Below the pieces are notes generated by a model. It did no database searches. It was not told the origin of the DNA and saw only the letters and a list, made by a program, of their open reading frames with translations. From the NCBI RefSeq assembly GCF_000003815.2, contig NC_049993.1, forward strand, positions 1,579,471 through 1,643,470: a stretch of 64,000 bases of DNA, in the 5' to 3' direction. Source of the DNA: Branchiostoma floridae (lineage: Eukaryota > Chordata > Leptocardii > Amphioxiformes > Branchiostomatidae). How positions within the stretch are numbered: the stretch's first letter is position 1; the number at the start of each line of letters is the position of its first letter. Positions 1 to 64,000 of this stretch are shown here, piece after piece. Made by a program: the position numbers and the translations under genes.

Positions 1-16
1 ACAGGACATGGAATGG

Positions 17-301
17 TTATCCTCTTATTGCAACATGTTCGGCCTTAGTATTAAGGAAATGAAACGGACTTCCAGAGGCAAAGGCCTTGTTTGGGGCCTG
101 ACACATGGCACGTACATGTGTGCCAGAAGTTTCTACGAACGGAATTCCTGGCTTGTCCTTGAAAGGCATACATTCTAGCCATCTATCTGCCCTACAACGA
201 GCAAACTGCTGGCCGTTGCCATCTAACGCCGTGCAGGCAGCCACCAAGAAAAGCAATGGCACTACGGCTGCGTTCTCCTTCGCGCCGCCTCTCATATACA
301 T
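17..301 (-). CDS. Possible first exon of a secreted protein
   Basis: A 94-residue open frame begins at an ATG and has a signal-peptide-like start: a charged N-terminus followed by a hydrophobic run (VVPLLFLVAACTA, about residues 13-25), then a cysteine-containing segment. There is no intact domain that I recognise. The frame reaches a stop at the window edge and no convincing donor is visible, so it may be the beginning of a spliced gene running off the left end or a chance frame. Upstream, on the plus side, a hAT-like fragment starts about 20 bp away. Confidence 0.28.
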   Translation of the reverse strand: MYMRGGAKENAAVVPLLFLVAACTALDGNGQQFARCRADRWLECMPFKDKPGIPFVETSGTHVRAMCQAPNKAFASGSPFHFLNTKAEHVAIRG

Positions 302-321
302 TATGTTTCATACAAGAAACT

Positions 322-690
322 AGGTTGGGTACCAGGACATAAAATGGTATAGGTCCGGTTTCCATGTATCTGGACCTGATTAAATATGTGAAAACATGTG
401 ATTGGGTGATTCCCAAAACAATGGTCCATTTCGCTACAAAGGGGTATGTTTTGACTCCCACTAACGTTCTAAAATCCTGTAAACTAACTGCCTTTGTACT
501 ATTGACTGTAAAACTTTGTAGAAATAACTATGAGCTCTAGTCTGATTCGGTCTTGTTATCTTCTTCGACCGGTCAGCCCGAAACGTGTGAATGCATGATC
601 ATATAATCTGTTTATTTTTCTAATAGGTCCAACATCGGGTTCACCAAATTTTTCAGGTCCGGTTTTTCGGACCGGTCCAAAATTAAAGAA
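322..690 (-). mobile_element. hAT-like element fragment
   Basis: The stretch starts with TAGGTTGGGTACC, close to the terminal repeat of the complete hAT element at 9308-11054. It contains the same CAGGTCCGGTTTTT...ACCGGTCC internal sequence in the opposite orientation. The far terminus is not recognisable, so this is a truncated or rearranged copy. Confidence 0.5.
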
Positions 691-1055
691 AAAAAGAAGA
701 AGGTACTATTTGCCACTTACCTGTATTTTGTGTATTCGTCCCGTAGATTCCTAAGCATCAGTGACGAGCTGCCAGTCAGCTCACTACATCCCTCCTTACA
801 CACCTCCGAGTTAACAGCGACTGTCTGTACAGAGCAAGGTTTACACCGATGTCTGTTTGCGGCATCTGTATGAACTTCTTTTACCAGACTTTTACCAGAC
901 TTATCGTTTCTTTATTACATGTTTATATGAATCTAGAACACTAAAAAGAATGACAATACTTTAAGTGGGCTATATTCTTGCACAGATGTTCTGCAGAACA
1001 ATGCATCCTGATATACAGACTATTCTTGTTATATAGCCAGCGGCAATTTTTCACT
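691..1055. repeat. Non-coding; 3' part duplicated at 3.3 kb
   Basis: No coding signal was seen. Bases about 880-1055 match 3300-3452, sharing the run ACAATGCATCCTGATAT and GTTATATAGCCAGCGGCAA. Together with 1931-2040 matching about 3780-3895, this shows a local duplication whose first copy was later interrupted by a transposon and a SINE. Confidence 0.6.
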
Positions 1056-1926
1056 ATGCTAACTGTGATGTCGTATAACGCCAGAACGGCTTATGCTAGA
1101 GCCACCAAATTTAGTGAGTTTTCCTAAAATATTGTTCGCAACAATTTAAACGACATTGACAAATTTTCTCTTATTTATTGTTGCCATGGCAACCGTTTGT
1201 TGACATTTTGTTGGCATTTTGCCAAAAATCGATTATTTCGGTTCTAACAATGAATTTTTCACGTTCATTTGCTATATTACTGCTATTTTCTGATGTAAAT
1301 GAAACCTTGTGTTATGTAGAATATCTTTCATAATTAAATGGGCATAAATTGTGTTAATTTGATGACGTCATCAGCCCAAAATCCAAGATGGCGGACCGTA
1401 TATCCAGATCAATAAAAACAAGCTATTATCACTTTTAATTTGTAACTACGTTGTCTTTCTTCATGAAAAAACATCAAAATGAGTGTATTTAGCCAATTTC
1501 CATTGTCTTCTGTGATTATTTGTTGCAAAAAAAAGTATTTGTGAAAATTCAAGGTGGCGGATATACTTTGGCTTTCGGATACTTTGATGTCATTGATGTT
1601 GCTATTGGCAACACAAGTCTAAACATGCATTATAATTCTGTTATCTGTACTTGCTGTTACATTGTTGTAACAAAAACTTGACGTTTTTTTTAGAATACAA
1701 TTTTTTTCGTCCGTCCAATACAATCAAATCGATGAAGTCATAATTATGGCATACTACGTCATCGTAACGTCAAACGTTTTAGGCATTATGTCTATATCAT
1801 TCCCTTTAAATTTGGTGGCCTTACGACAGGTCGTTTAAGAGTTATAGGACTTAGAAGTGGATGGCCCCAAAAGCCACCCCCCTACCCCCGACCAGTGATG
1901 ACCCATAAAGCCCGGTCTGAATAGGG
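1056..1926 (+). mobile_element. piggyBac-like MITE, left end missing
   Basis: The right terminus CCCGGTCTGAATAGGG abuts TTAA at 1927-1930. The body matches the complete element at 21921-22825, including the TGATGACGTCATCA palindrome and the CCAAGATGGCGG box. The left terminal repeat with its G-run is absent; homology begins at about 1060. No transposase is encoded, so it is non-autonomous. Confidence 0.75.
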
Positions 1927-2040
1927 TTAATTATTTCCTGAAATATTTCAAGTTTGTTGCTTAAGAAATAGGATCCAAAACCAAACATTTTATTTTGATC
2001 GGTCCAAATTTGGCTTTGACTACTAATATTTTATGTGATC

Positions 2041-2415
2041 GCGTTGGATCGCGTGGTGTAGCGGCAGCGTGTTTGCCTCGGGACCGAGAGGTATCGAGTT
2101 CGAATCCGGCTGTCATGTCACCGATCTTGTGCCCTTGGGAAAGACACTTCACACGACTTTCCCCACCTCACCCAGGTGTAAAATGAGTACCTAGCTTCGG
2201 CTAGGGTATGACCTCGGGTATGACGTTAAATGGAGGTCCCGTGTCTGGGGAGAGTCATTCCCCGGGCACGTTAAAGAACCCACCGCACTTATCGAAAAGA
2301 GTAGGGGTCCTTCCCGGTTTGAGTGGATCAAACCATTCCGGCTAAATGGGGTAGGGAATTTCCAAAGTAGCCTCGCCTATCGAGTCAGTTAGTCGAACTT
2401 GCTTAAGCTCGATGT
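2041..2415 (+). mobile_element. tRNA-headed Deu-type SINE
   Basis: The head carries a consensus internal pol III promoter: A box TGGTGTAGCGG at 2054-2064 and B box GTTCGAATCC at 2098-2107, 44 bp apart. It is followed by the central motif CACCCAGGTGTAAAATG (about 2168-2184), which I recognise as the Deu core shared by deuterostome SINEs. The acceptor-stem halves do not pair, so this is a SINE head and not a tRNA gene. The SINE interrupts a duplicated sequence that continues uninterrupted at 3.8 kb. Confidence 0.75.
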
Positions 2416-3299
2416 TTCTGACTTGGGGAGAAGAGATGCTGCCACAGTGTGCGTAGTTCAGTGCCTCGAAGTGGTCAATGGAATATTAACTGAGCAAACT
2501 TCTTAAAGATAATAAGGATAGTGTCATTATAATATAAAACTTTCTGCCATATATTTTTCACTTTTGATTCATACTATTTATTCTGCGGAGATACGGTCTA
2601 AAAATCAATTTTCTAACTCAAGGACCTGTAATCTAAAATAGTATCCATAATACGAAAACCTCTAAGACACATGTTGGAAAAATCTGATCTCAAAGACTTA
2701 TTTTGACCCTTTCCCAGTTATAACACGATTATCTAAAATAAAAAGGTTTGGAATCGCAGAAGTACCTGTTTTGCCGTGTCTGGCCACCTTTCATACTCTT
2801 TGAATTACTGAACAGAAGCGCACAGTCCCGTTGATGCTGAATCAGGGACTGACTGTGAACAGTAAGCCAGGTCAGACTCTCAGCACACACGGCGATGTTG
2901 TACTGTACTAGCCGTATTTCTGCAGGGCTCATCAGCTACTGTCTGGTATTTTACCTTTGATTCGTGGTTGTAGGAAAGAAAGGGATTCGCAGAACCCGAT
3001 AGAATGACCAATCAGGTAACCAGTGTAGACCAGGCAACCTATCACAACATGTGACTCAAATCTGAGAAGTAAACCATCTAAGACAGACGTTTAGTACATA
3101 TTACCCTTTAACTGTTTTCTTTTACCTGGTTTGTTGCAGTAGATGATTGTAAACTCAACAAAACACCTGGGTTCAATGGAAGCCTCTAAGCCAATGAAAT
3201 CTAGCATAAGCTTGATGCTGCAGATGACTAGAATGTCCTTTGAATATTCAAGAAAATTGTGTTTTCGTTCAACCGGTAATGTTTTTATCGTGTGGCTGT
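2416..3299. other. Non-coding, nothing recognised
   Basis: Short frames on both strands lack codon structure or recognisable motifs. No repeats related to the rest of the window were seen. Confidence 0.4.
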
Positions 3300-3895
3300 A
3301 ATCCTTCGTTTACATGTTTCTATGCATCTAGAGCACTGAAAAGAATGACAAGACTTAAGGGGCCATTCTTGCAGATATGTTCTGTAAAACAATGCATCCT
3401 GATATTCAGACTATTCTTGTTATATAGCCAGCGGCAACTTTCCACTGTCAGGGACGGTATCAGTTTACTAAGTCTCCCGCACACGGTCTGTGAGGAAGCT
3501 AAGGAACAATGCAAAATTTAAAATCTTAAAAATAGTCAATGATAGAAAGAGACGTCGGACCGCCAGGGACTAGTTAAGTGTCTGCCATGAAGGACTGATC
3601 ATACTGTGAAAATTGTACCTCATGAGTGAGTAGTTCATGATGATGATGAGATGAAAATATAGAGCATATGTGAACCCAAAATTGAATTAAAGAAGCTGTA
3701 GGTATACTCCAAGTCTTACCGTTTTTAAGCTTGTAGCCTGCTTTTTATTGTGTGTCGTCTTACTTAGTGTTTTGTTTGAATGTCTCCTGATGAAATACAC
3801 CCAGTTTGTTGCTTGGGAAAGACGGTACTATTAGCAGAAAACAAAATATTTTATTTAGATCGGTCCTAAATATGACTGTAAATCCTGATATTTTG
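3300..3895. repeat. Second copy of the 0.9-2.0 kb duplication
   Basis: Bases 3300-3452 match 880-1055, and about 3780-3895 match 1931-2040 (shared AAGTTTGTTGCTT-like and TTTTATTT.GATCGGTCC blocks). This copy lacks the MITE and the SINE found at the first locus; the middle section has diverged. Confidence 0.55.
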
Positions 3896-4020
3896 TAGAT
3901 CGATCGATCGATCGATAGATAAATGGTTTATTGTGCAACAATTGCATCCGTGACAATGTATGGCAATGAATAGATAAAAGAAGTTACTGTCTTATACTAC
4001 ATATACACGTTATTTACAAC
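3896..4020 (-). mobile_element. LINE 3' end with (GATC)n tail
   Basis: Read on the minus strand, CATTGCCATACATTGTCAC is followed by TTGCACAATAAA and then a (GATC)n microsatellite tail (plus-strand 3897-3920). Nearly the same ending occurs at 13845-13907. This is the usual form of a 5'-truncated non-LTR retrotransposon with a simple-repeat tail. Confidence 0.6.
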
Positions 4021-4129
4021 AAATTAGTTACTACAATACTAGTGGACTATATCGAGTGGAATCTACGGTAGGTAATTAAGGGAACTATTACATACATCGA
4101 ACTGAGTATTTCTATGCTACTTTGCGACA

Positions 4130-4670
4130 TAACATTTGTCAAAAATTCATTTAGGATGGTACAGTTTTTTGTTTTTTTTTTGCATGGCGTGATAACTGTA
4201 TTGACCTATGTTTTCGTGAATTCCTTGAATTCTCAGTATTGTAAATGATCGCATCTCTCGAAGTATATGGCTCTGGGTATGGTTCTCCCATCGGCCGCTC
4301 TTTTCATTACTCCGATTCGCTCGCAAAATACAGGATAAAGTGTTCTTTATTCAAAACAGATGTTAGTTGGAGTGGCTGGGATAGGCGGGAACAGAATTCA
4401 AAATGATAAGGAAAATCCTTTTCATTCCCTTCTTTTCGACTTCAAAATCAGAAAATGAAGCAATTTGATTCTACAGGTTCACACGGGTGAACGCTTCGTA
4501 ACATGCGATCATTTTACTATTGTGTGTGAATAGATTGTCTAAACGCCACGGGAAAGAAAATGTTGCCTTTCTAGCTTCTTTTCCGTCGGACGATTTTCCA
4601 TTGTTAGCGCCCTTTTTTCGGAAAGAATAGGGACGGTAGCCGCACAACAATAGATTCATGGTTGAAAGGT
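4130..4670. other. Non-coding, nothing recognised
   Basis: A T-rich homopolymer run lies near 4165-4180. No gene or duplicated block was identified. Confidence 0.35.
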
Positions 4671-4679
4671 AAAGGGAAC

Positions 4680-4994
4680 TCAGAGCACGTGAGGTGAACC
4701 AAGATGGTGTTTCGTCGCTCAGATCGTAGCGACATTGCTGTTTTTCAGAACTTCAAACTATGGGTATGTATATGGTAAACCAACTATGGATCACCAGCAC
4801 TGGCTACCACTTTAGGTCTCATTGATGTACGTGTTACTTCAAATGTGTGGTCTAAAAGAGATTTGAGTCATTAAAGATAACGACAGCATGGACTCGTGTT
4901 TTTGGCGGAGAAAAATTCCCTTTTTAAAAGCTAGCCGAGCTGATCTCCAAAAGTTAGATTGGTGAAAGCTTTTTGTAACTGAAGAAATTAGCAG
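4680..4994 (+). promoter_or_regulatory. Upstream region and alternative noncoding exon, ZF unit 1
   Basis: About 4700-4830 resembles the sequence ~0.4 kb upstream of exon 1 in units 4 and 8 (shared TGTTTCGTCGCTCA and CACTGGCTACCA). The 3' part (about 4890-4994) matches, in opposite orientation, the exon-1-like sequences at 63.3 and 60.9 kb, and ends in GAAATTAGCAG followed by a GTATAG donor. It contains no long frame. It could be an alternative first exon of unit 1 or a dispersed promoter copy. Confidence 0.45.
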
Positions 4995-5099
4995 GTATAG
5001 TTTGGTAGCCGCGCGGGAAGTCTATGGGAAGAAAAAAACTCATCACTGAGACCCTAAGGTGCCAAATCCAAATAAAAGTTTTAGGCACATTTCCAAAAG

Positions 5100-5246
5100 T
5101 GCAGGCGAAACAATACTTTACAATAAAGGGTAAGCAGGTTATATGACCTTTAACTCCAAGTGACCTTTCACCCCTTGCTTCTCCAGACGGACTCTGCGTC
5201 GGCAGAAGTATAATTTGTGCGGAGGTAACACCATCACTGGAAGCAG
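5100..5246 (+). promoter_or_regulatory. Promoter-proximal region and noncoding exon 1, ZF unit 1
   Basis: This is the conserved 5' cassette of the ZF family: two copies of a TGACCTTTCACCCC-like motif, then GTGCGGAGGTAA and a 3' end CATCACTGGAAGCAG abutting a GTATTA donor at 5247. The paralogous cassettes end in the stronger GTAAGAAC. The intron would run from 5247 to the acceptor AG at 6188-6189 (943 bp). The transcription start is not visible. Confidence 0.65.
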
Positions 5247-6196
5247 GTATTAAAGAACGATATATACATACAGCATGACTACATTGTTATGAACTATAGG
5301 AGGTAGAAGTCATTTCTATGGCATTTGGGCTACAATAGGCAGAAATGTAAGACTTTTCGGGGTGACGAAATTGGGTTGGGGAGGGGGGTCATCTTTGCTT
5401 TCACGGAAACAAAGGGAAACGTTGTTTTTGCTCCGTCTTTACTACTTCGTCTTCTCCAAACAAATAATGAAGTGACCAAACCTGTTGTCACCATGGTTAC
5501 TGTAGGTGAAGTGACACCCTGTGGTGTTCAGTTACGTGTAGCATGTATCTGGACAAAGCTCGAGGGGCTAGATTATAAATGTGTTTGTGTAAGACTACTA
5601 CTAGTACTAGTTAACAGATCTTGTTTAAAACGGTTAGTCTATACCGACAACCATTTATCCAGGCGACCGATAACAATAAATCAATAATTCACCTTGTGTC
5701 GTATTTCCGCCCAGTAGGTGCCCATTTTTAAATAGAAGTTCAGTTCAGTTCATCCTCGGGGAGGAGCAATGACGATTAATCTATTCAAGATGCCGCTGGG
5801 GTCATTGGGAAAGACTACTATATGGGTAGAACTTTTTTGACGGGTGATTTGTTATGAGTTGCAGGCAATCACAAAAGGCTTCGAGCTAAATTGACCGAGC
5901 TTTAAATTACGTGACACTAGTCTAGTAGAAAAAAAAAATAACAAGCCTCCTTGTAAATAAATACCTCTCGTATCATTTTTAGCACTCCCTGGCACTTTAT
6001 GGTGAATGTGACTGTATATTGAAAACATGTGCATTTTGTAATTGCATAAACAAAAACAAAAATAATAGTAAAATAACACATTTTCGTAAATAGTTTGTTA
6101 AGTTAGACCATGTGAGGGTAAACATCATTTTTTGCATGCAATTATCTCGTTTTGACTGGTCTATTTTTTTCATGTTTCTATCCAATTAGGTTCGAC

Positions 6197-7201
6197 ATGG
6201 AAGAGCCAGGTAATGGGTCTCCTAATGCTGTTCCCCAGAACTTCTCTGTTGGGTATCCCACTGGAGTTTTATGCGACCGGGATGCAAGCACAACCAAAGA
6301 CCAGGCAGTAAGCAAAGCCAGGTTGGTCAGTCCACCGAAAGCAAACACTGTTGAGAAACCCTACATGTGTGGGGAGTGTGGGTACAGGACAGCTCGGAAG
6401 TCTCATTTATCCGAACATATGAGAACTCATACCGGTGAAAAACCCTTCAAGTGTGACCAGTGTGATTATTCTGCTGCAGTTAAATCCGCTTTGAACAGGC
6501 ATCTAACAAAGCACACTGGTGAGAAACACTACATGTGTGGAGAATGTGGTTACAGGACAGCATGGAAGTCTCACCTATCCGACCATATGAGAACCCACAC
6601 AGGAGAAAAACCCTACAAGTGTCACCAATGTGACTATTGTACTGCACACAAATGCAATTTGGACCAACATCTACCTAAACACACTGGTGATAAGCCCTAC
6701 ATGTGTGGGGAGTGTGGATACAGGACAACTCACAAGTCTTACCTATCACGACATATGAGAACCCATACAGGTGAAAAACCATACAAGTGTGACCAGTGTA
6801 ACTATTCTGCTTCACAAAAATGTAATTTGGACCAACATCTAGCCATACACACCGGTGATAAGCCCTACATGTGTGGGAAGTGTGAGTACAGGACAGCTCG
6901 AAAGGCTGACTTAGAAAAACATATCGGAACTCATACTGGTTACAAAGGTTACAAACACTATAAGTGTGACCAGTGTGACTATTCTGCTGTGCGTAAGCAC
7001 GCATTGAACCGACATCTAGCCAAACACACCGGAGATAAACCCTACATGTGTGGGGAGTGTGGGTACAGGACAACTCAAAAGTGTCATTTATCAGAGCATA
7101 TGAGAACTCATACCGGTGAAAGACCATACAAGTGTGACCAGTGTGACTATTCTGCTGCACTAAAATCAACACTGGATAAACATTGTAAAACACACCGGTA
7201 A
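6197..7201 (+). CDS. C2H2 zinc-finger protein, 10 fingers (ZF unit 1)
   Basis: A 334-residue protein in one exon. The start is the ATG 7 nt after the acceptor CCAATTAG, as in units 2, 4, 5, 6 and 8; an earlier in-frame ATG at 6152 lies within the intron. Residues 1-58 form the family N-terminus (MEEPGNGSPNAVP...). Ten C-x2-C-x12-H-x3-H fingers follow, alternating CGECGYRT and CDQCDYSA types, joined mostly by TGEKPY/TGDKPY linkers. Helix residues at -1,2,3,6 are RSHE, VSAR, WSHD, HCNQ, HSYR, QCNQ, RADK, RHAR, QCHE, LSTK, so nearly every finger differs. The linker between fingers 7 and 8 is lengthened (TGYKGYKHYKC). All zinc ligands are intact, making it the least damaged copy in the cluster. 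A nuclear DNA-binding role is inferred from the family; targets are unknown. Confidence 0.92.
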   Translation: MEEPGNGSPNAVPQNFSVGYPTGVLCDRDASTTKDQAVSKARLVSPPKANTVEKPYMCGECGYRTARKSHLSEHMRTHTGEKPFKCDQCDYSAAVKSALNRHLTKHTGEKHYMCGECGYRTAWKSHLSDHMRTHTGEKPYKCHQCDYCTAHKCNLDQHLPKHTGDKPYMCGECGYRTTHKSYLSRHMRTHTGEKPYKCDQCNYSASQKCNLDQHLAIHTGDKPYMCGKCEYRTARKADLEKHIGTHTGYKGYKHYKCDQCDYSAVRKHALNRHLAKHTGDKPYMCGECGYRTTQKCHLSEHMRTHTGERPYKCDQCDYSAALKSTLDKHCKTHR

Positions 7202-8890
7202 AAAGCACCATTTTATACAACGTAATGATCATGTAGCATGCAAGGATCAATCTCCACCGACAGTCAGCATTTGTAGCAAAACTTCATCAAGTGTACCTAA
7301 TACCCTTGCTCAAAATGAGTACAGTTTGTCCACAGATATAGTTGAAGTTGTCAAAATGCATGGCACTCACACACATATACTACTGTAAATAGAAACATGC
7401 ACAGAGATGAATGGTATTTGTTCAAATGTAGAAACAAGCTGCATGAGTCTTCGAGAGTCATATTCTGGAACCGTGCGCAAGCATGTTTAAGATTGTCATA
7501 CATCATTTTTAGCTGAAAGATAGCAGACTGTTTAGTTCAGATTGGATTCATCAGACATTGAACACGTATAAAATCCACACAGATGTCTGTTTTGTCTTTC
7601 TTTGTGGCTAAAGTGTGCACGTTGTTATATTGTTATATAAGACCACCGTGACAGACATGTGTATCACTGTTGTCAACAACATAGTCTACTTTCAGGGACA
7701 TATACTGTTGGAATATAACAACCCAGATTGTGCAAGTACGCATATAATAGTCAATATTGGTTTACATTCTACGTAAATTTCAATTGCAGAACAAATTTGG
7801 TTTTGAACTTAAAATAGTTAAAAGAGAGTACAAAGCTACATAACATCAAAATCATGAAAATTGCCCCACTCAAAGGTCAATTGCGTAGCAACAAGTCAAG
7901 AATCCTATCAATGCAAGCATGGTTTTAATAGACAAAACATTAGTTTATATTCCATGTAAATTTCAAATAGCAGTTTGGTTTGGGACTTATGATGGTTCAA
8001 AGAGGGCACAATATGACATTTTGTCAACATTATGACAATTGACTCACTTTAAGGACACCTATAAGTTAGCAACAAAACAAGACCTTTAACTTAACAAGCA
8101 TGAGTTTGATATACAATATATTTGTTCATATTCCATGTAAATTTCAATATTACAGAACAAGTTTGGTCTGGAACTTTTGATTGTTCAAATAGAGCACAAA
8201 ATGATATATTATCAAAAACATGAAAATTGACCCACTTTAAAGAATAATTCAATAGCAACGAAAGAAGGACCCAATCTTCACCATAATTTATCTTAAAGAT
8301 ATTAAGTTAAGTGGATTATTACTCTATGTGAATTGTAAGCAAAAATATTTTACATCTACGGACTTTTAAGGCAAAATTTCTGTCTTTTTACGACCTGAAA
8401 ACAGTGTATTGTAATCAGCTTGCCCGACCTTGGAATTTACAGACTTTAATGGTATTTCATACAAGCCTATACATTGTTCTGATCAGCACATTCTGCTTTT
8501 ATGGTTGAATTAAAGTTGGCCATGTTTTTACCTGCCAATATCTGGAAAAATGGCCCGAAAACTTCTTTGGTCTGTTGCCATAGCAACGGGAAGTTCAGAG
8601 CAGAAAAAATAAATTATGTTAATGGTTGCGTACCAAGTACTATCACCGTGCAAAGAAAAAGAGCCAAATCGATTTTTTTACCAGTGCCAGCATCGTTTGA
8701 CCCTTACAGACACTCGCTCTTAATTGTTTGTATACCTGCGCAGCATATAAGTATCTTGCGTAAGCTGCATGCTCTAAATATTTTGTATTGTAAATGACGA
8801 AGTGATGTGTTATGCTATCCCAAGAGGAAATAAAGAGCCAGAAATAAAGAAAAAAAAAGACAAAACCAAGAATGTTTCACGATTAGGGCA
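7202..8890. repeat. AT-rich intergenic with degenerate ~185-bp tandem repeat
   Basis: Three imperfect copies of a block starting TATTCCATGTAAATTTCAA lie near 7761, 7947 and 8131, spaced about 185 bp; each has CATGAAAATTG followed by a short CCCACT-like box. The remainder shows no gene. A 98-codon frame at 8501-8797 has no recognisable motif; AATAAAG-like signals and an A-rich run follow at 8829-8860. Confidence 0.5.
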
Positions 8891-8899
8891 GCTCCTCTG

Positions 8900-9053
8900 A
8901 AGTGCAGGCGGAACGCGATTCACGATGAATGTGTATAAGCAGGCATTCAAATGACCTTTCACCCCAAGGTACCAGTCACCTTTCACCCCAAGCTGCTCCA
9001 GGCAAACGCTTGCAGGAGGATTGTGCGGAGGTTATGATTATCACTGGAAGCAG
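8900..9053 (+). promoter_or_regulatory. Promoter-proximal region and noncoding exon 1, ZF unit 2
   Basis: It contains the cassette motif TGACCTTTCACCCCAAG followed by CACCTTTCACCCCAAG, then GTGCGGAGGT and the exon end TCACTGGAAGCAG with a GTAAGAACG donor at 9054. The matching acceptor is AG at 11512-11513, giving an intron of 2460 bp that is long because a hAT element inserted into it. Confidence 0.72.
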
Positions 9054-9425
9054 GTAAGAACGAGATTTACGTACAAACTGACCGCATTATTATGAACTAT
9101 AGGAATTATAGGTAATTTGTATTGCATGTGAGGTACATTTGTCAGAAATGGAAGACTTTTCTGGTGTGACGAAAAACCCGGGTGGGGAGGGGGGATGTTT
9201 ACCTTCACGAAAACAAAGGAAAACATTGTTTTTGCTGTTTCTACTACTTCCTTATCTTTTTCTCCAAACAAACGGGGTATATAACCTAAACCAGACACTG
9301 TCACCATTAGGGCTGGATACCGGCACATCGTACCGGAATGTACCGGTACAAAACCGGTTTTCCTTATTTGACCGGTCCAGAAAAACCGGACCTGAAAAAA
9401 AATAGGTGCACCGGATGTTGGACCT

Positions 9426-10274
9426 CTGCATCTGCATAGGATACCCCCAAATGACCCCGCGAGGGGCAAAAGTAGGGGCGGGGAGCTGAGGCTCCCGGGT
9501 TAGGGCGGGCAGGCCGCCTGCCTGGCACGGAAGTGCTCAACGTTGGGAGCGCTTACAACCGTGCCAGGCAGGGCATTCCACTCGGGAATTGTGCGTGGGA
9601 AAAAAGAATGTTTGTAGATATCGGTGCGTGCAAATATGTGCTGATATTTGAAGTCGTGACTACCCCGGGTGCGCCCTTGGGCAGGCTTCAGAATATTGCT
9701 GGCGTCTATGTTAATATTATTGTTGACTACTTTGTAGAAAAAGGTGAGGCGGGCGTTCCTCCTCCTTTCGGAGAGGGGGCGCCACTGCAGGTCTGAAAGC
9801 ATTTGTGTCACGCTGCTAGTCTGCCGGTAGTCATTTAGGGTCACTCGGGCTGCCCTGCGCTGGACGGCCTCCACCGCCTGTATCCCTTTGTTGGTGTACG
9901 GGTCCCAGACGATGGCACTATATTCCAAGTGAGGCCGTACCAGCGCTTTGTAACAAGTGGCCTTGACCCTAGATGGACAATGGGTCAAGTTGCGCCGAAT
10001 GACTCCTAGGACCTTACCAGCTTTGCTAGTGGCGTGGTTGATATGGGTGTCCCACCGCAAATCGTCGGACAGTTGTACTCCAAGATAGGGATGGGACTTA
10101 ACACCGGTAAGGGCTTCTCCACAGAGGGAGTACTGAGTTATGATGGGGTGCTTTTTACGGGTGATATGGAGGATGTGACATTTAGAGGGGTTGAACGACA
10201 TGAGCCAACGATTTTGCCATTCTGTTAGCGCATCGAGGTCAGACTGCAGCCCTTGTGCTCGAGGTCAGACTGCA
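9426..10274 (-). mobile_element. LINE fragment, reverse-transcriptase C-terminus, nested in hAT
   Basis: The minus-strand frame ending at 9500 encodes the end of a CR1/jockey-like reverse transcriptase: the YLGV.LSDDL.W..HI block, YKALVRPHLEYSA.VWDPY, RRAAR, and a C-terminal SFFPRTI..WN.LP. The frame remains open upstream of 10201 (ALTEWQNRWLMSFN). The 3' end has a TGCAGA-type tail. GACCT flanks it at 9421-9425 and 10275-10279 as a short target duplication. It is 5'-truncated and inactive. Confidence 0.82.
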
Positions 10275-10399
10275 GACCTAATAGAAAAATAACAGATTGT
10301 TTGATCAGGTATACACACGTTTTGGCACTTCCATGTGGAAGAAAGTAACAAGAGTGAAGCAGAGTAGAGCTTGTAGTCATTTCTACCAAGTTTTCAAGT

Positions 10400-10866
10400 C
10401 AATCGTACAGGTGTAGCTGGAGCAGCTTGGACTGTGCCCACTTGCCACGAGACGGGAACAGTTGTGTCTTAAGTTTGCCAGTTCGCTCATGGACTCTGAC
10501 TTTAGAGACTGGCTACCACCCCTAAGAGGTCACATCACTGGCAGAGTAACTCGCAACAGTCACAAACTGAACTGTCCTAGAGCAAAAACGAACCGGTACC
10601 TGAACTCTACCATACCGTACCTGACCCGACTAATGAATGAGAATGGACTGTGATCGACTCATGTCAATATGTTAGTTATTCTATTGATCGTCTGCTCTTA
10701 TCATGTTAAGTGCAAACGTAAGGCATTGTTGTTAGTATCGCTAAGTCACATGTGATGTGCGCCTGTCAAATCAGAGGATTTTAAACATTGTAAATTGGTT
10801 TTATAATTCAGTGGAATCACTGCGATACCCAATAAAGTCATCTTGTATCTTGTATCTTGTATCTTG
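10400..10866 (+). mobile_element. Second LINE 3' fragment with (TATCTTG)n tail
   Basis: The frame at 10462-10653 ends in TNRYLNSTIPYLTRLMN, typical of the C-terminus of non-LTR retrotransposon proteins. It is followed by an untranslated region, AATAAAG near 10832 and a (TATCTTG)n tail to about 10866. The 5' boundary within the hAT element is not clear. Confidence 0.6.
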
Positions 10867-11520
10867 TGTAGTTATCGTTGCAGGGTTTTAAAACACCAGT
10901 GGGAATCTAATACTCCACCAAACAGATTTCTTTGTAGCTAAATGGACCATTGGTATGGGTCATACTGAATCAAGTTCAGGTCCGGACCTAAACCTGATCC
11001 TCTGGACCTGAACCGGACCTGGACCTGGATTTTCTATACCGGTACCCACCCCTAGTCACCATGGTTACTGGAGGTGTAGGTGGAAGTAAATCTACTCAAG
11101 ATGCCACTAAGGTAATTTAGGTTATTTAGAGAGTCACCTTTAAAGCGGGTGGCGCTAAAATTATGAGGACTGAGTTACTAAGAGCTGTAGACAACCACAA
11201 AATGCTTGGAGCTAAAATGACCAAGCTGTACATTTTGTTGAGATAGAGAAAAAAATCCCTTCTAATGAAAAAAAATTACTTATCGCATCATCTTACCACA
11301 TTCTGGCTCTTCATGTTGAATATGACTAGTATATTTAAAACATTAATTTTGTAATTGCAAATCACAACTAACAGAAAAAGGAAACAACGGCTAACCATAA
11401 ATAGATTGTTAGGCTTGATCATGTGAAGGAAGACATTACTAGTATTAGTTTGCTTGTAAGTATCTAGTTTCAACTTGTCTATTCCGTCCTTGATTATATT
11501 TCTGTTCCATTAGGTACGCA

Positions 11521-12270
11521 ATGGCAGAGGCAGGTAATTGGTCTCCTACTGCTGTTCCCCAGGACTTCGGTGATGGTTCGTCTCCTGGAGTTTTGCGTGT
11601 CAGGTATGAAAGTAAAACCAAAGACCAGCCAACTGCGAGCGAAATTAGTGTGGCCAGTCAACCAAAAGCAAGCAGTGGTGGGAAACCCTATATGTGTGGA
11701 GAGTGTGGGTACAGGGCACCAAGGGAGTCTCACTTCTACCGGCACATGAGAACACACACAGGGGAAAAGCCATTCAAGTGTGCCCAGTGTGACTATTCTG
11801 CTGCACGAAAATTCAGTTTGGAACAACATCTAGCTAAACACACCGGTGATAAGCCCTACATGTGTGGGGAGTGTGGGCATAGGACATATGGGATGTCTGA
11901 TTTATCTAAACATATGAGAACTCATACAGGGGAAAAACCCTACAAGTGTGACCAGTGTAACTATTCTGCTGCATGGAAATCCTCATTGGACAGTCATCTA
12001 GCAAAACACAGTTGTGAGAAACCCTACATGTGTGGCGAATGTGGTTACAGGACAGCCGAAAGACGTAACCTTTACAGACATATGACAATTCATACTGGTG
12101 ACAAACCCTTTATGTGTGGGGAATGTGGGTACAGAGCAGCTCAAAGAAGTGACCTGTCCAGACATATGAGAACCCATACAGGTGAAAAACCCTACAAGTG
12201 TGGTCAGTGTGACTATTCTGCTGCACGGAAATCCACATTGGACCGCCATCTAGCCAGACACACCGTTTAG
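11521..12270 (+). CDS. C2H2 zinc-finger protein, 7 fingers, C-terminally truncated (ZF unit 2)
   Basis: A 249-residue protein starting 7 nt after acceptor TTCCATTAG. The N-terminus (about 55 residues, MAEAGNWSPTAVPQDFGDGS) is the family module. Seven intact C2H2 fingers have helix residues RSHR, RFSQ, GSDK, WSSS, ERNR, QSDR, RSTR. The frame stops at GTT TAG exactly where a linker HTGEKP should be; [11 protein letters not shown] continues in frame after the stop, so the original protein was longer. Fingers 5 and 6 are both of the CGECGYR type, a break in the alternation that suggests loss of one finger. The truncated product could still function. Confidence 0.88.
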   Translation: MAEAGNWSPTAVPQDFGDGSSPGVLRVRYESKTKDQPTASEISVASQPKASSGGKPYMCGECGYRAPRESHFYRHMRTHTGEKPFKCAQCDYSAARKFSLEQHLAKHTGDKPYMCGECGHRTYGMSDLSKHMRTHTGEKPYKCDQCNYSAAWKSSLDSHLAKHSCEKPYMCGECGYRTAERRNLYRHMTIHTGDKPFMCGECGYRAAQRSDLSRHMRTHTGEKPYKCGQCDYSAARKSTLDRHLARHTV

Positions 12271-12840
12271 AAGCCCTACAAGTGTGACCAGTGTGATTAT
12301 TCTGGTGCACAGAAATGAATTTGGACGGACATCTTGCAAAGCACACCGGTGACAAACCCCTTCATGTGTGGGGAGTGTGGGTACAGGACAACTCAAAAGT
12401 CTGACTTATCCAAGCATATAGGAACTCATGCCGGTGTAAAACCTTACAATTGTGACCAGTGTGATTATTCTGCGGCACAGACATCCACTTTGAACATAAA
12501 TCTAGCAAAACACGACGATGAGAAACCCCACAAGTGTGACTAGTGTGGTTATTCTGCTGCACGGAAATTCACACTGGAAAGCCATCTGCTTAAAACCCGG
12601 CATTGTGGTTACAGGACAACTCAAAAGTCTGAATTATCCAAACAAATGAGAACCCATGCCGGTGAAAAACCCTACAAATGTAATTATTCTAGCAAAACAC
12701 AGCGGTGAGAAACTTTTATGTGTGGGAAATATGGATACAGGACAACTGAAAACTGTGTCTTATCCCAACATATGAGAACCCATACCGGTGAAACACCCTA
12801 TGATAATTCTTCAGCATGGAAATCCACATTAGACAGCTAA
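12271..12840 (+). pseudogene. Decayed C-terminal fingers of ZF unit 2
   Basis: Four or more finger remnants follow the stop at 12268-12270. A 69-codon open stretch at 12334-12543 keeps one [10 protein letters not shown] finger and a damaged CDQCDYSA finger (LNINLAKH, first histidine lost), then ends at a CAG-to-TAG type stop. Beyond it the finger sequence is broken by several frameshifts and fades near 12840. Confidence 0.85.
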
Positions 12841-13149
12841 AAATTCAGATTAGAATTAAGAAAAAATTTGTATACGGGAAACATGAGTGCAGAACATTAG
12901 GGATATCTCACTAACATTACATTTTCTCTTTGTGAACCAAGACAAGATCAAGAAAGAAAACTTTATAAGATTGAGTAGTGTGAGTAACTATCAGCTTATC
13001 ATGTGTTATCTGTCTTTTAGCCAAAGACACTGATATAAAACTCTTAATGTGTTTTTTTTGTAGTGCATGTAGTTTTTACAATCTTAGAACACTTATTACA
13101 AGTGTCCTAAACTGATTTCTTAAAGAAAGCTTCCTCACATGTACAGTCT

Positions 13150-13812
13150 TGAGATTGCATTGTGGTTTTAGGTCAAACAATACTTCTATACAATTCTTTG
13201 ATTAGATTTATTTGTAATCAGTACTTTAATATTTGCTTGAACTGTGTGATGTCGTATTTAAAGAGGAGAAAATCTCGACATATATCTTTCATCTGTTCAA
13301 AACAAATTGTTTAGAAATGACCTAACGAGACTAAGGATTAGTGTACACACCTTACAAATTGAAAAGGGCCGACACTACAACATACCAGCCAATGAGAGAC
13401 TTTGTCCCACATGCCATAATGACATAGAAAATGAATTTCATTTTGTAATGGATTGTCCGACTTATGAAGAAGACCGTCAAAAGTTATTTCAAAATATTGT
13501 ATGTAAGTCCGAAATTGTACTGCCACATGCTAGGTGAGAGGTATTCCATTTGATATTATCATGTCCTGTTCATATATCTGCCTACGTTGGCCAATTTATT
13601 TACAACTCATTGCAAAAACGAGATAATGCTTTATGATACTCACTAGATTTTTTTATACTGTTATTACCAAGAAGCGAGAAGAAGCCGAACTTTTGTGTTA
13701 GACTAGATTTGTGACACTTTTATGTATGTATATATCCTGATTTGTTGTGACCTGTACTTAGCCCGGTTGGGCAAAATTGTACAATAAAGGTCTTCATTCA
13801 TTCATTCATTCA
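13150..13812 (+). mobile_element. LINE 3' end encoding C-terminal zinc knuckle
   Basis: The frame 13307-13537 carries ERLCPTCHNDIENEFHFVMDCP, a CCHC-like knuckle found after the reverse transcriptase in CR1/L2-like elements (shown only in part: CPTC...HFVMDCP). It is followed by about 250 bp, ACAATAAAGGTC and an (ATTC)n tail at 13794-13812. A related copy lies at 33150-33540. Confidence 0.75.
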
Positions 13813-13837
13813 TATATTATATTACATTAGTTGTTAG

Positions 13838-13915
13838 TTATTTGTATTAGTATATAGTTGTTCACATTGCCATACATTGTAACTGTTACAATTGTTGCGC
13901 AATAAAGTTCTTCTT
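13838..13915 (+). mobile_element. Short LINE 3' end
   Basis: CATTGCCATACATTGTAAC then TTGTTGCGCAATAAAG matches the reverse complement of the LINE tail at 3.9 kb. Only the last ~80 bp are present. Confidence 0.55.
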
Positions 13916-14639
13916 CTATGTGATAACACCATACGAAATCTGTGTCTTTAAATTTGCCTATAAATAAGCATATACATGCATCAAGTAGTAGCGACAAAGA
14001 CATACACAGCAGAGATCTCAAGTTTCCGTTGGCATCGCTAAAACAATCTACATCAGTGACATGCAGAGCCTGTTTATGAGAAACAGTATGATAACTGAGG
14101 AAGTTTCTATCCTAGATAAAGTTAATCACACCAAATTTCAGGTAGGCTTTGTATGGACATCCTAGAAAATTTGAGCTTCAGTCAGAATAACAGGCGTATG
14201 ATCAGTGTAGCATATAAAGATTGAAACACTGTAATGCTTAATTGAATAGTTATTTACTATCATCTGCAGTATACACCTTACATTAGTATATATGAAAATT
14301 TCTTGATGATTGAACCCACGTTGTACATTACGGAAATGATATAATGATGCGTTTATCAAATGGAATGCAGCATATTAGCATGGTAAATGAAGATAAATTA
14401 ATTCAATGTATGCTTTTTTCAGGCAAGAGAGCTGACGTTATTAAACCAACAGATTGCATAATTGTGTTTGTATGTGTAAAACATTTGATTTATTCACGGT
14501 AATGGCCTTTAAAGGTAAGAAATTCTATTGTCAATTCTATTTTGACGATGTATATATGATACACTATGAATCGCCAATAAATAGAATGATAATCCTTCTA
14601 CATTTTTTTAGATGAAAATAAAGAAAACTTAACAATATG
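13916..14639. other. Intergenic, related to other post-ZF spacers
   Basis: No gene. Parts resemble the spacer found after other ZF units (TTTTGACGATGTA block near 14540, compare 22840 and 46290). Confidence 0.45.
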
Positions 14640-14816
14640 AGAGGGGAGTGGCCTCCTGTCATGTAGGAAGCGATTTAGCACATTAGATGGGTAACGAGGA
14701 ACACAAAATGACCTATAACCCTTTGATATTTTACCTTTCACCCTTGCTGCCTCGGACGAACGCTTGCATGTTGGATTGGAAGATTGTGTGGAGGTAAAAA
14801 TCAACACTGGAAGCAG
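14640..14816 (+). promoter_or_regulatory. Orphan noncoding exon 1 cassette
   Basis: A complete second-subtype cassette: GAGTGGCCTCCTGTCATG, GATGGGTAACGAGGAACA, then GTGTGGAGGTAAAAATCAACACTGG-type sequence ending AAGCAG with a GTAAGAACG donor at 14817. The next coding exon (16207) has its own nearer cassette, so this one is either an alternative first exon of unit 3 or left over from a lost unit. The closest relatives are the cassettes at 22980 and 28696. Confidence 0.6.
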
Positions 14817-15128
14817 GTAAGAACGTGAAATATACAATAATAACTATCTTATCATGAACCAAAGAATGTATACGGCATTTCTGTGGTGTATGGGCCGCAT
14901 CAGTGCGATATGTGTCACTTTTCGAGGTTACGAAATTGAGGTGGGGGAGGGGGGTGAAGTCACACGCCAAGTCCTTGGAGGTAGCAGGACACAGTTTTCG
15001 GCCTATGGGGATTTCTATAGTTAAGGGCCACAAGGTGACTGGCTTCGACGCATTAAAAAATATCGTAGGATGCACTTTTGAATACCAAAAACGGATATGT
15101 TTGAGTTGAAGGTACAAGCCACAAAATA

Positions 15129-15255
15129 TTAAAAAAAAAAAAAAAAAAAATCCTGTCGGCGTATCACCTTCTCATGCCCTCTTTGAAATGCCCCTTTGCG
15201 GAGATCACAGAACTGCAGCCGACTCACACGAGAATGGTAGTTGCGTAATCGAGCG
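15129..15255 (-). repeat. A-run plus conserved 5' module also found at 60.06 kb
   Basis: A run of about 19 A is followed by a ~100-bp block (TCCTGTCGGCGTATC, TGCGGAG, CTGCAGCC, AGTTGCGTAAT) that matches the reverse complement of about 60060-60160. At 60 kb the block lies just downstream of a TATA box; here the TATA box is missing. Confidence 0.5.
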
Positions 15256-15399
15256 CATTCATACACCAAATTGAAAACTTTCACAATCCAAATCATGCAG
15301 TTTCAGAAAGTCGACACTTTCCTTGACCACGCAGCACAGGTTATATCTGGCTGCCCCTCAAATAAGGCTTTTTACCTCTCCTTCAACAAGTTTATCCGT

Positions 15400-15527
15400 A
15401 CTATTTTATGTACCCGCGTCATAGACCCCGGCGTTCGCCTATTAATACTGTGTTCTGCTACCTCAAGATACTCGCTTACAGGAGGATTGTGTGCAGGTAA
15501 TAACTTAAAAATCAACTTTGGAAACAG
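15400..15527 (+). promoter_or_regulatory. Diverged noncoding exon 1, ZF unit 3
   Basis: Cassette remnants (CTTACAGGAGGATTGTGTGCAGGTAA, written here in part) end with TTTGGAAACAG and a GTAAGAACG donor at 15528. With the acceptor at 16203-16204 the intron would be 677 bp. The upstream promoter motifs are poorly preserved. Confidence 0.55.
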
Positions 15528-16206
15528 GTAAGAACGATAAATACATAAAAAATAACTACATTGTCATGACCCATAGAGAAATAAAGCATTTCTGTGGTAT
15601 GTGGGCTGCAACGTGACGAAAAGAAATACAGGAAAATCAAGGACTCAAGGAGTGGGGCGTGAGGGAAATTTTATTGGGGAGGGGTGGCATTTTTGCTCCG
15701 TTTTTTTCTATTTCCAAATAAAGTCAATGACCTGCACCAGACGGCTGTCACCATGGTTACCGGAGGTGAAGCAGACAGTGGTGTTCGGTTACAGAAGTTA
15801 TGTAGCAAATGGCTGGACTGGCTGGTTGATAATGAATGTCTTTGTGTAGGGATAAACATAGCGGTACTTTCAAAGACTTTGTAAGGCTTAGACCATCTGA
15901 AGACATCATATAGTCTCTCAGGAAGACATGTCAGCTGGATAAAAATGAAGAATTTGGCCAAATAGGGACATAAAAGTTACTGTAGGTTTTCAGACAGGCT
16001 TTTGTGGTATATCCGCGGCCGAAGAGTTAACTTCTAGGCCAATTAACTCCTACTAGACTAAGTTGGCGAAATTGTCCTATTACTATTTGGTCAGGCGGGA
16101 GTATGGTAGAGACTAAACATCATGTATTTACTTTAATTTTATCTATCTGCCGTAATGTGGTTTTAGACAATCGTTTCATCTTTTCAAATATTTTATTTGC
16201 TTAGAC

Positions 16207-17340
16207 ATGGCAGAGGCAGGTAATTGGTCTCCTACTGCTGTTGCCCAAAACTGCCATGATGGGTCCCCAACTGGAGTTTCATGCGATAGGGATGCTGGCA
16301 AAGGCAAACAGCAGCCAACAGCGAGCAAACCCAGTTTGGTCAGTCAACCGGAATCACATACTGTTGAGAAGCCCTACATGTGTGCGGAATGTGGGTACAG
16401 GACAGCTAAAAAGCGTCACTTATCTGAACATATGCGAACTCATACCGGTGAAAAACCCTACAAATGTGACCAGTGTAACTATTCTGCTGCACAAATGTCC
16501 AACTTGTACAGGCATCTAGCAAAGCACACTGGTGATAAGCCCTACATGTGTGGGGAGTGTGGGTACAGAGCAACTCAAAAGGGTCACTTATCCAATCATA
16601 TGAGAACGCATACCGGTGAAAAACCCTACAAATGTGACCAGTGTGATTATTCTGCTGCACAGAAATCCGCATTGGACAGACATCTAGCAAAACACACTGG
16701 CGACAAACCCTACAAATGTGACCAGTGTGGATACAGGACAGCCCGGAAGTCGCATTTATCCGAACATATGAGAACTCATACTGGTGAAAAACCCTACAAA
16801 TGTGACCAGTGTGACTATTCTGCAGTAGCGAAAGGCAATTTGGATTATCATCTAGCCAAACATACTGGTGAGAAGCCCTACATGTGTGGGGAGTGTGGAT
16901 ACAGAACAACTCGGAAGTCTCATTTATCCAAACATATGAAAATTCATACCGGTGAAAACCCCTACAAGTGTGACCAGTGTGACTATTCTACTGCACACAA
17001 AAACAGTCTGGACCAACATCTAGCCAAACACACTGGTGAGAAGCCCTACATGTGTGGGGAGTGTTGGTACAGGACAGCTCGAAAGTCTGACTTAGTGGAA
17101 CATATGAGAACTCATACCGGTGAAAAGAACTACAAGTGTGACCTGTGTGATTATTCTGCTGCACGGAAACAACATTTGGACATCCATCTTGCAAAACATA
17201 CCGGTGACAAACCCTACAGGTGTGGGGAGTGTGGATATAGGACATCTCGAAAGGGTGACTTATCCAAACATATGAGAACCCATACCGGCGAAAGAACATA
17301 CAAGTATGAGATTATTCTGTTTCACAGAGATCTGTATTAG
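16207..17340 (+). CDS. C2H2 zinc-finger protein, 11 fingers (ZF unit 3)
   Basis: A 377-residue protein; the ATG lies 2 nt after acceptor TTTGCTTAG, closer than the 7 nt of its paralogues. The N-terminal module MAEAGNWSPTAVAQ is followed by eleven intact C2H2 fingers with helix residues KRHE, QSNR, QGHN, QSAR, RSHE, AGNY, RSHK, HNSQ, RSDE, RQHI, RGDK. Finger 5 is hybrid: it begins CDQC but continues GYRT. The twelfth finger is destroyed by a deletion of about 7 nt after TACAAG, and the frame ends in an unrelated tail (KYEIILFHRDLY). Otherwise the array is open and intact, so a functional DNA-binding protein is likely. Confidence 0.92.
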   Translation: MAEAGNWSPTAVAQNCHDGSPTGVSCDRDAGKGKQQPTASKPSLVSQPESHTVEKPYMCAECGYRTAKKRHLSEHMRTHTGEKPYKCDQCNYSAAQMSNLYRHLAKHTGDKPYMCGECGYRATQKGHLSNHMRTHTGEKPYKCDQCDYSAAQKSALDRHLAKHTGDKPYKCDQCGYRTARKSHLSEHMRTHTGEKPYKCDQCDYSAVAKGNLDYHLAKHTGEKPYMCGECGYRTTRKSHLSKHMKIHTGENPYKCDQCDYSTAHKNSLDQHLAKHTGEKPYMCGECWYRTARKSDLVEHMRTHTGEKNYKCDLCDYSAARKQHLDIHLAKHTGDKPYRCGECGYRTSRKGDLSKHMRTHTGERTYKYEIILFHRDLY

Positions 17341-17640
17341 ATAGCAATGGAACACACCATGCTGAAGACAAACCCTACAAGTGTGACCAGTGTGTTTATT
17401 CTGCTACACGGAAGTAACATCTGGACAGCCATCTTGCAAGGCACACCGGTAACAAACAATTTATATGTGGAAAATGTGGGTACAGAACAGCTGATATGTA
17501 TTACATATACAGACATATGACAATTCATACTGGCAAGAAACCGTACGTGACCACTGTAAATATTATGCTGCAACACAAACAACATTGTGCAAACATCTAG
17601 CAAATACATTAATCCGCCATCTAGCAAAATTTACACTTGA
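17341..17640 (+). pseudogene. Decayed C-terminal fingers of ZF unit 3
   Basis: Finger fragments remain recognisable (KPYKCDQC, then CGKCGYRTAD) but are split by stops and frameshifts. One stop follows the CGGAAG codons at 17409-17416, the same finger position as a stop in pseudogene 5. Confidence 0.8.
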
Positions 17641-18329
17641 GAACAGGACAACATTGATATCTCACTTAATCTAACATTTCATTTTTGATGGACCAACTTA
17701 GCAAAACATATTTGTGAGTACTAGTAGTGGGCGTAATCATCAGCTTATTATGTGTTATCTGCCTTAAGGTAGGCTAGCAGAGCAGCTGATTTCTTTGGAA
17801 ATTTTAATTTTTCATGAGAATAACAGGTGCACAATCAATGTAAAATAAAAAGAAAGACTGCTATGTTTACTCATTTACTAAACTGTACAGTATACACAAC
17901 ATAAAAGTATATACAATAGATGTTGATGATTATGCATAACCTGTGTTGAACATTACGGACAGAAATAATGGAAGCCAGAGAAACATGAATTGTAGTTTCC
18001 ATGACTGATAGATAACGTAGTTTCGTTTCCTTTATGCAAGAAAAGACAGATAAAATGGGCTATATGGAGCTGAGTTGATTAAATTCAATATATATATATT
18101 CAAGCAAAAACAAATTTTGTTATTAAAAATACAGGTTACGTGATATTTTTTCATGTGTTTATAATTGTTCGTTTTTTGTGTTGACCATGAAATGTCAGAG
18201 AGCGTTGTACGAATCTTCATTAATATCGTTTTCATTATACGTAGAAGATCGCAATACAAGCTAAAATTCCCTTTAGATAGCGCAGCACGATATATTATTT
18301 TACACTTTTTTAAACAAGTGAACAAAGAC

Positions 18330-18709
18330 GATGTTTCGTCGCTCATCTCTTACTGACAAATGGCATCCATGCTGAAATAACACAGTGATTTCACGTCATT
18401 TCCTCTTGTATCAATGCCCAACACAGTAGTGATTATTTCTTCAAACCTTGGGTCGTGGTGTATGTATATGTATAGGTAAAACCAACTGTGAAACACTAGC
18501 ACTGGCTACCATCTAAGGTGCTAAATTCAGATTTGAATTATAAGGGCACCTTTTTCAATAGTGTAGGCGGAACGTACTACACAATAAAGTCGAAGCAGGT
18601 TTTAAATGACCTTTCACCCCACCGTGCCGGTCACCCTTCACCCCTTGCTGCCCCAGACAGACGCTTGCGGGGCGATTGTGCGGAGGTACATAATCATCAC
18701 TGGAAGCAG
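18330..18709 (+). promoter_or_regulatory. Upstream region and noncoding exon 1, ZF unit 4
   Basis: GACGATGTTTCGTCGCTCA at about 18328 marks the conserved upstream block. From about 18555 the cassette proper has AATGACCTTTCACCCC and CACCCTTCACCCCTTG, GTGCGGAGGT and the exon end ATCACTGGAAGCAG with a GTAAGAACG donor at 18710. The intron to the acceptor at 19508-19509 is 800 bp. Confidence 0.72.
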
Positions 18710-19516
18710 GTAAGAACGAGATTTACATACAAATTGACTGCAGAATCATGATCCATGGGGGGCAGGGGTAATTTCTGTGGTATGTTGGCTACATTAAGCA
18801 GGATGTAAGACTTTTCTTCGGGCTGACGAAAATGTGGGTGTGGAGGGGGGCATATTTTACTTTACCGGAAACAAAGGAAGCATTGCTCAGTTTCTTCTAC
18901 TTTCTCTTCTTCTAATGAGCCACTATCACCATGGTTACTTGAGGTGTAGCAGAATTGAACTGGAGGTGAAGCAGACATCCTGTGGTGTTCGGTTACATGT
19001 AGAAAATATCAGGACAAAGCTCGAGGGGCTGGATCATTAATGTGTTTATGTAAGACTAGACAGATCTTGTTTAACGGCTAGTCTATTGGAAAGGCGACCT
19101 CTAAATCTACTCAAGATGCCGCTGAGGTCATTTGGGTTATTGGGAGAGTCTACTTTTAAGTTGGCGGCGCTTTTATGACGGGTGATTCATTATGAGCTAG
19201 CTAGAGCCAATCACAAAAGGCTTGGAGCTTGAATGACCGAGCTTTTAATTTTGGAAGATAGACGAAAAGTCCCTTCTTGTGAATAGGTTACTTGTCATAT
19301 CGTCTGATCCTGGCTCTTTATGGTGACGTGACTAGTATATTCAAAACATATATAGTGAAATTGCAAAACACAACAAACAGGAAGAGAAAACAGCACCAAA
19401 TTGTACATAGCTTGTTATTCTTGATGGTGTAAAACAAAGTAATATTTGCTTGCAAGTATCTAGTTTCAGCTGGCTTATTTCATCCTTTATTATATCTATG
19501 TTCCATTAGGTACGCA

Positions 19517-20464
19517 ATGGCAGCGGCAGGTAATGGGTCTCCTACTGCTGTTCCCCAGGACTTCGGTGATGGTTCTCCTCCTGGAGTTTTGCGTGGCAGG
19601 GATGAAAGTAAAACCGAAGACCATCCAACTAAGAGCAAAATCGGTTTGGCCAGTCAACCAAAAGCAAACACTGGTGGGAAACCCTACATATGTGGGGAGT
19701 GTGGGTACAGGGCAACTTACAAGTGTGTCTTATCCAAACATATGAGAACCCACACAGGAGAAAAGCCTTACAAGTGTGACCAGTGTGACTATTCTGCAGC
19801 ACATAAATCTAATTTGAACCGGCATCTAGCAAAGCACACTGATGCTAAACCCTACATGTGTGGGGAATGTGGGTTCAGGACAACTCAAAAGTGTCATTTA
19901 TCCGAGCATATGAGAAATCATACAGGTGAAAAGCCCTACAAATGTGACCAGTGTGACTATTCTGCAGCAAAGAAATTCAATTTGGACCAACATCTAGCCA
20001 TACACACTGGTGATAAGCCCTACATGTGTGGGGAGTGTGGGTACAGAGCAACTCACAAGTCTGCCTTATCCAAACATATGAGAACTCATACAGGTGAAAA
20101 GCCCTACAAGTGTGACCAGTGTGACTATTCTGCAGCAAAGAAATCCAATTTGGACCAACATCTAGCCATACACACTGGTGATAAGCCCTACATGTGTGGA
20201 GAGTGTGGGTACAGGGCAACTCATAAGTCTGACTTATCCAAACATATGAGAACTCATACAGGTGAAAAGCCCTACAAGTGTGACCAGTGTGATTATTCTG
20301 CTGCACAGACGTCCGCCTTGAACAGACATATTGCCAAACATACTGGTGATAAGCCCTACATGTGTGGGGAGTGTGGGTACAGAACAGCTGAAAAGTCTCA
20401 TTTATCCGAACATATGAAAACTCATACAGGTGAACGACCCAACACGTGTGACCAGTGTGACTAA
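19517..20464 (+). CDS. C2H2 zinc-finger protein, 9 fingers (ZF unit 4)
   Basis: A 315-residue protein with the ATG 7 nt after acceptor TTCCATTAG. The family N-terminus (MAAAGNGSPTAVPQDFGDGS) precedes nine intact fingers with helix residues YCVK, HSNR, QCHE, KFNQ, HSAK, KSNQ, HSDK, QSAR, ESHE. The tenth finger is cut after CDQCD by a stop formed where part of the finger was lost. The duplicate at 43901 has identical contact residues except finger 8 (QSTR). The tail break is shared with that duplicate and therefore predates it. Confidence 0.9.
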   Translation: MAAAGNGSPTAVPQDFGDGSPPGVLRGRDESKTEDHPTKSKIGLASQPKANTGGKPYICGECGYRATYKCVLSKHMRTHTGEKPYKCDQCDYSAAHKSNLNRHLAKHTDAKPYMCGECGFRTTQKCHLSEHMRNHTGEKPYKCDQCDYSAAKKFNLDQHLAIHTGDKPYMCGECGYRATHKSALSKHMRTHTGEKPYKCDQCDYSAAKKSNLDQHLAIHTGDKPYMCGECGYRATHKSDLSKHMRTHTGEKPYKCDQCDYSAAQTSALNRHIAKHTGDKPYMCGECGYRTAEKSHLSEHMKTHTGERPNTCDQCD

Positions 20465-20472
20465 AGTTTACC

Positions 20473-20889
20473 ATGAACCGGCATTTAGCCAATGACACTG
20501 GTGACAAACCCTTCATGTGCGGAGAGTGTGGGTATAGGACAGCTCAAAAGCAAAATTTATCCCAACATATGAGAACCCATACAGGTGGAAAGCCCTACAA
20601 GTGTGACCATTGTGACTATTCTGCAGCAAATAAATGTCATTTGGATCAACATCTAACCATACACACCGTTGAGAAGCCCTATATGTGTGGAGAGTGTGGG
20701 TACAGAACAGCTCACAAGCCTCACTTATCTGAACATATGAGAACTCATACTGGTGAAAGACCCAACAAGTGTGAGTGGTGTGACTATTCTGCAGCACAAA
20801 AATCCACCTTGGCCAAGCATTGTAAAAAAAAAAAAAACGGCGAAAACCCCTATAATGGCTATTTGAGGAATGCAATTTCGGGTATCTAA
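20473..20889 (+). pseudogene. Out-of-frame C-terminal fingers of ZF unit 4
   Basis: After the broken tenth finger, a 138-codon frame in another register starts ATGAACCGGCAT and holds three good fingers plus a fourth whose last histidine was lost next to a 14-A run (KHCKKKKNG). It ends with ENPYNGYLRNAISGI. It would need its own initiation or a frameshift to be expressed. Confidence 0.75.
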
Positions 20890-21355
20890 ACAAACTCATA
20901 AGAATATTTAGTGTTGTATGTTATATAGCTGTAGTGAACTTACAGACGAATGTCAAACTCTGCGTAGGGGTGGACAACTCCACAAGTGAACTGACGTGAT
21001 ATCACGGCAACATCACTTGTGCTTGGACTTGACAAGAAAACTCGAGCTTCCCATGGATAACTCTTTCCCTGTAAATTCATCATAGGGGGCAGTAAAAGCT
21101 GTGATGTATCTACCTTATTATAATCCAAATCACTTCTGTTATCGAATGAAGAAGACCTTTATTGTACACTTCTGCTCACACATGCTAAATACAGGCCATG
21201 ATGATACATGTTGAAGTAGTTATCTCAAAAATCAAAATGAAAGAACTATTTCTAGTGAAGTAAGAACGAGTTATCTTTAAGGTACTAAATGCAACTGCAA
21301 TCTTTTATGTATGCTAGTATGTACAGGTTCGACTTCTTCTCGCTTCTTAACCCTA
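20890..21355 (+). other. Conserved block downstream of the fingers
   Basis: About 20940-21125 matches 45310-45490 and the minus strand of 29790-29970. In this copy the frame is interrupted by two stops. The remainder is spacer. Confidence 0.55.
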
Positions 21356-21640
21356 TTCAGACGGGGGGGGGGGGTCTTTCATATCGCATAACGCCAGAAC
21401 GGCTCACACTGGGGCCATTAAATTGAGTTAGTTTTCCTAAAAGATCAGCAACAAATAATTTTAAAAAGTATGAATTTTTTTTTCTTTTTCATTTTTTTTC
21501 TACTTGCCATGGCGACCGTTTGTTGATGCATTTTGATGAGAATCGCGAATTTCGGTCCTAGCAATGCATTTTCAACTTTTGCTATCTTACTGCTATGTTC
21601 TTACATACTAAAATTTTTAGGTTATCTACATATATTAGTA
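21356..21640 (+). mobile_element. piggyBac-like MITE, left end only
   Basis: TTAACCCTATTCAGACGGGG with a G-run starts at 21356, followed by the element body (CATAACGCCAGAACGG, GCCATGGCGACCGTTTG). Homology stops after ~280 bp and there is no right terminal repeat. The same truncated copy exists at 45716, so truncation predates the block duplication. Confidence 0.75.
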
Positions 21641-21920
21641 TATATGATGGTATGTTGATGATTATGCTGAACCTTTGTTGAACATTGTAAAAATATAGAG
21701 TGATGCTTGTGTAACATGTAAGGTAGTTTCTATGAAGACATTGATGAATAGTAGATAATATAGTTCCGTCACTTGCATGTTTGTAATAACAGATATAGAC
21801 AGCATTGGCTACGTAGCTCAGTTAATTCAAGATATATTCATTCATGGCAAGTGAGAGCTGATGTTATTAAATGTACAACTTACAGTATATTTCGTTTTAT
21901 GTGTGAAATATTTGACTTAA

Positions 21921-22825
21921 CCCTATTCAGACGGGGGGGGGGGGGCTTTTGAGGCCTGCGCCAACTTCGATGTCCTATAACGCCAGAACGCCTTACGCTA
22001 AAGCCACCAAATTTAGTGATTTTTCCTAAAATATTGTTGGCAACAATTTTACGAAGTTTGACAAATTTTCCTTTTTTTTCGTGTTGCCATGGCAACCGTT
22101 TGCTGAAAGGCAGTTTTGCCCAAAATCACTATTTTTGGTCCTAACAATGTATTTTTCACATTTATTTGCTATATTACTGCTATTTTGTAACATAAATAAA
22201 ATTTTATATTATTTAGCATATCTTTCATAATTATATATGCATAAATGATGCTAATTTGATGACGTCATCAGCCCAAAATCCAAGATGGCGGACCGTATGG
22301 TCAGATTTTTTCATCAAAAACCATCTAAATTAATGAATTTAATCTATTTCCATTGCCCTTTGTGATTATTTGTTGCAAAAAAAGTATTTGAAAAAATTCA
22401 AGGTGGTGGATATAATATGGCGGAGCCTAACTCGTATCTTAGATGTGCATGACGTCATTTTATGACGTCATTATGACGCCATCGATGTTGCTATTGGCAA
22501 TACAAGTCGTAATAAACATAATTATTCTGTTATCTGCACTTGTTGTTACATTTTTGTAGTATAACTTGAAGTTTTCTGAGAATACCCTTTTTTCATGGGT
22601 CCGGCCAATATAATCAAATTGATGACGTCATAATTACGTCATCTTAGGACAACGTAACGTCAAACGTCAAATACTTGTCAGATATTATGTCGATATCATG
22701 TCTTGAATATTTGGTGGCCCTACGGTGCGTCGTTCAAGAGTTAGAGGACTTAGAAGTGGACGCCTGAACCCAACCCCCCCCACCCCCCGTCCAGGGATGA
22801 CCAAAAAAGCCCGGTCTGAATAGGG
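21921..22825 (+). mobile_element. Complete piggyBac-like MITE (905 bp)
   Basis: Termini CCCTATTCAGACGGG (left) and CCCGGTCTGAATAGGG (right) are inverted repeats, and TTAA flanks both ends (21917-21920, 22826-22829). TTAA duplication and CCC termini are the hallmarks of the piggyBac superfamily. No transposase is encoded. It contains a G-run, TGATGACGTCATCA, further TGACGTCA sites and CCAAGATGGCGG. The duplicated spacer at about 46260 has a single TTAA and no element. Confidence 0.87.
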
Positions 22826-22979
22826 TTAATGTTATTAATTTTGTTTTGACGATGTATGGTCAGACGATAGACTAAAAATCCCATATAACTAGAATGATAA
22901 TTCTTTTACATTTGTTTGAGAAGGAAATGAAGAAAACTAAAATAATATGAGACGGGAAGTGGCCTCCTGTCTTGCAGGC

Positions 22980-23124
22980 AGCGTTTTCAGCACATTAGAT
23001 GGGTAACGAGGAACAAAAATGACCTTGAACCCTCAGATCGTTCACCTTTCACCCCTTACTGCTTCAGACGAACGCTTGCAGGATCGGAAGATTGTGTGGA
23101 GGTAAAAATCAACATTGGCAGCAG
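22980..23124 (+). promoter_or_regulatory. Noncoding exon 1, ZF unit 5
   Basis: Second-subtype cassette: AGTGGCCTCCTGTCTTG, GATGGGTAACGAGGAACA, TTCACCTTTCACCCCTTAC, and an exon end AACATTGGCAGCAG with a GTGAGAACG donor at 23125. The acceptor is AG at 24373-24374; the hairpin array lies in the resulting 1250-bp intron. Confidence 0.65.
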
Positions 23125-23578
23125 GTGAGAACGCTAATATACAAAAATCACGGTCTTATCATTACGAAAAAAATGTATAGGTATTTTTTATGGTATATGA
23201 ACCGCATTTGGACGATATGTGTCACTTTTGGGGGTTACGAAATAGATGTGGGGATGGGGCGAAGTCACACGCCAAGTCCTTCGAATTCGCGACAAAACAA
23301 AGGGTTAGTTCTACTATACACAGTTAGCACCATAGTATTATAAATGTAACAAAACGACAGTAGAAACCATGTTAGAAAGGACTCGTGTGACACAAGGAAA
23401 CGAATGTTCAGGTGAAACATGTGAGGACAGTTTTGTGGAATTCAGGAATGGACTCATGGCAAAATTATACATGAAAGGGGGGGGGGGGGGGCGCCGTAAG
23501 GTATGATCGGGGAGGTTTTAATATTACGATGGAGTTTTGCATTTGACAGTTGTTTGGTCAAATGTGCAAAACTACCGA

Positions 23579-24318
23579 GGTCACGGGTAAATTTCTCATC
23601 ACTCGGTATCCAGTGATGAAGTCGCGTCGTCACTGGCTTACCAGTGGGGAATATTTATCGTCACTAGTTTTCCAGTGATGAGGAAACTTCAGCTGGTAAC
23701 TCAGTGACGACAAATATTCAGCTTGCTGAAAAAAAAAAGGAATCATCGTTTCAGTTGATCAGGGGATTTCAAAGTTAGCACTTAAAGTTATACTAACGTC
23801 GCCTCTGCAAGTCATCACACTCCCGGACCAAATCTAACAGTAACACGGCCATGGCGACATGTGGGTTAGGGTGTTTTTGTTGCACATCGAACTCAGCACT
23901 GGAACTTTCTAGTGCTATTCGATTACGTGGTCACTGGAAGCCCAGTGCCGAAATAATTTCATCACTCTGTGTCCAGTGCCGAAAAGTCACCGATCACTGG
24001 AAAACCCAGTGAGGAACCGGTGACCTCGATGGTTCCGCACTCGGTGCCCAGTGACGAATGACGTTCATCACTGGGCCCCGAGTGACGAGCGGAGTTCATC
24101 ACTGGGTCCCGAGTGACGAGCAGAGTTCATCACTGGAAACCGAGTGACGAGACAAGGTTCATCAATTGAATTCCAGTGCCGAGAGAGCTTCATCACTGGA
24201 ACAAAGCAATTCATCACTGGGGAACCAGTGACGAACTTTCTTCGTCACTGGGCGTCCAGTGATAACGCCATTTTGAATACATTTTCGTCACTGGAAGCCC
24301 AGTGAGGAACCCGTGACC
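23579..24318. repeat. Array of ~16 short palindromes with inverted ends
   Basis: GGTCACGGGT (23579-23588) and ACCCGTGACC (24309-24318) are exact inverted repeats that bound the array. Inside, 20-26 bp units of the form TC(A/G)TCACTGG-N4-6-CCAGTGACGA recur: about 23596-23619, 23631-23646, 23659-23681, 23688-23710, 23895-23916, 23929-23951, 23959-23982, 23993-24013, 24036-24057, 24064-24088, 24095-24120, 24126-24151, 24158-24183, 24189-24204 (half), 24210-24234, 24241-24264 and 24283-24308. A 130-bp non-repetitive stretch separates the first four from the rest. An internal ACCGGTGACCTCG (24017-24029) resembles the ends, so two nested elements are possible. I do not recognise it. Confidence 0.8.
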
Positions 24319-24381
24319 CGCGTAGTCTTGCGTCAAATGTTCATATTTTATCCATTTAAATTTGTGTCCACTAGGTTAGTC

Positions 24382-25760
24382 ATGGCTGAGGCAGGATATG
24401 GGTCTCCTACTGGTGTTCCCCTGAAGCACGGTGATGGGTCTCCTGTTGGAGTTTCATGTGACAGAGATGCAGGTAATTGCGGATACGAGCAGACAGCAAG
24501 CAAAAACAGTTTGGAATGAAAGAAGGAGCACATACTGATGGAAAATCTTATCTATGTGAGGATTGTGGTTACAGGACATCCCGGAAGTCTGACTTGGTGA
24601 AACATGTGAGAACTCATACAGGTGAAAAACCCTACAAGTGTGACCAGTGTGATTATTCTGCAGCACGGAAATCAACCTTAAACGATCATCTAATCAAACA
24701 CACCGGTGAAAAACCCTACATGTGTGGGGAATGTGGGTACAGGACAGCTGAAAGACGTAACCTTTACAGACATATGAAAATTCATACAGGTGAAAAACCC
24801 TACAAATGTGATCAGTGTGACTATTCTGCGGCAAGGAAATCTACATTGAACAGCCAGCTTGCAACACACTCCGGTACGAAACCCTACTTGTGTGGGGAGT
24901 GTGGGTACAGAACAACTCAAAAGTGTCACCTATCCGAACACATGAGAACCTATACTGGCGAAAAAACCCTACAAGTTTGACCAGTGTGATTATTCTGCTG
25001 CACAGAAATCCACATTGGACCGCCATCTAGCAAAACACATGTACAGCGGCGAGAAACCCTACATGTGTGGGGAGTGTGGGTACAGTACAACTCAAAAGTG
25101 TCACCTATCTGAACACATGAGAACCCATACTGGCGAAAAACCCTACAAGTGTGACCAGTGTGACTATTCTGCTGCACAGAAATCCACATTGGACCGCCAT
25201 CTAACAAAACACAGCGGCGAGAAACACTACATGTGTGGGGAGTGTGGATACAGGGCAACTGATAAGCGTTACCTAACCATACATATGAAAATCCATGCTG
25301 GTGAAAAACCCTACAAGTGTGACCAGTGTGATTATTCTGCTACACGGAAGTGACATTTGGACATCCATCTTGCAAAACACACCGGTGGCAAACCCTACAT
25401 GTGTGGGGAGTGTGGGTACAGGACAACTCAAAAGTGTCACCTATCCGAACACATGAGAACCCATACTGGCGAAAAACCCTCAAGTGTGACCAGTGCGATT
25501 ATTCTGCTGCACAGAAGTCCACATTGGACCGCCATCTAGCAAAACACGGCGGCAAGAAACCCTACATGTGTGGGGAGTGTTGGTACGGGACAGTGGATAG
25601 GCGTTACCTATACAGACACATGAGAAAACATACTGTTGACAAACCCGTCATCATGTGAGGGAAATGTGGGTACAGGACAACTCTAAAGTGTGACTTATCC
25701 CAACATTTGAGAACCCATACCGACGAAACACACTACAAATGTGATCAGTAAGTTAATTGA
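24382..25760 (+). pseudogene. C2H2 zinc-finger pseudogene (ZF unit 5)
   Basis: It starts normally 7 nt after acceptor GTCCACTAG with MAEAGYGSPTGVPLKHGDGS. A one-base loss after NSLE brings a stop at 24517-24519. The finger array then continues in another frame (24540-24950), is shifted again by an extra A at 24960-24966, stops at TGA 25351-25353, and shifts again by a missing base near 25480. At least ten fingers are recognisable in total, with remnants to about 25760. Its first finger, YLCEDCGYRTS, and the NSLE motif identify it as the closest relative of minus-strand unit 6. Confidence 0.92.
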
Positions 25761-25769
25761 TAATTCTGC

Positions 25770-27236
25770 AGTATAAAAATTCACATTAGACCGCTGGAGC
25801 TTAGAAAAACATAAGAACTTCTGTGATAGGTTTATTTATGATATATAAAGATACACGGCAAGCTCATGTTAGTGAACTAGAAAATAAGACATACAATAAG
25901 TATGTAACAAAGGTTTTCAAGATACACAAATGAGATTAAAAGGAGCCTAAGGGAAGTTAATAACTATGCACGTCTGGTCCCTTAGCCTGATTCGTAACGT
26001 TGTTATGCTTTGTGATAATGCCAGTTGGACCAAGGAGGTTATAGCTCAATATTGTTGTAGGATAGAGTAAAAAGGTTACGTTTATTATCAAAGTGATGTC
26101 TGAAACCGTAAACAATACAGCTGCACTTTGCCACCTAGTACCGTGTGGGTATTGTTTGACTGCCTGTATTATTTGACAGTCTGTGAATTGCGACCATGTG
26201 ACAAAAATCTAAATTCAGCTACAATAGACTTTCCGACTAACTTTGTCTGTCTACATGCAAATACGCATAAAACGCAGGCAATTGTATTCCACATAGCAGT
26301 TGGGTAGACCAATCAGCACACGTCTTGCGATTTTCAAATCTTTCAATCCCATCTTTCAGTTGGCATTCGGAGAATGCCTTGTTTCTGTAAGGTAGTGCTT
26401 TCACACAGCTCCTATCCCGATAGCAAAATGTTTGTATGCACGCCAGACGGTCCCACGGCCAGTGAACAATGAGAGCTTGGAAATACTGTACGTCAAGACC
26501 GGACACTTTCTTGCTGTGGAATTGCATTCAACTACCAACGCCATGCGACCTAGTTCTGTTTAAAAGGGTAACAACCGGTGCACCGGTCGCGAAGAGCCCA
26601 GCTGTTGTTTTGTGCGGTTTGAGTTTCAGCAAGAAAGGTCTTTGTCACTACGTCGAACGCAAGAAGGGCTAGCTGCTGCCGTTTCACGATTGACTGAATA
26701 CTACCGTTATGCGAACTTTACAAGCCCGTGTTCCTGACTAGCATCGGTTTGTGTAGAAGACCGCCTGGACAACAGAATTTGTGAGAGCAGCAATGCAGAA
26801 ATCGAGAGATCTACAGGAGTTTATGTCAACAAATTGGAAGCGACTATACAGTTAGTTGGGCGACTGCTTATGAAAATAGTGAAGACCCGAATGCTAGTGA
26901 CCTATGAAAGCAGACCGACATATATTTGAAAGCGAAAAGGGGACGGAGCCCATCAGGAGCAGTCCAAAATAGTTTTAGAAAAAGTTAATTCACATTTTGA
27001 AAGAATAAAGGAAACTTATACAAGCTACATGGGAAGGGGAGGTGGGAGGGTAAATCCTAGGTCGGCAGGGGTGGTAAAACAACACTGTTTTTAATAACAA
27101 AGGCTGTAATTAACGCGCTCTAGTGGAGGTAGATAATTAGGTGATGATTGCCCGGTAATTTATGCAAAGAGCATCCGTGCGGCGTGGCACAAGTCTCAGG
27201 TATCCGGGTATATAGAAAAGGAAGTATTACGGCTAA
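25770..27236. other. Intergenic, nothing recognised
   Basis: No frame with domain character and no relation to the ZF spacers was seen. The base composition is ordinary. Confidence 0.35.
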
Positions 27237-27569
27237 ATGCGCGGTCAAGCGCGGGTCATAGACACGTACCGGACACAAACTTGTTCGTTTCAGTGCATCC
27301 TCGGGTGTGCCAGTTGCCCGGACAGGCATCATGTCCAGTTCGATACGTACCGTGAATGTCCGACCATTTCGAGTTTCTCGGTGCATGTCCAGGAGTTTCT
27401 ACCCCATATATTCAACTTTTCATGCAGTGACAGAAAATTGGTTCTCACCAATTTCGAACCAGAAAACATCACGGAGATGATAGTTTGGTGCGGAACCGAT
27501 CACAGGACGTGGTTTAATCACTTTCCGACAGGAAAGAACAAAGGCTGCAGACGAAACGCCAACTTGTGA
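27237..27569 (+). CDS. Unassigned 110-codon open frame
   Basis: The frame has a cysteine/histidine-rich part (CILGCASCPDRHHVQFD, residues about 20-36) loosely like the C-terminal knuckle of LINE proteins, then a region without motifs. No start context, promoter or paralogue was found. It may be a retroelement remnant or a chance frame. Confidence 0.22.
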   Translation: MRGQARVIDTYRTQTCSFQCILGCASCPDRHHVQFDTYRECPTISSFSVHVQEFLPHIFNFSCSDRKLVLTNFEPENITEMIVWCGTDHRTWFNHFPTGKNKGCRRNANL

Positions 27570-27834
27570 CCCTTGAGTTCATCAGGTGAAACCAACTCTC
27601 AGCCACAGTGGTGACGTGTTAGGTAGTTACTTCTGAGCACAAAACTTGTAAGATTCTCAGCCCAAATGATAACTCTACTATATTTTCAAGACAGAATATT
27701 AGCTTTGCCGCCCTAGTACTTAATGTTTTAGCTGGTTCCACCCTGGTTTCGCACCCTGAGCAACAGTGGTAACATCCATATCCGGAACCCCGGCGCACTT
27801 AATTTTGGGAAGAGTGCAAAAGGAGAATTCCTTA

Positions 27835-28034
27835 AGCCCCGTTTACAAATCAAGTATTTAGCTCGGCCGAGTTGTCAACGAGCTCTAAATTACGAGGAGG
27901 TATGACCCTGTATGACCCTGATGCCGACGAAGAAACTCTGCCATTTGTTCGTAGGAGTTAGGGCCATGCCTCCTCGTAATTTAGAGCTCGCTGACAACTC
28001 GGCCGAGCTAAATTCTTGATTTGTAAACGGGGCT
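27835..28034. mobile_element. PIF/Harbinger-like MITE (200 bp)
   Basis: Long inverted arms of about 70 bp start AGCCCCGTTTACAAATCAAG on each side and contain TTTAGCTCGGCCGAGTTG. TTA is duplicated at 27832-27834 and 28035-28037, the 3-bp TWA duplication typical of PIF/Harbinger elements. It has no coding capacity. Confidence 0.75.
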
Positions 28035-28101
28035 TTACCGCCCCCTCCCCCTTCATAATTTTGCAACGAATCCATTCCTGATGAGTACACAAACCTGTCT
28101 C

Positions 28102-28201
28102 NNNNNNNNNNNNNNNNNNNNNNNNNNNNNNNNNNNNNNNNNNNNNNNNNNNNNNNNNNNNNNNNNNNNNNNNNNNNNNNNNNNNNNNNNNNNNNNNNNN
28201 N
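28102..28201. other. Assembly gap (100 N)
   Basis: Exactly 100 N, a conventional placeholder of unknown true length. The flanks are unrelated: unique sequence to the left and purine-rich low-complexity sequence to the right. Confidence 1.
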
Positions 28202-28410
28202 GAAAAGGAAGGGAAAAAGAGAAAAATATAGAGTAAGAAGATAAAAAAGAAAAAATAAATGGATAAGGAAAAAAAGATATATGAAAAGAGGGAGGTAAAG
28301 AAAAATAGGAAGGAGGAAGAAAAGGAAAAGAAGAATAATGAAGGAAAGAAAATAAAAAAAAGGAAGAAAAGGAGAGCAGAAGAAAGACGAAAAAAAGTGG
28401 AGCAAGAATG
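28202..28410 (+). repeat. Purine-rich low-complexity tract
   Basis: Almost pure A/G sequence built from AAAAAG/GGAAG-like words. It gives a lysine/glutamate-rich open frame that I regard as composition only. It abuts the gap and may have caused it. Confidence 0.8.
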
Positions 28411-28499
28411 GCAGGAATATTGTTTTTCCCTTCTAAAATGGTGTCTATTGTCGTTTTGTCACATCTATGATACTATGGTAGTAGTAGGTAACTGTAGGT

Positions 28500-28870
28500 T
28501 GGTTATCTATAGTAGAACTACCCTTTGTTTTGACTCGAAGGACTCGGCGTGTAATTTCGCCACCCTTCCCACATCTATATCGTGGCCTGGAAAAGTGACA
28601 CATATCGCCCCAATGCGCCCCATATGCCATAGAAATGCCGTATACATTCTTTGGTCCGTGATAAGACGATTATTTTTGTATATTAGCGTCCTCACCTGGA
28701 GCCAGTGTTGATGTTTACCTCCACACAATCCTCCTGATCCTGCAAGCGTTCGTCTGGAGCAGCAGAGGGGTGAAAGGTGGTGTGATGGTCAAAGGTCATA
28801 GTGTGTGCTTCATTACCCATTTATTGTGTTAAAATCGCTGCCAACATGACAGGAGACACTCCCTTCTCAT
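28500..28870 (-). promoter_or_regulatory. Orphan noncoding exon 1 cassette, minus strand
   Basis: Read on the minus strand, the second-subtype cassette ends CAACACTGGCTCCAG with a GTGAGGACG donor (exon end at plus 28696). The intron-side sequence to about 28500 is also conserved with 14.8-15.0 and 23.1-23.3 kb. No zinc-finger exon follows before the gap, so its coding exon is missing, in the gap, or lost. Confidence 0.62.
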
Positions 28871-28879
28871 ATTGTTCTG

Positions 28880-29329
28880 TTTTCTTTTTTCCTTCTAAAA
28901 CAAATGCATAAGGGTTATCATTCTAGTTATTGGGGATTTATAGTCTATCGTCTGATTATATATAAATCGTCAAAAAAATTAACCTTTTATGGCCGACACA
29001 ATAAATCAAATGTTTCACACACTTAACGAAATATTGTTAACTGTACTTTTAATAATAACAGCTCTCACCTGCCATGAATTAACATATCTTGAATCAACTG
29101 AGCTCCATTGCTAATTCTATCTATATCTGTTATTACAAACATGTAAGTCACACAACTACAATTATCTATTATTTATAGACACTACTTTACATGTTACACA
29201 AGCATCATTACATATTTTTACAATGTTCAACAAAGGTTCAGCATAATCATCAACATATCATCATATATACTAACATATGTAGATAACATAATATTTTACC
29301 TGTGTAAGAACATATAGCAGTAATGTAGC
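28880..29329 (-). repeat. Inverted copy of the post-ZF spacer
   Basis: The reverse complement matches 45.97-46.40 kb and 21.64-21.90 kb (for example TATGTTGATGATTATGCTGAAC and TGCATGTTTGTAATAACAGAT, given in part). No gene. Confidence 0.7.
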
Positions 29330-29463
29330 AAAATAAGTGGAAAATACACTGCCAGGACCAAAATTAGCGATTTTCGTCAAAATGCCTGTCAACAAATAGT
29401 TGCCATGGCAACCCGAAAAAAATAGAAATTTTCACACTTTCTAAAATTGTTTCTAACTAATTT
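29330..29463 (-). mobile_element. piggyBac-like MITE left end, cut by a gap
   Basis: The reverse complement carries the GCCATGGCAACT-type block and TTTTGATG...ATCGC segment of the truncated copies at 21356 and 45716. The sequence runs into the gap where the G-run terminus should be. Confidence 0.65.
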
Positions 29464-29563
29464 NNNNNNNNNNNNNNNNNNNNNNNNNNNNNNNNNNNNN
29501 NNNNNNNNNNNNNNNNNNNNNNNNNNNNNNNNNNNNNNNNNNNNNNNNNNNNNNNNNNNNNNN
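29464..29563. other. Assembly gap (100 N)
   Basis: Exactly 100 N. By comparison with the duplicates, the missing sequence should contain the TTAACCC terminus and G-homopolymer of the piggyBac-like element. Confidence 1.
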
Positions 29564-29778
29564 AAGAAGCGAGAAGAAGTCGTACCGGTACATAATAGCA
29601 TACATTAGACTTTGTAGTTGCAAGTAGTAAGATACTCGTTCTCACTTCACTAGAAATAGTTTTTACACTTAGATTATTGAGACAACTTCAAACGTTATCA
29701 TCCTAGCTTGTACTTTGCTTGTTAAAGCAGAAGTGTGCAATCAAGGTCTTCTTCATTCGACAGTAAAAACGATTTCAA

Positions 29779-30009
29779 TTATAATAAGTTACTTACATTG
29801 TCACTTTTACTGCCCGATATAACAAATCTAAAGGCAACAACTTGGCTCCATGGCTCCATGACGAGGGTTTTCTTGTCATGTCCAAGTACAGGGGATGTTG
29901 CCATGATATGACGTCGGTTGTGGAGTTGCCGGGCACGACACCAACTGATCTGATGAGTGAGTTTGTTTAGATGCCCTAAATCGCATTCCTCTAAATAAGT
30001 AGGGGTTGA
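29779..30009 (-). CDS. Conserved non-finger segment downstream of ZF unit 6
   Basis: On the minus strand a frame open from about 30075 to 29779 contains RQLHNRRHIMATSPVLGHDKK (shown across the conserved core) and FRFVISGSKS. The copy at 45295-45495 keeps the same frame (QLHNRR.IMATS.VLG.DKKT, then FIIGGSKS), while the copy at 20.96 kb has stops. Here the sequence after GGCAGTAAAAGTGACAAT continues GTAAGTAAC, a good donor. It could be a separate 3' exon or the end of the ancestral ZF protein. No known domain was recognised. Confidence 0.4.
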   Translation of the reverse strand, partial: STPTYLEECDLGHLNKLTHQISWCRARQLHNRRHIMATSPVLGHDKKTLVMEPWSQVVAFRFVISGSKSDNVSNLL

Positions 30010-30241
30010 CATCGGTGTGTTTACAATGCCTCTCCAAAGTGGATCTTCGTGCTGCAGACTAGTCACACTGGTCACACTTGTAGGGTCTTTTACAAGTATG
30101 CGTTCTGATATGCTTTGTTAAGTTAGACTTTCGAGCCGTCCAATACCCACACTCCCCACAATGACATATGTAGGGTTTGTCACCGGTGTGCTTTGCTAGA
30201 TGTTGCTTCAAGGTGGAGTTTAATGTAGCAGAATAATCACA
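30010..30241 (-). pseudogene. Decayed terminal fingers of ZF unit 6
   Basis: Three finger remnants follow the stop at 30242-30244; one has an insertion (CHCGECGYW) and another a TAT-to-TAG stop after CDQCD. The last ends HCKHTDVNPY, matching the family C-terminus. Confidence 0.8.
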
Positions 30242-31600
30242 CTAGTCACACTTGTAGGGTTTTTGGCCTGTGTGGATTCTCATGTGTTGGGATAAGTGAG
30301 ACTTGTAAGCTGTCCGGTACCCACACTCCCCACACATGTAGGGCTTATCACCGGTGTGTTTGGCTAGATGTAGGTCCAAACTGTGTTTTTCTACAGCAGC
30401 ATAATCACACTGGTCACACCTGTAGGGTTTTTCACCAGAATGGATTTTCATATGCCTGATTAGGTTACGTCTTTCAGCTGTCCTGTACCCACATTCCCCA
30501 CAAATGTAGGGTTTCTCACCGGTGTGTGCTGTAAGGTGCCTATCCAACGTGGATTTCTGTGCAGCACAATAATCACATTGGTCACACTTGTATGGTTTAT
30601 CTCCGGTATGGATTCTCATATGTTTTGACAAGTCACATTTTTGAGTTGTCCTATACCCACATTCCCCACACATGAAGGGTTTGTCGCCGGTATGTTTTGC
30701 ACGATGAATGTCCAAATGGTGTTTCATTGCAGCAGAATAGTCACATTGGTCACATTTGTAGGGTTTTTCACCGGTATGGATTTTCATATGTTTGGATAAG
30801 TAATATTTATGAGCTGTCCTGAACCCACACTCCCCACAACTGAACGATTTGTTGCTGGAGTGTTTTGCACGATGGGTGTCCAAATTACTTTTTTACGCTG
30901 CAGAGAAGTCACACTGGTCACATTTGTATGGCTTTATACCGGTATGGGTCCTCATATGTTGGGATAAGGCAGATTTCTGAGTTGTCCTGTACCCACACTC
31001 CCCACACATGTAGGGTTTCTCACCAGTGTGTTGGAGAAGATGGGTGTTTAAGTTAAATTTTTGTGCAGCAGAATAATCACACTGGTCACACTTGTAAGGT
31101 TTCTCATTGGTGTGTTTTGCAAGATGTCTACCCAAAGTGGATTTCTGTGCCGCAGAATAACCACACTGGTCACACTTGTAGAGTTTTTCACCGGTATGGG
31201 TTCTCATGTGTTTGGATAAGTCACACTTTTGAGCTGTCCTGTGCCCACATTCCCCACACAAGTAGGGTTTCTCACCCGTGTGTTTTGCTAGATGTCTGTC
31301 CAATGAGGATTTCCGTGTAGCAGAATAATCACACTGGCTACACGTGTAGGGTTTTTTACCTGTATGGGTTCTCATATGTTGCAATAAGTGGGACTTCTTT
31401 GATGTCTTGTAACCACAATCCTCACATAGATAAGGTTTTTCATCAGTATGTGCTTCTTCCTGACATTCCAAACTATTTTTGCTTGCTTTCTGCTCGTCTC
31501 CGACATTGCCTGCATCTCTGTCACATGTAACTCCAACAGGAGACCCGTCACCGAGCTTCAGGGGAACATCAGTAGGAGACCCATATCCTGCCTCATCCAT
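30242..31600 (-). pseudogene. C2H2 zinc-finger gene interrupted by one in-frame stop (ZF unit 6)
   Basis: The ATG at 31600 is 7 nt after acceptor GTCCATTAG. MDEAGYGSPTDVPLKLGDGS and the EEAHTDEKPYLCEDCGYKTS start match unit 5. Six fingers are intact, then TAA at 30893-30895 replaces the residue at helix position -1 of finger 7. The same frame continues for 216 codons with seven more perfect fingers (8-14) and ends KPYKCD-stop, probably CAG to TAG. Total finger content would be 14. A single recent nonsense change, a sequencing error or readthrough are all possible. If the stop is real, the product is a six-finger protein of 235 residues. Confidence 0.88.
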
Positions 31601-32067
31601 GCCTATCCTAATGGACACAAATTTGAATATATTTTATATTAGACAAAATATGAAAAATGAGCCGAACGTTTTATATCTCTTCAGCACTGAAACAAATTCA
31701 TCGAAATCTGCCCGATCGTTTCTTACTGCCTTACTGTCCCCCGTCCCCTTTAATTTTGCCATGAGTCCATTCCTCATTCAAATTCCTGAAATAAATTCCA
31801 CAAACATTGTCCTCATTTGTCATGACGTACTAGCACTGCTATCATTTGTAATTTGCATGTTCATGAGAGGTAACTCATTTGCATGTTCGTGAGAGTTAAA
31901 TGGCCCCGTTACCCTTGGCGGGTGACTTGCCCCCCCTCCCCACATCTATTTCGTAACCACGAAAAGTGACACATATCGTACTAATGCGGTCCATATACCA
32001 TACAAATGACCTATACATTCTTTGCTTCATGTTAAGATCGTTATTTTTGTATATCTAGTGTGCTTAC

Positions 32068-32225
32068 CTGCTTCAAGTGTTGATTTTTACCTCGGCTCCA
32101 CACAATCCTCCTGCAAGCGTTCGTCTTGAGGCAGCAAGGGGTGAAAGGTTAAGTATTTGTGGGGTGACAGGTCATCACGTGTGCCTTGTTACCCATGTAA
32201 TGTGCCGAGACCGCTGCCGACATGA
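32068..32225 (-). promoter_or_regulatory. Noncoding exon 1, ZF unit 6
   Basis: The minus strand reads CACTTGAAGCAG with a GTAAGCACAC donor (exon end at plus 32068), preceded by GAGGTAAAAATCAAC and the GTAACAAGGCACAC-type cassette start. Acceptor AG at plus 31608-31609 gives an intron of about 460 bp. Confidence 0.68.
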
Positions 32226-32339
32226 CACGATGGGATTATACACCTTCCCAGAATGTTTAGTTTATCTCCTCCTCCTTTCTAAAAAGGTTGTAATAGCATA
32301 ATTGTCATTCTAGCTATTTGGGGAGTTTGGGCGACGCCC

Positions 32340-33149
32340 CAGAGGTTAGTCTAATAGTATAGTGTGCATCCCCTCATCCCAGCTGTCCAAAAAATACATG
32401 TTGCAATGAATCTTATGGCACAGACTTCCGGTGTGAAGCTAAATCCCTGCGTTGGCGCATGGATTTGGCAGATACAAGCGCCACATTTATGCGCCTTGCC
32501 AAATACCTGAGATATAGGGTGCGCATGGGGGGTTTCGAATATGGCAATTACCTTTTGCTCGGCTAAATAGTGACATTAAATTCAATGATTACTAAAAAAT
32601 ATTTTAATGTTATCAACTAAAAGATATATTTGTCCAGATGACAGACAATTCACAAAAGAAAAAAAGGTCGTCATTCATTATAGCGCTGAAATCGTATCAA
32701 ATGCTTAACTTACAGGTCACCTCTGACCTTTAGCCTCAGTGAACATAGCACCTAATTCGGTCTGAGAAACAGAGCATTTGTAAGCAGTTCAGTAGCAGCC
32801 CAGATATCAATGTGATCATATTTCAATCATGTTGTATCATATCTAGTATGGGCACAATGTGTTTTGTTCTATTTTCATTTCCGTTCTATGTATAACGGAG
32901 AGTATAATAAAGTTTACTGTCAAAATTCTACCTGAAATAGATGTTTGAATATGACAGTTCAGCACATTACGAAGGACACTAACATTATCCTCTGAAAACA
33001 CACACACACTGGACCAAGAATTATTGTCAACTTGTTTTATTGCTTTGTCAGAACTGTGATTGGAGTTTTTTCACTTTACATCGATTGATTCACAAAGTTA
33101 ACACAGTTGATAAAATTATGACTCTGGCTTAATAATTATAATAATAGAC
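32340..33149. other. Intergenic, nothing recognised
   Basis: AT-rich sequence without a supported frame, ending at the LINE remnant. Confidence 0.35.
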
Positions 33150-33540
33150 TACATATTGTCTCCCAAATGACAGAAAGCATAAAATACTTCAGTTGAGATA
33201 CAAGACTGGGCTGTCTATGTGCAAGACATGCTATGTAGACATCCTAGACTTCCAAAATGTCTCCTGGCTTAATTCTGCTGTGTATGATGCCAATCTCTCA
33301 TCTGTTCAAAACAAATCTTTTAGAAATAACCTAACAAAACTATTAGGATACAGTATATCTAAGTGCTCTTAGACTAGTAGTAGGTGATATAATAATGCCC
33401 TTACTAATTGAAAAGGGCTGACACTGCAACACACCTGCCAATGAGATACTTTGCCCCACATGCCATAATGACATTGATAATGAATTCCACTTTATAATGG
33501 ATTTCCTACGAAGATCGCCAAAAGTTATTACATACAATAG
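33150..33540 (+). mobile_element. LINE 3' remnant
   Basis: CATCTGTTCAAAACAAAT, AATTGAAAAGGGC and ACTTTGCCCCACATGCC match the LINE at 13.25-13.5 kb. The protein frame is broken. The copy extends about 100 bp further 5' than its relative. Confidence 0.65.
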
Positions 33541-33603
33541 ACTGTAATAACTTTTGGCGGTCTTCGTAGGAAATCATTAATCCATTATAAAGTGGAATTC
33601 ATT
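33478..33603. repeat. LINE-derived palindrome
   Basis: The segment GAATTCCACTTTATAATGGATT ... CGCCAAAAGTTATTAC (33480-33532, in part) is followed after ~10 bp by its near-exact reverse complement to about 33603. The arms are about 55-60 bp. Confidence 0.8.
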
Positions 33604-34183
33604 CTCAATGGCATATATGTAATATTTTGCGGTGTGATTAAGAATATTTCTGTCTAAATTCCCTTTATCGGCACTAGAATAATCACACAGGTCACACTTA
33701 AAAGGTTTTTCTCCAGTGTGCCTCCTCATATGTCTAACGATGTTTGCCTTATCAGGCGTTCTGTGCCCACAAATTCCACACATGAAGCGTTTCTCACCAG
33801 TGTGTGTGACCATGTGTCGTTTTAGATGGTTTTTCCAAGCGGTAGTGAAGTCACACTGATCACACATGTGCGGCTTTTCACCTGTATGCCTTCTCATATG
33901 TTGCAGAAATCCAGATCTGTAAGTTGCCTTGTATCCACATTCTTCACACACAAAGGGTGCTCTCTTATTATGCTTTGTAGAATTACCTTCCATCTGTTGT
34001 GTGCGCTCCTGTACATGTGACGAGGCTTTGTCCTTCCACTGAGTAGAGTTCAATCTTTCACATGTTTCCTCCAATAAAAGGTCCTTATCTGCTGCCAGCT
34101 TCTTTCGCCTGCTTCTCTTTCTCCCTGAACATCTGGCGGAGGGACTTCTTCCACAGGAGGCTTCTCCGGCGACGAATCCATTT
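33577..34183 (-). CDS. Four-finger C2H2 protein with a LINE-derived tail
   Basis: The minus-strand exon begins at plus 34183 after acceptor TTTACTAG. Fingers are FVCEECGYKATYRSGFLQH, HMCDQCDFTTAWKNHLKRH, FMCGICGHRTPDKANIVRH and FKCDLCDYSSADKGNLDRN; the fourth has Asn instead of its first zinc-binding His. After NHTAKYYIYA the frame reads IENEFHFIMD, which is the LINE protein sequence of the adjacent inverted LINE arm. Upstream, the finger frame is open back to the acceptor and includes GRKRSRRKKL, a nuclear-localisation-like basic stretch. The ATG at 34181 opens a different frame (MDSSPEKPPVEEVPPPD), so either a frameshift or an upstream coding exon is needed. Confidence 0.7.
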
Positions 34184-34454
34184 CTAGTAAATGTAGGAGT
34201 ATAAAATGGTTAAAATGAGTCATACTGACACTAGTAAAAACCCTCCCCAGTCACATTGACCTCAAAACTGCCAAAAATTTTTCTACCCATTTTTCCAAGA
34301 AAAAAAAATCGTAAGTTTTAGACCCGGAAGTACATTCGAACACCATCATCATGCATGGCGGATCGCTGGCGGATCCCCTTTGCTAGAGGAATTCTTAGGC
34401 CAAAATATTATTTTTAAGCCCATTAACTATAAAATGTTTAGTTTATATACGTAG

Positions 34455-35499
34455 GTAACACCACCAACAAAAGATCAGGTTACGCAATTGCAATGGGATT
34501 TGGTAGAGGCTACACTTCCCCTTGGGATAACCCTTCCTGCTGTGACTGCCCTTCATGCCTCAAGGTTTGGAGACATAGAAGGTTCACCAGGGCCAGTTGA
34601 ACTGCCTGATATGGTTTTAGAGTTAGATGCATCTTTAGCCCCTTCAGCAATTTGTGAAGTTTCAACTGAGTCCCCTTTGCCCCCTTTGCCTATTGCCTTG
34701 CATCCACAAGTGAAAGACAAGGCCAATGGCAGCATTGATACCTTTTGTTTTACTGATCAGGAGTGCCAACTAGTGGAGGAGGCAACAAGGGGGCAATCCA
34801 AAAATGTTGTGTGGTATAAACAGAGAATGGGGTCCATCACTTCTTCCATTGCATTTGATATTTCACAGTCATACCAACCACACAGCAAAGCCTCCAAAAG
34901 TCGTTTGGCTAACAGATGCCTGCACCATGAATACAGCTCACTAACAAAACCACCGCAAACAAAAGTTGAATCACTCCGGTATGGGTTAGAGAAAGATGTT
35001 GCACGCATGCATTATTTGAATGACATGACAAAAGTTCATCACAGTTTCAATATTTCTGAAACTGGATTGATGGTGCATGGACAAAAGCCTTTCTTAAGAG
35101 CTAGTCCAGATGGTGTAGCAAATTGCTCATGTCACTCCTCAAGAATTGTGGAAATCAAATGTCCCTATGCTGCACGAGACATGACTGTGGAGGAGGCAGT
35201 GAGAACAGGAAAGGTTGCAGCAAGTTCAAGGTGGCTATGTCTTGTCTAAGACAAAACGTGGATACTTCTGCCAAGTGCAAATGGCAATGGCTGTAACAGG
35301 ACAAAAAGAGTGTCATTTTGAAGTATGGACAGAACACAGTTATGTTATTGTCAATGTAGAGTTTGACACTTTGTATTGGAGGGAACTTGAGAAGAAGTTG
35401 ACTCAGTTCTTTTCTGACTTTGTCATTCAAGCCATTAATCATGGCCCCCTTCCAGTGGACAGTAACTTTGACCATATTGGAAATGATAAATACCGGTGA
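34455..35499 (+). pseudogene. YqaJ/lambda-exonuclease-like nuclease, frameshifted
   Basis: The first frame is open from an acceptor-like AG at 34453-34454 to a stop at 35249; it has no ATG near its start. After about 100 residues of linker, the nuclease region has WYKQRMGSITSS, RYGLEKDVARMHY (catalytic Glu region), PFLRASPDGV (Asp), VEIKCPYAARD (E-x-K) and then, in a second frame after a shift at about 35205-35220, YFCQVQMAMAVTG (Gln motif) and VWTEHSYVIVNVEFD..YW. These are the PD-(D/E)XK motifs of the YqaJ recombinase-exonuclease family, common in animal transposon-linked genes. The second frame ends at 35499. All catalytic motifs survive, so the shift may be recent. It is probably transposon-derived. 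Confidence 0.8.
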
Positions 35500-36420
35500 T
35501 TAAAAAAATACAGTATCCATCATAATCATTTGTTACATGTGACAGTTGCATTATTACATTTCATATTGGACATATGGATCTGTAATACAGAGAATTACTG
35601 TAGCATTGATTAGAGTACTAGTTGTGTGCTTATATATCTGTCATAATGGTTGTATGCTTGTTTTACATTTTTACAATAGGGGATGAAAAATTGACTAGAT
35701 ATGCACACCAAACAAAAACCTGCTCAAGAATGTCGAGCATTGATAGCTTAGCTCTTGATTCCAGGATTTTGATGGGCTGACATTACAGTTGGACCACTCC
35801 ATAGGATGGCATGTTAAAATACACTAAAACAAGGCTTCAGACAAGTACTAACCCGAATTTCAATCTTAACAAAATTTCTTCACCAGAAAGCCACAAGGGT
35901 CATCTTTGTAAAAACTGAAAGAAAACAGAGGGTTAACCACCTCAAACTCCGAGGAATCCCCGTTCTATGAAAGAAACCTCACCTTTGACCCAAGTTTTCT
36001 CCTGATACCACCAATATGACACAACAACTAAAATCCTTCCGCGCCCCACCAAAAATTTAAACTGAGCAAATTTTGACCAAAATGGGAAAGATTAGACCTT
36101 GCCTATTCCTTCTATCCCCAAAAGTCTCCAGGTTGGGCCAAAAGTTTCAAGGAAAAAGAAGATTTTAAAGGATTTTAAGTCACACCCAAATCGTTTTTGT
36201 GCCTTCTACCGCGCAACTCAACTGTGACGTCAGTCCGTCTGGTTACCTTTTTACCTTTTTAAAAGATATAGTGGCATACAGATCTGCAAGTCAGAAAGCC
36301 TCAAAATGGGGTCAATGACCTCAATGACCTCGAGGTCATTGACCCTCTGTGGCCATAGGAAAATGACCCCCCCCCCCCCCAAAATCGTTTTGAAGTGGTT
36401 CATGCCATTAATAATACAGG
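35500..36420. other. Non-coding with a perfect 22-bp palindrome
   Basis: No gene. Bases 36321-36342 are a perfect palindrome centred on CTCGAG with two AGGTCA half-sites 2 bp apart; an additional TCAATGACC copy lies immediately upstream. A C-run is present at 36369-36380. Confidence 0.5.
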
Positions 36421-37080
36421 GATGAATATTAGTGCACCCCTGTACCGAAATTTAGGTCAGTTGGTTGAAAAACTAAAATCACAAAATTGCTCACTTTGTT
36501 GTACTGTATGCCAATAGTGTTATTGAATCCATGTGTGCATATGTGAAGTGCACTTCTATGCAAGATTTCAGCTCAAACGGTTGTGAAACCAGGGTACAGG
36601 AGCCAAAAATGTATTTTTTTGTCAAAATATGGCCAGAAAGTCGCAAAAAGAAGCATTTTTTTACTACCGTATGCCAAAACTGTTATTGACTCCATGTGTG
36701 CATATAATCAAGGCACCTCTTTACCTAATTTCAGGTCATTCCGATGTAAGACCAGGGTACAAGGGCCAAAATATACAGTTTTGGTAAAAAAATTGCAAAA
36801 AAAAACTCAATAAAAGCATTTTAAAGGCAGATATGTTAAAAATGAAAAAAAAAACGTCCGGGGGTATTGGCCCACTTCACCTTTGTGCCAAAATGCAAGT
36901 AATTCGGTTCTTCTTCTTCTTCTTCTTCGTATTGACGTCCAACTTCAAGTGGTTGAAGGCTCTGGACGTGGTTACGGGTCGTTTGGCTTTGGGTGGTCGC
37001 TTGGGTGGTTCAGCAATGACGGAGCTAACGTGTTTTGAAGATTTGACAGGAGAAAGAAGAAGAAGAAAGAAGAAATATTA
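36421..37080 (-). repeat. Inverted relative of the 50-56 kb repeat
   Basis: In reverse orientation it has ACCCTGGT...GTACC-type units about 167 bp apart (36585, 36752), and its end CTCCTGTCAAATCTTCAAA (reverse of about 37035-37053) matches the start of the 3-kb repeats at 50.02 and 53.47 kb. It contains a (TTC)n run near 36908-36930. Confidence 0.65.
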
Positions 37081-37114
37081 CGAATACAATATATTTCATA
37101 TTTCATAAATAGTA

Positions 37115-37299
37115 CTGTAAATGCAGAAATGTTCGCGGTGGATTAATGTTCGCGGTTTTCGCGGTGACCACTTCAATATTATTCTATCATGATATTAGAT
37201 TGCAGTCTATGGTGTTACCGCGAACTTAAATCCACCGCGAAAAGTCCTTTTTCCCGCTACCGCGAAATTAAATCCCCGCGAACTTAAAAACATTTACAG
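37115..37299. mobile_element. Mariner-like MITE (185 bp)
   Basis: Inverted ends CTGTAAATG/CATTTACAG are flanked by TA at 37113-37114 and 37300-37301. The interior is rich in TTCGCGGT and ACCGCGAA motifs and largely self-complementary. Confidence 0.72.
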
Positions 37300-37439
37300 T
37301 ATCCTATTTGTCCTGGTCGTCCATTAGCCCTCCGTTATAAGTGATGCGGAAATCGTCGTCTTCCGCCTTTGCCCTCTCTGGCTATTGAGCCTTTCCTTTC
37401 CTTCCGTATTCCCAGTATCTAAGATCCCTAGCCGGGAAT

Positions 37440-37668
37440 CCCTCCTATGATTACCTCCTGTAATATCTTCTCGCTCCTTCTCTCTTCGATCCTGTACTCC
37501 TTTATGTTACTCCCTCTTCCTCCCTCTCTTATCTTCCCTTCCTCATCTTTGTCCTCTCAACTCTATCTCCTCCCCCTTACTCATCTTACCCCGTTCTTAT
37601 TTCTCCTCCTCAATCTCGACTTGCTCTCATTACTACGCCGCCCCTTTCTTATCACAACAAACAGAACC
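37440..37668 (+). repeat. Pyrimidine-rich tract
   Basis: About 200 bp of C/T-rich sequence ending CACAACAAACAG, which would serve as a polypyrimidine tract and acceptor for an exon starting at 37669. Confidence 0.6.
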
Positions 37669-38447
37669 TTCACCAGGAATCAAGTGACGGAGTGTCTCGT
37701 GGACCACTCTCCTTTCGAAATGGTCGTAGACACCCATCCGCAAATATCTGAACAGTGCTTTGAAGACAATTGGTAAGTGAGCGGTGTACACAAAATATGA
37801 CTTGTAGACGACCAAGAGTCAGCCTGCTCACTCTTCCTTTCCTCAGTGCCCGTTCCAAGCCTCAAATCGGCTCAGGTACATACACGATTCCGTAAATATG
37901 TATCATCCAGCCTTCCGCGGAATCCCATCGCACTGGATAGACGTCACAACATGTCGGGAAAGAACGTACACAATTCAATTGCTCATCCAGCTTTCCGCGG
38001 ACCCCATTGCACTGGCCAATGTCACAAAATGCTAAAACAAAGTGCAACGTGCAAGACTTCTCAGATCATCCAGCTTCCCGCGGAACCCCTTCGCACTGGA
38101 TATCGTCACAGCGTGTCACGAAAGAAAAAGTACTCGAATTCTCGGAGCGTCCAGCTCTCCGCGGAAACCCTTCGCGCTGGACAATGTCACACCATGCTGA
38201 AGATACGACTGCACACTTTTCGGGTCATTCAGTTTACTGCGGGACCCCATCGCACTGAATGATATATTGCCGTGCTATAAAGAAGCGTCAGACCAAAGGC
38301 GTTCTTGGTCAGACCAATCTCAAAACAGGGTTACTCGATAAGTTCCTAACCATCCAGCATCCCGCGGCACCCCATCGCACTGGAAAACGACAATGTCAAA
38401 ATCTATCTCGAAAAGTAGGGGGGAAAGACTTACAGTTCCTTGAGCTG
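37669..38447 (+). CDS. Candidate 3' exons of an unknown gene, hosting a hairpin array
   Basis: An exon at about 37669-37772 reads TFTRNQVTECLVDHSPFEMV and onward to QCFEDN, then a GTAAGTGAG donor. The next acceptor CTTTCCTCAG ends at 37846; the 29-bp exon keeps the frame (CARSKPQIGS) to a donor at 37876. A further acceptor GACTTACAG at 38435 joins in frame to a stop 8 nt later. Three consistent junctions with one continuing frame are suggestive, but no domain, paralogue or upstream exon confirms it. The 560-bp last intron contains the hairpin array. Confidence 0.33.
37905..38385 (+). repeat. Six ~34-nt hairpins at ~80-bp period with compensatory changes
   Basis: Units lie at 37905-37938, 37985-38017, 38068-38101, 38149-38182, 38227-38260 and 38352-38385. 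Each begins ATCCAG, has a central CCGCGG (unit 5 CTGCGG), then CCCC(A/T)TCGCA, and closes with CTGGAT. The stem changes in pairs: unit 4 is GTCCAG/CTGGAC and unit 5 is ATTCAG/CTGAAT. Intervening segments are 44-51 bp (91 before the last) and the first four share a TGTCACA-like start, so this is a diverged tandem repeat. It fits inside an apparent intron (37876-38435). Confidence 0.78.
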
Positions 38448-38598
38448 CCGTCGGGGTTAGCTGAACTGACCGGCAGCGGCTGGGCGGCGTCGGGGACCGG
38501 AGCGCCAGTCGACTCTGATCCTCTGACCGCTGTCCCTTGTGGCACTGTGCCCTGAAGCCGCCTCCTCAGGTTCCCTGGTATTTAAATTTTCCCACAAC

Positions 38599-40150
38599 TT
38601 TATTCAGTACAAAGAACATGGTTCACAACATAAAACATCACAGCCTAACAGCTTTCCTGGTGCGTCTTGACCCCTCTCTGCTGCTAATGCTTATGCAGGC
38701 CACCAACGGGTCCTATCGGGCCGCACATCTGGCGAGGTGGCGTGTGCCGGCACTGGGTGGTGGTGTGTCCCGCGCATCCCTGTTGTTGGAGGGGGAGAGC
38801 GTCAGACCTGTATGAACAACACGTGAACCATGAGATAGTGGGGAGGGACGGGCGCCCGGCAACAGGTCCGGTCCCAGACAGACAAGTAAAACATACGCAT
38901 CTTACACACCGCCCAGCCTCCACATGCGAGCGAGCCGCGTTACGGGAGGTTATCTGGGTCACGCGCGTCCACAACATCCATCGCGCCTTACAGGTACACA
39001 CTCATACACATGCAAATCAAACTCCAACCTAATGCAAATATAGCGGAAACCCCAAACACAGCCTCGACGTTCAATCTCGGTTGCGAAACAGAAAATCCAC
39101 CTGCCCAAAACAGAAAAAGACACTCAAAAATCGTAAAGAATGCAGCCTCCAGAACTCAGAGACGTTGACTGTTCAGCACGCCGAACTCTTCCAAGGAAGT
39201 TGGGAGTGAAATGTAAACCTGAAAAACAAAGACGTCGCCATGTTGTCTCTGTGGACCATGTCATCGTCGTCCTGTTTCTGCCTGAAATATTCACGAAAAT
39301 AATAAAAAAATGACATCAAAATCTAGAAACTCTCGTTCTGCTCCACACCTCAGCATAAAAAAAAACAGCGTCCACAGCAGTCCTAGACGTGCGATTACAA
39401 AGGATAGAAACTTGGCGATAACAAAAATTTCCAAGTGAGCCGCCATCTTGCCTCTCTATGTAAGCACACAACGAGCTGTCAGAACCTGCTAAAACATTCA
39501 CAAAATCGAAAAATCATACAAAAATCACTCAGCTCCAACATGGAACAAAACGTCAGTGTGAATGAAAAGTCCTAAACTCGTCTCGGCCTAGGATTGGAAC
39601 AGATAGAAACTGTAAAGAAAATTGGGAAGAGCAGCCACACATTTCAAAACTCATGCATATGAATACACAAAGAAATGCAAAGATTAAAACGATACAGCCG
39701 GCAGTCAGAATTCCAGGTGTGCTAGAAAGAATCACAAGCAGCGCAAGCTGCGCAACACGTTGTCAGTATAGGTTGCTCCGAACCTCGTACGAAACACATA
39801 CAAGTCTCACAAAATATGAAACATACCACAAAAAAACACAAAGTACCAACCGACCGTTGGAGCCATACATCAAACCTTCCGTGGAAAAAATGTCGTCCAG
39901 ACGGTAACCACAACGTGACCGCCAGTGCCTCGGCTGTAACGTGCTATCCTGCGGTGTCCTGAATCGGCCTCCCCGCCGGAAAAAATTTCTGCTTTGCGGT
40001 AAGGGACGAGGGGAGAACTCTAGACCGGCCTGAGGAAACGTCGACCACGTGACAAGGAATCGATGTTCTGCATACTTATAGAATGGGCAGATCACGTGGC
40101 TAACATCCGGGCCAATAGGCGACCAGAATAAATAGTGGCAAAGAAACCTA
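38599..40150 (-). other. Candidate minus-strand transcription unit, unidentified
   Basis: On the minus strand, AATAAA (plus 38599-38604) lies at the end of a GC-rich segment. About 1.45 kb upstream, a CpG-containing region (39920-40130) has two CACGTG motifs and a TATAAG. Between them, GCAAGATGGCGGCTCAC (plus about 39430-39446) opens a 50-codon hydrophobic frame, followed by acceptor-like TATTTCAG and TCCAATCCTAG sites. No recognisable domain was found; exon structure is unresolved. Confidence 0.25.
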
Positions 40151-41997
40151 CAAGTGAGATGGAGTACCATGACTTAGACATATTCTAAATAAATTTCAAG
40201 ATTAAGGAAGATTCAAAACTAGATAAAGGCAATCCCTTTTAACTTAAGGTAGGCTAGCAGAGCACCTGACGTCCTAGAAAATTTTGATTTTCAATCAGAA
40301 CACGAGGAGCACAATCAATGTAAAATGAAAAGAAAGACTGCTATGCTTATTTAAACACTTATTTAATAAGCTATACAGTATACACCATATATAAGTATAG
40401 CTTCCGTATCACACAGGTTCGAAAGTTGTTTCACACAGGCTTCCTTCAAGTAAATCGAACCATTCAGAGCGGGCCGAGTGTGGCACGGTTGGCATTTCGA
40501 ATACCTGATTCGGACGTTGGAATTGCTGTTGTAACGCTTTTTGTTCGCCATCGAGAGCACCAAATTTGTTCAACTTCTGGCGCATTTCGCATGAAATCGT
40601 GGGTTTTATCAGGTGGGCATGACATAAATAGATATCGGGCGATCCGACCCGCGGTCGGGCTGGTACCACGGGTGATACGGAATACACCGTGTTGTATCCT
40701 ATATATACGATGATTATGGTTAACCTGTGTTAAACATTACGGAAGAAAAGGGATCTAGGGAGACATGAATTGTAGCTTCCATGACTCATAGATAACATAG
40801 TTTCGTTCTTTTATGCAAGGATAGACATAGATAAAATGGGCTATATGGAGGTCAGCAAATTCAATATATATTTAAGTTACCAAAGTGAAGGTTAGTAACC
40901 TTAATGATAGCCTTTCATGTGTGTGTAATTGTTCGTTATTGCGTTAGCTACAATATAAGCTAAAATTCCCTTTAGACATCACGATAGATTCTTTAATAAT
41001 TTTTGAAACAAGCAATACGAAAAAAGGGTTTTCTTGTTTTTTTCTGATGCTTAAATTTCAAAAATAATCTTTATGTTGTATAAAGTTACCTTACCCTTTA
41101 GAACAAAGGAATATCTAGGTGTCCTGGTGCACGAGTAGTCAAAATATAGGTGCACAGTTCCAAGGTTTAGATAAAATGGAATAAGTCTGACAATGATAAA
41201 TACATTTGTCATTGCGACGATTTTATTGTTTATAAGTACATTTGTATTAACGATTGTTGTTGTAGGTGTGTTGCATTTGTGTTCTATCCTTTCGCCAGGC
41301 TGTATGTATGAAGATTGTTTTACACGATGAACGTTTGTAGGACATTGCTGGTAACAAGAAGGCGATCTCGTGTAACGAAAATATTAGTAGATTCCCATGT
41401 TAGCGTAGTTTAAAGTCATCCCTGAACGACATTGTTTTATTGCCCGATATGATTTACTTACAAGGAACTTTTTTAAATTAGTGCACCAATATAGGCATTG
41501 AATTGTTATGATTATTAAAAACTGTAGAACCTGAAAATGAATTAGTGTACATTTCTAACCATAAGTAGCAAACTTGTACTAAGACTGTTTTTTTTTAATG
41601 ATGTCGTATTTCAATAATGCTACCTTTATAAAGTGGAGCGTAAATCCGGCACCCAATAGTTGCCTACGAGGCTGTTGCCTATCTGTAAATACTATAACGT
41701 TATACGGAATAAAACTGTTATGTAAAAATAAAACTGCACGTGCCCTATTCAATATTTGACAATGAGCTTTCTCACAGCTCCTAGTGCGTATATGCTGCCA
41801 TGATGCGATTATTAATCTGCGATCATTAATCGACCCAGGTTCAGTCATAAGACTCTGAGTTTTAAACCTTTAACACTTTGTCAATATAGCAAAGCAAGAG
41901 ATGTTGTCATGATGCGATATTAATCGCCGAAGGTAAAGTCATCAGACTTAAAGTTTTAGATCTTTAACACTTTGTCAATAGCAAAGAAAGAGTGGGT

Positions 41998-42090
41998 GAA
42001 AAAATTAAGAATGAATGAATGAATGGATGAATGAATGAATATATAATGAATGAATGAGTGAATAAATGAATGAATGAATGAATGAGAAGA
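41998..42090 (+). repeat. (TGAA)n microsatellite
   Basis: Imperfect GAATGAAT repeats, about 23 tetranucleotides, interrupted once by ATATATAA. Absent at the paralogous site near 18320. Confidence 0.9.
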
Positions 42091-42129
42091 AAAAGGGAAT
42101 TCAGAACATCACGTGGGGTAATCAATGAC

Positions 42130-42454
42130 GATGTTTCGTCGCTCACCTCTTAGCGACAAATGGCATCCATGCCGTATTACATACCTTCAATTCTTGGTTG
42201 GTGGTGTATTTATATGTATAGGTGAAACCAACTGTGAAACACTAAGCACCGGCTATCAGCTAAGGTGCCAAATTAAGATTTAAATCAAAAGGGATTTTTT
42301 TTAATAGTGTAGGCGGAACGTAATACACAATAAAGTGTAAGCAGGTTTCAAATGACCTTTCACCTCAACGTGCCAGTGGCCATTCACCCCTTGCTGCTCA
42401 AGACAGGCGCTTGCAGAACGATTGTGCGGAGGTGATAATCAACACTGGAAGCCG
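42130..42454 (+). promoter_or_regulatory. Upstream region and noncoding exon 1, ZF unit 8
   Basis: GACGATGTTTCGTCGCTCA at 42128 and the cassette from about 42300 (AAATGACCTTTCACCTCAA, GTGCGGAGGTGA) match unit 4. The exon ends AACACTGGAAGCCG rather than GCAG, with a GTAAGAACG donor at 42455. The intron to the acceptor at 43892-43893 is 1439 bp, of which 628 bp is an inserted element. Confidence 0.7.
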
Positions 42455-42755
42455 GTAAGAACGGAATTTACGTACAAATTGACTGCATTATCATGAACCA
42501 TAGGGGGTAGGGGTAATTTCTGTGGTATGTGGGCTACATTAAGCAGGATGTAAGACTTTTCTTCGGGCTGACGAAAATGTGGGTGGGGAGGGGGGCATAT
42601 TTTACTTTACAGGAAACAAAGGAAGCATTGCTCAGTTTCTTCTACTTTCTCTTCTTCTAATGAGCCACTATCACCATGGTTACTGGAGGTGTAGCAGAAC
42701 TGAACTGGAGGTGAAACAGACATCCTGTGGTGTTCGGTTACATGTAGAAAATACC

Positions 42756-43383
42756 GGTGTGCCTAAATACCACAAACGACCACAAACGACTCGGAAATAC
42801 CACAAACGACCACAAACGACTCTAAAATGCAGTGTATATGGGTCAAAGACCTTGTGTGGCGCTCTGGAGACATTGTTTACACATTTATAAATTTTAAAAA
42901 CGCAGCAAGTCCTGCGTATTCACCAGTTATTTCAAGTTAGTCCGCCGGTTTCAAGATCGAGGCGATTCTCGGCCGCCATGTTGGATCGCCCGTGCTAGGA
43001 GTCTGCATGGGGAAGTTCTCGATACCTTCCACGGCTCCATAGACGACAGGACGATAAAACTATGGACGCTGTTGGTTCATAGATTATAGCATGGCACTAT
43101 TCTATCATTGTCAACTTATAAAACTTGTATACTAAGTGTTTTTCAGCCTCAATGCAAGCACGCATTCATTGACAGCGCAGAATCGCTTCGATCTTGAAAC
43201 CGGCGGACTAACTCGAAATAACTGGTGAATTCGCAGGACTTGCTGCGTTTTTTAAATTCATAAATGTGTAAACAATGTCTCCAGAGCGCCACACAAGGTC
43301 TTTGACCCATATACACTGCATACTAGAGTCGTTTGTGGTCGTTTGTGGTATTTCCGAGTCGTTTGTGGTATTTAGGCACACCC
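42756..43383. mobile_element. 628-bp foldback element, MULE-like
   Basis: Terminal inverted arms of more than 200 bp start GGTGTGCCTAAATACCACAAA and contain tandem CCACAAACGAC words. GAAAATACC is duplicated at 42747-42755 and 43384-43392. The paralogous intron at about 18998 has one GAAAATATC and no insertion. The 9-bp duplication and long arms suggest a Mutator-type foldback element, although the superfamily call is inference. Confidence 0.85.
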
Positions 43384-43900
43384 GAAAATACCAGGACAAA
43401 GCTCGAGGGGCTGGATCATTAATGTGTTTATGTAAGACTAAACAGATCTTGTTTAACGGCTACTAGTAGTCTATTGGTTAGGCGACCTCTAAATCCACTC
43501 AAGATGCCGCTGAGGTCATTTAGGTTATTGGGAGGGCCTACTTTTAAGTTGGTGGCGCTTTTATGACGGGTGATTTATTATGAGCTAGTTAGAGCCAATC
43601 ACAAAAGGCTTGGAGCTTGAATGACCGAGCTGTAAATTTTGGAAGATAGACGAAAAGTCCCTTCTTGTGAATAGGTTACTTGTGGTATCGTCTGATCCTG
43701 GCTCTTTATGGTGACGTCACTAGTATATTCAAAACATATATATTGCAATTGCAAAACACAACAAACAGAAAAAGAAAACAGCACCAAATTGTACATAGCC
43801 TGTTGGGCTTGATGGTGTAAAAGTAATATTTGCTTGCAAGTATCTAGTTTCAGCTGGCTTATTTCATCCTTTATTTTATTTATGTTCCATTAGGTACGCA

Positions 43901-44860
43901 ATGGCAGTGGCAGGTAATGGGTCTCCTACTGCTGTTCCCCAGGACTTCGGTGATGGTTCTTCTCCTGGAGTTTTGCGTGGCAGGGATGAAAGTAAAACCG
44001 AAGACCATCCAACTACGAGCAAAATCAGTTTGGCCAGTCAACCAAAAGCAAACACTCTTGGGAAACCCTACATATGTGGGAAGTGTGGGTACAGGGCAAC
44101 TTACAAGTGTGTCTTATCCAAACATATGAGAACCCACACAGGAGAAAAGCCTTACAAGTGTGACCAGTGTGACTATTCTGCTGCACATAAATCTAATTTG
44201 AACCGGCATCTAGCAAACCACACTGATGCTAAACCCTACATGTGTGGGGAATGTGGGTTCAGGACAACTCAGAAGTGTCATTTATCCGAGCATATGAGAA
44301 ATCATACAGGTGAAAAGCCCTACAAGTGTGACCAGTGTGACTATTCTGCAGCAAAGAAATTCAATTTGGACCAACATCTAGCCATACACACTGGTGATAA
44401 ACCCTACATGTGTGGGGAGTGTGGGTACAGGGCAACTCACAAGTCTGCCTTATCCAAACATATGAGAACTCACACAGGTGAAAAGCCCTACAAGTGTGAC
44501 CAGTGTGACTATTCTGCAGCAAAGAAATCCAATTTGGACCAACATCTAGCCATACACACTGGTGATAAGCCCTACATGTGTGGGGAGTGTGGGTACAGGG
44601 CAACTCACAAGTCTGACTTATCCAAACATATGAGAACTCATACCGGTGAAAAGCCCTACAAGTGTGACCAGTGTGATTATTCTGCTGCACAGACCTCCAC
44701 CTTGAACAGACATATTGCCAAACATACTGGTGATAAGCCCTACATGTGTGGGGAGTGTAGGTACAGAACAGCTGAAAAGTCTCATTTATCCGAACATATG
44801 AAAACTCATACAGGTGAACGACCCTACACGTGTGACCAGTGTGACATAAGTCTACCATGA
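43901..44860 (+). CDS. C2H2 zinc-finger protein, 9 fingers (ZF unit 8)
   Basis: A 319-residue protein, the duplicate of unit 4, starting 7 nt after TTCCATTAG with MAVAGNGSPTAVPQDFGDGS. Nine intact fingers have the same DNA-contact residues as unit 4 except finger 8 (QSTR instead of QSAR). Differences elsewhere are few (CGKCGYRA in finger 1, CGECRYRT in finger 9). The tail is CDQCDISLP, the same broken tenth finger as unit 4 with one extra base difference. Near-identity of specificity residues means both copies should bind the same site. Confidence 0.9.
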   Translation: MAVAGNGSPTAVPQDFGDGSSPGVLRGRDESKTEDHPTTSKISLASQPKANTLGKPYICGKCGYRATYKCVLSKHMRTHTGEKPYKCDQCDYSAAHKSNLNRHLANHTDAKPYMCGECGFRTTQKCHLSEHMRNHTGEKPYKCDQCDYSAAKKFNLDQHLAIHTGDKPYMCGECGYRATHKSALSKHMRTHTGEKPYKCDQCDYSAAKKSNLDQHLAIHTGDKPYMCGECGYRATHKSDLSKHMRTHTGEKPYKCDQCDYSAAQTSTLNRHIAKHTGDKPYMCGECRYRTAEKSHLSEHMKTHTGERPYTCDQCDISLP

Positions 44861-45266
44861 ACCGGCATTTAGCCAATCACACTGGTGACAAACCTTCATG
44901 TGCGGAGAGTGTGGGTATAGGACAGCTCAAAAGCGAAATGTATCCCAACATATGAGAACCCATACAAGTGGAAAGCCCTACAAGTGTGACCATTGTGACT
45001 ATTCTGCAGCAAATAAATGCCATTTGGATCAACATCTAACCATACACACCGTTGAGAAGCCCTATATGTGTGGAGAGTGTGGGTACAGAACAGCTCACAA
45101 GCCTCACTTGTCTGAACATATGAGAACTCATACTGGTGAAAGACCCTACAAGTGTGACTGGTGTGACTATTCTGAAGCACAAAAATCCACCTTGACCAAG
45201 CATTGTAAAAAAAACGGTGAAAACCCCTATAGTGGCTATTTGAGGAATGCATTTTCGGGCATCTAA
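44861..45266 (+). pseudogene. Out-of-frame C-terminal fingers of ZF unit 8
   Basis: Three to four fingers continue in other frames. A missing C in GACAAACCTTCATG (44886-44899) adds a frameshift that unit 4 does not have. The open part 44898-45266 ends KHCKKNGENPYSGYLRNAFSG, with a shorter A-run than unit 4. Confidence 0.8.
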
Positions 45267-45294
45267 ACAAACTCATAAGAATATTTAGAGTTGT

Positions 45295-45495
45295 ATGTTA
45301 TATAGCTGTAGTGAACTTACAGACCAATGTCAAACTCTGCGTAGGGGTGGACAACTCCACAACCGACGTGATATCATGGCAACATCACTTGTGCTTGGAC
45401 TTGACAAGAAAACTCGAGCTCGCCATGGAGAAGTCTTTCCCTGTAAATTTATCATAGGGGGCAGTAAAAGCTGTGATGTATCTACCTTATTATAA
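45295..45495 (+). other. Conserved non-finger block after ZF unit 8
   Basis: An open frame contains LHNRRDIMATSLVLGLDKKT and CKFIIGGSKSCDVSTLL. The frame, not only the DNA, is shared with the minus-strand copy near 29.9 kb. Function unknown. Confidence 0.4.
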
Positions 45496-45715
45496 TCCAA
45501 ATCACTTCTGTTATCGAATGAAGAAGACCCTTATTCTACACTTCTGCTCACACATGCTAAACACAGGCCATTATGATAAATGTTGAAGTAGTTGTTTAAA
45601 AAATCAAAGTGAAAGAACTATTTCTAGTGAAGTAAGAACGAGTTATCTTACTACATGCAACTACATTCTTTTATGTATGCTAATATGTACAGGTTCGATT
45701 TTTTTCTCGCTTCTT

Positions 45716-45960
45716 AACCCTATTTAGACGGGGGGAAGGTCTTTCATATCGCATAACGCCAGAACGGCTCACACTGGAGCCACCAAATTCAGTGAGTTTT
45801 CCTAAAAATTAGTTAGAAATAATTTTAGAAAGTATGATTTTTTTCATTTTTCTAGTTGCCATGGCAACCGTTTGTTGACGCATTTTGATGAGAATCGCGA
45901 ATTTCGGTCCTATCAATGCATTTTCAACTTTTGCTATCTTACTGCTATGTTCTTACATAC
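45716..45960 (+). mobile_element. piggyBac-like MITE, left end only
   Basis: TTAACCCTATTTAGACGGGG with a shortened G-run, then the same truncated body as at 21356. It is a duplication product of that insertion, not an independent one. Confidence 0.72.
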
Positions 45961-46379
45961 TAAAAATTTTAGGTTATCTACATATATTAGTATATATGAT
46001 GATATGTTGATGATTATGCTGAACCTATGTTGAAGATTGTAAAAGGATATAGTGATGCTTGTGTAACATGAAACGTAGTTTCTATGAATATCTAAATGAA
46101 TAGTAGATAATATAGTTCCGTGACTTGCATGTTTGTAATAACAGATAGCTTTTGGTATAGAGCTTAGTTTATTCAAGATATGTCCATTCATGGGAAGTGA
46201 GAGCTGATGTTATTAAAAGTACAAGTTACAGTATATTTCGTTTTATGTGTGAAACGTTCGATTTAAGGTAAGATTTTTGTTATTAATTTAATTTTGACGA
46301 TGTACATGATGTAATCAGACAATAGACTAAAATCCCTTAGAACTAGAATGATAATCCTTGTACATTTGTTTGAGAAGGA

Positions 46380-46460
46380 AAGAAAGAAAACTAAACAATA
46401 TGAGAAGGGCAGTGACCTCCTGTCATGTAAGCAGCGGTTTTAGCACAGTATATAGGTAAC
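46380..46460 (+). promoter_or_regulatory. Truncated exon 1 cassette
   Basis: GAGAAGGGCAGTGACCTCCTG, given in part, through ATAGGTAACGAGGA match the start of the second-subtype cassettes, but the exon end and donor are replaced by unrelated sequence. Confidence 0.55.
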
Positions 46461-47485
46461 GAGGAGAGAGAGGTCAGCGGTCACGGAAGGAACAACACGA
46501 GCTTTTGGAGAGCTCTCTCAACCTCGGATTAGAATCAGTTGTAATCCTGGTTGACTGAGGCTCCTAATCATGGAATCAATCAAGGGGGTGTGGCGACAGA
46601 CCGGCTCACGGAAACGAGGCTCGACTCATGGTTTTCGCTAGGGATGACGGGTACCCGGAAGTGGTACGCGCGGTATATTTAAATCGAGGATCCCTTGGCT
46701 AGCGATAAACATGATATCCAAGTAGATCTACCGATCTTCCGGGTGCAGGATCGCTATACACTCGAAGTCAGACAAACTTTAAACGATAACAATATGTTTG
46801 GAAGCTTTTATGCTTAAAATATGAACCTTCAAAAATAGAATACCATACTATATCATGTAGTAACAGATGACATAGATCTTACTTCAAGGGGCTTTGCCAT
46901 ACAAAGGACAATTCAAAGAAGAGAAGAAGAAAAGTCATTTTTCATTGTTTATGAGAAAAGAAGAAAACGTTGTTTGTATTTGTAAGCATCTGGTGAAACT
47001 TTATTTGAATTGTAAGAAGACTATACAGTATGCTGCACCAGGCAGCAAGATGCTGATGTACATTTCTAACCGATCCAAATTGTTATTTCCAAGAAATTAT
47101 TAAGTTATGAACAACTTGGATTTGCGGTACTGTAACCCGCTTTATCCTGTAATCATACACAGCCGCCAAAACTCTCAGCACAACCTCTTGCTCATATTTG
47201 GTCACATCTTCCTGTCAGTAAATGGACTATATAGAGTACAGAACCAGCTACTGCCGGCGTGCCTGCGAAGCTGGTGTGTAATACGCCAAAGGGCGGTTAT
47301 ACCGGCAATATGAACTCGGCACAAAAAGTTTGAAATATCACATTTTATATATAATATGTCCGTTATTTCTGCATAAATCTCAATGTATTATATATCAATA
47401 GAACGCTTGTGTAATTGTCTTTCCTATGGTATCAAACTTATCATGATTGTATACACATGAAACGAGCACTTAGGCCTGTTAATAC
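46461..47485. other. Intergenic, nothing recognised
   Basis: Contains a GC-richer 300-bp stretch with no frame. No repeats shared with the ZF cluster were noted. Confidence 0.35.
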
Positions 47486-47531
47486 GTGAGTGGGTCAAGA
47501 AAAAAAATTGAACCATTAAGTCTGTACTTAC

Positions 47532-47720
47532 CGAGATACGCTGATGCTCCAAAGTACTACAGGGTGGTTTTAAGTCGGCACCTGTCCTCACGGCTTCAGG
47601 GTCGTTACTGGCAGAAACAGAGCGGTCAAGACGGGTTCATCACCACGGGTTCATATAGTGACTGCGTGGGTGGGTAACAGAATAAAGCTAAGCCGATTCG
47701 GGGATTTTTATTCATCATTA
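47532..47720 (-). promoter_or_regulatory. Putative minus-strand promoter and first exon
   Basis: The minus strand has AATAAAAATCCCCGAATCGG, then CTGAAGCCGTGAGGA, ending AGCGTATCTCG with a GTAAGTACAG donor (exon end at plus 47532). The paralogous sequence at 59.7 kb keeps the same order of elements, which supports a functional 5' end. The downstream exon on the minus strand was not identified. Confidence 0.45.
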
Positions 47721-48830
47721 GGAAACAAATGAAAACGCAATGTCATATGTGGCGATTTGCATAAGAGGAAGACAACGCGTGACACAAGGTCTTATATACC
47801 ATTGAGTGTGTACAGCTGCTGAATCAACGAATATGCTTTAGAATTGTCTTAGGTGAAAAACGTACTTGCATGAATAGAAACGATTTTCCTGTCGCTTTCG
47901 AAAATGGGTTACTGTCGCAAAGGTCACGATTTCCGGTGGTGAAAGGTCACAGTTTACACACCTGAGTACCCCAGTGAAAGTTAAATGGACGACTACAGCA
48001 TAGTGACATAGCCATGGATGTCGCCAACTGTACTTTTTTGCCCGGTTAACTCATCTGGAATGTTATGCGTCAATTTTTCTAATATGTACTATTTTTCTAG
48101 GCATGTGAATCCTGGTAGAGACTTATATGTGCTGATTTGCATAGGAGAAATCAAATATTCTTTGGGAAAGGGATGACTTGACAACAACGACACAAAGGGT
48201 TAGCAGCAATATCGTGTTTTAGTTTATTTTACATCAAAACATAACGAAGAACAATGACAAAGACGCCATTAAGCATGTCTTCTTGTTCAATTCAAAATGC
48301 AACCATGCCAACCATACAAATGATTTCAAAGACTACCGCTTCCGAAAATCATTTCAAAGAGAACCTAAATAAAAAAAAATTACTTGATCAAGAAACTGGA
48401 CAATTAAGTATCGCAAACAGACCTTTCAGACAACATAAGCTGACATCGGTGAATGACGTCCGCGAATTATCCTTATAAGATTCGATGCATGACACAGTGT
48501 GCTTGTTTCTCCCAACTCAAAACCGGTACCATACAGTTTATCACATGTACCCCATCTTTTGTAAGAGGACCTGATACTTTAGTATCTGCTTCACGTCTTT
48601 CACATGACGTTTTCACCGGTTCGGGACAGATGGATTAACAATCTAAACATGCAGTTTTAACTGTCACAACAATTACTGACATTTGCAATGTCACTTCTTC
48701 ACAAACATCTTCGAGCTATAATAAAAAAAAACAACTATTCATAATTTGGTGATTATGACGATGTAATAAATCGACGTTTCCTCCATAACGTTGAGACCCT
48801 TTTATAGACAGTACAGTAGAGTCATGTTTA
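47721..48830. other. Intergenic with short unassigned frames
   Basis: Two overlapping plus-strand frames (48254-48478, 48453-48638) have no motif. Part of this is probably 3' flank of the minus-strand ZF gene. Confidence 0.35.
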
Positions 48831-48833
48831 GAT

Positions 48834-48839
48834 TTTATT
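48834..48839 (-). terminator. Polyadenylation signal AATAAA
   Basis: AATAAA on the minus strand, 115 bp after the stop codon of the ZF gene at 48954. Confidence 0.5.
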
Positions 48840-48953
48840 ACTCATTTAAAACAAATGTCACACGGACAAAAGAATGACACATTCCAATAAAACATAATTG
48901 GCGTTTAGAATAAACTTTTGGTTGTGTGAATAGTGAGTCACGTGATTCAATCC

Positions 48954-49694
48954 TCACACAGGCATCGATGAGCTTCCACCAGTGTGAGTCTTCATGTGTC
49001 TCTTTAGACTACCGCGCTCACCAAACTTCTTGTAGCACACCTCACACTCGTGCGGTCTCTCCCCAGTGTGGGTTCGCATGTGTTTCTTAAGATCACTTGA
49101 ATTACTAGAATGCTTGCTGCATATCTTACACTTATACGGCTTCTCACCCGTGTGAGTCCGCATGTGACTCTTTATATTTGACAACGTATTGAACTGCTTG
49201 CTGCACTTCTCACATCTGTACAGAAGTTCCCCCTTGTGAGTCCGCATGTGAACCTTAAAATTTGTTGGCTGGCTGAAGCATTTGTTGCAATGATCACACT
49301 TGTACGGTTTTTCACCGGTGTGAATTCTCATGTGCCTCTTCACATAGCTCAACCTACTAAACTGCTTGCTACACTCCTGGCATCGGTACGGTTTTTCACC
49401 GGTGTGAGTTGTCATGTGGTCCTTCAGAATAGATGGCCGACTAAACCGTTCCCCACATTCATCACACTGGTATGGTCTTTCATCTGTGTGAGTAACCATG
49501 TGTCTCCTTAGATCGCCCAGCTGACTGCACCGTTTCCCGCATTCCCCACACATATATGGTCTCTCACCAGTGTGTGTAAGCAGGTGTCGGTTGAGGTTAC
49601 TTATGAAGGGAAACTCCTTGTCGCAATGGCTGCACTTGTGGGTACGGCGAGAACGCTGCCATTGTGTCAGATGAGATCCAGCTCCAGTCGCCAT
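48954..49694 (-). CDS. C2H2 zinc-finger protein, 8 fingers, different subfamily
   Basis: From ATG at 49694 the protein is 246 residues: MATGAGSHLTQWQRSRRTH, then eight fingers (HKCSHC, YMCGEC, YQCDEC, YRCQEC, YKCDHC, YRCEKC, YKCKIC, HECEVC) of the common CxxC-x-K-x-F type with TGEKP linkers, ending GGSSSMPV. Finger 2 has Cys and finger 7 Ser in place of the core Phe, but all ligands are present. The frame is open upstream of this ATG, through VRTHTGESN and two more fingers to about 49895, so the ATG lies in the middle of an array. An ATG-initiated relative at 56391-56513 supports 49694 as the ancestral start. Confidence 0.85.
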   Translation of the reverse strand: MATGAGSHLTQWQRSRRTHKCSHCDKEFPFISNLNRHLLTHTGERPYMCGECGKRCSQLGDLRRHMVTHTDERPYQCDECGERFSRPSILKDHMTTHTGEKPYRCQECSKQFSRLSYVKRHMRIHTGEKPYKCDHCNKCFSQPTNFKVHMRTHKGELLYRCEKCSKQFNTLSNIKSHMRTHTGEKPYKCKICSKHSSNSSDLKKHMRTHTGERPHECEVCYKKFGERGSLKRHMKTHTGGSSSMPV

Positions 49695-49895
49695 GTTGGA
49701 TTCCCCTGTGTGAGTCCGCACGTGCCTCTTCAGATAACTTGCCTGATTGAAGCCTTTGTTGCAATGTTCACACTTGTACGGTTCTTCACCAGTTTGAAGT
49801 CGCGTATGTGCCTTCAGATTTCCTAGATGATTAAACCGTTTCCCACATTCACCACACAGGTGTGGGATCTCACCAGTGTGACTACGTAGGTGTTG
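49695..49895 (-). pseudogene. Extra upstream fingers fused in frame to the 48954 gene
   Basis: In frame with the gene below, the sequence reads HLRSHTGEIPHLCGECGKRF (part of a finger whose last His is Gln) and YKCEHCNKGFNQASYLKRH. It is cut off at about 49895 by a tandem hairpin repeat. There is no ATG for it, so it is a remnant of another array joined head-on to this gene's N-terminus. Confidence 0.65.
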
Positions 49896-49899
49896 ATTA

Positions 49900-49979
49900 T
49901 ATTTCAGCCATACATAGTATGGTGAAATATATTGTATTTATATTTCAGCCATACATAGTATGGTGAAATATATTGTATT
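49900..49979. repeat. 41-bp tandem hairpin, two copies
   Basis: Two copies (49900-49940, 49941-49979) of TATTTCAGCCATACATAGTA.. in which TATTTC..CCATAC pairs with GTATGG.GAAATA. It separates the ZF sequence from the 3-kb repeat. Confidence 0.8.
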
Positions 49980-52900
49980 CGTAATGTTTCTTTCTTTCTT
50001 TCTTTCTTCTTTCTCCTGTCAAATCTTCAAAGTGATTCATCTCCGCCGTTCCTGGACCGAATGACCTGAAATTTGGCACAGGGGTAGAATGGGCCAATAC
50101 CTTGATGCTTTTTTCTCAGTTTTTTCATATCTGCCTGTAAAATGATTTTATTGAGATTTTTTGGTCAATTTTAGACCAAAACTGTATATTTTGGCCCCTG
50201 TACCCTGGTATTACAACCAAATGAGCTGAAAATTGACAGAGATGTGCCTTAATAATGCCCCCATATAAATCCGATAACACTTTTGGTGTACAGTACACCA
50301 AATTCTTATTTTTGCGATTTTTTGACCAATTTTTGACCAAAAAAGGACACTTTTGGCCCCTGTACCCTGGTATTACAACCAAATGAGCTGAAAATTGACA
50401 GAGATGTGCCTTGATAATCCCTTCATATAAATTCAATAACACTTTTGGTGTACAGTACAACAAAATGCTTATTTTTGCGATTTTTTGACCAATTTTTGAC
50501 CAAAAAAGGACACTTTTGGCCCCTGTACCCTGGTATTACAACCAAATGAGCTGAAATTTGACAGAGATGTGCCTTGATAATCCCTTCATATTAATTCAAT
50601 AACACTTTTGGTGTACAGTACAACAAAATGCTTATTTTTGCGATTTTTTGACCAATTTTTGACCAAAAAAGGACACTTTTGGCTCCTGTACCTTGGTATT
50701 GCAACCGAATGAGCTGAAATTTGACACAGATGTGCCTTGATAATCCTTTCATATAAATTCAATAACACTTTTGGTGTACAGCCAACAAAATGCTTTTTTT
50801 TTCGATTTTTGGCCAATTTTTTACCAAAAAGGACACTTTTGGCTCCTGTACCCTGGTATTACAATTAAATGACCTGAAATTTGGTATAGATAGGCATTAG
50901 ATACTTGGTAACAAGATTCAAGTAAAATTTTTGACATAAACAACTTTAAAATGATTAATTTTGGCACTTTTCTGAGGGGAAATTTGTTTTCTTTTGGCCT
51001 CCTGACGTGACCTTCCGTGACCCCGCACAGAGCCACACCTGTGCGCGTCAGCCGGAGAGTTAATTGAATCAAAGACCTAGCCAATCAGCGAAGAGGAGGC
51101 CAAAGGCTAATTAATATTCATAAGCGGGGCCTCATGATCCCGTATATAGCAGTGTTCCCGCCAGGGGGAGCGAAGCCCGCCTAAGGCTCTCGCATTTTAG
51201 ACTATTCAGAAGGCTTTATATTGTATCAGTTCTTAGGGGCATATCTATGATAATCGCAGCAGTCACTTAACTTCTCTTCAGGAGTTTAGCGTAACACTAT
51301 TTCAGGTCAAACCGTCAAAGGCAACTAAAAACAAACTTTAACGTTACTGAGTTCAACAGTACTTATAACTTGTTATCCGAAGTTGAAACGCTAGCGATGG
51401 TATTTTCGCTGCGCTGTTAGCTCCGTGCGACTGTTGTTGACGGTCTTATAACGGTATATTTTGCACCCCTGTACCCTGGTATGAGTAACATTTGGTATAG
51501 ATAGGCATAAGATAGTTGGTAAAATGATCCAAGTAAAATTTTTGGCATAAAGTACTGTAAGAGGCTTAATTACAGCACTTTTTTTAGGGGAAATTGGTTT
51601 TCTTTCGTTCTCCATGCCATGATCTTTCGGACGTTCACCCCACAGACCCGACATCTGCACCTGCGTCTAGCCGGCAGGAAGAGTTAATTCAATTAATGGT
51701 TCAGCCAATCAGCGAAGAGGAAAGCGAAGGCTAATTAATATTCATAAGCGGGACCACACAATACGTAATACGTTAACTTGAAGACTCAGGCCGTACAGAC
51801 TTCTCGCCAGGATTTTTTTCAAAGCGTCGGACAGGGGTCCGGGGGCCGCCGAATGTCCCTGGCGGGGTCCAGGGGCAGGGCCACTGTGGGGGGGACCCAG
51901 GTGGGCGAAGCCCCCCCGGAAGCTCTTGCATTTTAGACTATTGAGAAGGCTTCTTTTATCAGTTTTTTTAGGGCCATATCTACGATAATCGTAGCAGTCA
52001 CCTACATCTCTTTAGCAGTTTGACTTTAAAATATTTCGGGTCAAAGCTTCAAAGACAACTAAAACCTCATAAACAACAAACTTTACTTAGCTCAACAGTA
52101 TACTAAAATATTGTACGGGTTGCCATCCTTAGTTGAAGCGCTTATTTATAGCGCTAGTATCTTCGCTGCGCCGTTAGCCGCCGTGCGACTTTTGTTGACG
52201 GTCTGATATCCCTACGTCGCCGCCTCGCTGATATTCCCACGGACATGTTTCAAGAAAAATACCCAGCAAAAAACGCTGTTCTGCGTCAAATTCTATTCTA
52301 TAAAACATGTGGGACTCAATGTTACAGTCTAAATATTTTGTAGAAGCACCGCTGTAGGTAAGAAGGTCCTAGCAATGTAAAACATCACGTAGCATGAAGT
52401 TCGCTGTCAACTGGCACAGAGCACATGACTGTTTGAAACTCTAAGTCTGATTAACAGCCGTGTTTGATTGATAGCCGGCGGTCCTTTGATGAAGTCGGCG
52501 AAAGGTGCGTTAGTTAGAAAATCTGCGTTTAGTTTTGATACGTAATTATAAGTTAGACAGTGGCGAGAATGATTATTTTCTCATCAATATTTCTCTTCAG
52601 AATTATTTGAACTTAATTGTACATCTAAACAATTGGCTTACCTGTGCAATGTTTATATGATTAATGATCAGTGTACTGAAATCATGTGTAACGTATGGCT
52701 CCTAGTCAATATATCAGCATTTTCTCTATAGTGACCACCTGTCTATAGTGGCCACATTTCCTAGTGCTGTTGTTGTTTGACATAAACTTTGAACATTTAA
52801 ATTGTAAGTAACTTTAAACTGCCAGAGTTTCGGCCCAATAAAACACTCTCAGCGCCAGGGTATGAACAGACTGACCAGACAGACGAAAATAAATCCTCGA

Positions 52901-53445
52901 ACAAGGTTCAATCGTGTCTTCCGGGTCTGGCAGGAAGTTGTTAAACTAAACTTAGAATAGGCTCGTAGCTGATTGCATACAAAGTAAAACAGTTTAACAG
53001 TTTTACAGCTTGAAGAAAACAAACGCTCCTACAGTACCTGCACCTGCTTGATAATTATTAAATCGTATGCCCTACTTGAATAAAAGTTCACTGCAATAAT
53101 AAATGTACCAACATCACAAGGAGCTTATACTTTTTTAAACTTACACCTAGTTATCGTACTGAAAATTGTTAATGACATTACATGAAGTCATTCAACAATT
53201 TTCAGTCATGATGAAAATTTTCTGAATGGAAGGTGTGATTATTGTCATTTTCTGAAAAATAGAAGCAAGCTCTGTTTTTACCTGGAATCAATTCACAATA
53301 CCAGTCCACTTTGGGGGATAATGTACTGTTAAGATGATGTTCCATTTTTGCGCAGGGGTGATTTGGAACAGTCCAATGTTGCGTGGGAAGGGGTATGGCT
53401 GAAATATGCTGTATTTGCTCTTAAGCAAATGTCGGCCTTTCTAGT
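49980..53445. repeat. Tandem large repeat, copy 1 (3466 bp)
   Basis: Begins CGTAATGTTTCTTTC and ends GTCGGCCTTTCTAGT, where copy 2 starts at once. It holds five ~164-bp satellite units (50140-50900) and two diverged sub-blocks (about 50850-51455 and 51460-52215). Each sub-block contains ATTAATATTCATAAGCGGG, CTCTCGCATTTTAGACTATT-like sequence and a GTTGTTGACGGTCT end. No coding capacity was found. Confidence 0.88.
50140..50900 (-). repeat. ~164-bp satellite, five units
   Basis: GTACCCTGGTATTACAACC recurs near 50202, 50364, 50528, 50691 and 50858, with ACACTTTTGGTGTACAGTAC in each unit. On the minus strand the units stay open in more than one frame. Confidence 0.88.
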
Positions 53446-56395
53446 CGTAATGTTTCTTCTTTCTTCTTCTCCTGTCAAATCTTCAAAGTGATTCATCTCC
53501 GCCGTTCCTGGACCGAATGACCTGAAATTTGGCACAGGGGTAGAATGGGCCAATACCTTGATGCTTTTTTCTCATTTTTTTCATATCTGCCTCTAAAATG
53601 ATTTTATTGAGATTTTTTGGTCAATTTTAGACCAAAACTGTATATTTTGGCCCCTGTACCCTGGTATTACAACCAAATGAGCTGAAATTTGACAGAGATG
53701 TGCCTTGATAATGCCCCCATATAAATTCGATAACACTTTTGGTGTACAGTACAACAAAATGCTTATTTTTGCGATTTTTTGACCAATTTTTGACCAAAAA
53801 GGACACTTTTGGCCCCTGTACCCTGGTATTACAACCAAATGAGCTGAAATTTGACAGAGATGTGCCTTGATAATGCCCCCATATAAATTCAATAACACTT
53901 TTGGTGTACAGTACAACAAAATGCTTATTTTTGCGATTTTTTGACCAATTTTTGACCAAAAAAGGACACTTTTGGCTCCTGTACCTTGGTATTGCAACCG
54001 AATGAGCTGAAATTTGACACAGATGTGCCTTGATAATCCCTTCATATAAATTCAATAACACTTTTGGTGTACAGTGCAACAAAATGCTTATTTTTGCGAT
54101 TTTTGGCCAATTTTTGACCAAAAAAGGACACTTTTGGCTCCTGTACCCTGGTATTACAATTAAATGACCTGAAATTTGGTATAGATAGGCATTGGATACT
54201 TGGTAACAAGATTCAAGTAAGATTTTTGACAAAAACAACTTTAAAATGATTAATTTTGGCACTTTTCTGAGGGGAAATTTGTTTTCTTTTGGCCTCCTGA
54301 CGTGACCTTCCGTGACCCCGCACAGAGCCACACCTGTGCGCGTCAGCCGGAGAGTTAATTGAATCAAAGACCTAGCCAATCAGCGAAGAGGAGGCCAAAG
54401 GCTAATTAATATTCATAAGCGGGGCCTCATGATCCCGTATATAGCAGTGTTCCCGCCAGGGGGAGCGAAGCCCGCCTAAGGCTCTCGCATTTTAGACTAT
54501 TCAGAAGGCTTTATATTGTATCAGTTCTTAGGGGCATATCTATGATAATCGCAGCAGTCACTTAACTTCTCTTCAGGAGTTTAGCGTAACACTATTTCAG
54601 GTCAAACCGTCAAAGGCAACTAAAAACAAACTTTAACGTTACTGAGTTCAACAGTACTTATAACTTGTTATCCGAAGTTGAAACGCTAGCGATGGTATTT
54701 TCGCTGCGCTGTTAGCTCCGTGCGACTGTTGTTGACGGTCTTATAACGGTATATTTTGCACCCCTGTACCCTGGTATGAGTAACATTTGGTATAGATAGG
54801 CATAAGATAGTTGGTAAAATGATCCAAGTAAATTTTTTGGCATAAAGTACTGTAAAAGGCTTAATTACAGCACTTTTTTAGGGGAAATTGGTTTTCTTTC
54901 GTTCTCCATGCCATGACCTTTCGGACGTTCACCCCACAGAGCCGACATCTGCACCTGCGTCTAGCCGGCAGGATGAGTTAATTCAATTAATGGTTCAGCC
55001 AATCAGCGAAGAGGAAAGCGAAGGCTAATTAATATTCATAAGCGGGACCACACAATACGTTAACTTGAAGACTCAGGCCGTGCAGACTTCTCGCCAGGAT
55101 TTTTTCAAAGCGTCGGACAGGGGTCCGGGGGCCGCCGAATGTCCCTGGCGGGGTCCAGGGGCAGGGCCACTGTGGGGGGGACCCAGGTGGGCGAAGCCCC
55201 CCCGGAAGCTCTTGCATTTTAGACTATTGAGAAGGCTTCTTTTATCAGTTTTTTTACGGCCATATCTACGATAATCGTAGCAGTCACTTACTTCTCTTCA
55301 GCAGTTTGACTTTAAAATATTTCGGGTCAAAGCTTCAAAGACAACTAAAACCTCATAAACAACAAACTTTACTTAGCTCAAGAGTATACAAAAATATTGT
55401 ACGGGTTGCCATCCTTAGTTGAAGCGCTTATTTATAGCGCTAGTATCTTCGCTGCGCCGTTAGCCGCCGTGCGACTTTTGTTGACGGTCTGATATCCCTA
55501 CGTCGCCGCCTCGCTGATATTCCCACGGACATGTTTCAAGAAAATACCCAGCAAAAACGCTGTTCTGCGTCAAATCCTATTCTATTCAATGTTTATATGA
55601 TTAATGATCAGTGTACTGAAATCATGTGTAACGTATGGCTCCTAGTCAATAGATCAGCATTTTCTCTATAGTGACCACCTGTCTATAGTGGCCACATTTC
55701 CTAGTGCTGTTGTTGTTTGACATAAACTTTGAACATTTAAATTGTAAGTAACTTTAAACTGCCAGAGTTTCAGCCCAATAAAACACTCTCAGCGCCAGGG
55801 TATGAACAGACTGACCAGACAGACGAAAATAAATCCTCGAACAAGGTTCAATCGTATCTTCCGGGTCTGGCAGGAAGTTGTTAAACTAAAATAAGAATAG
55901 GCTCGATGGCTGATTGCATACAAAGTAAAACAGTTTAACAGTTTTACAGCTTGAAGAAAACAAACGCTCCTACAGTACCTGCACCTGCTTGATAATTATT
56001 AAATCGTATGCCCTACTTGAATAAAAAAAGTTCACTGCAATAATAAATGTACCCACATCACAAGGAGCTTATACTTTTTAAAACTTACACCTAGTTATCG
56101 TACTGAAAATTGTTAATGACATTACATGAAGTCATTCAACAATTTTCAATCAAGATGAAAATTTTCTGAATGGAAGGTGTGATTATTGTCATTTTCTGAT
56201 AAATAGAAGCAAGCTCTGTACATGTTTTTACCTGGAATCAATTCACAATACCAGTCCACTTTGGGGGATAATGTACTGTTAAGAGGATGTTCCATTTTTG
56301 CGCAGGGGTGATTTGGAACAGTCCAATGTTGCGTGGGAAGGGGTATGGCTGAAATATGCTGTATTTGCTCTTAAGCAAATGTCGGCCTTTCTAGT
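53446..56395. repeat. Tandem large repeat, copy 2 (2950 bp)
   Basis: Nearly identical to copy 1 but with four satellite units instead of five (53590-54190) and about 345 bp missing where 52302-52647 lies in copy 1. These two differences account for almost all of the 516-bp length difference. Confidence 0.88.
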
Positions 56396-56513
56396 TGACC
56401 TTACTTTTGAAGGGAAACTCCTTGTCGCATTGGCTGCACTTGTGGGTACGGGGAAAATGTTGTCTATCCTCTCCCTCCCCTTGTGTCAGATGAGATCCGG
56501 ATCCAGTTGCCAT
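56391..56513 (-). pseudogene. 5' fragment of a ZF gene, cut by the large repeat
   Basis: From ATG at 56513 a 40-residue frame reads MATGSGSHLTQ...RTHKCSQCDKEFPFKSKVN and stops at the border of copy 2. It matches the N-terminus and first half-finger of the 48954 gene, including KCSHCDKEFPF. The array itself is missing. A 5' exon for it may lie at 59.7 kb. Confidence 0.78.
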
Positions 56514-56519
56514 GTTGTT

Positions 56520-57684
56520 TAAGCTCCAGATCCTTCAAGAACAATTAGAAAATGATGCTAAGTTAAGGCTTTGAAAATTCCAACTTGTCTACTGAAATAT
56601 ATACCTAAACATGTCATTACATATGAACTTATAATAGATTACTATATGACTCTTTTTTTCGTAATAACAGAATCCAGATGTTGAAGCAAACATAGTTATA
56701 CAGTAACTAATTGAATGGGTTTGCGTTGCGGTAAAACATGTTTAGATGGTTTTATCTTATTACCGAACAAAGGGAATAGACAGATCAGACAACATCTAAG
56801 ACAATACTAAGACAATGAACTGTAAGAGCACATGGGAAAGTAAATCTGCAATTTCGGGGTAATGCTACTTGCGGGCATTCGGCAAAAGCTATGCTAGACA
56901 GGACAAGACGACTGTTTATACTAGTATGCATAAGCGGGCTAAAATGATAATGGGAAAAACGCAAAGTAAGTAGAAATACGGGCCCGGCGTATGTACATTA
57001 TTTCCATGTTTTTGTTAGGTTTCATCCCAATAGTAAAGCTATTATATCACAGTTAATCTCTTCGCCAAGAAGAGTATGTTTTTGGTTACATGGGTCTGTA
57101 TGTAGGTCAATAGCATATAAGTGGAGAAATTGTGGATGGAACTTTTTAAACCTCCAGATTCTGCATGAGTGATGAGAACTTATTAACAGGAAGGGTCAAG
57201 TTTGACAATTCTAGCATTTTATTTGTCTAAAAAAATATACATGAGCTTGTTATAACACACACATGCACATAAATTGAAGTGATACATATATATATATATA
57301 TTTATATATGTGTGTGTATATAATGCTTCTGTATTTTTATGATCACAATACACATGCCGAAGCAAACATGCTTACACAATAACTGCTAGTAACTGGTTGA
57401 AAGTATTCTAAGCGTTAGAACAGGTTTAGAAGCCTGTACATGTATTTTGATTGCAGAACAAAAAGGAGTGCTGATTAGGCATTGTGTCTTGCATAGGCAG
57501 AGATCAGACAAAATCTGAGAAGAACAGGGTAATATCTTAGAAGTCGGAATATGAACGTGAATAATGCTGTTTACGACCATAAGATAAAAAGTTTAAATGG
57601 TTTTATCTTATTACCGAACAATGGGAATAGTAACTTTCCCAGACAGGTCAGACGACAACATCTAAGACAATACTAAGGCATTAA
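56520..57684. repeat. Spacer with internal duplication and (TA)n
   Basis: About 56740-56960 matches 57590-57684 joined to 58831-58925 (and 59365-59410), sharing GGTTTTATCTTATTACCGAAC and GTAAGAGCACATGGGAAAG. A (TA)/(TG) microsatellite lies at 57283-57320. No gene. Confidence 0.65.
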
Positions 57685-58830
57685 CCCTATCCAGACTGGG
57701 CTTTTTGGGCTGGGGGGGGGGGGGGCTCATTCGACCCCTCCTTCGTATTTTCAAAACGGGTTATTGTACGATCACCAAATTTGCAGGGAAGGTTGTGCTC
57801 ATAAAGTTTTATAATTCCTGCAATTTTAAATCATTATGACGTAATATGACGTAATTATGACGTCATTAATTGATATTTTTGGCTAAAACGGGGAATTCCC
57901 ATAATACCTAAATATCTCACTCAAAAAGTTACCAATAAAGGTTTCTCATCAATATTTAAGTGTTATAAGACTTCTGTTGTCAAAAGACGACGCAACGTCG
58001 TCAAAATGACGTCATAGAATGACGTCATCTGTAGTTTAGCTATCCGCCATCTTGGATTAACCTTAAATTTTTCAAGATACATTTCTTTCAACATATAACG
58101 CTAAAACCCCTTCGAAATGGATTAAAAACGTTCAAATGAATGTTTTCTGTAAGAAAATACCAAGTAGTGATGAAATTTGAGTGAAAATAAGATTGTTATA
58201 CTTTTCATCATGATATTGTCGGCCATCTTGGATTTTGACCAATTACGTCATCTCATTAGCATAATTTATGAATATTTAATTATAAATGTTCAACTAAGAT
58301 GTCTTAGATATTAATGATATATGAAAAGATGTTTAGTCTAGCAAGGAAATCTTAAAATCCCATTGTTTAAACCAAAATTAGTGATTTTTGAAAAATTTGC
58401 CTTTTAGAAACCCGTTGCCATGGCAACACGAAAAATCAAAAACTTTCCCCTTTTTTAAAAAATTGTTGCCAACAATATTCTAGGAAAACTCACCAAGTTT
58501 GGTTGTTCTAGCACAAGCCATTTGGGAGGTATAGGGGGTCAAAGTTGCCGCGGGCACTTTTAGCCCCCCCCCCCCCCCCCCCCCCCGTGTACACTAAAAC
58601 ACACCCAGTAACTTTCTAGCGAGGACAGGTCAACGACAATTACTACAGTGTGAATAGCCCGAATGAGTGGCGGGCCATTCTCACCCTGTCTATCATGCAC
58701 TGTGCGGGAGTTCACACAAACAGTTCATCTATATAACCTTATAACGGTTACAAAAGTTTACTTGATGACCAAAAGGTGAAGAGACTAGAGAGATCTTACG
58801 ATCCACCCCCCCCCCCCCGGCTGGATAGGG
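57685..58830 (-). mobile_element. piggyBac-like MITE, diverged subfamily (1146 bp)
   Basis: Inverted ends CCCTATCCAGACTGGG and (reverse) CCCTATCCAGCCGG are flanked by TTAA at 57681-57684 and 58831-58834. The interior is related to the 21921 element in reverse orientation (TTGCCATGGCAAC, GTTGGCAACAATTT, TGACGTCA sites, CCATCTTGGATT). It has G/C runs at both ends and ~240 bp of extra sequence at one side. The empty paralogous site lies at about 56815-56830. Confidence 0.85.
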
Positions 58831-58924
58831 TTAAACTGTAAGAGCACATGGGAAAGTAAATCTGCTATTGCGGGCTAATATTGATGCTACTTGCGGCCAT
58901 TGGGCAAAAGCTATGCTGGCTACA

Positions 58925-59700
58925 TTTCCTAAGCATATTCTTAAGATCATGAGAGAAAGAGGCTGCCAAAAATCACCTACCTGACTTTTAGAACATGAAA
59001 AACTCACATTGCCATGATTGTCCGCCCTCTAAAGATTAATTTGACGGAAAAAAAATTACGGTGGAATCATGTTATACGATATCAAAACATAAGTGGTGAC
59101 CTTTTGACCCCTTGTCACTGCCTGTAAATAACAACAAAACACCACTTGGCCTGTAACTTCTAAAGCCTACTGCATCCACAAATATTGCTACAAATCTGTT
59201 TTTCAACACAATATATAGAGGTTAAAACCCTTGCATCTCCAAAATTTAAACATATCCCAAGAAAAACATTTCTACAGCCACTTTTCCCAAGGCTACCTAA
59301 GCATTCTAAAACTGTTTCATCTGCGCAAGTCCGGAAATACCGAAATTTACCCTGCTACTGCTAGACGTGACAAAACGACTGTTTGTTTATATGCATAGGC
59401 GGGCTACTTTTTAGTCCGTTAACTTTTTTGGTGCTTCGTTCGGCAGATAGGACTGCCTGATTTTTACCTGTCTGATCAGTTCACATTAGCGGCGCCCCAC
59501 TCCTCCCGATTACTGCACTGCCCCCTCCGCCATACTCCGCCACACAAATATTTTACCCTCCGGGCTTGGTCCTGGTGGTTGCTTATTCAAGCATTAAAGT
59601 TCTTACCAAGGCCACTCCGTGTCTCCGTTTTGTCTGTGAGTGCAGATAATTGTCTCCCTTGGAATTAACTCTTGGTGTCCGGATAAAAAATATACTTAAG
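58925..59700. other. Intergenic, nothing recognised
   Basis: Apart from the short duplicated piece at 59365-59410, no gene or repeat was identified. Confidence 0.35.
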
Positions 59701-59711
59701 TCAGTACTTAC

Positions 59712-59890
59712 CAAGGTACGATGATGCTCTATTGCGCTGTGTTTTCACAGCGACACAGATCCTCACGGCTTCAGAGTCGGTACTGACAGAGTAGTCAATT
59801 ATAAATGACCGAATAGGGGAAGGGGACTGAAACCGGTTCGGCAGGTTTTAGGCAGCAGAACACAGTATTTATGCTCGAACTCGGGTACAT
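59712..59890 (-). promoter_or_regulatory. Putative minus-strand promoter and first exon
   Basis: The minus strand has GCATAAATACTG (TATA-like), CCTGCCGAACCGG, CTGAAGCCGTGAGGA and an end CATCGTACCTTG with a GTAAGTACTG donor (exon end at plus 59712). It is the paralogue of 47532-47720. The first ZF sequence downstream on this strand is the fragment at 56.4 kb. Confidence 0.48.
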
Positions 59891-60034
59891 AAAGTAGTAC
59901 GGATAAAACTGTTGAACGAGAGTTAAATAGCATTATTTGAGAGGCAGCCAGATATAAGCTACGCTGCGTGGTCACGGAAGGTGTTGCCTCTGAGACTATA
60001 GTTTGGATTGTGAAAGTCTTATATCAAGTTCGTG

Positions 60035-60165
60035 TATATATAAGTGCGCCCCCATTACGCAACTGACCTTCTAGTGTGAGCCGGCTGCAGTTATTTGACC
60101 TCCGCAGAGCAGCGTTTCAAAGTGAGCGTCAGAAGGCGATACGCCGACAGGATTTTGATGTTTTG
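60035..60165 (+). promoter_or_regulatory. TATA-containing conserved 5' module
   Basis: TATATATAAG at 60035-60044 is followed by about 100 bp conserved in reverse orientation at 15149-15255 (ATTACGCAACTGACC, GTGTGAGCCGGCTGCAG, GATACGCCGACAGGAT). The TATA box places a start near 60070. What it transcribes is unknown; the following 60-codon frame has no motif. Confidence 0.4.
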
Positions 60166-60274
60166 TGCCATGCACCCTGAAAGAGGAGAACCTAGCGAGA
60201 ACTCAAGTTTTTTTAATCATCCACGGCGCGTGGCATTGCAACTTGGCTCACACCGCGCCAAAGAGGTTAATCTA

Positions 60275-60487
60275 TAGTCTCTACCAGACTCCGGATCGCT
60301 GGAAAAATCGTAGAAATGGAACAAATACGAGTAGAGAGGAATATAACCGGCCAGGGAACAGCTCGCGATCCTAGGATCCGTAGATCGCGTGCTGTTCCCT
60401 ACCCAGCTATATTTCTCTGGCCGGCTTACTCCTCTTTTCGTTGCATTTCTACGATTTTTCCAGCGATCCGGAGTCTGGTAGAGACTA
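60275..60487. mobile_element. 213-bp MITE with 9-bp target duplication
   Basis: Near-complete inverted arms start TAGTCTCTACCAGACTCCGG; the centre is CGATCCTAGGATCC. GTTAATCTA flanks both sides exactly (60266-60274, 60488-60496). The 9-bp duplication suggests a Mutator-like MITE. Confidence 0.85.
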
Positions 60488-60679
60488 GTTAATCTAGGTC
60501 TCGGAGACTAGTACTGTTTACATTCGAGACGTATTGGATGCCCCCCTAGTGTTATAGGTTTCATTGAATAAGTTATGTCTCATTCATGAGTTATTTCTCT
60601 GAACATTTTGATAAAATACATACCTGTTTTACATGGGACAATGAACCTACACGAAATGAATAGATGTTATTTATTCTTA

Positions 60680-61060
60680 GACATAGTTGAGCACATTTAC
60701 CCTTCATCATGTAAGAAATAAAGAAGAAAATTTAACCTCTAGACATACTGTCTTTTGCATGACAATTGCAAAATGAAGTTAGCCACGCAACACAACAGTT
60801 ACTTTTTAGCTGCCACCGTTTTACCCCACAAGTTATCAGGACCAGGGACTGTGTGACTCAGACTTAGCGCGCGGCTATCGAACATTGTCTATTGTATTAA
60901 GTTAGAAACAAACTTTCACCAATCTAACGTTTGAAGTCATTTGGGCTGACTAAAAGGGGATTTATCATCGGTAAAAATGCGTGTCCGTGATAAGTTTGGT
61001 TTTTGAGTCGGATTTTTTTTATGCAGATGGTAGTCACTGAAAACATGCGGATAAAAAGAA
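60680..61060 (-). repeat. Duplicate of the 63.1-63.45 kb promoter region
   Basis: It matches in the same orientation (GAGCACATT.ACCCT, AGCGCGCGGCT, TTTCACCAATCTAAC). The donor AGCAG|GTAAAG of the 63.3 kb copy is replaced by ATAGACAATG, so this copy has lost the splice site. Confidence 0.6.
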
Positions 61061-61094
61061 AATTAAGTTACATCCACTGATATCATCATCATCA

Positions 61095-61355
61095 TCATCT
61101 TCGAAGATCGAGAACAAGCTTCGCGGTATTCACACGGCGGACCGTGCACAACAAATCCTGGAAACCACATCCAACAAAAAAGTAGTTGCACGGCAATATT
61201 CCTGCTGTATCATCCATCATCAGGAAGCGAAGGACAAGATTCCCTGGACACTGCTTCAGGTACAAAGAGGAAATTGCGAGCGAAATCGTACCGTGGTTGC
61301 CAACAAACTGATACATATTCATATCCTGGGCGACCTCGAAACATACATGAACCAA
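61095..61355 (-). CDS. Unassigned 86-codon open frame
   Basis: Begins MVHVCFEVAQDMNM and has no recognisable domain, paralogue or splice signal. A CAT/ATC trinucleotide run precedes it. It may be chance. Confidence 0.2.
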   Translation of the reverse strand: MVHVCFEVAQDMNMYQFVGNHGTISLAISSLYLKQCPGNLVLRFLMMDDTAGILPCNYFFVGCGFQDLLCTVRRVNTAKLVLDLRR

Positions 61356-61967
61356 TGTCTTAGAGACAGAACCACGTTATATATAGCTTGATTCTTAAGA
61401 TACTGATACAGGAGTAGGTAGCAACGTCAACGTTCAGCTAAATGTGATCTTCTTCTATTTCTTTCAAATAAGGCAGCCGCCTTCAACTTGTTGACGATTA
61501 TGCTGCCTATAGTATGTGTTGTTGAGGCACACAGACACAACATATGAAGCTTTACTTGTAATGTTGTTAACATCGTTTTTATCATCTTTTCCTCTGTGAG
61601 TGCTGTAACAGTACATGCACAGGCAAAAACTTTGTACTAAATAGAAACTTATCTTAGAATACACGCTATTGCTATCTTTCACAACTGCATACGCTTGAAT
61701 CATGAACTATTGTATAATCATTCTTTATCAAGGTAAGACTGTAAAGTAGTGGAAAGTCACTAGGCTGGTCTATTTTGGCTAAAGGAAACAGAAATAAGCA
61801 AAAAGGACAAATGAATAAAGCTAAACGAATAGATAAAGTTGCTATACGAAAGTTGATCATGTTTTATGTCTGGTTTCTAGTTAGCAAAAAGGAAGTAAAT
61901 GAAGAAGAAAAAAGCTTCTACCCAAAATATGTATGAAGTTATTTTTGGTTGGTAACTGACAGTAGCT

Positions 61968-62975
61968 TCACTGGTGTTTCTTTCTCATGTGCCTGACGAA
62001 GTTGGACTTATCTATTGACTTGTAGTCACACTCTTGACAACTGTATCTCTCACCGGTGTGACGCCTCCTGTGTCTAGTAAGATGGTAAATTCGAGTTGTC
62101 CGATACTCGCATTCCTCACATTTGTAGGACTTCACACCAGAGTGGTACATCTTGTGTTTCTCAACATCCGACTTTCGGTAGGTCTTGTAGACACAAATTT
62201 TACATCTATAAGGCTCTGCATCTTTGTGTCTTTTCATGTGCTGGACTAGATTGTGTTTCACTGACGCCTTGAAGTTACAGTGATTACATTTGAACGGCTT
62301 CTCGCCGGTGTGTTTTCTCATGTGTCTGACAAGCTGATGCTTACTAGATGCCCTATAACCACATTCGCCGCACATGAAAGGCATTTCTTCTTTTTGGCGT
62401 TGCCTATGCTTGGGGACACTGTGTGCGAATGATTTTTCCTCACTACTTTCATCATTACTTTCTTCCCTACTTTGCTCAAGTCCGCTGTTGATGAAACCAG
62501 TCTCTCTGTCATCAGTATAGTGTTCAGTTTGATCAGGGTTTGAAGGTTGCGACGTTTGCTTGATTTGGTAATCTTCTAAAACATAACATTCATTTTCCAA
62601 AGGTACGTCACCGTTGTCTGGAGGCAGATGACAAGAAGCCAAAGGTGCTTCCTCACCGGGTGTATCGCTTTCCACTGGAGTCTCTGAGTAAGATATATTC
62701 ATTGAATTGATTGTATTCAAGACCTGCATACTGAATGTAGAAGTGTCGATGTCAAGCTCGTCATGGCGAGCTCTACATGCTGCGTCCTCAGTACTAGTAA
62801 GCATATCAATGTCTTCTTCTTTAATGAGAGAGTCTGCTGTGACGTTCATTTGTGTCAGGGAGGTTTTGAATGAGGGAAGCATTTGTGAGCCTGAACTGGG
62901 CGTGTTACAAAGTTCATGGTTCGGTTGTATTATTAGGTCTGAATCCGAGTCGAGATCCTTTGGCTCTGTATGCAT
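61968..62975 (-). CDS. C2H2 zinc-finger protein with long acidic N-terminus, 5 fingers
   Basis: A 335-residue protein from ATG at 62975. Residues 1-195 are acidic and Ser/Thr-rich (KEEDIDMLTSTEDA, ESNDESSEEKS) without a KRAB, SCAN or BTB motif, and a basic KHRQRQK stretch precedes the fingers. Fingers: [76 protein letters not shown] and YSCQECDYKSIDKSNFVRH with H-x4-H at the end. The linkers are non-canonical (KDAEP, SGVKS). The frame is open upstream to the acceptor AACATAG at plus 63029-63030, so coding could begin in an earlier exon; two short out-of-frame ATGs precede 62975 in this exon. Confidence 0.9.
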   Translation of the reverse strand: MHTEPKDLDSDSDLIIQPNHELCNTPSSGSQMLPSFKTSLTQMNVTADSLIKEEDIDMLTSTEDAACRARHDELDIDTSTFSMQVLNTINSMNISYSETPVESDTPGEEAPLASCHLPPDNGDVPLENECYVLEDYQIKQTSQPSNPDQTEHYTDDRETGFINSGLEQSREESNDESSEEKSFAHSVPKHRQRQKEEMPFMCGECGYRASSKHQLVRHMRKHTGEKPFKCNHCNFKASVKHNLVQHMKRHKDAEPYRCKICVYKTYRKSDVEKHKMYHSGVKSYKCEECEYRTTRIYHLTRHRRRHTGERYSCQECDYKSIDKSNFVRHMRKKHQ

Positions 62976-63089
62976 GAGCACTTCACTGCTTGTGGTCTCA
63001 TTGATGAGTTTCTTCTTTCCATAGACTTCTATGTTATAATTCGTGGTTTAAATGGGCGCGTTCATAATGAAGCAGCGTGAAATTTCAGC

Positions 63090-63450
63090 AGATTTTTCAT
63101 TCTATGTCGAGCACATTCACCCTATATCGTGGGAAAAAATTGCCAATGTAAACTATACGTAGGAACTTTTTTTATAGCAATTACAAACTACGATTAGTCA
63201 ATCCCCACAAAAGGCACTTTTTCGCTGCTATTGTACAACCGCACCACTCAGAACCCACGACTGTGTACCTCCGACCTAGCGCGCGGCTGCAAAACTTTAC
63301 CTGCTAATTTCTTCAGTTACAAATAAGCTTTCACCAATCTAACTTTTGAGATCAGTTCCGCTGGCTAAAAGGGAATTTCTCACCGCTAAAAACATGCGTC
63401 CGTGCAGCCGTTCATTTTTGGCTCGGATCTCTTTTAGGGTGTCCACTCGC
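63090..63450 (-). promoter_or_regulatory. Noncoding exon 1 of the five-finger gene
   Basis: The minus strand reads AAGTTAGATTGGTGAAAGC then GAAGAAATTAGCAG with a GTAAAG donor (AC at plus 63299-63300). With the acceptor at 63029-63030 the intron is about 272 bp. Homologous sequences lie at 4890-4994 and 60.7-61.0 kb. Nothing in it is translated in the main frame. Confidence 0.6.
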
Positions 63451-63579
63451 GGAGTAATACATCAATGAGACCTTGTATCGCGTTCCTTCTTTATCACAAT
63501 GTCCAGTCCAAACCTTTGCTGTGAGGTGTCGTAACTTGAAGTCTCCGATACCAGGGGTGCCTAAGCATTTGCACGAACC

Positions 63580-63790
63580 CTATGAAATTCGTACGAATAT
63601 TATGTGATACACACGAATCACTATGCGAAAACGCACGAATATTATGAAATTCGCACGAATCACTATGCAAAAACGCACGAATATTATGAAATTCGCACGA
63701 ATAACTATGCAAAAACGCACGAATATTATGAAATTCGCACGAATCACTATGTGACACACACGAGCCTTATGTGATTTGCACGATCCTTAT
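63580..63790. repeat. 42-bp minisatellite built from 21-bp halves
   Basis: CTATGC recurs every 42 bp (63621, 63663, 63705). Each unit is two related 21-bp halves with CGCACGAAT.. and TATG. The minus strand is open with a 14-residue repeat (SCEFHNIRAF core). Confidence 0.9.
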
Positions 63791-63834
63791 GCGAAATTGC
63801 GCAACCACTGCCGGGGGCACGTGACAGACGGAGC

Positions 63835-63910
63835 GGGATTTTCAAGATGGCGGCTTCGATCGGCGGCGACGGAAAATACGATGTAACACGCCGAAATGAA
63901 GCTAAACAGT
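63835..63910 (+). promoter_or_regulatory. Possible gene start with YY1-type initiator
   Basis: CACGTGACAGACGGAGCGGG is followed by TTCAAGATGGCGGC, a textbook YY1 site overlapping an ATG at 63847. The frame MAASIGGDGKYD reaches a possible GTAACA donor at 63883 and a stop soon after. A gene running off the right edge, divergent from the ZF gene at 62-63 kb, is plausible. Confidence 0.35.
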
Positions 63911-64000
63911 AGCTCACAGGCTATCAAATACATCTTTGCGACGGTAAATGCCCATTCCATGCCTGAAATATAAATAGGGGATGGCGCCGCAGAAAGGGCA

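Follow-up and report, generated by a model that had tools for sequence, protein, structure and literature searches.

A dispersed non-coding mobile element in the amphioxus genome with an internal array of 34-nt dyads

The array of six short dyad units studied here is the interior of a dispersed, non-coding mobile element of about 3.1 kb. It was found in a 64,000-nucleotide stretch of Branchiostoma floridae DNA, which we refer to as the window. Judging from sequence organisation, we read the element as a non-autonomous tyrosine-recombinase retroelement of the Ngaro/PAT/VIPER type, the 'retro' part of this assignment being drawn from the repeat architecture alone. For the array itself we propose, with roughly even confidence, that it is an internal cis-acting module of such an element and that its dyads are putative protein-binding DNA sites. 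The confidence placed in the element class and that placed in the array function are not mutually exclusive.

Dyad units in the window

A repeat-family search and a unit alignment agree on a single family of six units, all on the plus strand, at 37905-37938, 37985-38017, 38068-38101, 38149-38182, 38227-38260 and 38352-38385. Their lengths are 34, 33, 34, 34, 34 and 34 nt, and the distances from one start to the next are 80, 83, 81, 78 and 125 bp, just as the original prediction had described them. That prediction also spoke of a near-invariant core; in the alignment, 19 of 34 columns are invariant across the six units. A degenerate core pattern allowing up to three mismatches gave five matches in the window, compared to a shuffle mean of 0.01; the second unit is not caught by this pattern because of its 1-nt deletion. 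No further copies of the unit were found elsewhere in the window.

Mean pairwise identity is 0.80 within the unit but falls to 0.33-0.36 in the ungapped flanks. Spacers 1-4 are mutually related in all six comparisons (z 3.1 to 6.4), and spacer 5, of 91 nt, is mostly unrelated to the others (z 0.2, 0.3, 2.3 and -0.3 in four comparisons). Unit identity far above that of the ungapped flanks, together with spacers 1-4 that are related when gaps are allowed, indicates an old and degenerate tandem repeat of about 80 bp in which a 34-nt core has been kept. The relatedness of spacers 1-4 also upholds the earlier remark that any likeness to CRISPR is superficial. A CRISPR array has near-identical repeats and unrelated spacers of fixed length, whereas here the repeats vary and the spacers are related, so this identity was rejected.

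Several other identities were tried and discarded. By eye, one frame is open across most of the array, yet the units lie in different frames, and Pfam gave no match over the array; a coding repeat was rejected because the frame differs from unit to unit and Pfam finds nothing. When Rfam was run on the window, none of 4227 families reached its gathering score. The best snoRNA candidate, SNORD53/92, scored 18.3 of 46 bits, and no conserved C/D boxes were seen by eye. There are no tRNA genes in the window, which removes a tRNA origin of the array. A prokaryotic or viral origin was rejected on the basis of zero pattern matches in viral contigs and genome contigs.

Dispersal, ends and repeat architecture of the element

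In the window's own genome of 513 Mb, an array search gave at least 43 matching stretches, a lower bound since 40 of 62 candidates were scored. Allowing for two mismatches at most, the unit pattern matches the genome at 161 + 139 places (300), compared to 1 + 1 (2) for a reversed control, and an exact 18-mer from the left end (the A end) has 56 + 47 matches compared to 0 for its control. Twenty fetched loci of 9.9 kb each (L009-L028) share an element of approximately 2.5-3.6 kb and differ in their flanks, with some copies truncated or interrupted. Arrays were read at 51 loci, namely the window, L009-L028, L029, L032-L058, L059 and L060. The first 49 of these sources hold four to six units each, and L059 and L060 hold seven and five full units, respectively, along with partial ones. 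The original prediction had named the interior of a transposon as the identity that would count against it, and the dispersed copies, differing flanks and A-end matches show the array to be just that, albeit in an element without a known family name.

Selection of loci limits what can be read from these counts. As 38 of the 49 sources (L009-L028 and L041-L058) were chosen by array similarity, the presence of an array in them proves nothing. The array is also present in all ten loci chosen by the A-x-B-A end alone (L029 and L032-L040). Copies lacking the array do exist, as seen in the internally deleted L061 and in the remnants L030, L031 and L062 (L061 and L062 being checked by a simple pattern only), so the array is dispensable for the persistence of a copy. 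A large array of a satellite with a repeat unit of about 40 bp lies next to a divergent copy that carries the dyads, at C2:8.30 Mb (L059, 462-2283) and at C1:18.82 Mb (L060).

A purely local explanation would make the array a locus-specific non-coding RNA, or a minisatellite appearing as a 'mirage' at an exon boundary. Amphioxus genes do have minisatellite-like duplications at intron-exon boundaries, according to the available part of PMC3087553, and a GTAAGT-like donor can be seen by eye on the minus strand near 38433. The same array recurs within the same surrounding element at dozens of other places, however, which refutes the local explanation as the primary one and leaves it very little probability.

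Self-comparison of copies reveals a regular plan, A1-x-B1A2-interior-B2, in all four of L018, L012, L024 and L028. In these, the left end A (64-71 bp) is directly repeated 275-297 bp further in, and a second copy of the right end B (93-129 bp) stands immediately before A2, with B1 and A2 overlapping by AG. A contiguous B1A2 was found in six copies, which are these four plus L029 and L061. Among the other self-compared copies, L030, L031, L062 and L059 are remnants or lack the left part, and L060 contains a long N gap; L031 is a 277-bp A-x-B remnant, and L030 and L062 are less complete ones. Of the 20 loci L009-L028, 18 have two A ends and L015 has one, and in L014 none was found. Among the 100 A-end matches listed (of 103), there are 41 pairs and 18 singles, and the two members of a pair are 274-297 bp apart in 40 of the 41 listed pairs and 217 bp apart in one. 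In sequence, B1A2 equals B2 followed directly by A1, the join that a circle closed at its two ends would contain. On the minus strand, the element reads in the split-direct-repeat order of Ngaro, PAT and VIPER, as given in the accessible portions of PMC4157794, PMC6681497 and PMC9210276.

Inspection by eye of stop-to-stop frames in four copies gave no conserved open reading frame and no reverse transcriptase/RNase H or tyrosine recombinase. Without a conserved reading frame, the element can at most be a non-autonomous dependant. The nearest of 51 places with the PF00589 domain is 23.7 kb from an A end (with 100 of 103 A-end matches listed), and no autonomous partner with shared ends was found when these places were compared to the A-end matches listed or when L061 and L062 were inspected. 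Autonomous copies had been considered at C15:10758600 and C12:13185219, and were rejected because L061 is internally deleted and L062 is a remnant. A helper is nevertheless plausible, because Ngaro-like elements with reverse transcriptase and tyrosine recombinase exist in B. floridae, according to the part of PMC2632668 available.

That neither a reverse transcriptase nor an autonomous partner was found would also suit a Crypton-like or other DNA transposon, with direct repeats produced by tandem insertion. Tandem insertion sits poorly with the recurrence of one repeat order in several subfamilies and with the narrow spacing seen in all but one of the listed A-end pairs. In L018, moreover, a 32-bp inverted match is all that links the x segment, which lies between A1 and B1, to the interior of the element. 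We know of no Cryptons with such split repeats, and consider this origin unlikely. Two further classes were a poor match. A hammerhead-bearing Penelope-like element was rejected, as the ribozyme expected in its terminal repeat did not appear: there is no Rfam hit at gathering score in four loci, and no hammerhead core by regular expression on either strand of five copies. A Penelope reverse transcriptase with GIY-YIG is likewise absent, there being no conserved reading frame in four copies, although a non-autonomous form would be compatible with this. For a Helitron, the expected signature (5' TC, 3' CTRR, insertion between A and T) does not agree with ends that read AGTATCC.../...AAATAG on the plus strand and CTATTT...GGATACT on the minus strand.

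Junctions with flanking DNA carry a signal of their own. In 23 left junctions preceding AGTATCC, position -2 is A in 17 and position -1 is T or C in 20 (raw counts), giving a target preference for an A-rich stretch plus T or C, followed by AG. Most copies have AG at both element ends. When the joined flanks of 17 copies were compared to the fetched DNA, three junction-crossing matches were obtained; the empty-site relatives are diverged paralogous repeats (65-78% identity for L029) and not alleles, so their weight as proof is limited. The L029 target has four unoccupied relatives, in L028, L021 and L013, with a single AG in the form GCATAAGAT-AG-TATCA. The filled L029 site has AG at both ends of the element, so that only the 2-bp AG is doubled compared to its unoccupied relatives. 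A relative of the L024 target, in L009, has two bases (GA) at the insertion point, and the L019 junction is ambiguous over three bases within an A run. We see no target duplication beyond a short shared core, a pattern that recombination at a two-base core would predict. The L029 target is similar in sequence to the junction of the element itself, AAATAGTATCC.

The copy in the window extends over 37111-40135 and is placed on the minus strand by assuming the Ngaro/PAT/VIPER order A1-interior-B1A2-B2. It is homologous to the 20 loci L009-L028 from 37298 to 40135-40142 in the best-preserved of these. Its ends, AG followed by TATCC and AAAT followed by AG, were read against the boundaries of other copies, which puts the left-end AG at 37111-37112 and the right-end AAATAG at 40130-40135. 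This copy has the simple A ... B form, with one A end (37111-37368, AG plus TATCC...) and one B end (40010-40135, left limit approximate), corresponding to the A1=A2 and B1=B2 direct repeats of the four copies described above; 39982-40136 matches B1 of L009-L012. The A1-x-B1 part is missing, as would be expected if A1 and A2 had recombined. The A end is split by a nested MITE at 37115-37299, which has CTGTAAATG...CATTTACAG termini and TA on both sides, and which is inserted in the TA of the AGTATCC end, two bases inside the left end of the element; element sequence resumes at 37300. A stretch related to the MITE also occurs in L015, L023, L026 and L030.

The window holds further repetitive and mobile-element features. 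An open reading frame at 34455-35249 (plus strand) shows similarity to a YqaJ-like recombinase (PF09588, E 2.3e-12) and, with E 2.5e-7, to viral alkaline exonuclease (PF01771). It adjoins zinc-finger genes and is probably part of another mobile element. The window contains tandem C2H2 zinc-finger genes. A second frame, at 9500-10264 (minus strand), resembles by eye the C-terminal region of a LINE-type reverse transcriptase. A long inverted repeat at 42756-43382 has 200-nt arms of 95% complementarity separated by 191 nt, and is foldback- or MITE-like. What seems to be one tandem repeat of about 163 bp occurs at 50139-50883 and at 53595-54178, with 92% matches in each, and a 163-bp period is also seen at 36502-36822. 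Two assembly gaps of 100 N lie at 28102-28201 and 29464-29563.

Conservation, pairing and possible role of the array

Conservation was assessed in an alignment of eight copies: the one in the window and seven others, drawn from the 21 loci with an array (L009-L029) for which at least 7 kb had been fetched. Identity is 0.86-0.94 for units 2-6, compared to 0.69 for the whole element and 0.63 for the array spacers. Unit 1 reaches only 0.07, probably because five-unit copies cannot be aligned there, and with it included the six-unit mean is 0.77. Conservation elsewhere in the element can be as high as in the units. One example is a second conserved module at 38620-38919, with identity of 0.82-0.95 among the eight copies in 60-bp bins, which is not coding, as it lacks codon periodicity and its indels do not come in threes. 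This module is GC-rich, contains a GGGCGCCCGG core, and is as conserved as the array between subfamilies. Because the family is non-coding, its conserved parts should be cis-acting signals; these parts are the two ends, the array of dyads and the module at 38620-38919.

Pairing within the window units is extensive but incomplete. Over the outer and inner helices of the six units, 57 of 60 cells are paired (91.7% in the outer stem and 100% in the inner helix), a level matched by 19 of 500 shuffles. The original prediction was of a stem that covaries while pairing is kept. We do see double changes at pair 1 of unit 4 (A-T to G-C) and at pair 3 of unit 5 (C-G to T-A), but three outer-stem cells are broken: unit 2 has two of them, and unit 6 has the third, its outer pair 1 being A-A. 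When single units were folded on the plus strand, units 3, 4 and 5 gave z of -1.5, -2.9 and -1.8, which is better than most shuffles, and units 1, 2 and 6 gave -0.2, +0.6 and -0.2, which is no better than shuffles.

Across copies, the 249 units collapse to 195 distinct extended units, used in a tree-based test, and to 68 distinct 34-column rows, with the units of L059 and L060 left out. In the 68 distinct units, pair 3-32 is CG in 54, TA in 13 and broken in 1, and pair 4-31 is CG in 66, AT in 1 and broken in 1. Pairs 5 and 6 are nearly fixed, pair 1 is unpaired in 20 units and pair 2 in 10, and no double change occurs in the inner helix. The T-A form of pair 3 appears in two different unit positions, and pair 4 co-changes in L045/L046. 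On the tree, the two columns of pair 3 change together on a single branch (p 0.07), as do those of pair 4 (p 0.019), while those of pair 1 change 9 and 8 times without sharing a branch. None of 458 control column pairs falls at p<0.01, and the best two, at 0.038 and 0.050, both lie below pair 3, so pair 4 alone stands out. This test is a rough one, carried by few changes, with Fitch states arbitrarily resolved and with 500 permutations for controls versus 5000. A column-shuffle test, which ignores relatedness, is stronger for three measures, where 0 of 500 shuffles did as well, and null for the other two, where 269 and 287 did. In 35 distinct units, 95.7% of cells are paired. Overall, complementarity of the arms has been maintained, as judged from a small number of independent events, and the covariation is real but thin. 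The idea that paired substitution reflects selection on structure is supported, but more weakly than was claimed: co-changes are seen at pairs 3 and 4, of which pair 4 alone stands out, and the changes at pair 1 are not coordinated on the tree.

Symmetry of this kind could also be kept without structural selection, by template switching during copying that corrects quasi-palindromes. Such correction would account for the one-step perfecting of pairs 3 and 4, each with one intermediate among the 68 units, and for there being only about three events overall. It leaves unexplained why the loop letters GCGG, CCC and CGC are as conserved as the arms and why units 2-6 are so much better conserved than the spacers, and pairs 1-2 have not been corrected. 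We regard this process as an improbable account of the dyads.

The main rival to DNA-binding dyads places the units in the same element but makes them RNA hairpins in its transcript, acting as a packaging, reverse-transcriptase or stability signal. With the near-fixed G-U at columns 16-24 excluded, wobbles in the 68 distinct units are divided 16:14 between G-U and A-C, so no RNA strand is favoured, and an RNA hairpin should favour one. A plus-strand RNA identified by wobble asymmetry was rejected on this ratio. The excluded G-U, present in 64 of 68 units, is itself a pair in plus-strand RNA only and speaks for the hairpin, as do the high proportions of paired cells in the window and in the 35 distinct units, the double changes at pairs 3 and 4, and an RNAalifold consensus that recovers the same two-helix fold on the plus strand (z -3.0). 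Against these stand the frequent loss of pairs 1 and 2, an inner helix with no double change, and the three of six window units that fold no better than shuffles. Low fold scores are also not peculiar to the array, as 9 of 70 window-strand folds have z < -2, with the lowest (-5.3 and -4.6) near 39940, outside the array. If the minus strand is sense, as the repeat order suggests, the fold would suit the antisense strand better. The strict letters GCGG, CCC and CGC..CTG, taken with the lack of wobble-strand bias, lead us to rank DNA-binding dyads first and RNA hairpins second, the latter being possible but well short of an even chance.

Two other folds in the element were recorded. A conserved hairpin is predicted at approximately 38440-38500 on the plus strand, a short way downstream of the array, to which RNAalifold gives E -22.7 and z -3.6 in a fold starting at 38380, and the stretch 39940-40060 near the B end has the lowest consensus-fold z of the element, at -5.3 on the plus and -4.6 on the minus strand.

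For DNA-binding dyads in a non-autonomous retroelement, we propose the following mechanism. Enzymes supplied in trans would copy the element, whose transcript would be reverse transcribed and closed into a circle, and the B-A junction of the circle would then recombine at AG-containing target sites. The four to seven repeated 34-bp dyads would serve as putative protein-binding DNA sites with an enhancer- or insulator-like role, as do the repeated zinc-finger sites in gypsy. They may have been retained since copies losing them would spread poorly.

Comparison with known systems

Among the titles and abstract openings listed for amphioxus repeats, minisatellites and split-direct-repeat elements, none describes such an array; the element family itself may have been catalogued already. 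To our knowledge, template and target selection by tyrosine-recombinase retroelements is poorly understood. As the family is non-coding, its putative cis-acting signals are open to testing, and the empty-site comparison adds a target similar to the circle junction of the element itself. Should the array act as an insulator or enhancer, the genome of a chordate outgroup would contain a dispersed regulatory module. A broader and tentative proposal is that a fully non-coding chordate element of several subfamilies lives as a parasite of a tyrosine-recombinase retrotransposon and has spread successfully thanks to the 34-nt dyad array, either as an RNA recognition signal for the proteins of the helper or as an insulator/enhancer. 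If true, the array would serve for recognition in cis, in a form that the literature searched did not show for this class, and would be a portable regulatory module at 50 loci or more.

The gypsy insulator of Drosophila likewise consists of a retroelement carrying an array of long binding motifs, with degenerate spacing, outside its coding region. Gypsy belongs to the LTR elements and Su(Hw) is the protein bound at its sites, whereas the motif described here is a dyad of other sequence and a putative binding site.

Ngaro-like retrotransposons near the VCBP genes of B. floridae have split direct repeats in the same kind of genome, according to the available parts of PMC2632668 and PMC9210276. 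Unlike the element in the window, for which none were found, those have gag, RT/RNase and YR reading frames in the parts described, and the likeness seen is one of repeat plan. The SIRE/VIPER pair of Trypanosoma cruzi shares the split direct repeats, in the order A1-interior-B1A2-B2 (accessible portion of PMC6681497). VIPER, as presented there, encodes Gag-like, YR and RT/RH products, in contrast to a non-coding interior of about 2.6 kb with a dyad array in a chordate genome. SIRE is the short, non-autonomous A2-x-B2 form in the same portion of PMC6681497, and its counterpart here is seen in the A-x-B remnants, such as L031.
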